A stretch of 36,021 nucleotides of DNA from Candidatus Saccharimonadota bacterium (GTDB lineage: Bacteria > Patescibacteriota > Saccharimonadia > Saccharimonadales > Saccharimonadaceae), in the NCBI GenBank assembly GCA_017513905.1, contig JAFWMR010000011.1:1-36021 (forward strand), read 5' to 3'. Every line of letters begins with the position of its first letter. The stretch's first letter is position 1. Shown here in pieces: positions 1-36,021 of the stretch. Position numbers and translations under genes: made by a program. Under the pieces are notes generated by a model. That model made no database searches. It had not been told where the DNA came from and worked only from the letters and a program-made list of their open reading frames with translations.

Positions 1-1
1 G

Positions 2-832
2 AGCAAGGATAACTCTGGTGGTATTATGACCACTGGTGGTGGCATAATGAATGCTGAAAACCTTACTATTACTACAGCCGGTACTTCCAGCGCAGCGATT
101 CGTTCAGATCGTGGCGGTGGAACTGTTACGGTAAACAAGGGCACTTATAAGACGACCGGCAAAGGATCTCCGGCTATCTATTCTACGGCAGATATTACCG
201 TAAAGAACGCCACACTGATCGCTACCGCTTCCGAGGGTGCAATTATCGAGGGCAAAAATAGTATTACGCTTGAAAATGTAACTTTGACTGACACCAATAG
301 CTCGCTCAACGGTCAATCTACTACTTATAAGAATATCTTCCTTTATCAATCTATGAGTGGCGACGCGGCAACCGGTAAGGCTGTCTTTACTGCCAAAAAC
401 TCAACTATCACGACTAATAAGGGTGATAGCTTCTACGTAACGAACACCACTGCGGAGATTAACCTTGAGAATAACACGATTGTAAACAACGATGATACTG
501 GTAACTTCTTAAGGATTCAGAAAGATTCTTGGGGTAATTCTGGTAGCAATGGCGGTACGGTTACGCTTAATATGACTAATCAAAAGGCTACCGGTAATAT
601 TGTCGTAGATTCTATCTCGATGCTAACAATGAATCTTGCTAGCGGTTCATCATTTAGCGGCGCTATTAATAGTGACAATACGGGCGAAGTTGAACTTACC
701 TTAGATAGTTCTAGCTCGATAACTTTAATGGGCGATACTTATGTTAAATCGCTCACAAATACCGATACGACAAACGGCAATATCCATGCAAATGGTTATA
801 AACTTTACGTGAATGGCACTCAGGTAAAGTAA
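2..832 (+). CDS. Beta-helix surface protein, C-terminal part (5' end outside window)
   Basis: The reading frame is open through the left edge, so the first visible Met is internal and the gene is truncated by the window; about 276 residues are seen. They are rich in Gly, Thr, Asn and Ser and consist of short imperfect beta-strand repeats of the type GGTVTVNKGTYKTTG, alternating with NITLENVT-like rungs. This is what right-handed parallel beta-helix proteins look like, and it resembles the carbohydrate-binding Cthe_2159/DUF4353 type also found at 17670-19196. The protein ends in a short hydrophilic tail (YKLYVNGTQVK) with no membrane segment or sorting signal, so any anchor would have to be N-terminal. 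A hairpin terminator follows directly. Function inferred: secreted or surface polysaccharide-binding or adhesive protein; the ligand cannot be told from this part. Confidence 0.65.
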   Translation, partial: SKDNSGGIMTTGGGIMNAENLTITTAGTSSAAIRSDRGGGTVTVNKGTYKTTGKGSPAIYSTADITVKNATLIATASEGAIIEGKNSITLENVTLTDTNSSLNGQSTTYKNIFLYQSMSGDAATGKAVFTAKNSTITTNKGDSFYVTNTTAEINLENNTIVNNDDTGNFLRIQKDSWGNSGSNGGTVTLNMTNQKATGNIVVDSISMLTMNLASGSSFSGAINSDNTGEVELTLDSSSSITLMGDTYVKSLTNTDTTNGNIHANGYKLYVNGTQVK

Positions 833-837
833 ACAAT

Positions 838-868
838 AAAGCCGGCTACTTAGTGTGGTCGGCTTTTT
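838..868 (+). terminator. Rho-independent terminator of the beta-helix gene
   Basis: A short stem AAAGCCG / CGGCTTT closes a loop of about 15 nt and runs into a T-tract. It starts five bases after the stop codon of the beta-helix gene. Confidence 0.75.
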
Positions 869-986
869 GTTCCATTGACATTGTATTTCTTTTATTTTCT
901 TCATTGTCATTGTTTTAGGTCTCTACGGCTCCAGTTAAGTCATATATCCTTAAAAGTTCGAATCTCTTTGCCTGTATATCTATACC

Positions 987-1142
987 TCAGAACTCGCACG
1001 GCATCAGAATAGGGTAGTCCTTTTTAGGTATAACTTTAATCTTAGCCGTGTATTCGGGGTGATCAATACACCAGTCTACAGCCATGCATAACCGAATAAG
1101 GTAGTCTTCTCGCCCCTCATCACAGGGGAACCTGTGGAAAAC
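987..1142 (-). pseudogene. Possible gene remnant in the 870-1258 gap
   Basis: The minus strand carries a 51-codon stretch between two in-frame stops. Its translation has protein-like composition, with aromatic, acidic and cysteine residues (it includes GREDYLIRLCMAVDWC and ends KDYPILMPCEF). The only Met start is internal at 1085, leaving 32 residues, and has no clear ribosome site, so this looks more like the 3' end of a broken gene than an intact one. I do not recognise the family. Apart from this piece, two small hairpins (1128-1150 and 1231-1244) and a terminator-like hairpin at 1167-1197, I see nothing in the 390-base gap. Confidence 0.3.
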
Positions 1143-1166
1143 TCAGGTTCGAAGATGAAATTAAAT

Positions 1167-1197
1167 GGTGATTTATGTCTGTAAATCACCCTTTTTT
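1167..1197 (+). terminator. Hairpin with T-tract in an intergenic gap
   Basis: Nine paired bases (GGTGATTTA / TAAATCACC) with a six-base loop are followed by CTTTTTT on the plus strand. It has the form of an intrinsic terminator for a plus-strand transcript, yet no plus-strand gene ends nearby; it may also stop leftward transcription from the CDF gene weakly. Confidence 0.55.
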
Positions 1198-1258
1198 GTG
1201 CATCAATTTCGAGGTTCAAGAATATTTTTCGGGCCAAAAGGCCCATTTGCAGTATATG

Positions 1259-2161
1259 CTATTTGCAGATTTTTTCTTGACACTCCTCATCGGCTTGCTC
1301 GACTTCTATTACGGAATGCGAAATATTATGGTTTTTCAAAACTTCCTTTACGGAGTCCTTGATTTTCTTGTCGTATTTTTTGACCACGACATGGAGCGTG
1401 GCATGATTTTCTTCACCATCTATACTCCTAACATAAATATGATGAATATCTATAACGCCCTTAACTCGCTTGATACTTGCCTTAATCTCCTCTAAATCTA
1501 TATTTTTTGGCGTAATCTCCAAAAATATCTTTACAATTTCACGTAGATTTTTAGCGGCTTCAATCAAGATAAATATCGCGATGGCCAGCGAGAGAATTGG
1601 ATCTATAACCGTGATTCCGGTAAGTTTTATTACAATAGAACCTATTAGCACTACCGCCCAACCCAGTACATCTTCCAGCATATGGAGATTTACTGATCTT
1701 TGATTAAATGAGCCACCCTCGCGCGTGACATAGCTTGCAACACCGTTTACGATTAAACCGATAATTGCGAAAGTAATCATGCTGTCATAATTTACTTCGG
1801 CTGGATCTAAGATGCGTTTAATTGCTTCATAAATCACGAATGAAGAGCCGACGAGCAGGATTATAGTTGTGATAATACTGCCAACTAATGAATATCGTGC
1901 GTAGCCGTAAGTATGCTTCGCGTCTGGTCCTTTCTTACTTTTTCGTTCCAGAGCATACGCAATTCCGATGCTTAAAGCATCCCCAAGGTCATGGACGGCG
2001 TCAGAAGTGATAGCGATACTTCCGGTAATAACACCACCTATAAACTCGAATACCGAGAAACTGGCATTCAGAAAAAATGCTATTAATATATTTTTTTCGG
2101 TTTCATACGCATGATGATGTGAATGATGCGTATGCTCCGAATCATGAAAAGATTTACTCAT
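1259..2161 (-). CDS. Cation diffusion facilitator (CDF) transporter, probable Zn2+ exporter
   Basis: The protein belongs to the CDF family, proton-coupled exporters of Zn2+ and related divalent metals in the cytoplasmic membrane. With the start at 2161 it has 300 residues, the normal family size. A His-rich N-terminus (HTHHSHHH, residues 10-17) precedes six predicted membrane segments. The metal site motifs are visible: H57 and D61 in segment 2 (HDLGD) and H160 and D164 in segment 5 (HMLED), an HD-HD arrangement typical of zinc-selective members. Residues from about 215 form the cytoplasmic dimerisation domain. I chose ATG 2161 over the upstream in-frame ATG at 2215 because AAAGGA lies five bases before it. 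It stands alone; a TATAAT about 100 bases upstream (2261-2266) may be its -10 box. Confidence 0.9.
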   Translation of the reverse strand: MSKSFHDSEHTHHSHHHAYETEKNILIAFFLNASFSVFEFIGGVITGSIAITSDAVHDLGDALSIGIAYALERKSKKGPDAKHTYGYARYSLVGSIITTIILLVGSSFVIYEAIKRILDPAEVNYDSMITFAIIGLIVNGVASYVTREGGSFNQRSVNLHMLEDVLGWAVVLIGSIVIKLTGITVIDPILSLAIAIFILIEAAKNLREIVKIFLEITPKNIDLEEIKASIKRVKGVIDIHHIYVRSIDGEENHATLHVVVKKYDKKIKDSVKEVLKNHNISHSVIEVEQADEECQEKICK

Positions 2162-2383
2162 AAAAATCCTTTGAGTTATTAATAGATTATCAAATTTTAG
2201 AGAATAAAGACTCATTTCCGTATCGCGATAAGGACATAGTAATGATACGTACTTGTTAGTATTATACTATAGAATGCACTTTTATGCGATGCAGAACATT
2301 GTTCTTCAGTGATATTTATTATTTTTATCATTTATGTTTAATCCTCTACAGTTCTGGTTGAATTATACTTCTTTGCAAATTAG

Positions 2384-2670
2384 ATGCTATTTTTTTTATT
2401 TTTGTTAAGTGAGAAAAAGAAAGCGGAGATGGAGCAAAAACTCGACGCAATGACTGATGAAGAAAAACAGGAGTGGCTTAATGATCATAAAAAACGCGGG
2501 CGTAAGGAGAATTGCCACGAAAAGCCTATAGACATGACAGACGAGGAATGGAAACAAAAGAAGGCAGAGCGTAAACAGAAAAATAAAAGGTGAAATCGAA
2601 TCAATGTCTGAAGCAGAAAGACAAAAAATGGCTAGATAATCATAGAAAGAATAAAGATACTGAATCATAA
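2384..2670 (+). pseudogene. Decayed K/E-rich small gene with a repeated motif and frameshifts
   Basis: An open frame at 2384-2593 encodes a hydrophobic N-terminus followed by a highly charged chain containing MTDEEKQEWLNDHKK. Just beyond its TGA stop, the motif recurs as MSEAERQ in one frame (from 2604) and KWLDNHRKN in the next (to the stop at 2668-2670). The switch sits in a run of six A (2623-2628). The two copies match as DEEKQEWLNDHKK / EAERQKWLDNHRK. The simplest reading is a once longer repeat protein broken by a stop and an A-tract frameshift. No strong ribosome site precedes 2384. An intact 69-residue peptide from the first frame cannot be ruled out. The family is not recognised. Confidence 0.45.
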
Positions 2671-2725
2671 AAGTTATCTAGCGCCTGAACCTTAGTCGAA
2701 TTCGTAATACTACGGTATCGCATGA

Positions 2726-2731
2726 TACAAT
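2726..2731 (+). promoter_or_regulatory. Candidate extended -10 box of the glutathione peroxidase gene
   Basis: TGA-TACAAT forms an extended -10 element, followed by GAGGAG seven bases before the ATG at 2749. I see no good -35 box. Confidence 0.4.
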
Positions 2732-2748
2732 CATATTGAGGAGTTGAT

Positions 2749-3288
2749 ATGGAAATATATGATTATAAAGTCAAAACAAGAAGTGGAGAGATATTTCCAC
2801 TAAGAAATCTGAAGGGCAAAGTCTTACTTATTGTAAATACGGCTACGGGCTGTGGATTTACGCCGCAATACGAAGGTTTGGAAAAATTGTATAAAAAATA
2901 TCATGATAAAGGTCTAGAGATTTTAGACTTCCCTTGCGATCAATTTGGGCATCAGGTGCCGGGTACGGATGACGAAATACGTAATTTTTGCGTTCTAAGG
3001 TATCAGACAACTTTTGATCAATTTGCAAAGGTTGAAGTAAATGGAGAGAAAGCGGAACCGCTTTTCAAATACCTAAAGGCTCAGCCCTATGACGATATTA
3101 TTGAGGGTATGAAAAATAAAGTCGCCATGAAAGCAATAGAAAAGATGCCAGGAGTAAGCAAAGAGCCTGGGTCTATTAAGTGGAATTTTACAAAATTCTT
3201 GGTTGACCGCAACGGTAAAGTTATAGCGCGCTTCTCTCCGACTTATAAACCAGAAGATATCGCGGGCAAAATAGACGAATTGTTATGA
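2749..3288 (+). CDS. Glutathione peroxidase family protein, thioredoxin-dependent type
   Basis: This 179-residue protein reduces H2O2 or organic hydroperoxides in the cytoplasm. The peroxidatic cysteine is C35 in NTATGCGFTPQ, followed by the family signature LDFPCDQFGHQ (C63, Q65) and the Trp-Asn pair W145-N146. A third cysteine, C81 in RNFCVLRY, sits where thioredoxin-dependent members have their resolving cysteine, so thioredoxin rather than glutathione is the likely reductant. That fits the thioredoxin reductase gene at 26324. The enzyme uses Cys, not selenocysteine. GAGGAG is well placed before the ATG. The 3' end overlaps the convergent gene at 3283-4224 by six bases. Confidence 0.93.
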   Translation: MEIYDYKVKTRSGEIFPLRNLKGKVLLIVNTATGCGFTPQYEGLEKLYKKYHDKGLEILDFPCDQFGHQVPGTDDEIRNFCVLRYQTTFDQFAKVEVNGEKAEPLFKYLKAQPYDDIIEGMKNKVAMKAIEKMPGVSKEPGSIKWNFTKFLVDRNGKVIARFSPTYKPEDIAGKIDELL

Positions 3289-4224
3289 TGGTAAGTTTTT
3301 TCGGGATTTCTTGCGGTAGATAATAAAAATACTAGCAGTTAAACAGCTGGTAATAATTGCAGCCGCAACGGCAATGCCAATATTGTTGCTAGATTTGTTC
3401 GAAGAATCATAATCGTTTACGATGGAAGCGTCAGAATTGGTTGTGGAAGGCCTAGTTGAGTCGTCTATTGTTTGATTACGGTCCAGCGAATCGATATGTT
3501 CTACTATAGTGCCTGAATTAGTAGTGGTTTCTTGATCAGCTGAGGGTTTGTGGTCGGATGAGCCATCGTGATTTGTTGATGCGTCGGGGTTGGCTTGAGC
3601 GTCGCGATCTGTATGGCTACTTGGTTCGGTTGGGTCGCTGTGGCTAGCCTGAGCATCCGAGTTAACTGGATCACTCCTTGTTACCGTGATCGTAGCAATC
3701 GACGAGATGACGTCATTTTCGTCTACATCGGCGCCGTTGATGTCGTATGTAAATAAACCATTAGAGAAAGAAACAGCGTAAGTACCGGCGGGCGTGTCTT
3801 TATTTACCGTATAAGTAGCAGACAGAACTTCCCCACCAGACGCCACTGACATGCCGTTACCTGTTTCTGGCGTCCAGGCACAAGTGCCATTGGCCCCAAA
3901 TGTCATAGGCGCCGATCCGCCACGGCTTATACTAGATAGACCAAAATACGATGTCTGAGCCGTCTCGTTAGTTGACCATGTACCCTGAATCGCCACATAG
4001 GATCTAGCTACTGAAGTCTTTAATGGTATGACTATTGTGGCGTCACTTGTTCCGTCTAATGCGATATTGCTTGATACTAGACTATATTCAGATGAGCTGG
4101 CGTGCACAAAATGATATACTGTCCAAATATTACTTACTAGACAGAAGATAATGAATGCCATCAAGTGCATTATAACTAATTTATTTTTTGATATCCTATG
4201 TAATACGTAAGTATATGCCTGCAT
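3283..4224 (-). CDS. Membrane-anchored surface protein with cohesin-like domain (paralogue of 4367-5542)
   Basis: Of 313 residues, the first 43 form a signal segment ending in HASSSEY. The next 140 form a beta-rich domain that aligns without gaps at its start with the neighbour at 4367-5542 (both have KTSVARSYVAIQGTWS, and a KDTPAGTY strand followed by LFTYDINGADVDEND). The pattern of a gapped beta-sandwich ending in DTPAGTY...ITVTR resembles cohesin domains, which bind dockerins; this is inference. A Ser/Thr/Asp/Asn-rich linker (about 190-280) leads to a C-terminal membrane segment and a basic tail (YRKKSRK), without a PxTG motif. The start is supported by paralogue alignment (47 residues each before the domain) although the ribosome site is weak. 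The gene follows the terminator at 4299-4359, so it probably has its own promoter. Confidence 0.7.
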   Translation of the reverse strand: MQAYTYVLHRISKNKLVIMHLMAFIIFCLVSNIWTVYHFVHASSSEYSLVSSNIALDGTSDATIVIPLKTSVARSYVAIQGTWSTNETAQTSYFGLSSISRGGSAPMTFGANGTCAWTPETGNGMSVASGGEVLSATYTVNKDTPAGTYAVSFSNGLFTYDINGADVDENDVISSIATITVTRSDPVNSDAQASHSDPTEPSSHTDRDAQANPDASTNHDGSSDHKPSADQETTTNSGTIVEHIDSLDRNQTIDDSTRPSTTNSDASIVNDYDSSNKSSNNIGIAVAAAIITSCLTASIFIIYRKKSRKNLPS

Positions 4225-4298
4225 AGTTTTCTATATATAACCTATATACTTGTATAGTATATCATAGCGCTTGCCCTAATAATAGCCAGTAAAACATG

Positions 4299-4359
4299 AA
4301 AAATATCCCCAGTTCACCATTTATCATGAATAGATTAATGGTTCTAATAACTTGGGGAT
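4299..4359 (-). terminator. Terminator after the DPT-repeat surface gene
   Basis: On the minus strand ATCCCCAAGTT pairs with AACTGGGGAT (one bulged base), enclosing a second pairing ACCATT / AATGGT, and is followed by ATTTTT. It begins a few bases after the stop at 4367 and separates the dockerin/cohesin-like operon from the gene at 3283-4224. Confidence 0.75.
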
Positions 4360-4366
4360 ACTTTAT

Positions 4367-5542
4367 TTAGGATAGAATTATTTCACCTTTAACGTGCGAC
4401 TTCTTCGTGTGCCACTTGCAATAAAGGATAAAGGAGGCAAATGTTGCACTAATAATGGTCATAATTAATACTACGAGATTACCTGCATTGACACTACCGT
4501 CCGAGTTCGTAAAAATACCAGTGTTTGGAGCGCCTGGATTCGTTGGTCCAGATGTATCTGGAACACCAGGTGAATCCGGGTCGGTCGTTGGACCGGTTGG
4601 ATCGTCTGGGTCGGCCGGATCGGTTGGATCGTCTGGGTCGGTTGGGTCATCTGGATCCGTTGGGTCATCTGGATCGGTTGGATCGTCTGGGTCGGTTGGA
4701 TCGGTTGGATCGTCTGGGTCGGTTGGATCATCAGGATCGGTTGGATCGTCTGGGTCGGTTGGATCATCAGGATCGGTTGGATCAGTTGGGTCAGTTGGAT
4801 CGGTTGGATCAGTTGGATCAGTTGGATCGGTTGGATCAGTTGGGTCAGTTGGATCGGTTGGATCAGTTGGATCAGTTGGATCGGTTGGATCGGTTGGATC
4901 AGTTGGGTCAGTTGGATCGGTTGGATCGGTTGGATCAGTTGGGTCAGTTGGATCGGTTGGATCAGTTGGATCAGTTGGGTCAGTTGGGTTGTTTCTTGTT
5001 ACCGTAACAGTGGTAGTTAATGCTATGGTATCATCTTCGTCTACATCTGAACCGTCGATATCGTACGTGAAGATTCCATCAGAGAAAGAAATGGTATATG
5101 TTCCAGCCGGTGTATCCTTATCAACTGTGTAGGCCGCCGACAAGACTTCACCACCAGCGGCTACAGACATTCCAGCTCCGTCTTCGGGAGTCCATGCAAC
5201 AACACCATTAGCCCCATGAGCTATAGTTGTAGACCCACCACGATTAGTATCGGACAAGCTAAAGTACGATGTCTGAGCTACTTCCTCAGTCGACCAGGTA
5301 CCCTGGATTGCAACGTAAGACCTAGCTACTGAAGTTTTTAGTGCAACTGCTACAGCACCGTCATTTACCCCGTCCAGCACGACACTACCAACTGTCATGC
5401 TGTATTCTGACGAGCTGGCCTGTACTAGCTGGCATGTTGTCCATATACTTCCTGCCAAGCATAATGTGCTTGATGCGACTAGGCATGCATTGATTGGTAT
5501 TGCCTTCAATATTTTTTGAAATTTATGAGTTTGTATTTGCAT
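4367..5542 (-). CDS. Cell-surface anchor with cohesin-like domain, Asp-Pro-Thr repeat stalk and APNTG sorting signal
   Basis: The 391-residue protein has a signal segment (1-42), a beta-rich domain at 44-183 paralogous to that of 3283-4224, a (Asp-Pro-Thr)n stalk at about 185-315, then APNTG (338-342), a hydrophobic stretch and a basic tail (KWHTKKSHVK). This is the order of a sortase-anchored wall or surface protein with an extended stalk. The domain shows a cohesin-like pattern (SYVAIQGTWS, GGEVLSAAYTVDKDTPAGTY, DGIFTYDIDGSDVDEDD). I chose ATG 5542 rather than the in-frame ATG at 5563 because AAAGG lies six bases before it and because it aligns with the paralogue's start. It begins 14 bases after the stop of the LRR-dockerin gene, so the two are one operon, suggesting they bind each other. 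Confidence 0.75.
   Translation of the reverse strand: MQIQTHKFQKILKAIPINACLVASSTLCLAGSIWTTCQLVQASSSEYSMTVGSVVLDGVNDGAVAVALKTSVARSYVAIQGTWSTEEVAQTSYFSLSDTNRGGSTTIAHGANGVVAWTPEDGAGMSVAAGGEVLSAAYTVDKDTPAGTYTISFSDGIFTYDIDGSDVDEDDTIALTTTVTVTRNNPTDPTDPTDPTDPTDPTDPTDPTDPTDPTDPTDPTDPTDPTDPTDPTDPTDPTDPTDPTDPTDPTDPTDPTDPDDPTDPDDPTDPDDPTDPDDPTDPTDPDDPTDPDDPTDPDDPTDPDDPTDPADPDDPTGPTTDPDSPGVPDTSGPTNPGAPNTGIFTNSDGSVNAGNLVVLIMTIISATFASFILYCKWHTKKSHVKGEIILS
4600..4990 (-). repeat. Nine-base tandem repeat coding for the Asp-Pro-Thr stalk
   Basis: About 390 bases of units such as GGTTGGATC and GGTTGGGTC (plus strand) encode DPT and DPD triplets. The left third uses mixed DPD/DPT units and the right part nearly pure DPT. 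Copy changes keep frame, so stalk length can vary between cells. The repeat also leaves other frames open, producing spurious long plus-strand reading frames. Confidence 0.95.
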
Positions 5543-5556
5543 TTTTGACCTTTCTT

Positions 5557-8508
5557 TTACCAATTGATTTCGGCTCCCATGATATTATTAATAATTGCTC
5601 TTGCGTCTCTAATATTGACACCGTTCCTGCCGTCGACATCGGCAAGTTTTTCTTCCATACTAGACAAAGTGCCACTTCCTATAATTGAGCTCACAATTTT
5701 TCTTGCATCTCTTACATTAACGTTTGCGTCGGAATTAACATCGCCTGCGTAGGCCACCACTATTTGCATTCCTTCAACTGGGTTCATATTAAATATGCGC
5801 GCGTTGTTACGCCCTTCGGGAGCGTTAGAGCTTGCTAAACGAGTCCATGTGGTGCCATTATCTTGCGTCCAAAGTACCATGCAAGCCTTCTCACTCATTA
5901 CCATAAAACTGGTTTCCGAAATTGGCTCAATTTCGGCACCGCCATTAGTGAGGTTCGTTACTAACTCGTGCAACATTGAACCACTACTTCCAGAATCTAC
6001 ATATGTTACAGTGATCTTTGTCCCTGCTAAACCACCATCTGGTATAGTTACAGTCATTGTCTCTGTCGCATTCGTCATTGTAGCTGACATCGAGTCATAA
6101 TCTATCGTCCCATTCGTTATGATGTAGCTGCCCGCAGACTGGAACCCGCTCACATTCGGAAAAACTAATGTTGTGGCCTGCGAGAACACCGCCGGTAACA
6201 CATATGCTTCTTCTGCTGCCGCTACTGATCCGATTAATGTCTGGTTTGTCAAATCTAGTGTTGCCAATGTCGGCATCGTGTTTAGTCCAGTTATATCACC
6301 GATTTGATTATCTTTGAGGTGCAACTCCGCTAACCCAGTTAGTGATGTTAGGCCGCTTACTTCTGTAATCTGGTTGCTATCGAGGAATAATTTTGATAAC
6401 ACTGACATATTGCCAAACCCGGACGTACTGTCAATTTGATTTCCGTCTAGATGTAATTCACGCAGTCTTGGCGCTGCGGCTAAGTTGGAAATTGTATCGC
6501 CCGTAATTTGGTTATCGTTTAAATTCAAATTTTCCAACCGCGAAAAACCCATTCCAATAGTTGCGGCACTTGGGATACTAGTTACTCCTGAATTTTCTAT
6601 CATTAGAGTTGCCGGATTGCAAGAATAAAGATTACCATATTCGTCTTGAAATGCTAGCCCTGAAAAATCGCTAAAATTATTATCGCTTAGATCTAGCGCC
6701 TCTAATGGGTGCTGTAAATACCCTAACGGGCTCACATCGCTGATTCCGTTATTTGCCAAATATAGATATTGCATATTAGTCAAGTACTCTACCGAAGTGG
6801 GAATTGAACTCATCTGGTTATTGGTTAAATCTAAAAGCCCTAGGTTTATAAGATAATTCGTTATCGTGAACCAGTCGTCGTATTCTAGGTTATTATCGTT
6901 CAAATAGAGAATTAGTAGCGAGTACGCGTTTGACAACTTGCTAATATCCGTCAAACTATTTTCTCTTAGGTCTAGCACCTGTAAATTAGGAAATTCTTCA
7001 AGTCCAGTCAGATCAACCTCCGCTCCGTTGTTTACTCGCCTTAAAGTTAGTCTCAGGAATTGGCTTGAACCGTCACTCACCATCGCAATTTGTTTAGTTG
7101 TACTACAGGCATTCGTTAGTACTATTGGAGGATCATCTGGTGACCGATTTGAATTGCCCTGCGAATCTATAAATGCTACACCTGATGCGCCTTGATTGTA
7201 AACACTATTACATAGATTGGCGTCGTTGAATGTGACGACTTGTCCGGCAAAGTAGACTTCCAATCTAGAATTTTCAAATACTCCTGTTCCGGCTGGAACC
7301 ATTACCGTCGCTGGTCGTGGATTCGAATCGTTCATCGATGCAATCGCTGCGTCTATAAATCTAACTTTGTCGCCGTTAAATTGCGCGTTAATCAAGGTCA
7401 ATTCGTTCGGCATTACCGAGTCATTTGATCCACTCGTCATTTCTTCAAAATAATCTTCTTCTTGCACTTGTTCGAAAAGTGTTGGCAACGGACTATAGTC
7501 TAGACTTTCCACGGCTCGCGTAAATAACTGAGAGTCTGCTTTTAGCGATGTAAAGGCCTTGGTTTTGATCGAACTGAAGTCGTCTATGTGATTCTCACTT
7601 ACGTCTAGTTTTACCAAATGTTGCAGAGCGGATATGCATATTAAATCATCTGCGTTTAAGTCATTTCTAGCAACGTATAGCTCAGTCATGGCCAAATCGT
7701 CGGCATATGTCTCGAACGATGCAAGGTTGCCACCGCATATTCCATCATTCTGCTCTTTTTCATTAGACATGCCACTGTTGTCGTTTGCAATCAAAGCTTG
7801 TAATACTTTAGCTAAATTGGAGCTGGTATCTGGATCTGTTAGTGGTTCGCCTGTATTTTCATCGTATTCTATTTCGGCAGGCTGAAACAATTCTTCGTAG
7901 TTATATACGCCTGTATTCGATAGGTTTAGTGTTTGTAATGAAGTGGATTCACTTAACTCACGTAACCCGGATCCAACTGGGTTACCAGAAAGATCAAGAT
8001 ACGTTAATGAGTCCTTTATAGTGTACAGTGGGGTAACATCATATATTTGGTTGTTTGAAAGATTAAGGTAAGTCAGCCTTCCGCGCAAATTTCGTAACGG
8101 AGAGATATCCTCTACACCCGCATCAGTAATCGATAACGAGGATAGATTATAAAAAACGTTCGTCCAATCACCCGATATGCTGACAAATGGCTCATCTGGC
8201 GGCAAAATGTTTAGTGTTTCTATATTACCAATAGCAGATGTAGTGATAGATAATTCGAGGTGTGTACATTGCCTGCCGTCTACTTTTCCAGGCACTCCGT
8301 TCGTTTCCATACTTTCAGTTATCGCTACAGATACTGCACTACAAAACCTTGAATTGCTGAACCATAACGTCGTCATGTCTTGTTCGTCAGCCCAGATTTG
8401 GCCAGTAAGTCCCATCGCACCACCTGTAGCCAATGCTAGAATCGCTATTGTGACTGGTAGCAAGAAAAATTTCCTCTGCCTACGAAAGCTTTGTGTCCCA
8501 ATTTTCAT
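5557..8508 (-). CDS. Secreted leucine-rich-repeat protein with C-terminal dockerin
   Basis: The 983-residue protein starts with a basic region and hydrophobic signal segment (11-36). Two blocks of about 22-residue LRRs of the internalin/SDS22 type follow (roughly 120-310 and 490-770; for example LTYLNLSNNQIYDVTPL and LRELHLDGNQIDS), separated by a non-LRR insert of about 170 residues. After them come an Ig-like/cap region (about 770-915) and a dockerin at 921-983. The dockerin has two calcium loops with the 1-3-5-9-12 ligand spacing, DVNSDANVNVRD and DVDGRNGVNIRD, each followed by AR(K/A)I; position 5 of the second loop is Arg, which is unusual. There is no sorting signal or C-terminal membrane segment, so it needs a partner to stay on the cell; the downstream cohesin-like anchor is the obvious candidate. 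Likely role: adhesion or host/partner-cell binding. Confidence 0.88.
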   Translation of the reverse strand: MKIGTQSFRRQRKFFLLPVTIAILALATGGAMGLTGQIWADEQDMTTLWFSNSRFCSAVSVAITESMETNGVPGKVDGRQCTHLELSITTSAIGNIETLNILPPDEPFVSISGDWTNVFYNLSSLSITDAGVEDISPLRNLRGRLTYLNLSNNQIYDVTPLYTIKDSLTYLDLSGNPVGSGLRELSESTSLQTLNLSNTGVYNYEELFQPAEIEYDENTGEPLTDPDTSSNLAKVLQALIANDNSGMSNEKEQNDGICGGNLASFETYADDLAMTELYVARNDLNADDLICISALQHLVKLDVSENHIDDFSSIKTKAFTSLKADSQLFTRAVESLDYSPLPTLFEQVQEEDYFEEMTSGSNDSVMPNELTLINAQFNGDKVRFIDAAIASMNDSNPRPATVMVPAGTGVFENSRLEVYFAGQVVTFNDANLCNSVYNQGASGVAFIDSQGNSNRSPDDPPIVLTNACSTTKQIAMVSDGSSQFLRLTLRRVNNGAEVDLTGLEEFPNLQVLDLRENSLTDISKLSNAYSLLILYLNDNNLEYDDWFTITNYLINLGLLDLTNNQMSSIPTSVEYLTNMQYLYLANNGISDVSPLGYLQHPLEALDLSDNNFSDFSGLAFQDEYGNLYSCNPATLMIENSGVTSIPSAATIGMGFSRLENLNLNDNQITGDTISNLAAAPRLRELHLDGNQIDSTSGFGNMSVLSKLFLDSNQITEVSGLTSLTGLAELHLKDNQIGDITGLNTMPTLATLDLTNQTLIGSVAAAEEAYVLPAVFSQATTLVFPNVSGFQSAGSYIITNGTIDYDSMSATMTNATETMTVTIPDGGLAGTKITVTYVDSGSSGSMLHELVTNLTNGGAEIEPISETSFMVMSEKACMVLWTQDNGTTWTRLASSNAPEGRNNARIFNMNPVEGMQIVVAYAGDVNSDANVNVRDARKIVSSIIGSGTLSSMEEKLADVDGRNGVNIRDARAIINNIMGAEINW

Positions 8509-8545
8509 GGTTTTGTTTTTTGAATGACCTTTCTATATACTTCTT

Positions 8546-8574
8546 ATGCTATATCATTTTGATGTATCAGTCAA
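8546..8574 (-). promoter_or_regulatory. Promoter of the LRR-dockerin operon
   Basis: The minus strand carries TTGACT, a 17-base spacer and TAGCAT; a shifted TATAGC is also possible. It lies about 40 bases before the ATG at 8508. An AAAGG between them is too far from the ATG to be an ideal ribosome site. Confidence 0.5.
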
Positions 8575-8610
8575 GCCTAGCTAAATCTTGATTGAGCAGT
8601 GAAGCTGCAC

Positions 8611-8642
8611 AAAAAAATCATACTCTCACCAAGTATGATTTT
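8611..8642 (-). terminator. Terminator of the zinc ribbon gene (symmetrical)
   Basis: AATCATACT pairs with AGTATGATT around a seven-base loop, with A and T runs on either side, so it can work on both strands. It ends the minus-strand gene at 8663-8920. Confidence 0.8.
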
Positions 8643-8662
8643 CTATTCGCTCTTGGGTGTGA

Positions 8663-8920
8663 TTAATCTTTCTTCCAACGTTTCAGCGTTGGAAAAAGTT
8701 TAGTGCAGTATTGTTTCATTTGCTCGTTGGTCATACCGGCCTGTTCGCCGAATTGAGCGCATTTTTCGATATACTCTTCCATAGTGCATTTATCGATGAA
8801 CTCGCCGTCTTTATAGCACCATTTGCAATAATCTTGGTTGACGTTACCATCCTTTTCGGTAGCAAATAAATCATCTGAAGTAAGTGGCATACCACAGCTT
8901 TGACAGATTCTATTTTCCAT
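8663..8920 (-). CDS. Small putative zinc ribbon protein
   Basis: An 85-residue protein with the pattern CQSCGMPL (C6, C9) and YCKWCYKDGEF (C32, C35), which matches the putative zinc ribbon family PF12674, followed by a helical part with two further cysteines. The four cysteines should bind one Zn2+. The molecular role of this family is not known; members are often free-standing small cytoplasmic proteins. AGGAGG lies eight bases before the ATG. It is a single-gene unit with its own terminator. Confidence 0.8.
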   Translation of the reverse strand: MENRICQSCGMPLTSDDLFATEKDGNVNQDYCKWCYKDGEFIDKCTMEEYIEKCAQFGEQAGMTNEQMKQYCTKLFPTLKRWKKD

Positions 8921-9007
8921 CTATTAAACCTCCTATGGTTTTAATAATTATTTCCACGATATTTTTTCATGTTTATTATATCGAATTATATTTTATCATT
9001 CCTCTAT

Positions 9008-9811
9008 CTAATCTGGATTATAAAGACGAATAGTAGAGCTAATGGTCGTAACTTTGTTGCCGTCTGGACTATTCCAGCATGTCCGGATATAGAAATCATA
9101 GTAATCTGGACGGCAAACACCGCCACCGCCACCGCCACAATCGATCCCCTCTTCGGAACTGACAGCTGTCACCCAAATACCTTCGGCTGAATAGAGGTTT
9201 TTGTTATAGTTGGCTCCGCTTGCGGTAGCATCTGATAGTTTGGTCGAGCTGATTTCCGACTCATTATTGACGAATAGCAGACGAGGGTGGGTAGCACTCT
9301 CGCGTAGTTTTATGGCCGCGTCGGCGGGAGAATCTCTGGAAATGATGACGTCGGAATAATCAGCTCCGCCTATATGGTTAACTATATTCTTTATATCTTC
9401 GGCACCTAGGACACGGGGGTTGATGACGAAGGACCTATTAGGGAGATTGCCATATATTTCGTCACATGTGTGGTCATTGCCGCTGTAGTCAGTGTAAAAA
9501 CTTGGAACTTCGTTAACTAGCTCATCGTAAGTGTAGACTCTTTTTAGGACCTCTTTCCAGAGTTTAGTGTATTTATTATTTTCTATGGACTTTTCCGTGA
9601 TGTAAGCGTTATGGATAAAGCGAAGCGACTCAGATTGAACGTCAATCTCCTGACGAGCCATAGTAATCTCCAAGTTACCTTGCGCGTTTTGAAGGCCGCG
9701 GTTCATAACAGAAATTGCACTGATTGAAACGGCACCAAAAATACCTACCGCAAACATAACTTCAACCAGTGTATCTCCGGAAAGAAAAGATTGTTTTCTG
9801 AAAATGCTCAT
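9008..9811 (-). CDS. Type IV pilin-like (pseudopilin) protein
   Basis: The 267-residue protein starts with a short basic leader and then SGDTLVEVMFAVGIFGAVS, a class III prepilin signal: cleavage would fall after Gly, and Glu five residues later is the assembly residue, followed by a hydrophobic helix. The remainder is a globular domain with no recognised family. Near the C-terminus a loop of two cysteines flanks six glycines (CGGGGGGVC). No other pilus gene is in the window, so it may be a minor pilin. A candidate -10 lies only 11 bases before the ATG and no ribosome site is visible, so the transcript leader would be very short. Confidence 0.75.
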   Translation of the reverse strand: MSIFRKQSFLSGDTLVEVMFAVGIFGAVSISAISVMNRGLQNAQGNLEITMARQEIDVQSESLRFIHNAYITEKSIENNKYTKLWKEVLKRVYTYDELVNEVPSFYTDYSGNDHTCDEIYGNLPNRSFVINPRVLGAEDIKNIVNHIGGADYSDVIISRDSPADAAIKLRESATHPRLLFVNNESEISSTKLSDATASGANYNKNLYSAEGIWVTAVSSEEGIDCGGGGGGVCRPDYYDFYIRTCWNSPDGNKVTTISSTIRLYNPD

Positions 9812-9822
9812 GCTATGTATAT

Positions 9823-9851
9823 AGCATACAAAATGTTTGCGCTATCGTCAA
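9823..9851 (-). promoter_or_regulatory. Promoter of the pilin-like gene, near-leaderless
   Basis: TTGACG, a 17-base spacer and TATGCT on the minus strand; only 11 bases separate the -10 box from the ATG at 9811. Confidence 0.55.
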
Positions 9852-9885
9852 ACTAGTAATGTGGTCGCGAGCTAATAATACAGCG

Positions 9886-10836
9886 CTATTTGTCCGCAGG
9901 TTCTATATCATTAACCTGAAAAACATAGAAATCGCTTGCAGCATAAGTCATGTTTTCGTAAATGGTTGACTGCAGCAGTACATTCGTTTTCCTTTGTCTT
10001 TCTTCTATCCGAATCAATTCCTCGCTCTTTTCTCCAGTTTCTTCTGCTTGTTTTCTTAACTCGTCAAGTTTCTTGTTATTTTCTTGAGTCTTCTTGAAAT
10101 AGTCCTGATTGTATCCGTGCTTAAAAATGGCGGCCATCAGTCCATCATATCCTTTGGGTGCGGAAATATATACTGTGGTAGTCACCCTATTCGTGTCGGT
10201 ATAAACATTTTTTGATTCTTGTTCCTTGCCGTCCCATACAGATGACGTTTCTGTACGAATGCCAATTTTGTAAGTCTTGCCGTTCCACGAGATCTCGTTA
10301 GTCCTTAGCTGAGTTTCTTCACCCGAATCACTGCGTGAAGTATATTTCTGGTACACTTCACCTGTATAGCGATCAAAGAATATTGGTCGGGAAATATTGT
10401 AAGTATAAAAGTATTTGTCTTTGTAAGAGTAATCTTTTCTGACAAATTTGATTGGTACCGTTATGTCATATTTAAAAGTAGTTATTTCGTTGTCGTCTTC
10501 ATCTGGTTCGGAAACGCTATAATCGTAAAACTTGAAACTAGCAGAACTGTCTTCAAAGTCCGAACCTATATCGGTTATTTCACCGTCTACGTTAGTAGTG
10601 TAGACATAGACAGGATTACTATAAATGTTTTTTGCTGATAAGATTTCTATTCCTTTGATGTCAATATATGGTGTTTTTTTTACAACTATCGATGTAATGA
10701 CAGCTACGGCTGAAGCTATGCCCAAAATCAATAAAACCAAGATCACTCGCTTCTTTCTTGCATTGGTCGGCATCGAATGGTGTTCTACTCCATCATCTTT
10801 TTTAGCTCCATCGATTTCTTTATTTTTTTTAGCCAT
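9886..10836 (-). CDS. Single-pass membrane-anchored protein of unknown function
   Basis: A 316-residue protein with a charged cytoplasmic N-terminus (1-28), one membrane helix (about 30-51) and an extracytoplasmic domain rich in Tyr, Asp and Lys (about 55-250). It ends with a Lys/Glu/Gln-rich stretch (about 250-290) likely to form a coiled coil, and a final short domain. I do not recognise a family. AGAGGA is six bases before the ATG, and a TATAAT is 18 bases before it. It precedes the pilin-like gene on the same strand but that gene has its own promoter, so joint function is not shown. Confidence 0.6.
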   Translation of the reverse strand: MAKKNKEIDGAKKDDGVEHHSMPTNARKKRVILVLLILGIASAVAVITSIVVKKTPYIDIKGIEILSAKNIYSNPVYVYTTNVDGEITDIGSDFEDSSASFKFYDYSVSEPDEDDNEITTFKYDITVPIKFVRKDYSYKDKYFYTYNISRPIFFDRYTGEVYQKYTSRSDSGEETQLRTNEISWNGKTYKIGIRTETSSVWDGKEQESKNVYTDTNRVTTTVYISAPKGYDGLMAAIFKHGYNQDYFKKTQENNKKLDELRKQAEETGEKSEELIRIEERQRKTNVLLQSTIYENMTYAASDFYVFQVNDIEPADK

Positions 10837-10919
10837 AATTATCCTCTTTTAGACATTATACTATACTTCTGGATCTGTTCGGACGATTTGTGTGGGTGGG
10901 GGATTTTATGGTTTCGTAA

Positions 10920-10925
10920 TATAAT
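10920..10925 (+). promoter_or_regulatory. -10 box placed for a leaderless transcript of the Y-family polymerase
   Basis: A perfect TATAAT ends six bases before the ATG at 10932, so transcription should begin at or next to the start codon. No Shine-Dalgarno site is present. I see no convincing -35 box or LexA-type operator. Confidence 0.65.
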
Positions 10926-10931
10926 ACAGAT

Positions 10932-12293
10932 ATGACTGACAGGCGATGCTATATTGCGATAGATCTTAAATCTTTTTATGCATCAGTTGAGTGCGTCGAA
11001 CGTGGACTGGATCCACTTAAAGCAAGACTTGTCGTTGCAGACCCGACACGAACAGAAAAAACTATCTGTCTTGCTGTATCGCCGGCGCTTAAAGCGCTTG
11101 GGATTCCTGGGCGAGCACGATTGTATGAAGTGCTTGCGCAAACAAAGGATTTTATAGTTGCACCACCAAGGATGAAAAAATATATCGATATAAGCCGACG
11201 AATTTTTGAAATATATACTTCTTTCGTTTCTCCGATGGACATTCACGTTTATTCTATAGATGAAGTATTTATCGATGCGACGTCGTATCTTAAAGTCTAC
11301 GAGACGAATGGGCACGGATTGGCGCTAAAAATGATCCGCGAGGTACTTAAAGAAACTGGTATAACGGCGACGGCTGGGGTTGGAACGAATATGTATCTCG
11401 CAAAAATTGCAATGGATATAGAAGCAAAGCACATGGAACCGGATAGTGACGGCGTGAGGATTGCAGAGCTAGACGAGATGTCATATCGCAAGAAATTATG
11501 GGGGCATATCCCGCTTACTGATTTTTGGCGAGTCGGGCCTGGATACCAACGAAGATTAAAAGAACTGGGGATCCACACGATGGGCGAATTAGCACGTTAT
11601 TCCCTATCTGGATCAGATAAATTATACAAGACGTTTGGAATAAATGCGGAGTTGCTGATTGACCATGCATGGGGATTTGAGTCGACAACGATGCAGGATA
11701 TAAAAGCCTACAGAACAGATAATCACAGTTTATCCGTCGGGCAAGTATTGTCGCGACCATATACTTTTGAAGAGACTAAAACTATTATTACAGAGATGGC
11801 AGATGAGCTAGCGTTAGACTTAGCATGGAAAAGATTAAATACAGACCAAATTATTATTACGATTGGGTATGATGTTTCAAATATGCAAAGCTATAAAGGA
11901 AAAATATCAACGGATCACTATGGGCGAAAAATACCGACGCACGCGCACGGTTCAATTAATTTAGAAATTCCGACAGCAGCCGGAAAAACTATAATTAAAA
12001 AATCTCTCGACTTGTTCGAACGAATTGCTGATCCGGATTTGTCGGTGCGGAGAATATATTTAGTAGCGAATCATGTAAGGCTCATTACGGAATCGCAACC
12101 TCTAAAACAGTTGGATTTTTTTACGGATTATAAGAAATTAAAGGATGACAATGAGCGTGACGAACGACGAACGCAAGCGATTCTAGAGATCAAGGCGAAG
12201 TATGGTAAAAATGCCATACTCAAGGGAGTGAATTTTGAGAAAGAGGCGACGGCGATAAAACGGCATGGACAAATAGGAGGGCACAAGGCATGA
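10932..12293 (+). CDS. Y-family translesion DNA polymerase (UvrX/UmuC/DinB-like)
   Basis: The 453-residue protein has the Y-family palm signatures: IAIDLKSFYASVE (metal-binding D11, steric-gate region F15/Y16) and YSIDEVFIDAT (D110, E111), then a helix-hairpin-helix thumb (about 185-240) and a little-finger region. It copies past damaged bases with low fidelity. Its partner is the YolD-like gene that overlaps its stop codon by four bases (ATGA); this pairing is typical of Gram-positive UvrX/YqjW-type polymerases rather than of free-standing DinB. Translation probably starts on a leaderless message. Confidence 0.92.
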   Translation: MTDRRCYIAIDLKSFYASVECVERGLDPLKARLVVADPTRTEKTICLAVSPALKALGIPGRARLYEVLAQTKDFIVAPPRMKKYIDISRRIFEIYTSFVSPMDIHVYSIDEVFIDATSYLKVYETNGHGLALKMIREVLKETGITATAGVGTNMYLAKIAMDIEAKHMEPDSDGVRIAELDEMSYRKKLWGHIPLTDFWRVGPGYQRRLKELGIHTMGELARYSLSGSDKLYKTFGINAELLIDHAWGFESTTMQDIKAYRTDNHSLSVGQVLSRPYTFEETKTIITEMADELALDLAWKRLNTDQIIITIGYDVSNMQSYKGKISTDHYGRKIPTHAHGSINLEIPTAAGKTIIKKSLDLFERIADPDLSVRRIYLVANHVRLITESQPLKQLDFFTDYKKLKDDNERDERRTQAILEIKAKYGKNAILKGVNFEKEATAIKRHGQIGGHKA

Positions 12294-12487
12294 GCGACTA
12301 TGATGACATAATTAACTTCCCGCACTACCATGCGCCAGGAAAGCCATATATGTCAGGGCGAGATAGAGCTGGGCAATTTGCGCCGTTTAAGTCTCTTGAT
12401 GATTACCATACGGAAATTAGTGAAGCTGAACGAGAAGTGATGCGGGATATTTGGGAAGATATAGATTATACGCATGAGGACTTTTAA
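12290..12487 (+). CDS. YolD-like small protein, partner of the Y-family polymerase
   Basis: A 65-residue acidic protein with the segment GRDRAGQFAPFKSLDDYH, which matches short proteins encoded directly after UvrX-type polymerases (YolD-like). These have been proposed to act as UmuD-like partners, but that role is not firmly established. The ATG overlaps the polymerase stop (ATGA), so the two are translationally coupled. A strong terminator follows the stop codon directly. Confidence 0.75.
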   Translation: MSDYDDIINFPHYHAPGKPYMSGRDRAGQFAPFKSLDDYHTEISEAEREVMRDIWEDIDYTHEDF

Positions 12488-12513
12488 AACACCGCTCGGA
12501 AGAGCGGTGTTTT
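12486..12513. terminator. Bidirectional terminator between convergent genes
   Basis: AAAACACCGCTC pairs fully with GAGCGGTGTTTT around a GGAA loop. It can end both the YolD-like gene (plus) and the membrane protein gene at 12534-13505 (minus). Confidence 0.85.
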
Positions 12514-12533
12514 AAGAATTTGTAACGATCAAT

Positions 12534-13505
12534 CTAGGCGTTTGTCTTAGCGTGAAGTTTCTTAAATTTCCTAGACTTACTATCAAGTAAATTAAGATCT
12601 TCTTCAGAAATTACTTCATTATTGCCAGACTCAATGTAATTGCGAAGGACACCAATTAAAACATATGGACGAACAAAAGTGGAGTGAATCATTCCCCACA
12701 TAATGATTGCGCCAACACCGGCCACCATTAACTTTAGGTTCTGCGCGCTGGATATTAAGTCCTGTGTAGCTGTTGCTGTGGCAGGCTTTCCGGCCATCTC
12801 TTTGGCTAGGCCCTCAAATACCCCTGGGAATATGGATGAAATGAGATAGAACACACCAAAGAAGACTCCGCCGATTGCGATGAACGATAAAGCGGCCATG
12901 CCGAAAACTCTGCCCATGTTCTTGGCAAAGGTTTTACCGTGCTTAAAGAACAAGACAGCTCCTTCGAGCGTTGCTTTAAATGCGCTTCTGTCTTGGCGGT
13001 AGAATACCCAACCCAAGCAGCAATCGCACAAGTAAGCAACAATGGTCTGAATCACGCTAGAGATGGTACCACCGATTGCGCCACCACCCTTGCCGCCAAC
13101 TAAGCTGCCGATTGCAGAGATAGCGTTGCCGATTTCGTTAAAAATGCCTTTGATAGCATTAGTTACTGCGTAATATGCGGCGACCGTAAGAAAGCGTTCT
13201 TTGACAATCTTCTTCCCTTCACCATAGACATCGTCCGGAAGCTTACCATCGGCGATAGCCCTAGTCATCATAGCAATCTGCCCAGCTTTGAAAACATAAG
13301 AGATGAAGTGCGAAACAATCGCAATAGCGATAATTCCTACGATAAAACCAATAGCAAGACCTATGAGGCCGTTATCGGATATTTTCTCGGCGATAAAAAA
13401 GCCGGCGGCGGTAACTAAAATTAATACAACGAATGAGAGAATATCCCAAAGAAGGCGCTTAATTGAGAATACAATGGTCTTCTTATATATTTCTTGATTA
13501 TCCAT
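12534..13505 (-). CDS. Multi-pass membrane protein of unknown function
   Basis: A 323-residue protein with about six hydrophobic segments: two near the N-terminus (about 15-38 and 44-71), further segments around 105-170, 200-235 and 262-285, and a soluble basic C-terminus. A Gly-rich loop (VGGKGGGAIGG) and a Cys-Asp-Cys-Cys motif lie mid-protein. No family is recognised. The ribosome site is weak (GGAA); a TATAAT lies about 31 bases before the ATG. Confidence 0.65.
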   Translation of the reverse strand: MDNQEIYKKTIVFSIKRLLWDILSFVVLILVTAAGFFIAEKISDNGLIGLAIGFIVGIIAIAIVSHFISYVFKAGQIAMMTRAIADGKLPDDVYGEGKKIVKERFLTVAAYYAVTNAIKGIFNEIGNAISAIGSLVGGKGGGAIGGTISSVIQTIVAYLCDCCLGWVFYRQDRSAFKATLEGAVLFFKHGKTFAKNMGRVFGMAALSFIAIGGVFFGVFYLISSIFPGVFEGLAKEMAGKPATATATQDLISSAQNLKLMVAGVGAIIMWGMIHSTFVRPYVLIGVLRNYIESGNNEVISEEDLNLLDSKSRKFKKLHAKTNA

Positions 13506-13562
13506 ATTTTTTCCGTTTAAGTTAATGCTTAAGTTGATTATAACACAAGAAAACTAGCTAAG

Positions 13563-13925
13563 TTATTCTTCGGGGCGCCTCAGAATCTTAGTATAGTCAT
13601 AAAGCGCCTGGATGTGGTTCTCGAGAAAATAATAGTGCCGAATATACGCTATTGTAAGGATAACAACAATGAGAACAAGCGCGTAAAAGGAGGATAGCTC
13701 GATAGCAAAACCGAATTCGACAATACTAAGAGTAAGAACGCCAATGAGAACTAGAGAAACTGCGACGAAGAAAAGCATAATAAGAAGGTGAATGAGGCGC
13801 TCGTGCTGAAAGTTTGCAACCATTTCGCGATGATACGCGGCAAGCTCAGCGCGTTCGATACGGCTAAGATTTCTGGTAGCAGCGTGCTCAATGTATCTCT
13901 CGTACGCTTTAATTCTTTCTTCCAT
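13563..13925 (-). CDS. Small two-helix membrane protein of unknown function
   Basis: A 120-residue protein with an amphipathic, Arg/Glu-rich N-terminal half and two adjacent membrane segments (about 43-68 and 76-94), then a short charged tail. Not recognised. No ribosome site is present; a perfect TATAAT ends seven bases before the ATG, which implies a leaderless message and strongly supports this start. Confidence 0.65.
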   Translation of the reverse strand: MEERIKAYERYIEHAATRNLSRIERAELAAYHREMVANFQHERLIHLLIMLFFVAVSLVLIGVLTLSIVEFGFAIELSSFYALVLIVVILTIAYIRHYYFLENHIQALYDYTKILRRPEE

Positions 13926-13932
13926 TGAGTAT

Positions 13933-13938
13933 ATTATA
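13933..13938 (-). promoter_or_regulatory. -10 box of a leaderless gene (13563-13925)
   Basis: TATAAT on the minus strand, seven bases before the ATG. The -35 region is weak. Confidence 0.6.
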
Positions 13939-13964
13939 ACGCATATGGTAAAAAATGAACAATG

Positions 13965-13989
13965 AAAAAGACCCGCTTAGCGGGTCTTT
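13965..13989 (-). terminator. Terminator of the orphan gene at 14023
   Basis: GACCCGC pairs with GCGGGTC around a three-base loop and is followed on the minus strand by a run of five T. Confidence 0.85.
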
Positions 13990-14022
13990 GCAAGGTGCAT
14001 CGTGTGAGTTCGCCGAAAGATG

Positions 14023-14430
14023 TTAAGAGATAGTCGCAGACTTGATGATCATGGTGGTCGGAACGATAGTGTTATGGGTCGGAGCCTTGGATCTGGCATT
14101 GATAGCGCGAACGACATCATGGAACCAGCCATGGCCCAACTGAGCCCATTTGCTACCCAGGTGGAATCCGACTTCGTAGTCGTGCTCTTCGCAGTAATTC
14201 TGCGGATACCTGACTTCAAGCGTGATGCTCTGAGGGCCAGCGGAATCACCGGAATCGAAGAGCGCGGCCAGAACCGGGAGCAGACCTGATTTGTCGTCCT
14301 TGAACTTGATGGTCTTAATTCCGGGGATCAGGCCGAGCTGGGCAACGAGCCCGGAGAATGAATCGACTTTGACGCCGTCCACTTGGTTGATGATTCCCTT
14401 GATTTCTTCGAGCTTCATCTTTTTCGGCAT
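14023..14430 (-). CDS. Orphan soluble protein of unknown function
   Basis: A 135-residue protein with no signal or membrane segment. An N-terminal helical part (MKLEEIKGIINQVDGVK) is followed by a probable alpha/beta domain containing SITLEVRYPQNYCEEHDYEVG and a WFHDVVRAIN segment. Not recognised. The gene is GC-richer than its neighbours and is an independent unit: perfect consensus promoter, about 70-base leader, AAGGAGG ribosome site, and its own terminator. Together with the genes at 23291-26150 and 28103-29335 it forms a group of similarly organised orphans, possibly acquired by transfer. Confidence 0.6.
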   Translation of the reverse strand: MPKKMKLEEIKGIINQVDGVKVDSFSGLVAQLGLIPGIKTIKFKDDKSGLLPVLAALFDSGDSAGPQSITLEVRYPQNYCEEHDYEVGFHLGSKWAQLGHGWFHDVVRAINARSKAPTHNTIVPTTMIIKSATIS

Positions 14431-14504
14431 ATAAAGGTACCTCCTTTTCGGCCCACACGGCCATTGATTTGCTACCAGTTGGATATACCTGGCGCATAGC
14501 TTAT

Positions 14505-14533
14505 ATTATAGCACAAACATTACAATTTGTCAA
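14505..14533 (-). promoter_or_regulatory. Perfect consensus sigma-70 promoter of the orphan at 14023
   Basis: TTGACA, 17-base spacer, TATAAT on the minus strand, with TGC directly before the -10 box. Transcript leader about 65-70 bases. Confidence 0.85.
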
Positions 14534-14536
14534 TGC

Positions 14537-14563
14537 AAAAACCGCTCTACCAAAGAGCGGTTT
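14537..14563 (-). terminator. Terminator of the PNTG surface gene at 14578
   Basis: AAACCGCTCT pairs with AGAGCGGTTT around a short loop, followed by T residues on the minus strand. It lies directly upstream of the next gene's -35 box. Confidence 0.85.
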
Positions 14564-14577
14564 CAGTGAGTTACAGA

Positions 14578-15966
14578 TTAACGACGAGATTCGGAAACAA
14601 CGATAAATACGCCTGCGGATATGAATGCAGTTGCCACAATAATAGCAAGAATGATACTCTCAGAGGCAGCCTCGCGGGAGCTGGTCATAACACCTGTGTT
14701 AGGGGCAGACGTTTCATTAGAACCGATTAGAACATATCCACTAAGGTGCGGTAAGACGCAAACAATGTAATCTCCGTCTAAGTCACAAGTGATTGCTTCT
14801 TCAGAATCGGCCACAACTTCACCTTCTGCGCTTATATCCATATCGGCAAACATGAGTTTATAAAAATCATAACCTCTAGCATTGTCTGGTAATTTTAATC
14901 TTACGGTGAAAGGTCCATCGTGCGGGCAGTAATCTACTTCTGGATTGGCGTCGCAAACTAGGATTTCCATATAAGCAAGGACATCGCCCTCGTCACCGAC
15001 TAGGCTCATGATAGTACCCTTGCCAAGTTCGTATTCTTCTTTGTCCATTCCTATTGCTTCGAGTTCTTCGTCCGTCATGTTAAGGCTGACTGTCTGGACA
15101 ACGAGTTCATATTCGCGATTTTCTTCCGGATCATAGAAGGATATGGAGTTGCCCGCTTCATCTTCGGCTACTTTGTTTGGATCGGCATCGCTCCAATAGT
15201 AGACAATCGTAGTATCTTGGTTTAGCATGTAGCCATCGCCTTCGCCTAAATCATGTTGCTCGCCATTAACCGTAACGTAATCGAGTTCTTTACCTCTGTA
15301 GACATCAAGTGGATGACATTCATTTGCTTCAGCATCATAATCGAAGCATTCAATCAAAGTCTCAACGCTCAGAGCTGGCGCAACGGCCACTGAATGCGTG
15401 GTATAAGTCCCTTCTCCGTTGAAAGTAGCGCCGCCATTAAAGTCATAAGTAACTGCAAAAACTGGCTCTTCGCCTTCTCCCGCCGGCTCAGTGGCGTAAC
15501 CAAGATCAATATATACATAGCCGTTGGTATTGCCTTCATTTGGCGTGAATGTGGAGTAGCCTCTATTGGTATAATCTTCGCCATCCTCGCTGTCTCCTTT
15601 AGTGAAGAAAATGTTCGGATTATCGGAAAATACGTAACCTTCGTCCGCAGTAACAAGAACCCGAAGTGCGTAATGTGTCTTCCCATCTTGGACAGCGATT
15701 GGCTCTTCGCTACCGAAACCATGCCAAGCGTTGTCTACGCCTTCCTCCCAGTACGACCAATTTGTGTTTGAGCCATAGTCTTCGGCCGTGATGCAGTCTG
15801 GATCTGCGACCGCGTCAAACGACATGAGCCTGCCAGCTTGAGCTGATTCGGCGTGGCTCGATATATGTATTTCGTCAATTTGCTCAGCCGCAAAAGTATT
15901 GCCCGCCATAAATATTGGCGCCACGAAGGCCAAGCCCAAGATACTAGTTTTTAAAATTTTGTTCAT
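14578..15966 (-). CDS. Secreted surface protein with APNTG sorting signal
   Basis: A 462-residue, strongly acidic protein. It has a signal peptide (1-26, ending NTFAA), an N-terminal beta-rich domain of unknown type (about 28-165), a segment beginning FAVTYDFNGGATF that resembles an InlB B-repeat (about 170-265), and a further domain (about 280-415). The C-terminus is APNTG, a hydrophobic helix and a short basic tail (ESRR), as in sortase substrates. AAGGAG is placed for the ATG at 15966, with an extended -10 (TGC-TATAAT) about 50 bases upstream. Likely a displayed adhesin; ligand unknown. Confidence 0.75.
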   Translation of the reverse strand: MNKILKTSILGLAFVAPIFMAGNTFAAEQIDEIHISSHAESAQAGRLMSFDAVADPDCITAEDYGSNTNWSYWEEGVDNAWHGFGSEEPIAVQDGKTHYALRVLVTADEGYVFSDNPNIFFTKGDSEDGEDYTNRGYSTFTPNEGNTNGYVYIDLGYATEPAGEGEEPVFAVTYDFNGGATFNGEGTYTTHSVAVAPALSVETLIECFDYDAEANECHPLDVYRGKELDYVTVNGEQHDLGEGDGYMLNQDTTIVYYWSDADPNKVAEDEAGNSISFYDPEENREYELVVQTVSLNMTDEELEAIGMDKEEYELGKGTIMSLVGDEGDVLAYMEILVCDANPEVDYCPHDGPFTVRLKLPDNARGYDFYKLMFADMDISAEGEVVADSEEAITCDLDGDYIVCVLPHLSGYVLIGSNETSAPNTGVMTSSREAASESIILAIIVATAFISAGVFIVVSESRR

Positions 15967-16010
15967 TCGTTAACTCCTTACGATGATCCAAATTTTCGTA
16001 TTTCGTATCT

Positions 16011-16019
16011 ATTATAGCA
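16011..16019 (-). promoter_or_regulatory. Extended -10 box of the APNTG gene at 14578
   Basis: TGC-TATAAT on the minus strand with a poor -35 region. The divergent VTC gene uses another -10 at 16209. Confidence 0.55.
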
Positions 16020-16140
16020 TAAGTTATTTATTATTTTAGTGGTTTTAGGTCTTAAGCCAATATTGTCATAATATTCTCTTTATACCTTTGAGTAATAATA
16101 TTTTTTATCACTTGGGGCGATGGGTTCCTGTGTATTTTTA

Positions 16141-16165
16141 AATAATTAAACTAGATTTAATTATT
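16141..16165. promoter_or_regulatory. AT-only palindrome in the divergent promoter region
   Basis: AATAATTAAA and TTTAATTATT form a perfect ten-base inverted repeat around a five-base centre, about 45 bases before the VTC gene's -10 box. It may be an operator or a weak hairpin; no T-run marks it as a terminator. Confidence 0.35.
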
Positions 16166-16208
16166 GCCCGAATACTTAAATTTTAAGGAAAGTTTTAATG
16201 TTTTAGGT

Positions 16209-16214
16209 TATAAT
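16209..16214 (+). promoter_or_regulatory. -10 box close to the start of the VTC gene
   Basis: TATAAT ends nine bases before ATG 16224, so the leader would be only two or three bases long. The choice of this ATG over the upstream in-frame one at 16164 rests on this box. Confidence 0.6.
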
Positions 16215-16223
16215 AGGATTATC

Positions 16224-17009
16224 ATGAAAGCAAAAGCAGTACTCACCGCGTCCGATCGGACTATCGAGCGGGTTGAGGAAAAGTATCTCATCACGAAGCA
16301 TCAAAAAACTGTTTTGATGAAGATGATTTCTGAAAGATTGGAACATGATGATTACTATAAAGAGCAAATTATAAGCTTGTACCTGGATAGCGACAATTAC
16401 GATTTAGCAGTCAAGACCTTGGATAGGCCAAATTTTCGTTTGAAAGTTAGGGTGCGATCATACGATGTACCGACACCTTCAAAAAGAGTATTCTTTGAAG
16501 TCAAAACGAAGTTGAAAACCGAAAAGAGAAAAGTCGGAAATAAACGCCGGTTAGTGTTGCCGCTTAAGGATTTTTATGCTTATATAAATAAGGGGCAGGA
16601 TTTGGAGGAACTTGCCAAGAAAGCTTCTAAATGTGATGCGCAGCAATGCCAAGTAGCGCGTGAGTTGGATTATCTTGTGAAGGTATACGACCTCAAACCG
16701 AAGATACTAATTTCTTCGGACCGAACAGCATTTAAGGGGAAATTCAATGAGGATTTCCGGCTCACATTCGACGAAAATTTGAGATTTAGGACTCAGAAGT
16801 TGAGGCTGGAGAAGAAGGGATCCTGGGAAAAGTATTTTCCAAACACGTCAGATCCAAAACGATCGATAATTATGGAAGTTAAGACTATGCATGCGATGCC
16901 ACCTTGGTTCGTTGCGGAGCTGGGCAAGCTCCATATATATCCAGTAAGATTTTCTAAATATGGAAAAATTTATCAATTAATAAAAGAAAGGAATAATAAT
17001 GTTCAATAG
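16224..17009 (+). CDS. VTC-domain protein (polyphosphate polymerase-like)
   Basis: A 261-residue soluble protein of the VTC family, whose eukaryotic member Vtc4 makes polyphosphate inside a triphosphate-tunnel fold. Visible tunnel features are EEKYLIT near the N-terminus, the basic strand FRLKVRVRSY, FFEVKTKL, RRLVLPL, the FRLTFDENLRFR strand, IIMEVKTMHAMP and a final YPVRFSKYGKIYQL. Charged residues of the tunnel (Glu, Lys, Arg) are conserved. The gene overlaps the DUF4956 gene by 11 bases; bacterial VTC genes are commonly paired with DUF4956 genes. Its product in bacteria has not been settled; polyphosphate or another phosphate polymer is the likely one. Confidence 0.85.
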   Translation: MKAKAVLTASDRTIERVEEKYLITKHQKTVLMKMISERLEHDDYYKEQIISLYLDSDNYDLAVKTLDRPNFRLKVRVRSYDVPTPSKRVFFEVKTKLKTEKRKVGNKRRLVLPLKDFYAYINKGQDLEELAKKASKCDAQQCQVARELDYLVKVYDLKPKILISSDRTAFKGKFNEDFRLTFDENLRFRTQKLRLEKKGSWEKYFPNTSDPKRSIIMEVKTMHAMPPWFVAELGKLHIYPVRFSKYGKIYQLIKERNNNVQ

Positions 17010-17670
17010 CGTGTTCGACACAGCAGCGGCAGGACTCAATATTACGACGATTCTGCTGTGCTCAGGCGCAGCAATAGCGTTGGGGCTAGTAATTGCGTTC
17101 ACACATCTAAAAACTAGTAGGACGAGTAAAAATTTCTTAATTACTCTTACAATCTTACCGCTACTTGTCGAAGTGGTAATGCTGATGGTGAATGGGTCGC
17201 TCGGTACGTCGATCGCTATTTTGGGCGCGTTCTCACTCATTCGTTTCCGTTCGATTGCAGGAAACTCGAAAGAAATCTCAAGTGTATTCTTCGCAATGGC
17301 AGTAGGGCTTGCGCTCGGTATGGGGCATATTCTTTTTGCAGCAGTTGTCACGGCGATTACCGTCATGGTGATTTTGATTCTGTCGAAGTCCAAGATCTTC
17401 AACCTCAGCGCGCAACCTCAAACGCTTAAGATTACTATTCCAGAAGACCTCGATTATTCGCACGTCTTCGATGCAGAATTTAAAAAGTATACTAACTATC
17501 ACGAGTTGGTGCGGAGCAAAACCTCTAATATGGGAAGCTTGTATGTATTGACATACGAAGTCAGTTTAAAGAAAGCTGCCAATGAAAAAGAATTCTTAGA
17601 CGCGATTCGGGTCAAGAACTCAAATTTGAAGGTTTTGCTTAGCCACGTGTCTAAGGAGGCATTAATTTAG
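16999..17670 (+). CDS. DUF4956 membrane protein, partner of the VTC protein
   Basis: A 223-residue protein with about four membrane helices in its first 135 residues, then a cytoplasmic C-terminal domain. The stretch SLGTSIAILGAFSLIRFRS (about 73-91), with its conserved charged residues in a hydrophobic setting, is the hallmark of DUF4956. AAAGGA precedes the ATG. The gene overlaps the VTC gene upstream and the beta-helix gene downstream (by one base, TAGTG), so the three are one translationally coupled operon. DUF4956 has no proven function; export or membrane coupling of the VTC product is the reasonable guess. Confidence 0.85.
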   Translation: MFNSVFDTAAAGLNITTILLCSGAAIALGLVIAFTHLKTSRTSKNFLITLTILPLLVEVVMLMVNGSLGTSIAILGAFSLIRFRSIAGNSKEISSVFFAMAVGLALGMGHILFAAVVTAITVMVILILSKSKIFNLSAQPQTLKITIPEDLDYSHVFDAEFKKYTNYHELVRSKTSNMGSLYVLTYEVSLKKAANEKEFLDAIRVKNSNLKVLLSHVSKEALI

Positions 17671-19196
17671 TGAAGGAAATTAAGAAAGATTCAGCAAAAA
17701 ATAGGGGCGAGAAAGCTAAGAGAGCGCATAGCGAAGTTGCGACAGTTTTGCCGGAAAAAACATCCGAAAAGCGTAAAAAAGAGCCAAAAAGGCGGCCAGT
17801 ACTAGTCATCACGATAATACTCGTTGTGGTGGTCGCAGTGGCGATAATCTTTGGTGGAGCAAACGGAACTGGTAGATCGACACTTAGTAATAATATTAAC
17901 GATACTGGTGTTAACTGGGACAGATACGACACTACAGCAATAACACTCTCTGGTACTGGCAAAACGCTAATTACACAAGCGGGTGTTTATACCGTAACTG
18001 GGACATTGTCTGATGGTTATATAGAGATTAATTCCCTGGGCGCGGTTAAGTTGATTTTGGATGGAGTCATAATCACGAATAATAGTGGTCCAGCAATTTA
18101 TGTTGCAGGAGCGGAAATGGTGACAATTGAACTCGCAGGGGGAAGTAATAATACATTGACTGATGCGACAATCTACAGAGGATGGGATGAAGATGTGTGT
18201 GGCGTGTTGTTTTCGCATGATGATTTAGTATTGCAGGGTGATGGTGAGCTTACTATTGAGGCAAACTACGAGGACGGAATCGTTGGCAAGGACGATCTAA
18301 AGATTAACTCTGGAATTTATAATATAGACGCAAAAGATGAAGGGATACGTGGCAGAGATTCGATTTATATTGTAGATGGCACCTTCGAAATCACCTCGGG
18401 CGGAGATGCATTAAAGTCCAATAATAGCGATGAGGTTGGCAAGGGATGGGTTAAAATTGATGGTGGGTCAATAACTGCATCTGCTGATGATGATGGTGTA
18501 CATGCCGAATCGTCACTCGAAATAAATGGTGGAACTATTCAAATTAATAAAAGTTATGAAGGCATCGAAGCAGCGAAGGTTACTATTAATGACGGGGAAA
18601 TATCTATCACGGCTAGCGATGATGGGATTAATGCTGCGGGTGGTAACGACGGCTCGTCACCAAATATGGGACGATATCAGCAGAGCTCAAACAACTATTC
18701 AATTTCTATTAACGGTGGCAGGTTATATGTGAATTCTGCCGGTGATGGTATAGATAGCAACGGCGCCGTGTATGTTAATGGCGGGACCGTGATCGTCGAT
18801 GGGCCAACTAACAGTGGGAATGGAGCACTTGATTCTGAGACAGGTGTAATTTTTAATGGCGGTTCGGTAGTTGCGATCGGCGCGAGTGGAATGGCTGTGG
18901 CACCTGACAAATCGTCTGCAAAATATTCCATATCGGTATTCTTTGCATCGACTTATAGCGCCGGGACGGTACTTGAGGTGTACGATGATCATGGAAACGT
19001 AATTCTTAAGCATACGAGCTTAAAGAGCTTCCAGCATGCCTCGCTTAGTAGCGACGCATTCGAAGAAGGAGAGACGTATTATGTGTACGTTGACGACGTA
19101 AGATATACCACAGTGACATTGTCAGAGAAAACGACGCAAGTCGGACAAGGCAACAGAATGATGCCTGGCGGACGCGGGCAGGAGTGGCGATTCTAG
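17670..19196 (+). CDS. Membrane-anchored Cthe_2159/DUF4353-like beta-helix protein
   Basis: A 508-residue protein: very basic cytoplasmic N-terminus (1-42), one membrane helix (about 43-62), then a right-handed beta-helix with repeated rungs such as GVYTVTGTLSDG, EDGIVGKDDLKINSG, DDGVHAESSLEINGG and GDGIDSNGAVYVNGG. The acidic turns (EDGI, DEGI, DDGV, GDGI) fit the calcium-binding ladder of Cthe_2159, a polysaccharide-binding protein. The final part (about 425-490) resembles a small beta domain. It starts at GTG 17670 with AAGGAGG upstream, overlapping the DUF4956 stop. In other bacteria the third gene with VTC/DUF4956 is often CotH-like; here a polysaccharide-binding beta-helix takes that place. 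Confidence 0.82.
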   Translation: MKEIKKDSAKNRGEKAKRAHSEVATVLPEKTSEKRKKEPKRRPVLVITIILVVVVAVAIIFGGANGTGRSTLSNNINDTGVNWDRYDTTAITLSGTGKTLITQAGVYTVTGTLSDGYIEINSLGAVKLILDGVIITNNSGPAIYVAGAEMVTIELAGGSNNTLTDATIYRGWDEDVCGVLFSHDDLVLQGDGELTIEANYEDGIVGKDDLKINSGIYNIDAKDEGIRGRDSIYIVDGTFEITSGGDALKSNNSDEVGKGWVKIDGGSITASADDDGVHAESSLEINGGTIQINKSYEGIEAAKVTINDGEISITASDDGINAAGGNDGSSPNMGRYQQSSNNYSISINGGRLYVNSAGDGIDSNGAVYVNGGTVIVDGPTNSGNGALDSETGVIFNGGSVVAIGASGMAVAPDKSSAKYSISVFFASTYSAGTVLEVYDDHGNVILKHTSLKSFQHASLSSDAFEEGETYYVYVDDVRYTTVTLSEKTTQVGQGNRMMPGGRGQEWRF

Positions 19197-19210
19197 GTTA
19201 ACTAATTAAT

Positions 19211-19241
19211 AATTCCCCGGTTGTTCGCCGGGGAATTTTTG
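19211..19241 (+). terminator. Terminator of the VTC operon
   Basis: AATTCCCCGG pairs with CCGGGGAATT around a seven-base loop, then T residues. It also lies just past the end of the minus-strand gene at 19254 and may serve both. Confidence 0.9.
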
Positions 19242-19253
19242 TTGCTTTGCGTG

Positions 19254-19880
19254 CTAGGCATCTATACTGTCGCCGGGTAGGAGGTATTTGATAGATGTGT
19301 TCTGGCAAGCGCCATGAATGACGTTATAAGTTATTTCCTGACCAAAATCAGATAATAAGGCATCATGAACCGGAATAACAGTGTTAGGGTTGGCTTTATT
19401 GATATACTCTATAGTTTCAAATGCTTTGCACCAAGGAGCAGAGATAGGGGCTAAGAGAACTGGTGTTTTGACTGGAGGGACGTTAAACGAGTCGCCTGGA
19501 TTCGACAGGACATCATCAACGACAGCTCCGATATTTTCGCATGGGACCATTCCGCCAAGGGAAGCGTGATCCTTGCCAAAGAATTGAAGTTTAAAACCGC
19601 CGATTTCCATAGTATCGCCATCTTTAACGACAGTCGGGCTAAAACCGGATAGGTTAGGAACGGTATCCTGAGTAGTAAAGAGCTTTGCGGCCGGGTTACT
19701 GCTAATTATCTTTTCGATCACTTCTGGTTGACAGTGGTCGCTATGTCGATGCGTAATGATAATGGCAGCGACATTCTCGAAATCTGGTAAAGTTTGCGTA
19801 ATCTCTACCGGGTCGAAAATGACTCTGCCACTATCTTTCTCTAATAGGATTATAGAATGCTCGTATTTAGTTATCTTCAT
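19254..19880 (-). CDS. Metallo-beta-lactamase fold hydrolase
   Basis: A 208-residue MBL-fold protein. The metal motif THRHSDH (H44, H46, D48, H49) is complete, a second site His lies in GKDHAS, and VIPVHDALLSD supplies the C-terminal His. The size and motif order resemble the UlaG-like or RNase Z-like short MBL proteins; the substrate cannot be told. It starts on ATG 19880 with a TATAAT six bases before it, so it is probably leaderless, and lies 31 bases past the stop of the PNTG gene at 19911. Confidence 0.85.
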   Translation of the reverse strand: MKITKYEHSIILLEKDSGRVIFDPVEITQTLPDFENVAAIIITHRHSDHCQPEVIEKIISSNPAAKLFTTQDTVPNLSGFSPTVVKDGDTMEIGGFKLQFFGKDHASLGGMVPCENIGAVVDDVLSNPGDSFNVPPVKTPVLLAPISAPWCKAFETIEYINKANPNTVIPVHDALLSDFGQEITYNVIHGACQNTSIKYLLPGDSIDA

Positions 19881-19886
19881 GCCAAC

Positions 19887-19895
19887 ATTATAGCA
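19887..19895 (-). promoter_or_regulatory. Extended -10 box of the leaderless MBL gene
   Basis: TGC-TATAAT on the minus strand; the box ends six bases before the ATG. It lies within the 31-base gap after the preceding gene, so the MBL gene has its own promoter. Confidence 0.65.
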
Positions 19896-19910
19896 TGTTG
19901 AGCGTACGGA

Positions 19911-21665
19911 TTAGAATCTGCGAACTGAACGTGAGGATTTGTAGCGCTTGGTGACATAGAATACTAAGTAGCCCAAACTTGCTACGCAACCTACAGCGGC
20001 CATTATATTCTCTGCTTTTAGTCCATTGTCATGGCCTGTAATAATACCAGTGTTTGGAACAGCCGGTGCATCTGGAGCGTATTCGTTTACTACGTTAAAG
20101 CCGTCAACATCTGAAGCGTATAGTTCTATATCGTCTTGAGTAATAGTATATACGTACGGCTCACCATTAGCGTCATATTTTAGTAAGTTCTTAAATGCGA
20201 ATCTCCAAATATCTTCTTCGTCATCTTCGCCCTCTTCCCTAGTCACTTCGACACTATCAATTAGCTCACCGTTTCTGAATAGCTTGATTACTGATTTGCC
20301 TGGGCGTATCTTTGAGGCATCACTATCATCTATCCAGCGTATGGTTCCCTCGATGTCTAGTCTGTTCAGTTCGAATTGATCTTCTGACATAGTGATCAGT
20401 GGCCTAATACCAGCGCCAATGCTTGGATCGTTACATCCGTTTTGCCCATCGACGTAGCACAAGTCACCTATGGTATCAATGAAGAATAGATAATTGTTTG
20501 ACTCGGAGTACAGGAAATCCGCATCCATAGCTAGTGTTGTCGCTTTTTCTGAATAGCTATCGAATGCAGTAACTGCCCCGTAGTATTCATAGAAGGCGGT
20601 ACCTAGCCAGTATGTGGTAGAATAGAGCCAATTGTATTGCTCCGGAATGTATTCCTTGATGCTTGAGCGTCCAACCCACGCCGTATAATTTCCAACCTCA
20701 TCTTCTATAGACCAGACATAAGGATACCCAGAGTCTACACAATTCCATGATCCGTCCTCGTTCTCGGTCCATCCGTTATCACAGTGATATCCGTTATGTT
20801 CAAAAGTTTTATCTGTGTTTATCGCGGTTAAAATATCAGCGAAGTTATTGTAAGTTAATATGTTAACATCATCAACTTGTCCTGCGCCTAGATTGTTTAA
20901 GACCCCCTTGTAATCATCGAGGTAATTAAATATGAAGTTCCCACGCGTCAGCTCATTATCTTCGTTGAAGTACATTTGTACCCACTCTTCTTCTTCGCCT
21001 TTATAATAGTGTGTCCCGTTATTGAAGAAGAAGTCACCTATTTCTGGATACTCGGAGCCGGTTTCTTTGCTACCGCCGTGTTTACTGATAGCGACCGATG
21101 ACTGCATCGGATCTGCGTCCTTATAATTGAATGTATAGCAATGTGTGATATTGGCTAACCATATACCATCATCATTGTACTCGCCACCGTTATAATCATA
21201 GAAGCGACAATTATCGTCAACCTCGTCCCATTCGTGTAGCCCTACCATCTCGTCGTTAAGTTCAATCGTATAATCAATTGGTTCAAGGCAGAGTGTCTTA
21301 TCATGTCTCGAATTATAAGTGCAACCTATAAAACCACGATCCCAAATCGTTTCATAGGAACTGCTCTTCCTTTGTGGGCCACCTCCGAACTCCTCGGTCA
21401 TATCGATGACGTTGTAGCCAGCATATAGGTTATACTCTGCTAAGGCTTGTATTGCTCCATCCTCATTCTTCGTGACAAAGAAACATTCCGTACCTAGACA
21501 GAACTTGTCGCCAATCGATATAGTGCCGTCATCATCGGAATCCGTTACGAGCACTTTGTTCGTTGCAGCAAATGCGGATGCGCTATTGCCAACAAGTGCA
21601 AATATCATCAAGGCTGGCATTAATCCAGTCATGAATCTTTTTATTATTGGTTTTTGTTTTTTCAT
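19911..21665 (-). CDS. Secreted surface protein with Cna-B domain and VPNTG sorting signal
   Basis: The 584-residue protein has a signal peptide (about 1-34, ending SAFAA) and a large Cys-containing N-terminal region of unknown fold (about 35-450). A Cna protein B-type stalk domain follows (about 455-545; visible as SVIKLFRNGELIDSVEVT and ...YVYTITQDDIELYASDVDGF), then VPNTG, a hydrophobic segment and the basic tail KRYKSSRSVRRF. Cna-B domains usually carry a self-made isopeptide bond. The start at 21665 was preferred to the in-frame ATG at 21761 because CGGAG is placed before it and a clean signal peptide then begins the protein; the promoter also lies between the two ATGs. Likely a sortase-anchored adhesin. 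Confidence 0.8.
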   Translation of the reverse strand: MKKQKPIIKRFMTGLMPALMIFALVGNSASAFAATNKVLVTDSDDDGTISIGDKFCLGTECFFVTKNEDGAIQALAEYNLYAGYNVIDMTEEFGGGPQRKSSSYETIWDRGFIGCTYNSRHDKTLCLEPIDYTIELNDEMVGLHEWDEVDDNCRFYDYNGGEYNDDGIWLANITHCYTFNYKDADPMQSSVAISKHGGSKETGSEYPEIGDFFFNNGTHYYKGEEEEWVQMYFNEDNELTRGNFIFNYLDDYKGVLNNLGAGQVDDVNILTYNNFADILTAINTDKTFEHNGYHCDNGWTENEDGSWNCVDSGYPYVWSIEDEVGNYTAWVGRSSIKEYIPEQYNWLYSTTYWLGTAFYEYYGAVTAFDSYSEKATTLAMDADFLYSESNNYLFFIDTIGDLCYVDGQNGCNDPSIGAGIRPLITMSEDQFELNRLDIEGTIRWIDDSDASKIRPGKSVIKLFRNGELIDSVEVTREEGEDDEEDIWRFAFKNLLKYDANGEPYVYTITQDDIELYASDVDGFNVVNEYAPDAPAVPNTGIITGHDNGLKAENIMAAVGCVASLGYLVFYVTKRYKSSRSVRRF

Positions 21666-21711
21666 TTGAGTTACTCCGTTTAAAACATTGTAACTCCACT
21701 TCTCTAGCTTA

Positions 21712-21740
21712 AGAATAAACGTTTTGGTAGTGTTTGTCAA
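21712..21740 (-). promoter_or_regulatory. Promoter of the Cna-B/VPNTG gene
   Basis: TTGACA, 17-base spacer, TATTCT on the minus strand; about 45 bases before the ATG at 21665. Confidence 0.75.
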
Positions 21741-21763
21741 GGCTTTTATCATATTTTCCAACG

Positions 21764-21795
21764 AAAATCCCCCGAGTCATGAGACTCGGGGGAAA
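21764..21795 (-). terminator. Terminator of the LPSTG gene
   Basis: CCCCCGAGTC pairs with GACTCGGGGG around ATGA; the minus strand continues with ATTTTC. It ends transcription just upstream of the next gene's promoter. Confidence 0.85.
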
Positions 21796-21828
21796 TCCGT
21801 TTAACAATGGCTTCGGGAGCGGTCAAGC

Positions 21829-23076
21829 TTAGAAGCGTTTGCGGCTAGTCAAGTAGTAACCAGCGGCAGTAACGAGAGAGCCGGCACCAAGAGCAGTAGC
21901 AGCGATGTCAGAGGCACCGGTGCTTGGAAGTTCTGGTTCTGGTTCTGGGGTAACAGGATCAACTGGATCTTCAGGTTCTGGGCAGCCCTTGTAAATAAGG
22001 ACGTCAGCATAATCTTGCTTCATAGTTGGTTCAGCACCAATATAGCCTTGAGCCCAAGAACGAAGAACGTTGTCGCCACCACAACCGAGATTGTCATCTT
22101 TCATAACAACTTGGAAAGTAACAACGGCAGCAGCATTGGCTTTGTAATCACCGATGTTGATACCTTCGGAGGTGGTTAAACCGTCGGATTGAAGAGTAAG
22201 ACCGTCTTTGTAGTTCGAGTTGTAAAGTTTGGTAGAACCAGGAACGTAAGTTTGGTTAGAACCAAGCTTATCGAAGAGGACGACGTCTTTCTCTAGAGAG
22301 TCGCTAGTGTTTTTGTAGGTGATTTTGTATTCAACAGTATCACCAACCTTGGCGTAAACTTGTTTCTTCCACTCTGTTTCACCAGCAAGACGAACGAGCT
22401 TAGTAACAGAGAAGTCGTAGTCATAAACTGCTTTGACACGGAAGGTGACGATAGCAGCATATTGGAAACAGCCAGGGATTTGGCCGTCGAGTTTGTCGTA
22501 GCCAAGTGTAGTACCACCCATTACGAGGTTGTCGCTAAGAGCAGTACCGCTGATCTTACCATTGTTTTCGATAAGAGCGGAGCCCTTAACGTATTCAAGA
22601 TGGAAGGTGTTAGTGCTAGATTTGAAGACGAGTTCGTCCCAAACCTTAGCAGGTTTGCTATTAGAAGCGGAAACAGTACCAGTGACGGTAATAGATTTAC
22701 CAGACTCAGTTGGAACGTTTACGTTAGCAGTTACATCCTTCGCGGTCATTTCAGTACCACGAGGGTTGTTATTGTGGACATAAAGACGCACAATGTATTC
22801 TTTGCCGTTTTCAACTTCGATTTCATCTGCTTTCCAGATATTCGCAGCATCAGCGGCACGACCTTGAACGAAGTAAAGCTCGTTAAGATCAGGGTTGTCA
22901 GAAATGGAGTTAAAGACGATTTGATCGTCGATAGCGCCATTATTGATTTCTTCGATGGTGTAAGATTTACGGCCACCATCGGAGTCGCCCCAAGCAGAAA
23001 CGTTGGAGGCAGCTAAAGCAGTTCCAGCGATAGCAGTAATAGCCGCAACGCCAAGAACGGATTTAATGTTTTTCAT
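21829..23076 (-). CDS. LPSTG-anchored surface protein with DUF11-like stalk domain
   Basis: A 415-residue protein with a signal peptide (1-28, ...ASNVSA), a beta-rich N-terminal domain (about 35-225) and a DUF11-like domain (about 230-360, with KVGDTVEYKITYKNTS and VVLFDKL). A Pro/Glu spacer (PEDPVDPVTPEPEPE) leads to LPSTG, a hydrophobic segment and SRKRF. This is the one canonical LPxTG signal in the window and shows that the PNTG endings of its neighbours are probably sortase signals too. AAAGGAG precedes the ATG. Codon choice is strongly biased and regular, suggesting high expression; this is an impression, not a measurement. Confidence 0.85.
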   Translation of the reverse strand: MKNIKSVLGVAAITAIAGTALAASNVSAWGDSDGGRKSYTIEEINNGAIDDQIVFNSISDNPDLNELYFVQGRAADAANIWKADEIEVENGKEYIVRLYVHNNNPRGTEMTAKDVTANVNVPTESGKSITVTGTVSASNSKPAKVWDELVFKSSTNTFHLEYVKGSALIENNGKISGTALSDNLVMGGTTLGYDKLDGQIPGCFQYAAIVTFRVKAVYDYDFSVTKLVRLAGETEWKKQVYAKVGDTVEYKITYKNTSDSLEKDVVLFDKLGSNQTYVPGSTKLYNSNYKDGLTLQSDGLTTSEGINIGDYKANAAAVVTFQVVMKDDNLGCGGDNVLRSWAQGYIGAEPTMKQDYADVLIYKGCPEPEDPVDPVTPEPEPELPSTGASDIAATALGAGSLVTAAGYYLTSRKRF

Positions 23077-23237
23077 AATAACTCCTTTAATAGATTATTA
23101 TCAGGTTAACATAGTTGATATTATTTTTCTAGGGGTAATTTAAAAAATGACCTCTAAAATCTTTCTTTTGACTAGCCGAATTGTTAAAATGCGTCGTAGC
23201 CTAAAGCCGAATCATCTCAGAAACAAACTTGGAGATT

Positions 23238-23261
23238 GCCTAGGCGGAGGACCGCCTAGGC
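23238..23261 (-). terminator. Strong hairpin after the Pro/Thr-rich membrane protein
   Basis: GCCTAGGCGG pairs with CCGCCTAGGC around four bases. It lies about 30 bases past the stop at 23291 and probably ends that operon, but no T-run follows, so it may instead be an RNA-stabilising stem or a protein site. Confidence 0.5.
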
Positions 23262-23290
23262 GTGGGTAAAGTGCTTCCAATACGAGCTGG

Positions 23291-24781
23291 TCAAATGGAA
23301 TCGGGGTCGAACGAATCGTCCCCTTCTCCGGCGGGTTTGTCAGTGGGTACGTTGTGCCCGGGATCCGACGGCGGCGGAGTATTCTGATCCTCGCGGATCG
23401 GTGTGGGTGCCGCTGTCGGGCATACTTCTGTCGGCCTTACAACCGCAGTAGGCACCGGAGTCGGCGCTGTGGTCGGTTTCGGTGTGTTTGTTACCTTTGG
23501 CGTAGGCGTTGACTCCGTGTGGCTGGTGGTATGCGGGTCCGCAGAATGTTGCGGATCGGTTCCGCCTCCACCAACTGTCGGCGTAGGCCGGACAGACGGG
23601 TCCTTGGTAGGACGAGGTGTGGGCGTTACTGGCACGGGTGTCGGTGTTACCGGCACAGGTGTCGGAGTCGCAGGCACAGGTGTGGGCGTGGGCTCACTAG
23701 GGGGATTTGTAGGTGTAGAACCACCCTTAGTCTTCCACTTCCACGTCCCATGTTCGGTGAAGTTGATGTGCACGCGCGGATATACATTCTTCGGATTGAG
23801 GCCAGCAGCTCTTGCGGCCACTTCCATCGCCTTGCGATTGGAGTGGAAAGAGTCACTTTCTCCCTTTCTACAGAAGTACATCATAAAGTCCGGAACATTG
23901 TTTGTGTCGTTGTAGACACGAGAGAACAGCATAGGATGAACAATGTTCGGATCGCGGTTTTGCATCATAACTTCGAGGTTCCAGTCTCTGGATACATTTG
24001 CGGTCCCCTTATCCAGGTTACCGAAGAAGTAAGCCAGAGCCTCGTTTGCAAGCTGGTCGTATTCAGCAGCAGGAAGCGTGATCAGCTGCTCTGCGCGAGC
24101 ATTGACTTCGTCCATATTGTTGAAATCTTCCAGGTAGCATTCGAAGCGGAACCAAGTGAGCTGCCACGGGTCTACTACCACATCATGCAGCCAAGTAATG
24201 ATCGCCGTCGGTACATCATCGGTAGGGATCGGTGTCCCGAAAGCTTCAGGAACTTCTTTTCCGAGTCTGTTGAGCGAGGCGATGTACCACGGGCTGTAGG
24301 CGACCTGAGGACCACCGCTATAGGTGAAAGTAGTCAACTGAGTGTTGAACTTCTTTCCCTGAAGCGGGACAACTCTGAAGGTGATCGTACCGCTTTCGGT
24401 GTAAACCGGTACAAGCGGTGCGGCCGTAGGAGCTGTCGTTGGGGGTGTGGTTGGCGGGTTAGTAGGAACAGCGGTGGGCTGCACTACGACCGGCGGCGCT
24501 GTCGGCTCGAAAGTCGGCATTACCGGCGGTACAGTGAGGGCAGGCGGATTGGTCGGCTGTACAACAACCTGCTGTGTAGGAACAGCGGTGGGCTGCACTA
24601 CGACCGGATTGTCGGTCGGCTGTGCCAACGAAGCGATGTCCCAAGTGGGGGCGTGAGAAACCCAGCCTTGGTTATAGGCCAGAGTCCATCCACCCCATAT
24701 CAGCAGACCGATCAGCCCCAGTACGAGGACTGTGACGATCAGCCGGCTGATAACGGGGAACCTAGTGAAGAATGCTTTCAT
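23291..24781 (-). CDS. Membrane-anchored protein with Pro/Thr-rich linkers, unknown central domain
   Basis: The 496-residue protein has a short cytoplasmic start, one membrane helix (about 14-35), a Pro/Thr/Val-rich linker with repeated VVVQPTAVPT (about 53-125), and a globular region rich in Trp, Tyr and Phe (about 126-355). A second Pro/Thr linker (about 360-496, PTPTPVP-type) ends in an acidic tail. The architecture is that of an extracellular domain held off the membrane between flexible stalks. No family is recognised. AAGGAGG precedes the ATG; the gene starts six bases after the stop of the gene at 24788 and is in its operon. It is GC-richer than most of the window. Confidence 0.65.
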   Translation of the reverse strand: MKAFFTRFPVISRLIVTVLVLGLIGLLIWGGWTLAYNQGWVSHAPTWDIASLAQPTDNPVVVQPTAVPTQQVVVQPTNPPALTVPPVMPTFEPTAPPVVVQPTAVPTNPPTTPPTTAPTAAPLVPVYTESGTITFRVVPLQGKKFNTQLTTFTYSGGPQVAYSPWYIASLNRLGKEVPEAFGTPIPTDDVPTAIITWLHDVVVDPWQLTWFRFECYLEDFNNMDEVNARAEQLITLPAAEYDQLANEALAYFFGNLDKGTANVSRDWNLEVMMQNRDPNIVHPMLFSRVYNDTNNVPDFMMYFCRKGESDSFHSNRKAMEVAARAAGLNPKNVYPRVHINFTEHGTWKWKTKGGSTPTNPPSEPTPTPVPATPTPVPVTPTPVPVTPTPRPTKDPSVRPTPTVGGGGTDPQHSADPHTTSHTESTPTPKVTNTPKPTTAPTPVPTAVVRPTEVCPTAAPTPIREDQNTPPPSDPGHNVPTDKPAGEGDDSFDPDSI

Positions 24782-24787
24782 CGTAGA

Positions 24788-25267
24788 TCAATCCTCCTTT
24801 TTCAGCTGAAGGCTGATTAGTCTGATCAGTTGCACCAGGACCACCGTGAGGATTCCCAGAAGGATTCCTCCAATGATTCCGATGGGGCTCATCGTACATG
24901 CCATAATGAGTGCGCCAAAGGGCACGGCCAGGAAAGTCAGGGCGGCTGCCGTAGACTTGCTAGCCAGATAGGCGCCATGATAGATGTAGATGAGCGCATC
25001 GATGGTGAACGGAACCGTGAGAATGATACCGAGAATATTCCCGGTAAGCGCAAATGCTGCGCAGAGACACCATATGGCAAGCCTGATGATCATGATCAGG
25101 CGGTCATGGGCGTCCTCTTTCTCCATTTCTCTGCGGGTTTCCTTGTCAATCGCGTGATTTTCAAGGTATTCCTTCTTCAGAGAGCAGATGACGTTGTCGT
25201 AGAGAACGAATCCTACGACGGTAGCAGCGATGACGAGGATGATGTGTCCAATGTTTTGAAAAATCAT
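24788..25267 (-). CDS. Small multi-pass membrane protein, first gene of a GC-richer operon
   Basis: A 159-residue protein with about four membrane segments (about 5-25, 57-85, 95-120 and 125-150) and a charged loop (KETRREMEKEDAHDR) after the first. No family is recognised. GGGAGG lies seven bases before ATG 25267, which decides this start over an upstream in-frame TTG. It has a consensus promoter and a leader of about 130 bases containing a hairpin. Co-transcribed with the anchored protein at 23291. Confidence 0.65.
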   Translation of the reverse strand: MIFQNIGHIILVIAATVVGFVLYDNVICSLKKEYLENHAIDKETRREMEKEDAHDRLIMIIRLAIWCLCAAFALTGNILGIILTVPFTIDALIYIYHGAYLASKSTAAALTFLAVPFGALIMACTMSPIGIIGGILLGILTVVLVQLIRLISLQLKKED

Positions 25268-25319
25268 GGTATTCCCTCCCAATAGAATGATTTCTTTGTT
25301 TTGTAGCTCGTATTGGATT

Positions 25320-25342
25320 CCAGATACTGCGTTTGTATCTGG
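25320..25342 (-). promoter_or_regulatory. Hairpin in the 5' leader of the 25267 operon
   Basis: CCAGATAC and GTATCTGG form an eight-base perfect stem with a seven-base loop, midway in the leader. It does not match a riboswitch I know; it may only stabilise the transcript. The rest of the 280-base gap holds the promoter and the downstream gene's terminator. Confidence 0.4.
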
Positions 25343-25404
25343 GATGATTCGGTTTTAATGACCGTTTATATAAGATCTAACACGCTCTTATACAGACTGA
25401 GTCC

Positions 25405-25433
25405 ATTATACCACACATAAGCAATTTTGTCAA
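25405..25433 (-). promoter_or_regulatory. Perfect consensus sigma-70 promoter of the 25267 operon
   Basis: TTGACA, 17-base spacer, TATAAT on the minus strand. Confidence 0.85.
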
Positions 25434-25480
25434 TATCTATAACATAAGCTTGACGAGTGGTAAAAATAAGTATAAGCATA

Positions 25481-25505
25481 TTAAAAAGGCACCCGCGAGG
25501 GTGCC
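25481..25505 (-). terminator. Terminator of the gene at 25548
   Basis: GGCACCC pairs with GGGTGCC around four bases, followed by TTTTTAA on the minus strand. Confidence 0.88.
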
Positions 25506-25547
25506 AGGGTTGGCACGGAATGCCAGCCAAAATTGGGGGAGGGGATA

Positions 25548-26150
25548 TTACGTGGTGGAGCCGGCACCAGGGCCGGGGGTATAAGGCGCAGCGGCAGGGC
25601 CGGGAGTATAGGGCGCAGCAGCAGGGCGGTGGGTACCGGGAGTGTAAAAGCCGCGAACGGGCGGGGTTGCAGGGATCCAGTTACCGCGTTCGTCAACGGC
25701 GGGTTCACCGTCTTCGCCGGTGACATACCATTCCGCGACGCAGTTCAGGATGCGTCCGATCTCAACGGGGTCGGTGCTCCTGTATCCGAGAGCGTAAGCG
25801 CTCCTGAGGAGCTCCTCGTCCGTGGAATACACTGCTCCGCCAGCCATGGTGCCAGTGTCGGCCAGATTCAGCCGCCAGAAGCGGCGAGTGGTCCTGATGG
25901 TCACCAGGGCGTTGATCACGGGGTTGTCGGCGTCGATTTCGTCGCCGACGAAAATGTCCTGGCTGCCGTCAGCGTAGGTAATTTCCAGCCTTACGGGCGG
26001 GTTGTCACCGAAGCCGTTCTTGGACTTCCTGACCCTCCTGGTAGCAGGGGCGTCAGTGGCCGTCCTGGACGGAGCGGAGTGGGTAGCGGTGCGGCGAGTG
26101 GCGGAAGTACGACGATCTTCGCGATCATCCTCCCAAAGACGATTCCTCAT
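25548..26150 (-). CDS. Orphan Arg/Thr-rich soluble protein of unknown function
   Basis: A 200-residue protein with a disordered basic start rich in Arg, Thr and Ala (1-45) and a compact central region (about 48-160; for example RLEITYADGSQDIFVGDEID). The tail has a repeated Pro-Gly motif (AAAPYTPGPAAAPYTPGP) at about 180-197. No signal peptide or membrane segment is visible. Not recognised. The ATG at 26150 has GAGGAGG in front; an upstream in-frame GTG at 26210 is less likely. It is the GC-richest gene in the window by eye and has its own consensus promoter and terminator. Confidence 0.6.
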   Translation of the reverse strand: MRNRLWEDDREDRRTSATRRTATHSAPSRTATDAPATRRVRKSKNGFGDNPPVRLEITYADGSQDIFVGDEIDADNPVINALVTIRTTRRFWRLNLADTGTMAGGAVYSTDEELLRSAYALGYRSTDPVEIGRILNCVAEWYVTGEDGEPAVDERGNWIPATPPVRGFYTPGTHRPAAAPYTPGPAAAPYTPGPGAGSTT

Positions 26151-26216
26151 GGTAAAATCCTCCTCTAATTCAAAGTCCTTGATTCCTATGCCTCCCCCAA
26201 TTGGAAACACGCTTTC

Positions 26217-26245
26217 ATTATAGCATACGCTTGATATTTTGTCAA
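26217..26245 (-). promoter_or_regulatory. Perfect consensus sigma-70 promoter of the gene at 25548
   Basis: TTGACA, 17-base spacer, TGC-TATAAT on the minus strand; leader about 60 bases. Confidence 0.85.
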
Positions 26246-26308
26246 GTATATGCTTAGTTATTATTTCTTAAACTTTCTTTTGTTTCCCTGCTTGCCTGTG
26301 GGTAATTA

Positions 26309-26317
26309 TGTTAGAAT
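26309..26317 (+). promoter_or_regulatory. Extended -10 box of leaderless thioredoxin reductase gene
   Basis: TGT-TAGAAT, ending six bases before ATG 26324. No Shine-Dalgarno site. Confidence 0.55.
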
Positions 26318-26323
26318 AAGAGT

Positions 26324-27235
26324 ATGAACAAATGCGATATTTTGATTGTTGGTGCGGGGGCGGCGGGAATGACTTCGGCGATCTATGCCCTTAGAGCGAA
26401 GAAATCAGTGATTATTGCCGAAAAAGTGGCACCCGGTGGACAGATTTTGTCAACAACGAAGCTTGAGAACTACCCGGGGCTTCCTAATACAACTGGTGAA
26501 CAGTTTACAAAAAACCTTCGAGAACAAGTAGAATACTTCGGCGGGAAAATTATTTCAGCAGAAGTATTAGAAATCCTCCATGAGGCAGATGGTTTTAGGG
26601 TAAAGACAGACGATGAAGACATATTCGCGAGTGCTGTAATCATAGCGAATGGATCTAGAGAGCGTAAGCTGGGCCTACCGCATGAAGATGAACTGATTAG
26701 TCGAGGGGTAAGTTACTGCGCTACTTGTGATGGCTCCCTCTATAAAGACAAGGCTGTAGCCGTGTATGGTGGTGGTAATACGGCAGTTTATTCCGCAATG
26801 TACCTTGCTGGGATTTGTTCTAAGGTATATTGGATCTTTCGTAAACCTGAACCGAGAGCCGAAAAACATCTTGTCGAGAAAGCGAAAGCCATCGACAACC
26901 TAGAAATTGTACCTGGGAATGTAGTCAAAGAGTTGATTGGTGACGATAGTCTAACTGGTATTTTGCTAGAATCTAATGATGATTCCAAAACTATCTCTGT
27001 GGATGGAATATTTGTCACAATCGGACGAGAGCCGGATAATGGTAGATTTGAGGGCCTAGTGGAGCTGGATGCCGAGGGGTATATCAAGTCTAATGAAAGC
27101 TGCACGACGAGCACACCTGGGGTTTATTGTGCTGGTGATACTAGAGCTAAGCATTTACATCAGTTAGTAACTGCGACAGCAGATGGCGCAGTAGCTGCGA
27201 ATATGGCGATTGATTATCTGAATCAGCATAAATAG
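26324..27235 (+). CDS. trxB: Thioredoxin reductase (NADPH)
   Basis: The 303-residue flavoprotein passes electrons from NADPH through FAD and a Cys pair to thioredoxin. The FAD site GAGAAG (10-15), the redox-active CATC (C132, C135), the NADPH site GGGNTA (149-154), the arginines of FRKPEPRAEK and the C-terminal FAD motif TPGVYCAGD are all present. Length is normal for the low-molecular-weight bacterial enzyme. It is probably translated from a leaderless message. It could supply the thioredoxin-type glutathione peroxidase at 2749. Confidence 0.95.
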   Translation: MNKCDILIVGAGAAGMTSAIYALRAKKSVIIAEKVAPGGQILSTTKLENYPGLPNTTGEQFTKNLREQVEYFGGKIISAEVLEILHEADGFRVKTDDEDIFASAVIIANGSRERKLGLPHEDELISRGVSYCATCDGSLYKDKAVAVYGGGNTAVYSAMYLAGICSKVYWIFRKPEPRAEKHLVEKAKAIDNLEIVPGNVVKELIGDDSLTGILLESNDDSKTISVDGIFVTIGREPDNGRFEGLVELDAEGYIKSNESCTTSTPGVYCAGDTRAKHLHQLVTATADGAVAANMAIDYLNQHK

Positions 27236-27237
27236 GG

Positions 27238-27267
27238 TTGAAATTGGCTCTAAGAAACACGTATAAT
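27238..27267 (+). promoter_or_regulatory. Promoter of the SDR gene
   Basis: TTGAAA, 18-base spacer, TATAAT; followed by AAAGGAG before the ATG at 27292. Confidence 0.65.
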
Positions 27268-27291
27268 ATAGGTTATTAAGAAAGGAGTTTT

Positions 27292-28053
27292 ATGTTTGAT
27301 CTTAAGGGGCAAGTAGCAGTTGTGACCGGTGCGAGTAGCGGACTCGGGAGGCAAATGGCTGAGGCGTTTGCCAAACAGGGGGCCAACCTAGCAATTTTGG
27401 CGCGCCGAGTTGAGCGTTTGGAAGAACTGAAGGTTAAGCTAGAAAAAGAGTATAAGGTCAAGGTTCTGCCAGTAAAGGTAGATGTAACTAAAAGCGATGA
27501 GATAGAAGCAGCTGCAAAGAAAGTAGTAAAAGAATTTAAGACCGTCGATATCTTATTGAACTGTGCTGGCAGTTCAAAAGATAAGGGCGTACTCGAAATG
27601 GAAGACGATGAGTGGGATTTCACAATTGCAACAGATTTGACTAGTGTATTCAAGATGACTCGTGCGTTCGGAAACATTATGGCCAAGAATGGGTACGGAA
27701 GGATAATTAATATTGCTTCGATGTATGGTCTGGTTGGCAATACCGAGATTCACACGGTTGCATATCATGCCTCAAAAGGTGGAGTAGTGAATTTCACGCG
27801 TGCCGTGGCAGCAGAACTCGCGACCAAAGGCGTAACTTGCAATGCGATTTGCCCTGGATATTTTGAAACTGAACTCACCAAGCCGGTGCTAGACACGCCA
27901 CAATTCCAAGAATTCGCAAGAATTCATGTACCAATGGAAAGATATGGCAAACCTGGCGAGTTGGATGCGGCAGCGGTATTTCTAGCATCAAAAGAGGCCT
28001 CCTACGTAACAGGTCTAATCATGCCGGTGGATGGTGGCTATACTTGTATATAA
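27292..28053 (+). CDS. Short-chain dehydrogenase/reductase (SDR), FabG/gluconate dehydrogenase-like
   Basis: A 253-residue classical SDR: nucleotide motif TGASSGLG (12-19), structural NCAG (90-93), catalytic Ser143 (IASMYG), Tyr158 and Lys162 (YHASK), and the C-terminal VDGGYT. Arg residues after the second strand (ARRVERL) favour NADP(H). The sequence is closest to the 3-oxoacyl-ACP reductase or gluconate 5-dehydrogenase group; substrate cannot be decided. AAAGGAG precedes the ATG. It follows trxB after 56 bases and has its own promoter. Confidence 0.9.
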   Translation: MFDLKGQVAVVTGASSGLGRQMAEAFAKQGANLAILARRVERLEELKVKLEKEYKVKVLPVKVDVTKSDEIEAAAKKVVKEFKTVDILLNCAGSSKDKGVLEMEDDEWDFTIATDLTSVFKMTRAFGNIMAKNGYGRIINIASMYGLVGNTEIHTVAYHASKGGVVNFTRAVAAELATKGVTCNAICPGYFETELTKPVLDTPQFQEFARIHVPMERYGKPGELDAAAVFLASKEASYVTGLIMPVDGGYTCI

Positions 28054-28060
28054 GATGAGA

Positions 28061-28083
28061 AAACCCTGCCAATGGCAGGGTGT
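28061..28083 (-). terminator. Terminator between convergent genes
   Basis: CCCTGCC pairs with GGCAGGG around three bases. The minus strand continues with TTTTC, so it mainly serves the gene at 28103; the SDR gene ends eight bases from it. Confidence 0.75.
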
Positions 28084-28102
28084 GATTTGGAGGAGTGGGA
28101 AG

Positions 28103-29335
28103 TTAGAAGAATTGCGTCGGTTCGATGGGCCGTGTTGGCGTAGCGCGAGGATGGTTCTTGGTATACAGTTGATCGCTGCTCTGGAGAGCCTTCAAATTCT
28201 CTAGACGGGCAGCCGCAGCAAGCATTATCGGGGAGAAACGTCCCCGAATTTTGTTGGCGAGAGCCTCAGGTGAAAGAGAGAGCAGTTCGTCATAATTACC
28301 AGTGCTTGCATCGCCATATGCGTAGCAGCACAAGCAATCACCCGAACTGATGTCACGCAAAATGAAGGCTGCGAAGCGTATGCTATGTATGAACTCGAGA
28401 TGTAAGTAAGCCAATCTATCGGCATCGAATTCTCTGAAGATTCGGATGACTTCTTTGGCGTTCTCGTTGGCTTTAAGAATATCATCGAATTGTTTATAGA
28501 TCAATCCACTTAGTTTGTCGATGTCGGGTTGATTATCAAAGTAGATTTCTCCGTCATATGTTGCTCCACCTGGAAACAGCGTGAGCGTGTGGTTGAGGCT
28601 TGATTCTTCGTTGATTATCTCAACCATGTTTTGAAGACTGGCAAAGGTGTCAAGAAATTTCCTGGAAGTCCTCCGGTGCGAGCTAAGAAGCCTGGCGCTC
28701 AAATGATGGAGAAAATCGGTTTTTGTGAGCTCCTCGGCTAGCCAAGTATTGTATTGTTGGCAGACCGATACGCGATCATACTTGGCACGTATAGAGCTAC
28801 GCTCTAAAGTGTAGTTACTTGGAACGATGCGGTCGCCGAAGCGGATTACTACATAGCAGGAACGAACCAATGTCTCGTCAGGATTTACGATTGGATGTAG
28901 ATATACCACGTCTAGGCGAAGCGTGACATCAAGATCTGATTGCTCGACTGGGTGCGGTAGCGTAATTGGCCCTACAAGTAAGTGCGGAGCTTTTTTGGGT
29001 GGCTGGATTTCAAATGTATCCAACACTCGACCACAATATTCACGAGGCTCGAACTTGCCAGCAATTGCTTTGGTTTCTTCGCAGAACGACGGGATCGCTA
29101 CTGCGCTATCCACAACGAATGGACGGAAGCAAAACCAGTGTTCGAGATCGACGAACCCAGTTCCATCGAGACGTTTTGGCATCTGCATGGGAATTCGCAT
29201 CACGAGGTTTGGACCATTGCGAGAAAAGCGTCCGGAAAGGAAGTGATCTTCTTCGCGTGCCCAGTAGGATTCCAGACTGCCAGCGTATTCTTCAAGTTTA
29301 ACCGTGACAGCCTTACACTTGTCTTTTTCCACCAT
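28103..29335 (-). CDS. Large orphan soluble protein of unknown function
   Basis: A 410-residue protein without a signal or membrane segment, of mixed composition, with many Cys, Arg and His residues. An N-terminal beta-rich half (about 15-215, with LVMRIPMQMPKRL and LDVTLRLDVVYLHP) is followed by a helical half (about 220-400). No motif or family is recognised. GGAGGG precedes the ATG at 29335, which is preferred to the in-frame ATG at 29368 inside the leader. It is a single-gene unit with a near-consensus promoter and terminator, similar in layout to the other orphan genes at 14023 and 25548. Confidence 0.65.
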   Translation of the reverse strand: MVEKDKCKAVTVKLEEYAGSLESYWAREEDHFLSGRFSRNGPNLVMRIPMQMPKRLDGTGFVDLEHWFCFRPFVVDSAVAIPSFCEETKAIAGKFEPREYCGRVLDTFEIQPPKKAPHLLVGPITLPHPVEQSDLDVTLRLDVVYLHPIVNPDETLVRSCYVVIRFGDRIVPSNYTLERSSIRAKYDRVSVCQQYNTWLAEELTKTDFLHHLSARLLSSHRRTSRKFLDTFASLQNMVEIINEESSLNHTLTLFPGGATYDGEIYFDNQPDIDKLSGLIYKQFDDILKANENAKEVIRIFREFDADRLAYLHLEFIHSIRFAAFILRDISSGDCLCCYAYGDASTGNYDELLSLSPEALANKIRGRFSPIMLAAAARLENLKALQSSDQLYTKNHPRATPTRPIEPTQFF

Positions 29336-29383
29336 ATTTCCCTCCAAATTGTAAAAATCCACTAGCAAAAGCTAGCTATTTAT

Positions 29384-29411
29384 ATTATAACATAAATGCT
29401 TGTTTTTACAA
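29384..29411 (-). promoter_or_regulatory. Promoter of the orphan gene at 28103
   Basis: TTGTAA, 16-base spacer, TATAAT on the minus strand; a small stem CTAGC-AAAA-GCTAG lies in the leader at about 29362-29375. Confidence 0.6.
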
Positions 29412-29445
29412 AGTAATCGCCCCATAAGGAACCTCGGGCCGGGGG

Positions 29446-29475
29446 TTGATAATAAACGTATATGACGCATATAAT
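29446..29475 (+). promoter_or_regulatory. Promoter of the leaderless metallophosphoesterase gene
   Basis: TTGATA, 18-base spacer, TATAAT, ending six bases before ATG 29482. The upstream in-frame ATG-like start at 29446 lies in the -35 box and cannot be used from this promoter. Confidence 0.75.
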
Positions 29476-29481
29476 ATAGAT

Positions 29482-30408
29482 ATGCTGAAATTTAAAGATG
29501 ACAAATTTAGAATATTGATTGTTCCAGATATACAGATTCGGACGACAATTGGCGAAAGGCAACGCGTCGCACTGGAAAAAGTTGTAGAAAAAACGAAACC
29601 TGACTTGATAGTGCTACTTGGCGATATGATTTTTGGGCAGATGATAATGAGTAGGAAAAAGACCAAAAAGGTGCTTGATTCCCTGTTATGGGTAATTGAA
29701 AGACTGGATGCACCATTTGTGTTTGTCTTTGGAAATCATGATATGGACGCGAAGCTCCTCCCTGAAGAACAGCTAGAACTGTATTGTAAGTTGAGGAATA
29801 ATCTTACCCCTGCTTTTAAAGACCGCGAGTGTGAAACCGTATTCTTTAAGGATGTGTACAAGGATGGGAAACCGGCAGTGAGGCTCTTATTTATAGATAG
29901 TGGTGAGTCGGTTTATTCTATGCGCGGGATGAAATATGCTCCCGCAAGCAGAGAGCAGATGGGATATACCGATAAGATTCTGAGCGAGAAGGACTGTCCG
30001 CCAGCAATGATTTTTCAGCATGTACCAGTGCCAGAGGTATATGATTTGTTCGAGGAAGTAGACAAAAAAACGCATGGTGCAGTGCGTGGACATTATTCGG
30101 ATAGAGACAAATACTATCGTAAAAAGCCAAACGTTTCTGGCGTGGCTGGTGAAGCACCGGTGCCGCCTCTAGATAATTCCGGGCAATTCAACGGTTGGAT
30201 AAAATCTGGAAAAGTTGTTCTTTCAGCGTTTGGGCATGATCATAAAAACTCTTTCGTAGGTGAAAACCGTGGGATCACTATGATGCATACATCCTGTTCT
30301 GGATTGTATTGCTATGGCAAGAAAACCACGCGAGGTGCAAGGATTCTGGATATTCATCCTGATGGGACTTTCGATACGGAGGCGGTGTTCTACAAAGACC
30401 TCTCCTAG
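29482..30408 (+). CDS. Calcineurin-like metallophosphoesterase
   Basis: A 308-residue protein with the metal-binding series of the family in order: VPDIQ (Asp and Gln in place of DxH), GDMIFG, FGNHD, a QHVP histidine and the final AFGHDHKNSF. DxQ at the first site and overall layout resemble the purple acid phosphatase-like DCR2 group rather than cyclic nucleotide phosphodiesterases. No signal peptide, so it should act in the cytoplasm. Substrate unknown. The start at 29482 follows from the promoter position (leaderless). Confidence 0.88.
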   Translation: MLKFKDDKFRILIVPDIQIRTTIGERQRVALEKVVEKTKPDLIVLLGDMIFGQMIMSRKKTKKVLDSLLWVIERLDAPFVFVFGNHDMDAKLLPEEQLELYCKLRNNLTPAFKDRECETVFFKDVYKDGKPAVRLLFIDSGESVYSMRGMKYAPASREQMGYTDKILSEKDCPPAMIFQHVPVPEVYDLFEEVDKKTHGAVRGHYSDRDKYYRKKPNVSGVAGEAPVPPLDNSGQFNGWIKSGKVVLSAFGHDHKNSFVGENRGITMMHTSCSGLYCYGKKTTRGARILDIHPDGTFDTEAVFYKDLS

Positions 30409-30412
30409 GTCC

Positions 30413-30441
30413 TTCTCAAAAGTAGCAAATTATGATACAAT
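30413..30441 (+). promoter_or_regulatory. Promoter of tRNA-His
   Basis: TTCTCA, 17-base spacer, TG-A-TACAAT; it ends 12 bases before the tRNA. Confidence 0.55.
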
Positions 30442-30453
30442 CTTAAGGAATCT

Positions 30454-30531
30454 GGTGGGATTAGCTCAGCTGGTTAGAGCGTCTGATTGTGGTCCAGAAG
30501 GTCGTCGGTTCGATCCCGATATCCCACCCCA
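30454..30531 (+). tRNA. tRNA-His (GTG), CCA encoded
   Basis: The cloverleaf is complete: acceptor stem GTGGGAT / ATCCCAC, D-arm with AGCTCAGCTGGTTAGAGC, anticodon loop TTGTGGT giving anticodon GTG, T-loop GTTCGATCC. An extra G at the 5' end (30454) pairs with C73, the identity feature of histidine tRNAs. CCA is encoded. One A-C mismatch closes the anticodon stem. Confidence 0.95.
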
Positions 30532-30534
30532 TAG

Positions 30535-30564
30535 AAAAAGGAACATCTTAAGATGTTCTTTTTT
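30535..30564 (+). terminator. Terminator of tRNA-His
   Basis: A perfect palindrome GAACATCTTAAGATGTTC extended by A and T runs; followed by TTTTTT. Confidence 0.88.
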
Positions 30565-30577
30565 CTATAAATAGCTA

Positions 30578-30586
30578 TGCTATAAT
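30578..30586 (+). promoter_or_regulatory. Extended -10 box of the leaderless exchanger gene
   Basis: TGC-TATAAT, ending six bases before ATG 30593. It excludes the in-frame ATG at 30587 as the main start. Confidence 0.65.
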
Positions 30587-30592
30587 ATGCTT

Positions 30593-31552
30593 ATGGATAT
30601 TGTACTACAGGTACTGTTACTTATTGTGGGGTTCGTATTACTTATCAAAGGTGCTGACTACTTCGTTGATGGCGCCGCATCTACGGCTGAGAATTTTAAA
30701 GTCTCTAAGACGCTTGTTGGTCTTACGATTATTGCCTTTGGTACTTCTGCCCCAGAATTAGCTGTCTCCATTAAGGCTCTAGCTTCTGGATCAACAGAGA
30801 TGGTTCTGGGCAACGTGATCGGTTCAAACGTGCTTAATATTCTTTTGATTTTAGGTCTAGCGGCCCTTATTCGCCCGTTATCCATCCGCAAGGAGACAAT
30901 TCGAAAGGAAATTCCGATATGTATTTTGATATCTTCTCTGTTGGTTGTTTTATTTTTAGACGTACAACTCAATTCTGCAGATGTTAATCAAATAACTCGA
31001 TCAGATGGTATCGCCATCTTGTTATTCTTTGCGATTTTTCTTTATTACCTTATATCTCTCGCGGTACATTCACGCGATAAAAATAAACGAGAAAAACCAA
31101 AATGGAAACTCGGACTATCTTTATTGTTTACCGCCATAGGTCTCGCCGGTATCGTTGTGGGCTCAAACTTCGTTGTGGATTCTGCTTCGTTCCTTGCTTC
31201 TGCTATCGGCGTGTCCGAACGCGTAATTGCTCTAACCGTAATAGCACTCGGCACTTCACTTCCTGAACTAGTTACTACCGTGGTTGCGGCGAGAAAAGGT
31301 GAAACCGAGCTAGTGCTCGGGAATATCTTAGGATCAAATATTTTTAACATCTGCGTTGTACTCGGCATACCAGTAGCTATATTTGGCGCAGTTACATCTG
31401 ACGGATTCTCTGTTATAGATCTGATTGCCCTTGTTGGTTCCGCTGCGCTCCTGTTTATCTTTTCTATTACGAATCACAAGGTCAATCGTGTCGAAGGTGG
31501 ATTAATGCTGCTCATGTTCGCCACTTACTATACACTTGTTTTTGTCTCGTAA
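30593..31552 (+). CDS. Na+/Ca2+ exchanger-type antiporter (CaCA family, YrbG-like)
   Basis: A 319-residue membrane protein with about ten hydrophobic helices arranged as two inverted halves. Each half has the alpha-repeat signature: AFGTSAPELAVS (49-60) and ALGTSLPELVTT in the second half, with GNVIGSNVLNI and GNILGSNIFNI following. These Glu and Asn residues bind Ca2+ and Na+. It should export Ca2+ against Na+ or H+. The start at 30593 is supported by the -10 box. It is a single-gene unit next to tRNA genes. Confidence 0.93.
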   Translation: MDIVLQVLLLIVGFVLLIKGADYFVDGAASTAENFKVSKTLVGLTIIAFGTSAPELAVSIKALASGSTEMVLGNVIGSNVLNILLILGLAALIRPLSIRKETIRKEIPICILISSLLVVLFLDVQLNSADVNQITRSDGIAILLFFAIFLYYLISLAVHSRDKNKREKPKWKLGLSLLFTAIGLAGIVVGSNFVVDSASFLASAIGVSERVIALTVIALGTSLPELVTTVVAARKGETELVLGNILGSNIFNICVVLGIPVAIFGAVTSDGFSVIDLIALVGSAALLFIFSITNHKVNRVEGGLMLLMFATYYTLVFVS

Positions 31553-31558
31553 ATTATA

Positions 31559-31564
31559 TATAAT
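31559..31564 (+). promoter_or_regulatory. -10 box of tRNA-Gly
   Basis: TATAAT nine bases before the tRNA start; it lies just past the stop of the exchanger gene. Confidence 0.6.
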
Positions 31565-31573
31565 TAGTCTTGC

Positions 31574-31648
31574 CGCGGGTATAGTACAGTGGTTAGTATG
31601 CAAGTTTTCCAAACTTGAGATGAGAGTTCGATTCTCTCTACCCGCACC
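31574..31648 (+). tRNA. tRNA-Gly (TCC), CCA encoded
   Basis: Acceptor stem GCGGGTA / TACCCGC, anticodon stem CAAGT / ACTTG with loop TTTCCAA giving anticodon TCC, T-arm GAGAG-TTCGATT-CTCTC, encoded CCA. All stems pair well. Confidence 0.95.
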
Positions 31649-31650
31649 AT

Positions 31651-31678
31651 TAAAGGATGTCGATTTGGCATCCTTCTT
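31651..31678 (+). terminator. Terminator of tRNA-Gly
   Basis: AAGGATG pairs with CATCCTT around nine bases, followed by a T-rich run. Confidence 0.75.
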
Positions 31679-31691
31679 CCGTTTTTGGGGG

Positions 31692-31718
31692 CCCCTGGTT
31701 TACAGGGGTCTTTCTTTA
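31692..31718 (+). terminator. Second terminator-like hairpin after tRNA-Gly
   Basis: CCCCTG pairs with CAGGGG around five bases, followed by TCTTTCTTT. It backs up the hairpin at 31651. Confidence 0.6.
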
Positions 31719-31722
31719 TTTC

Positions 31723-32198
31723 TGCACCAATTCGGCATTTTTGGCTTCAAAATGAACGTGTGATTTTATTTTCCATCCAGCAGGGATGCAGAATCGAACG
31801 AGAAAAAACTGGTGCAAAATGTTCAGAAAAATCGTCACTTTCTGGTGCATCTTAAACGGCAAGTCCAGAATCGTGTAGAATGGCCCTTCAGGATATAATA
31901 GGATTAAGTAAACTATAAATCGGATTTTATCATGTTTGCAAAAACTCAAAATATCGAAACTTTCATCAAGGCAATGTCGAGCCATATATATCATAACGTC
32001 GAATCATTTCCTTCACCTCATTGTATTATTCGACGCTATCGAGAAAATTCCTTTTGGCTTTTGCATCTTTTCTCGCTTTTGTTCAGCTATTATGAATTTA
32101 GAAACAGACTCTAATAAGCGTCATTATTATCATTACCCCGGAAAGGTTGAACAAACAAAGAAAACCAATCGTCAGGCGCGAATACTTTGGAACAACAG
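31723..32198. other. Stretch without a convincing gene
   Basis: About 475 bases with only short overlapping reading frames. A plus-strand frame ending at 32202 has a plausible hydrophilic C-terminal end (NKRHYYHYPGKVEQTKK), but its N-terminal part looks random and no ribosome site is present; it could be a remnant. A TATAAT at about 31894 has no evident gene behind it. I see no RNA gene or repeat. Confidence 0.5.
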
Positions 32199-33698
32199 CT
32201 AATCTGCAAGGCAACGCATAGCGTGACCAGTATACTTGTACCCAAAGTTTTGAGAATCACCAAACCACATTGCGCCTGCGTCTATATGCATAAAATGGTA
32301 TGTGTAAACGCTATATGAATATTGTGCGGTTGAAGTCCAGTATTCCGTAAAATTCCAATGTCTGAGCATTCCATCATAATACATACCAGCGCCGACATAG
32401 TTCATTGGTTCACCCATGAAAATCGCTTTCATTTCGCTGAGCGATGGAGATGAAGTTGTGTCTACGCGTTGCGCGCTCCCGTTTTCGCTTTCTGGTACTC
32501 CTAGAGCAATAGCTAATCTGCTGTAATCACCCAAAATAGAACTGTAGTAATTGCCCCCGGTCGGTAAATGCCACCCTTTAGGGCAAATGTCCCCAGATGC
32601 GTTTTCGTTGCTTAATGTCTCAGAAGTACCGTTTCCAGCTGTAGCCGTATACCAGTTGTAGTAGACGCCGTAGTCATCATAGGAATCCCCAAACGAATCG
32701 ACCGTTGTATCATCGATATCCTGATTGCTATACTTGATAGAATCGACATCAGAATTCCAACTGCCATTGTTCGTTGGGGCTGAGTTTATTGCCAACTTTG
32801 CTAAAAAGTCTTGAGTTGGATTATTTGTATTCTCTGCCGTGATATTTGCCTTAGACAAATCAAGCCTTAGATTTTTTGTTATCCAGCATTTACCATCAGC
32901 AAGCTTAGCGATAGGGTAAACAGTATTGTCGCGAGTATCGATTAAGCTTCCTTCATCACCAATAGACAAAGCACTGCAAATGTCAGAAGACATATCTTGC
33001 ATTGAGTAGTAACCATTAACTTTAGTTTTGTTCCTGCTTGCATAAGCTAAGCCAAGTGGAGTAGTATCTGGGGCTTCAGTACTCGGATGCACCAACATAA
33101 ACTTCACCTTCCCTTCATAAGTACCGGCAACTTGGCTAGGAGCAATATAGGCATTGAAGGTAGCAGTTAAGTTAGTACCGGTAGCTTGATCGGTGGCGGA
33201 GCCTAATGAAGCGATTTTGGTATAAGTATTAGGAATGTCGGAAGGTGAATCAAAGTGGTTTTCTATATTTGCAGTATAGTTTGCAGCATATTCTGTACTG
33301 TTAGCTATGGTCATATTCCAGTTAGATGTATTACCAGAAGTAGCAGTACCAGTCGGAATGAAGTGGGTTTGGCTGAGTGCATCACCATCTATCATACGTA
33401 GATTGTTATCGCCATAATTATCACCAGTTAAGCCTACAGCATATATAGCAAAACCTTCTGGGTCATTACAGACGGCTTTGAGATTAGCAGTACCGATTTC
33501 TTTATTAGTTCCTGGGTTAATAGTGTTAGTTAGATAAGTGTTTGCTGGAGTGAGAGAGCAAGCAGCTGGAACATTAATCGTAAGATCTACCGTAGCAGAT
33601 GTGTCTGCATTGGCTTTTGGAGCAGAAAGGATGGCTCCAGAAAGGAGAGTAAGAGCAAGAAGTGAACCTAAGGATTTATAACCAGTTTTGTTATGCAT
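32199..33698 (-). CDS. Secreted FISUMP-domain surface protein
   Basis: A 499-residue protein with a signal peptide (1-31, ending PKANA) and an N-terminal beta-rich region (about 33-205) with two cysteines (PAACSLTP and KAVCNDPEG), which may form a disulfide as in fimbrial domains. The C-terminal domain (about 245-499) is of the FISUMP type: WITKNLRLDL, GVYYNWYTATAG, GDICPKGWHLPTGG, TEYWTSTAQ and the closing GHAMRCLAD. No sorting signal or C-terminal membrane segment is visible. AAGGA is placed before the ATG. The gene starts 27 bases after the large DUF285 gene and is very likely in its operon. Function of FISUMP domains is not known; sugar or surface binding is presumed. Confidence 0.82.
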   Translation of the reverse strand: MHNKTGYKSLGSLLALTLLSGAILSAPKANADTSATVDLTINVPAACSLTPANTYLTNTINPGTNKEIGTANLKAVCNDPEGFAIYAVGLTGDNYGDNNLRMIDGDALSQTHFIPTGTATSGNTSNWNMTIANSTEYAANYTANIENHFDSPSDIPNTYTKIASLGSATDQATGTNLTATFNAYIAPSQVAGTYEGKVKFMLVHPSTEAPDTTPLGLAYASRNKTKVNGYYSMQDMSSDICSALSIGDEGSLIDTRDNTVYPIAKLADGKCWITKNLRLDLSKANITAENTNNPTQDFLAKLAINSAPTNNGSWNSDVDSIKYSNQDIDDTTVDSFGDSYDDYGVYYNWYTATAGNGTSETLSNENASGDICPKGWHLPTGGNYYSSILGDYSRLAIALGVPESENGSAQRVDTTSSPSLSEMKAIFMGEPMNYVGAGMYYDGMLRHWNFTEYWTSTAQYSYSVYTYHFMHIDAGAMWFGDSQNFGYKYTGHAMRCLAD

Positions 33699-33725
33699 GT
33701 TGAGTTCCTTTTTATCTTCTTGTTT

Positions 33726-36020
33726 TCATTGTGCTATTGTGAAGAATTTGCTATTATTCGGTACACCGTAAGCTGAAGTAGTTTTACCATACATACGAGA
33801 AGTTGTATTATTTATGCTCCCACCGTTAGTGGCTGGAATAGTGACAAGCCAAGCAGAAGCAGTAGCTTTAGTGCCAGCGCCATAGAACATGTATCCCATA
33901 TTCGTCACATTAGAAGTATTCCAACCAGATAAATTAAGGATGAAAGTAGTAGAACTGAATCCGGTTTCGGCGAACATATTACTCATATATGTTACGCTAG
34001 AAGTATCCCAATGAGAGAGGTCTAAAGAGAAAGTGGTGGCGTTGTAGCCGGCAGAGGCGAACATATTATTCATGTTCGTCACACTAGAAGTATTCCAGCG
34101 AGAAATGTCACCGATAGACCAGGTGGTGGCGTTGTAGCCGGCAGAGGCGAACATGTAACCCATATTCGTCACTTTAGAAGTATTCCAGGATGAGAGGCCG
34201 GTGAGGTTGAAGGTGATGGCAGAGTATCCGGCCGAGTTAAACATGCTACTCATGTTCGTCGCGCTAGAAGTGTTCCAGCGAGAAATGTCACCGATAGACC
34301 AGGTGGTGGCGCTGTAGCCGGCGAATGAGAACATGCTGGCCATGTTTGTTACTTTAGATGTGTCCCATGTTGATAGACCAACAAGGTTGAAGGTAGTGGC
34401 GCTGTAGCCGGCTTGAAGGAACATATAGCTCATGTTCGTCACTTTAGAGGTATCCCAATTAGATAGATCGAGGTTGAAGGTGGTAGTACTGCGACCGGCA
34501 TAGGAAAACATGTAGCTCATGTTCGTCGCGCTAGAAGTGTTCCAGCGAGAAATGTCACCGATAGACCAGGTGGTGGCGCTGCGGTCGGCGGAGAAGAACA
34601 TGTAACTCATGTTTGTCACGCTAGAGGTATTCCAGCGTGAGAGATCGCCGATAGACCAGGTGGTGGCGCTGTAGCCGGCTTGATGGAACATGTAGCTCAT
34701 GTTTATCACTTTAGAGGTATCCCATGTGGAGAGACCAACAAGGTTGAAGGTAGTGGCATAATATCCGGCGGAGTCGAACATGTTGTTCGCACTTGTTACA
34801 TTAGCGGTGTTCCAGTTAGAGAGATTGAGGTTGAAGGTGGTGGCGTTGTAGCCGGCAGAGGCGAACATATTACTCATGTTCGTCAAATTGGAGGTGTCCC
34901 AATGAGAGAGATCGAAAGAGAGAGTGGTGGCTTTGAAGCCGGCCTCATTGAACATATAGCTCATGTTCGTCACTTTAGAGGTATCCCAATGAGATAGATC
35001 GCCGATAGACCAGTTATTGGTAGTGTCGCTGTAACCGACTAGATGGAACATGTAGCTCATGTTTGTCACGTTGGAAGTATTAATATCGGAGAGGTCGGAG
35101 ATTTCTACAAGTTTTTGAAGCTTATCAAACATATAGCTAGAATCCGCATTAGCATAGATAGTCCTAGCTTCAGAATAATAGTACATAGTACTGGTAGTGT
35201 TATCAAAGTAGATGTAGACAGGAATAGAATAAGTATCATTAGTGATAGAAATAGTGTTAGCGGAAGAAGGAATGAAGTTGCTTGGAAGAGTATTTGAGCG
35301 ACTAAAGGCAGTGATTTTTATGTCATACGTAGAGAGTGATGCGTTCGTAGTGTTATTAGCAAGATTTTTGAGCTTCTTATTGACGTTTCTTCCAGTGTCT
35401 AGCATAGCCATAGCTTCTTTGTAAATTGCGTAGAGAGTAATGGTATCGCCGTAATCACCTTGGAGATTCGTTCGCGCTTCTTGTTCGTTCTCGTAAGCAG
35501 GAGTGGTAGCTTCATTATCCTCGCTCCAACCAAGGAAGACCTGGCCCGTGGGATTAATAGGAGTCTCGTAAGTGCCAGAGCCAATAATACGACGACCACA
35601 CTGAGTAGCGATATCGCCGATCTGGAGTTCGTTGCCGTTGGCGTCAAGAGCAGTGATGATGGCATAATAGCCATAGTAAGCAGTTGAATCGTTAGAATAG
35701 AAAGCGAAAGTAGCGGTGTCGCCTGGAATATCAAGGGTAACAGTAGTGGTAGTGTAGTCACCTCCCGTGTATTCCTGTAACTGACCGGCAGACATATTTA
35801 TTGTTACGTCCCCCGTGTATTCTCCTTCAAAGACATATAGCTTATCGATGTTGTTTTCCGTACCATAGCTAATGGTAGCACGCAGCTTACTGGCGCCTTC
35901 AATAGTGATAACATCTTTGGTGGCGAGGTTGTTGGCATAGTTACCGCTCCTGTTTCCGGCATCATCAATGTTGGCGGTATGAGAATAGCGTGGGGTGGTG
36001 CCAACAGTAACGTCTTCACA
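33726..36020 (-). CDS. Large BspA-like (DUF285) surface protein with CUB-like domain, N-terminus outside window
   Basis: The frame is open through the right edge, so the internal Met at 35795 is not the start; about 764 residues are visible. In order: a CUB-like beta domain (KDVITIEGASKLRATISYG ... YYGYYAIITALD), an InlB B-repeat-like segment (VFLGWSEDNE ... ITLYAIYKE), a connector, and 14 DUF285 units of about 25 residues with the pattern W(D/N)TSxVTNMSYMFxxAGYxATT (33800-35108). It ends TSAYGVPNNSKFFTIAQ, with no membrane segment or sorting motif. DUF285 repeats are found in BspA-like adhesins. The role is probably adhesion, with anchoring by an N-terminal element outside the window or by a partner. 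The FISUMP gene follows in the same operon. Confidence 0.85.
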   Translation of the reverse strand, partial: CEDVTVGTTPRYSHTANIDDAGNRSGNYANNLATKDVITIEGASKLRATISYGTENNIDKLYVFEGEYTGDVTINMSAGQLQEYTGGDYTTTTVTLDIPGDTATFAFYSNDSTAYYGYYAIITALDANGNELQIGDIATQCGRRIIGSGTYETPINPTGQVFLGWSEDNEATTPAYENEQEARTNLQGDYGDTITLYAIYKEAMAMLDTGRNVNKKLKNLANNTTNASLSTYDIKITAFSRSNTLPSNFIPSSANTISITNDTYSIPVYIYFDNTTSTMYYYSEARTIYANADSSYMFDKLQKLVEISDLSDINTSNVTNMSYMFHLVGYSDTTNNWSIGDLSHWDTSKVTNMSYMFNEAGFKATTLSFDLSHWDTSNLTNMSNMFASAGYNATTFNLNLSNWNTANVTSANNMFDSAGYYATTFNLVGLSTWDTSKVINMSYMFHQAGYSATTWSIGDLSRWNTSSVTNMSYMFFSADRSATTWSIGDISRWNTSSATNMSYMFSYAGRSTTTFNLDLSNWDTSKVTNMSYMFLQAGYSATTFNLVGLSTWDTSKVTNMASMFSFAGYSATTWSIGDISRWNTSSATNMSSMFNSAGYSAITFNLTGLSSWNTSKVTNMGYMFASAGYNATTWSIGDISRWNTSSVTNMNNMFASAGYNATTFSLDLSHWDTSSVTYMSNMFAETGFSSTTFILNLSGWNTSNVTNMGYMFYGAGTKATASAWLVTIPATNGGSINNTTSRMYGKTTSAYGVPNNSKFFTIAQ
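33800..35108 (-). repeat. DUF285 repeat array (14 units)
   Basis: Imperfect units of about 75-90 bases. The plus strand repeatedly reads GAACATGTAGCTCATGTT and GATAGACCAGGTGGTGGCG. Some units are almost identical in DNA (around 34095, 34270, 34540 and 34630), others differ at synonymous sites, so recent copying or gene conversion within the array is likely. Confidence 0.9.
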
Positions 36021-36021
36021 A

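Follow-up and report, generated by a model that had tools for sequence, protein, structure and literature searches.

The VTC–DUF4956–β-helix operon of the window (the whole 36,021-nt stretch of DNA analysed here) consists of three plus-strand genes, each overlapping the next end to start. Its polymerase–membrane core is fixed, and its third gene fills an extracytoplasmic slot that can be exchanged. The operon and the exchange of its third gene with CotH point to a previously undescribed modular system, for which we propose a role in surface polyphosphate. The host is a Nanosyncoccus-like member of the Saccharibacteria (919,513 bases, 98.95% complete; the operon lies on contig C19). Its closest named relatives, retrieved by sequence, are Saccharibacteria of the ruminant gut, including Candidatus Nanosyncoccus alces.

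Features of the operon (positions in the window)
Feature	Position	Strand	Model match
VTC-domain protein of 261 aa, predicted to be a cytosolic polyphosphate polymerase of the triphosphate-tunnel type	16224..17009	+	Pfam PF09359, E 3.8e-38
DUF4956 membrane protein, 223 aa	16999..17670	+	PF16316, E 1.4e-15
TAAGGAGG, Shine-Dalgarno-like, inside the 3' end of the DUF4956 gene, serving the GTG of the third gene	17652..17659	+	
Membrane-anchored Cthe_2159-family β-helix protein, 508 aa, GTG start	17670..19196	+	PF14262, E 4e-72
Intrinsic-terminator-like hairpin closing the operon, strong, 11 pairs, T run	19211..19237	+	

The gene arrangement behind the translational coupling of the original prediction was confirmed, with overlaps of 11 nt between the VTC and DUF4956 genes and of 1 nt between the DUF4956 and β-helix genes (TAGTG, where the GTG begins on the last base of the DUF4956 stop codon). 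The ATG start of the VTC gene is backed by the closest homologue, at locus L102; a TTG start at position 16164, which results from mechanical open reading frame calling, was rejected as the same homologue favours the ATG. The proteins of the window and of L102 are ~77–78% (VTC), 92% (DUF4956) and 71% (β-helix) identical, with dN values of 0.05–0.21. No dN/dS ratio is given because dS is saturated; synonymous change this high at such identities indicates that all three genes look constrained. No promoter stands out in the region upstream of the VTC gene. The operon is flanked by a divergent surface-protein gene on one side and by a convergent gene for a metallo-β-lactamase-fold protein on the other.

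To survey the gene neighbours we searched 119 relatives; 47 of these genomes contain VTC, with 49 VTC genes in all. DUF4956 directly follows VTC on the same strand in all 49 cases, and the β-helix gene is third in 47 of the 49 loci, which is 47 of the 48 testable ones. The exception in genome G023 is due to a contig end; in G052 (locus L082) the third gene is truly absent. On the genome level, VTC and the β-helix occur together in 46 genomes, VTC alone in one and the β-helix alone in four. The genes of the trio are confined to one of the 45 genera sampled. The overlap between VTC and DUF4956 is kept in 48/51 Saccharibacteria loci, and the distance from DUF4956 to the β-helix gene is zero or negative in 37/48. 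Linkage counts of this kind across 119 relatives rule out chance gene order. Second Cthe_2159 genes are found in the same genomic region but away from VTC at two loci (L086:15449-16993 and L144:1280-3124), so the β-helix can also exist outside the operon.

The trio is by no means restricted to Saccharibacteria. Relatives retrieved by sequence place it in Ruminococcus, other Oscillospiraceae, Vagococcus and gut Bacilli, and both Clostridia and gut Bacilli commonly carry it; the trio is less unusual than the original prediction implied. In an evenly drawn sample of 196 Clostridia genomes, 97 contain VTC. Among the 120 VTC matches of this sample, a β-helix gene lies within 5 kb in 32 cases and a CotH gene in 47. 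Both partners together were found at none of the 120 loci (hypergeometric P 3.7e-9), so the β-helix is a genuine and systematic alternative to CotH. Every partner of either kind is encoded on the strand of VTC. Neither partner was found at 41/120 matches, some of which are fragments or are cut by contig ends; several complete loci, fully read, consist of the VTC–DUF4956 pair alone. Both partners go with VTC: the β-helix is present in 65/97 Clostridia genomes with VTC versus 7/99 without, and CotH in 61/97 versus 3/99, these counts being approximate as the matches listed end at weak scores.

A tree computed from VTC and DUF4956 (88 rows, quick method) contains one large clade with mostly CotH and another with mostly β-helix partners. 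This tree requires no fewer than 10 changes of partner, and the well-supported branches alone force at least 5 to 7 changes. DUF4956 is present in 77/80 of these loci. Repeated change of the partner, with DUF4956 nearly constant, thus identifies the third position as exchangeable and the core as fixed. The CotH-position proteins read at VTC loci begin with membrane anchors and therefore appear to be exported. A phosphodiester glycosidase gene (NAGPA, PF09992) follows the VTC–DUF4956 pair at one Lachnospiraceae locus (L173:9565-10557) and may represent a third type of partner.

CotH, a polyphosphate polymerase and DUF4956 have been described beside pelDEADAFG in streptococci, clostridia and bifidobacteria, and this Gram-positive accessory cassette may additionally contain DUF4832 or a DGC/PDE (PMC7112168). 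NELoc-2 of Clostridium perfringens carries VTC, ‘tubulin’ and CotH genes (PMC2879425). The window shares with the Pel accessory cassette the side-by-side VTC–DUF4956 core and an exported, membrane-anchored third protein; it differs in having a β-helix for CotH and in having neither a pel cluster nor DUF4832. Searches of an open-access full-text collection revealed no description of the β-helix version or of the exclusion between β-helix and CotH, and no functional test of a bacterial VTC enzyme, although VTC genes occur in about half of the sampled Clostridia. The β-helix version, its strict exclusion with CotH, the repeated exchange and the relation to MgtC described below are new relative to the published work on the CotH cassette.

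The VTC protein of the window scores 131.8 bits against the Pfam VTC model (curated cut-off 23). A PDB search with this single sequence matched nothing; a profile was required, and a profile of 26 relatives matches yeast Vtc4 at E 2.8e-16. All eight basic residues of the Vtc4 tunnel (R196, K200, R264, R266, K281, K294, R361 and R373; numbering set by an offset on the profile alignment, which places known residues correctly) are identical in the window and invariant in the 26 relatives. An AF2 model of the protein (pLDDT 90.9) has Vtc4 or other VTC-complex proteins as its best 13 Foldseek matches (E 4.4e-15, TM 0.75), while CYTH hydrolases and adenylate cyclases rank after these with far weaker E-values. 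The modelling proposed with the original prediction thus gave a Vtc4-like fold, and the eight conserved residues speak against a dead tunnel; the protein is predicted to be a Vtc4-type enzyme with an apparently intact polyphosphate-polymerase tunnel. Neither of the two observations that would have refuted the original prediction, a tunnel stripped of its residues or a lack of linkage among relatives, was made. Further, E218 (in MEVK) and K245 (in FSKYG) are invariant. Assigned by motif, as the profile alignment ends before them, they are candidate equivalents of the metal-binding E426 and the catalytic K458 of Vtc4, respectively.

In hydrolases of the AtTTM3 type, an acidic patch takes the place of the basic residues that lead the chain away in Vtc4 (PMC4641920). 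At such sites, R16 and K220 of the window protein (K220 being placed by motif) look basic, but at a third one the acidic E18 is found where Vtc4 has T198, so the window tunnel is not identical to that of Vtc4. The protein consists of the VTC domain only, without an SPX domain and without Vtc membrane helices. With DUF4956 as its membrane partner, it is therefore a member of the enzyme family and not the eukaryotic complex. Common to both systems are the tunnel fold, the basic tunnel residues and the pairing of the polymerase with a membrane part (PDB 3g3q/3g3r, 7ytj and 8i6v for eukaryotic VTC); in the window, however, a protein of its own, MgtC-like, provides the membrane part, and an extracytoplasmic partner is added. 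No PPK1 was found in the 119 relatives and no credible PPK2 in those of the genus, with models that do match in control genomes. PPK2 matches in some relatives are P-loop fragments of long open reading frames, and the three from the genus itself score low and contain stops. VTC is therefore the only visible polyphosphate synthase of the genome, and the trio may be the only route to polyphosphate in this genus.

DUF4956 has predicted transmembrane helices, followed by a cytosolic ACT/ferredoxin-like domain with βαββαβ topology (AF2 model, pLDDT 78). Its RFRS motif (residues 82–85) is invariant and, in the alignment, is part of an N-G...G...RFRS core within the membrane helices. Foldseek gave only common ACT/ferredoxin-like matches and no known channel fold. 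The C-terminal domains of MgtC (2lqj, 7qa5) were among these matches but were not distinctive, and the relation to MgtC was therefore addressed by profile comparison. In hhalign, DUF4956 and MgtC match with 94.2% probability (E 1.1e-7) over 197 columns across both domains; five control families reached at most 1.2% in the same comparison. The window protein alone scores 15.4 bits against the MgtC model PF02308 and does not reach its cut-off of 31.4. Weak MgtC matches were obtained for 22/36 DUF4956 proteins (best E 0.0064), and the sub-threshold matches of a genome search with the MgtC model include VTC-adjacent DUF4956 genes (e.g. G163:C55, G158:C36, G183:C6 and G149:C1). Given the score below the cut-off, DUF4956 is a predicted distant relative of MgtC/SapB, not a member of the family. 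The two share profile similarity over the full length, with membrane helices and a C-terminal ACT-like domain, but DUF4956 has RFRS where MgtC has its GFLGAG signature and is genetically tied to VTC. The relation connects a domain of unknown function with a family implicated in the control of phosphate and ATP.

The third protein has a basic N-terminal tail (residues 1–43), one transmembrane helix (residues ~44–63) and an acidic parallel β-helix ectodomain. Residues 77–300 align to the solved structure of Cthe_2159 (PDB 4peu, E 3.5e-36). Homology extends across most of the solved β-helix (PDB 4peu/4phb, PF14262); unlike Cthe_2159, the window protein carries a fused transmembrane anchor, and its gene is part of a VTC operon. 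Lipoprotein-like signals replace this anchor in some Firmicutes versions. The ectodomain has a pI of 4.2, with 60 Asp/Glu versus 26 Lys/Arg residues, and a conserved acidic series runs along the coils (D208, D209, D230, D274, D275, D317, D318, D359, D362 and others). Calcium binding by acidic β-helix turns had been suggested earlier. What stands of this is the acidic ectodomain with its conserved Asp/Glu series, which at the level of sequence is compatible with binding of cations (calcium) and of polysaccharide.

Our preferred reading, held tentatively, is that the operon encodes a membrane-coupled polyphosphate module whose product is passed on to a partner anchored on the outside. VTC, equipped with the residues and fold of the Vtc4 tunnel, would polymerize phosphate from ATP in the cytosol. 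It would dock on the MgtC-like DUF4956, which would stand in for the unrelated membrane helices of eukaryotic VTC, regulate VTC through its ACT-like domain and pass the chain outward. The anchored third component would receive or use the polymer outside. The acidic β-helix would most likely hold polyphosphate and/or acidic polysaccharide via divalent cations, and such bridging would keep the polyanion at the cell surface; in other bacteria, CotH would fill the same outer slot. In yeast, synthesis by VTC is coupled to passage, the nascent chain directly entering a basic membrane channel (PMC9911596), which favours this reading, and DUF4956 may by analogy play the role of that channel. The reading is favoured further by the linkage (49/49 and 47/48) of overlapping genes, by the invariant tunnel residues together with the Vtc4-closest fold and the basic-looking R16 and K220, and by the absence of PPK1 with PPK2 matches being P-loop fragments only. 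The constant company that the MgtC-like DUF4956 keeps with VTC, and the swapping of the third gene with CotH at least 10 times on a constant core, also argue for it. Against it stand E18 in place of T198, the placement of E218 and K245 by motif, the resemblance of DUF4956 to MgtC, which to our knowledge is not a polymer channel, and the few helices of DUF4956, which would need oligomerization. Further, an acidic β-helix would repel polyphosphate unless cations bridge the two, and some loci hold the core without a third partner. Of the single machine originally proposed, what is retained is a co-inherited three-part module with an apparently intact polymerase tunnel.

The main rival, which we consider rather unlikely, leaves the polyphosphate in the cytosol. 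DUF4956 would then only anchor VTC and regulate it through the ACT-like domain, and the β-helix or CotH would be a co-regulated surface adhesin without contact to the polymer. The absence of PPK would make VTC the phosphate and energy store, and the cytosolic ACT domains of MgtC-like proteins, the partner-less VTC–DUF4956 loci and the known carbohydrate binding of the Cthe_2159 family are all consistent with such a store. However, the tight coupling of the third gene is hard to explain by shared regulation alone, and the near-absence of the β-helix from genomes without VTC and its strict either/or relation to CotH are explained poorly, so this rival accounts for less of the exclusion and dependence data.

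It seems improbable to us that exported polyphosphate, or a short oligophosphate, drives extracytoplasmic reactions as a high-energy donor in a place without ATP, with CotH phosphorylating surface proteins or sugars and the β-helix acting as substrate, scaffold or acceptor-binding protein. The alternation of CotH and β-helix on one core, the apparent export of VTC-linked CotH-position proteins and the phosphodiester glycosidase in third position at the Lachnospiraceae locus would fit, but the β-helix lacks any kinase or transferase domain, and we know of no case of polyphosphate-driven CotH activity. We give very little credence to the trio modifying or tethering an exopolysaccharide, with polyphosphate synthesis secondary or lost: the CotH version is regarded as a helper of Pel and adjoins pelDEADAFG elsewhere (PMC7112168), and PGA_cap and GH97 genes lie near many Nanosyncoccus loci, but no pel-like or glycosyltransferase gene adjoins the window operon, and the invariant tunnel residues argue against loss of catalysis. 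A core that stays the same across phyla while its outer partner alternates between a kinase and a carbohydrate-binding β-helix leads to a concrete hypothesis: Gram-positive bacteria of the gut may have polyphosphate at their surface or carry out phosphorylation outside the cell.

In the VTC and DUF4956 trees, the Saccharibacteria sequences group within Firmicutes diversity with three gut Bacilli/Erysipelotrichia copies (L126, L147 and L149), the Firmicutes copies most closely related to the Saccharibacteria operon. L126 adjoins ribosomal-protein-like genes and is therefore unlikely to be a misbinned Saccharibacteria contig. The simplest reading of the trees would be horizontal transfer, in either direction, between gut Bacilli-like bacteria and this Saccharibacteria genus. 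A more far-reaching picture, which we regard as doubtful, would make VTC and the MgtC-like DUF4956 a widespread machine that produces polyphosphate and exports it to the envelope. Its outer partner would be either a CotH kinase, with the exported polymer maybe as phosphate donor, or a polymer-binding β-helix. The Saccharibacteria would have acquired this machine, their only polyphosphate system, from bacteria resembling gut Bacilli.

Genes for an OmpR-type response regulator and a histidine kinase adjoin the operon, by hand count, in 11/28 Firmicutes loci (e.g. L154, L156, L162, L166, L169 and L181), in 7/20 further Clostridia loci, which were picked from those with CotH or without a partner, and in roughly one-third of the Saccharibacteria loci (L083, L088, L096, L098, L121 and others). 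Loci L203, L206, L210, L214, L219 and L221 also have such a pair. No OmpR-type pair adjoins the window operon. Recurrence of such pairs whatever the third gene suggests a dedicated regulator.

Many Saccharibacteria loci have genes for a MacB-like ABC protein, PGA_cap, GH97 and a HisKA_7TM/CAP pair close by. The latter pair is conserved downstream of the trio at L098:6033-7926 and at ~28 further loci; it consists of a membrane protein with HisKA_7TM only, in which no kinase domain was detected, and a CAP/SCP-domain protein. Elsewhere in the window, 22 copies of an 18-base tandem repeat (4587-4987) lie in the minus-strand gene of an anchored surface protein (4367-5563), where they encode its long Pro-Thr-Asp/Asp-Asp stalk, and an array of ~90-base repeats (33998-35080) lies in the gene for a BspA/DUF285-like surface protein (33726-35795, minus strand).
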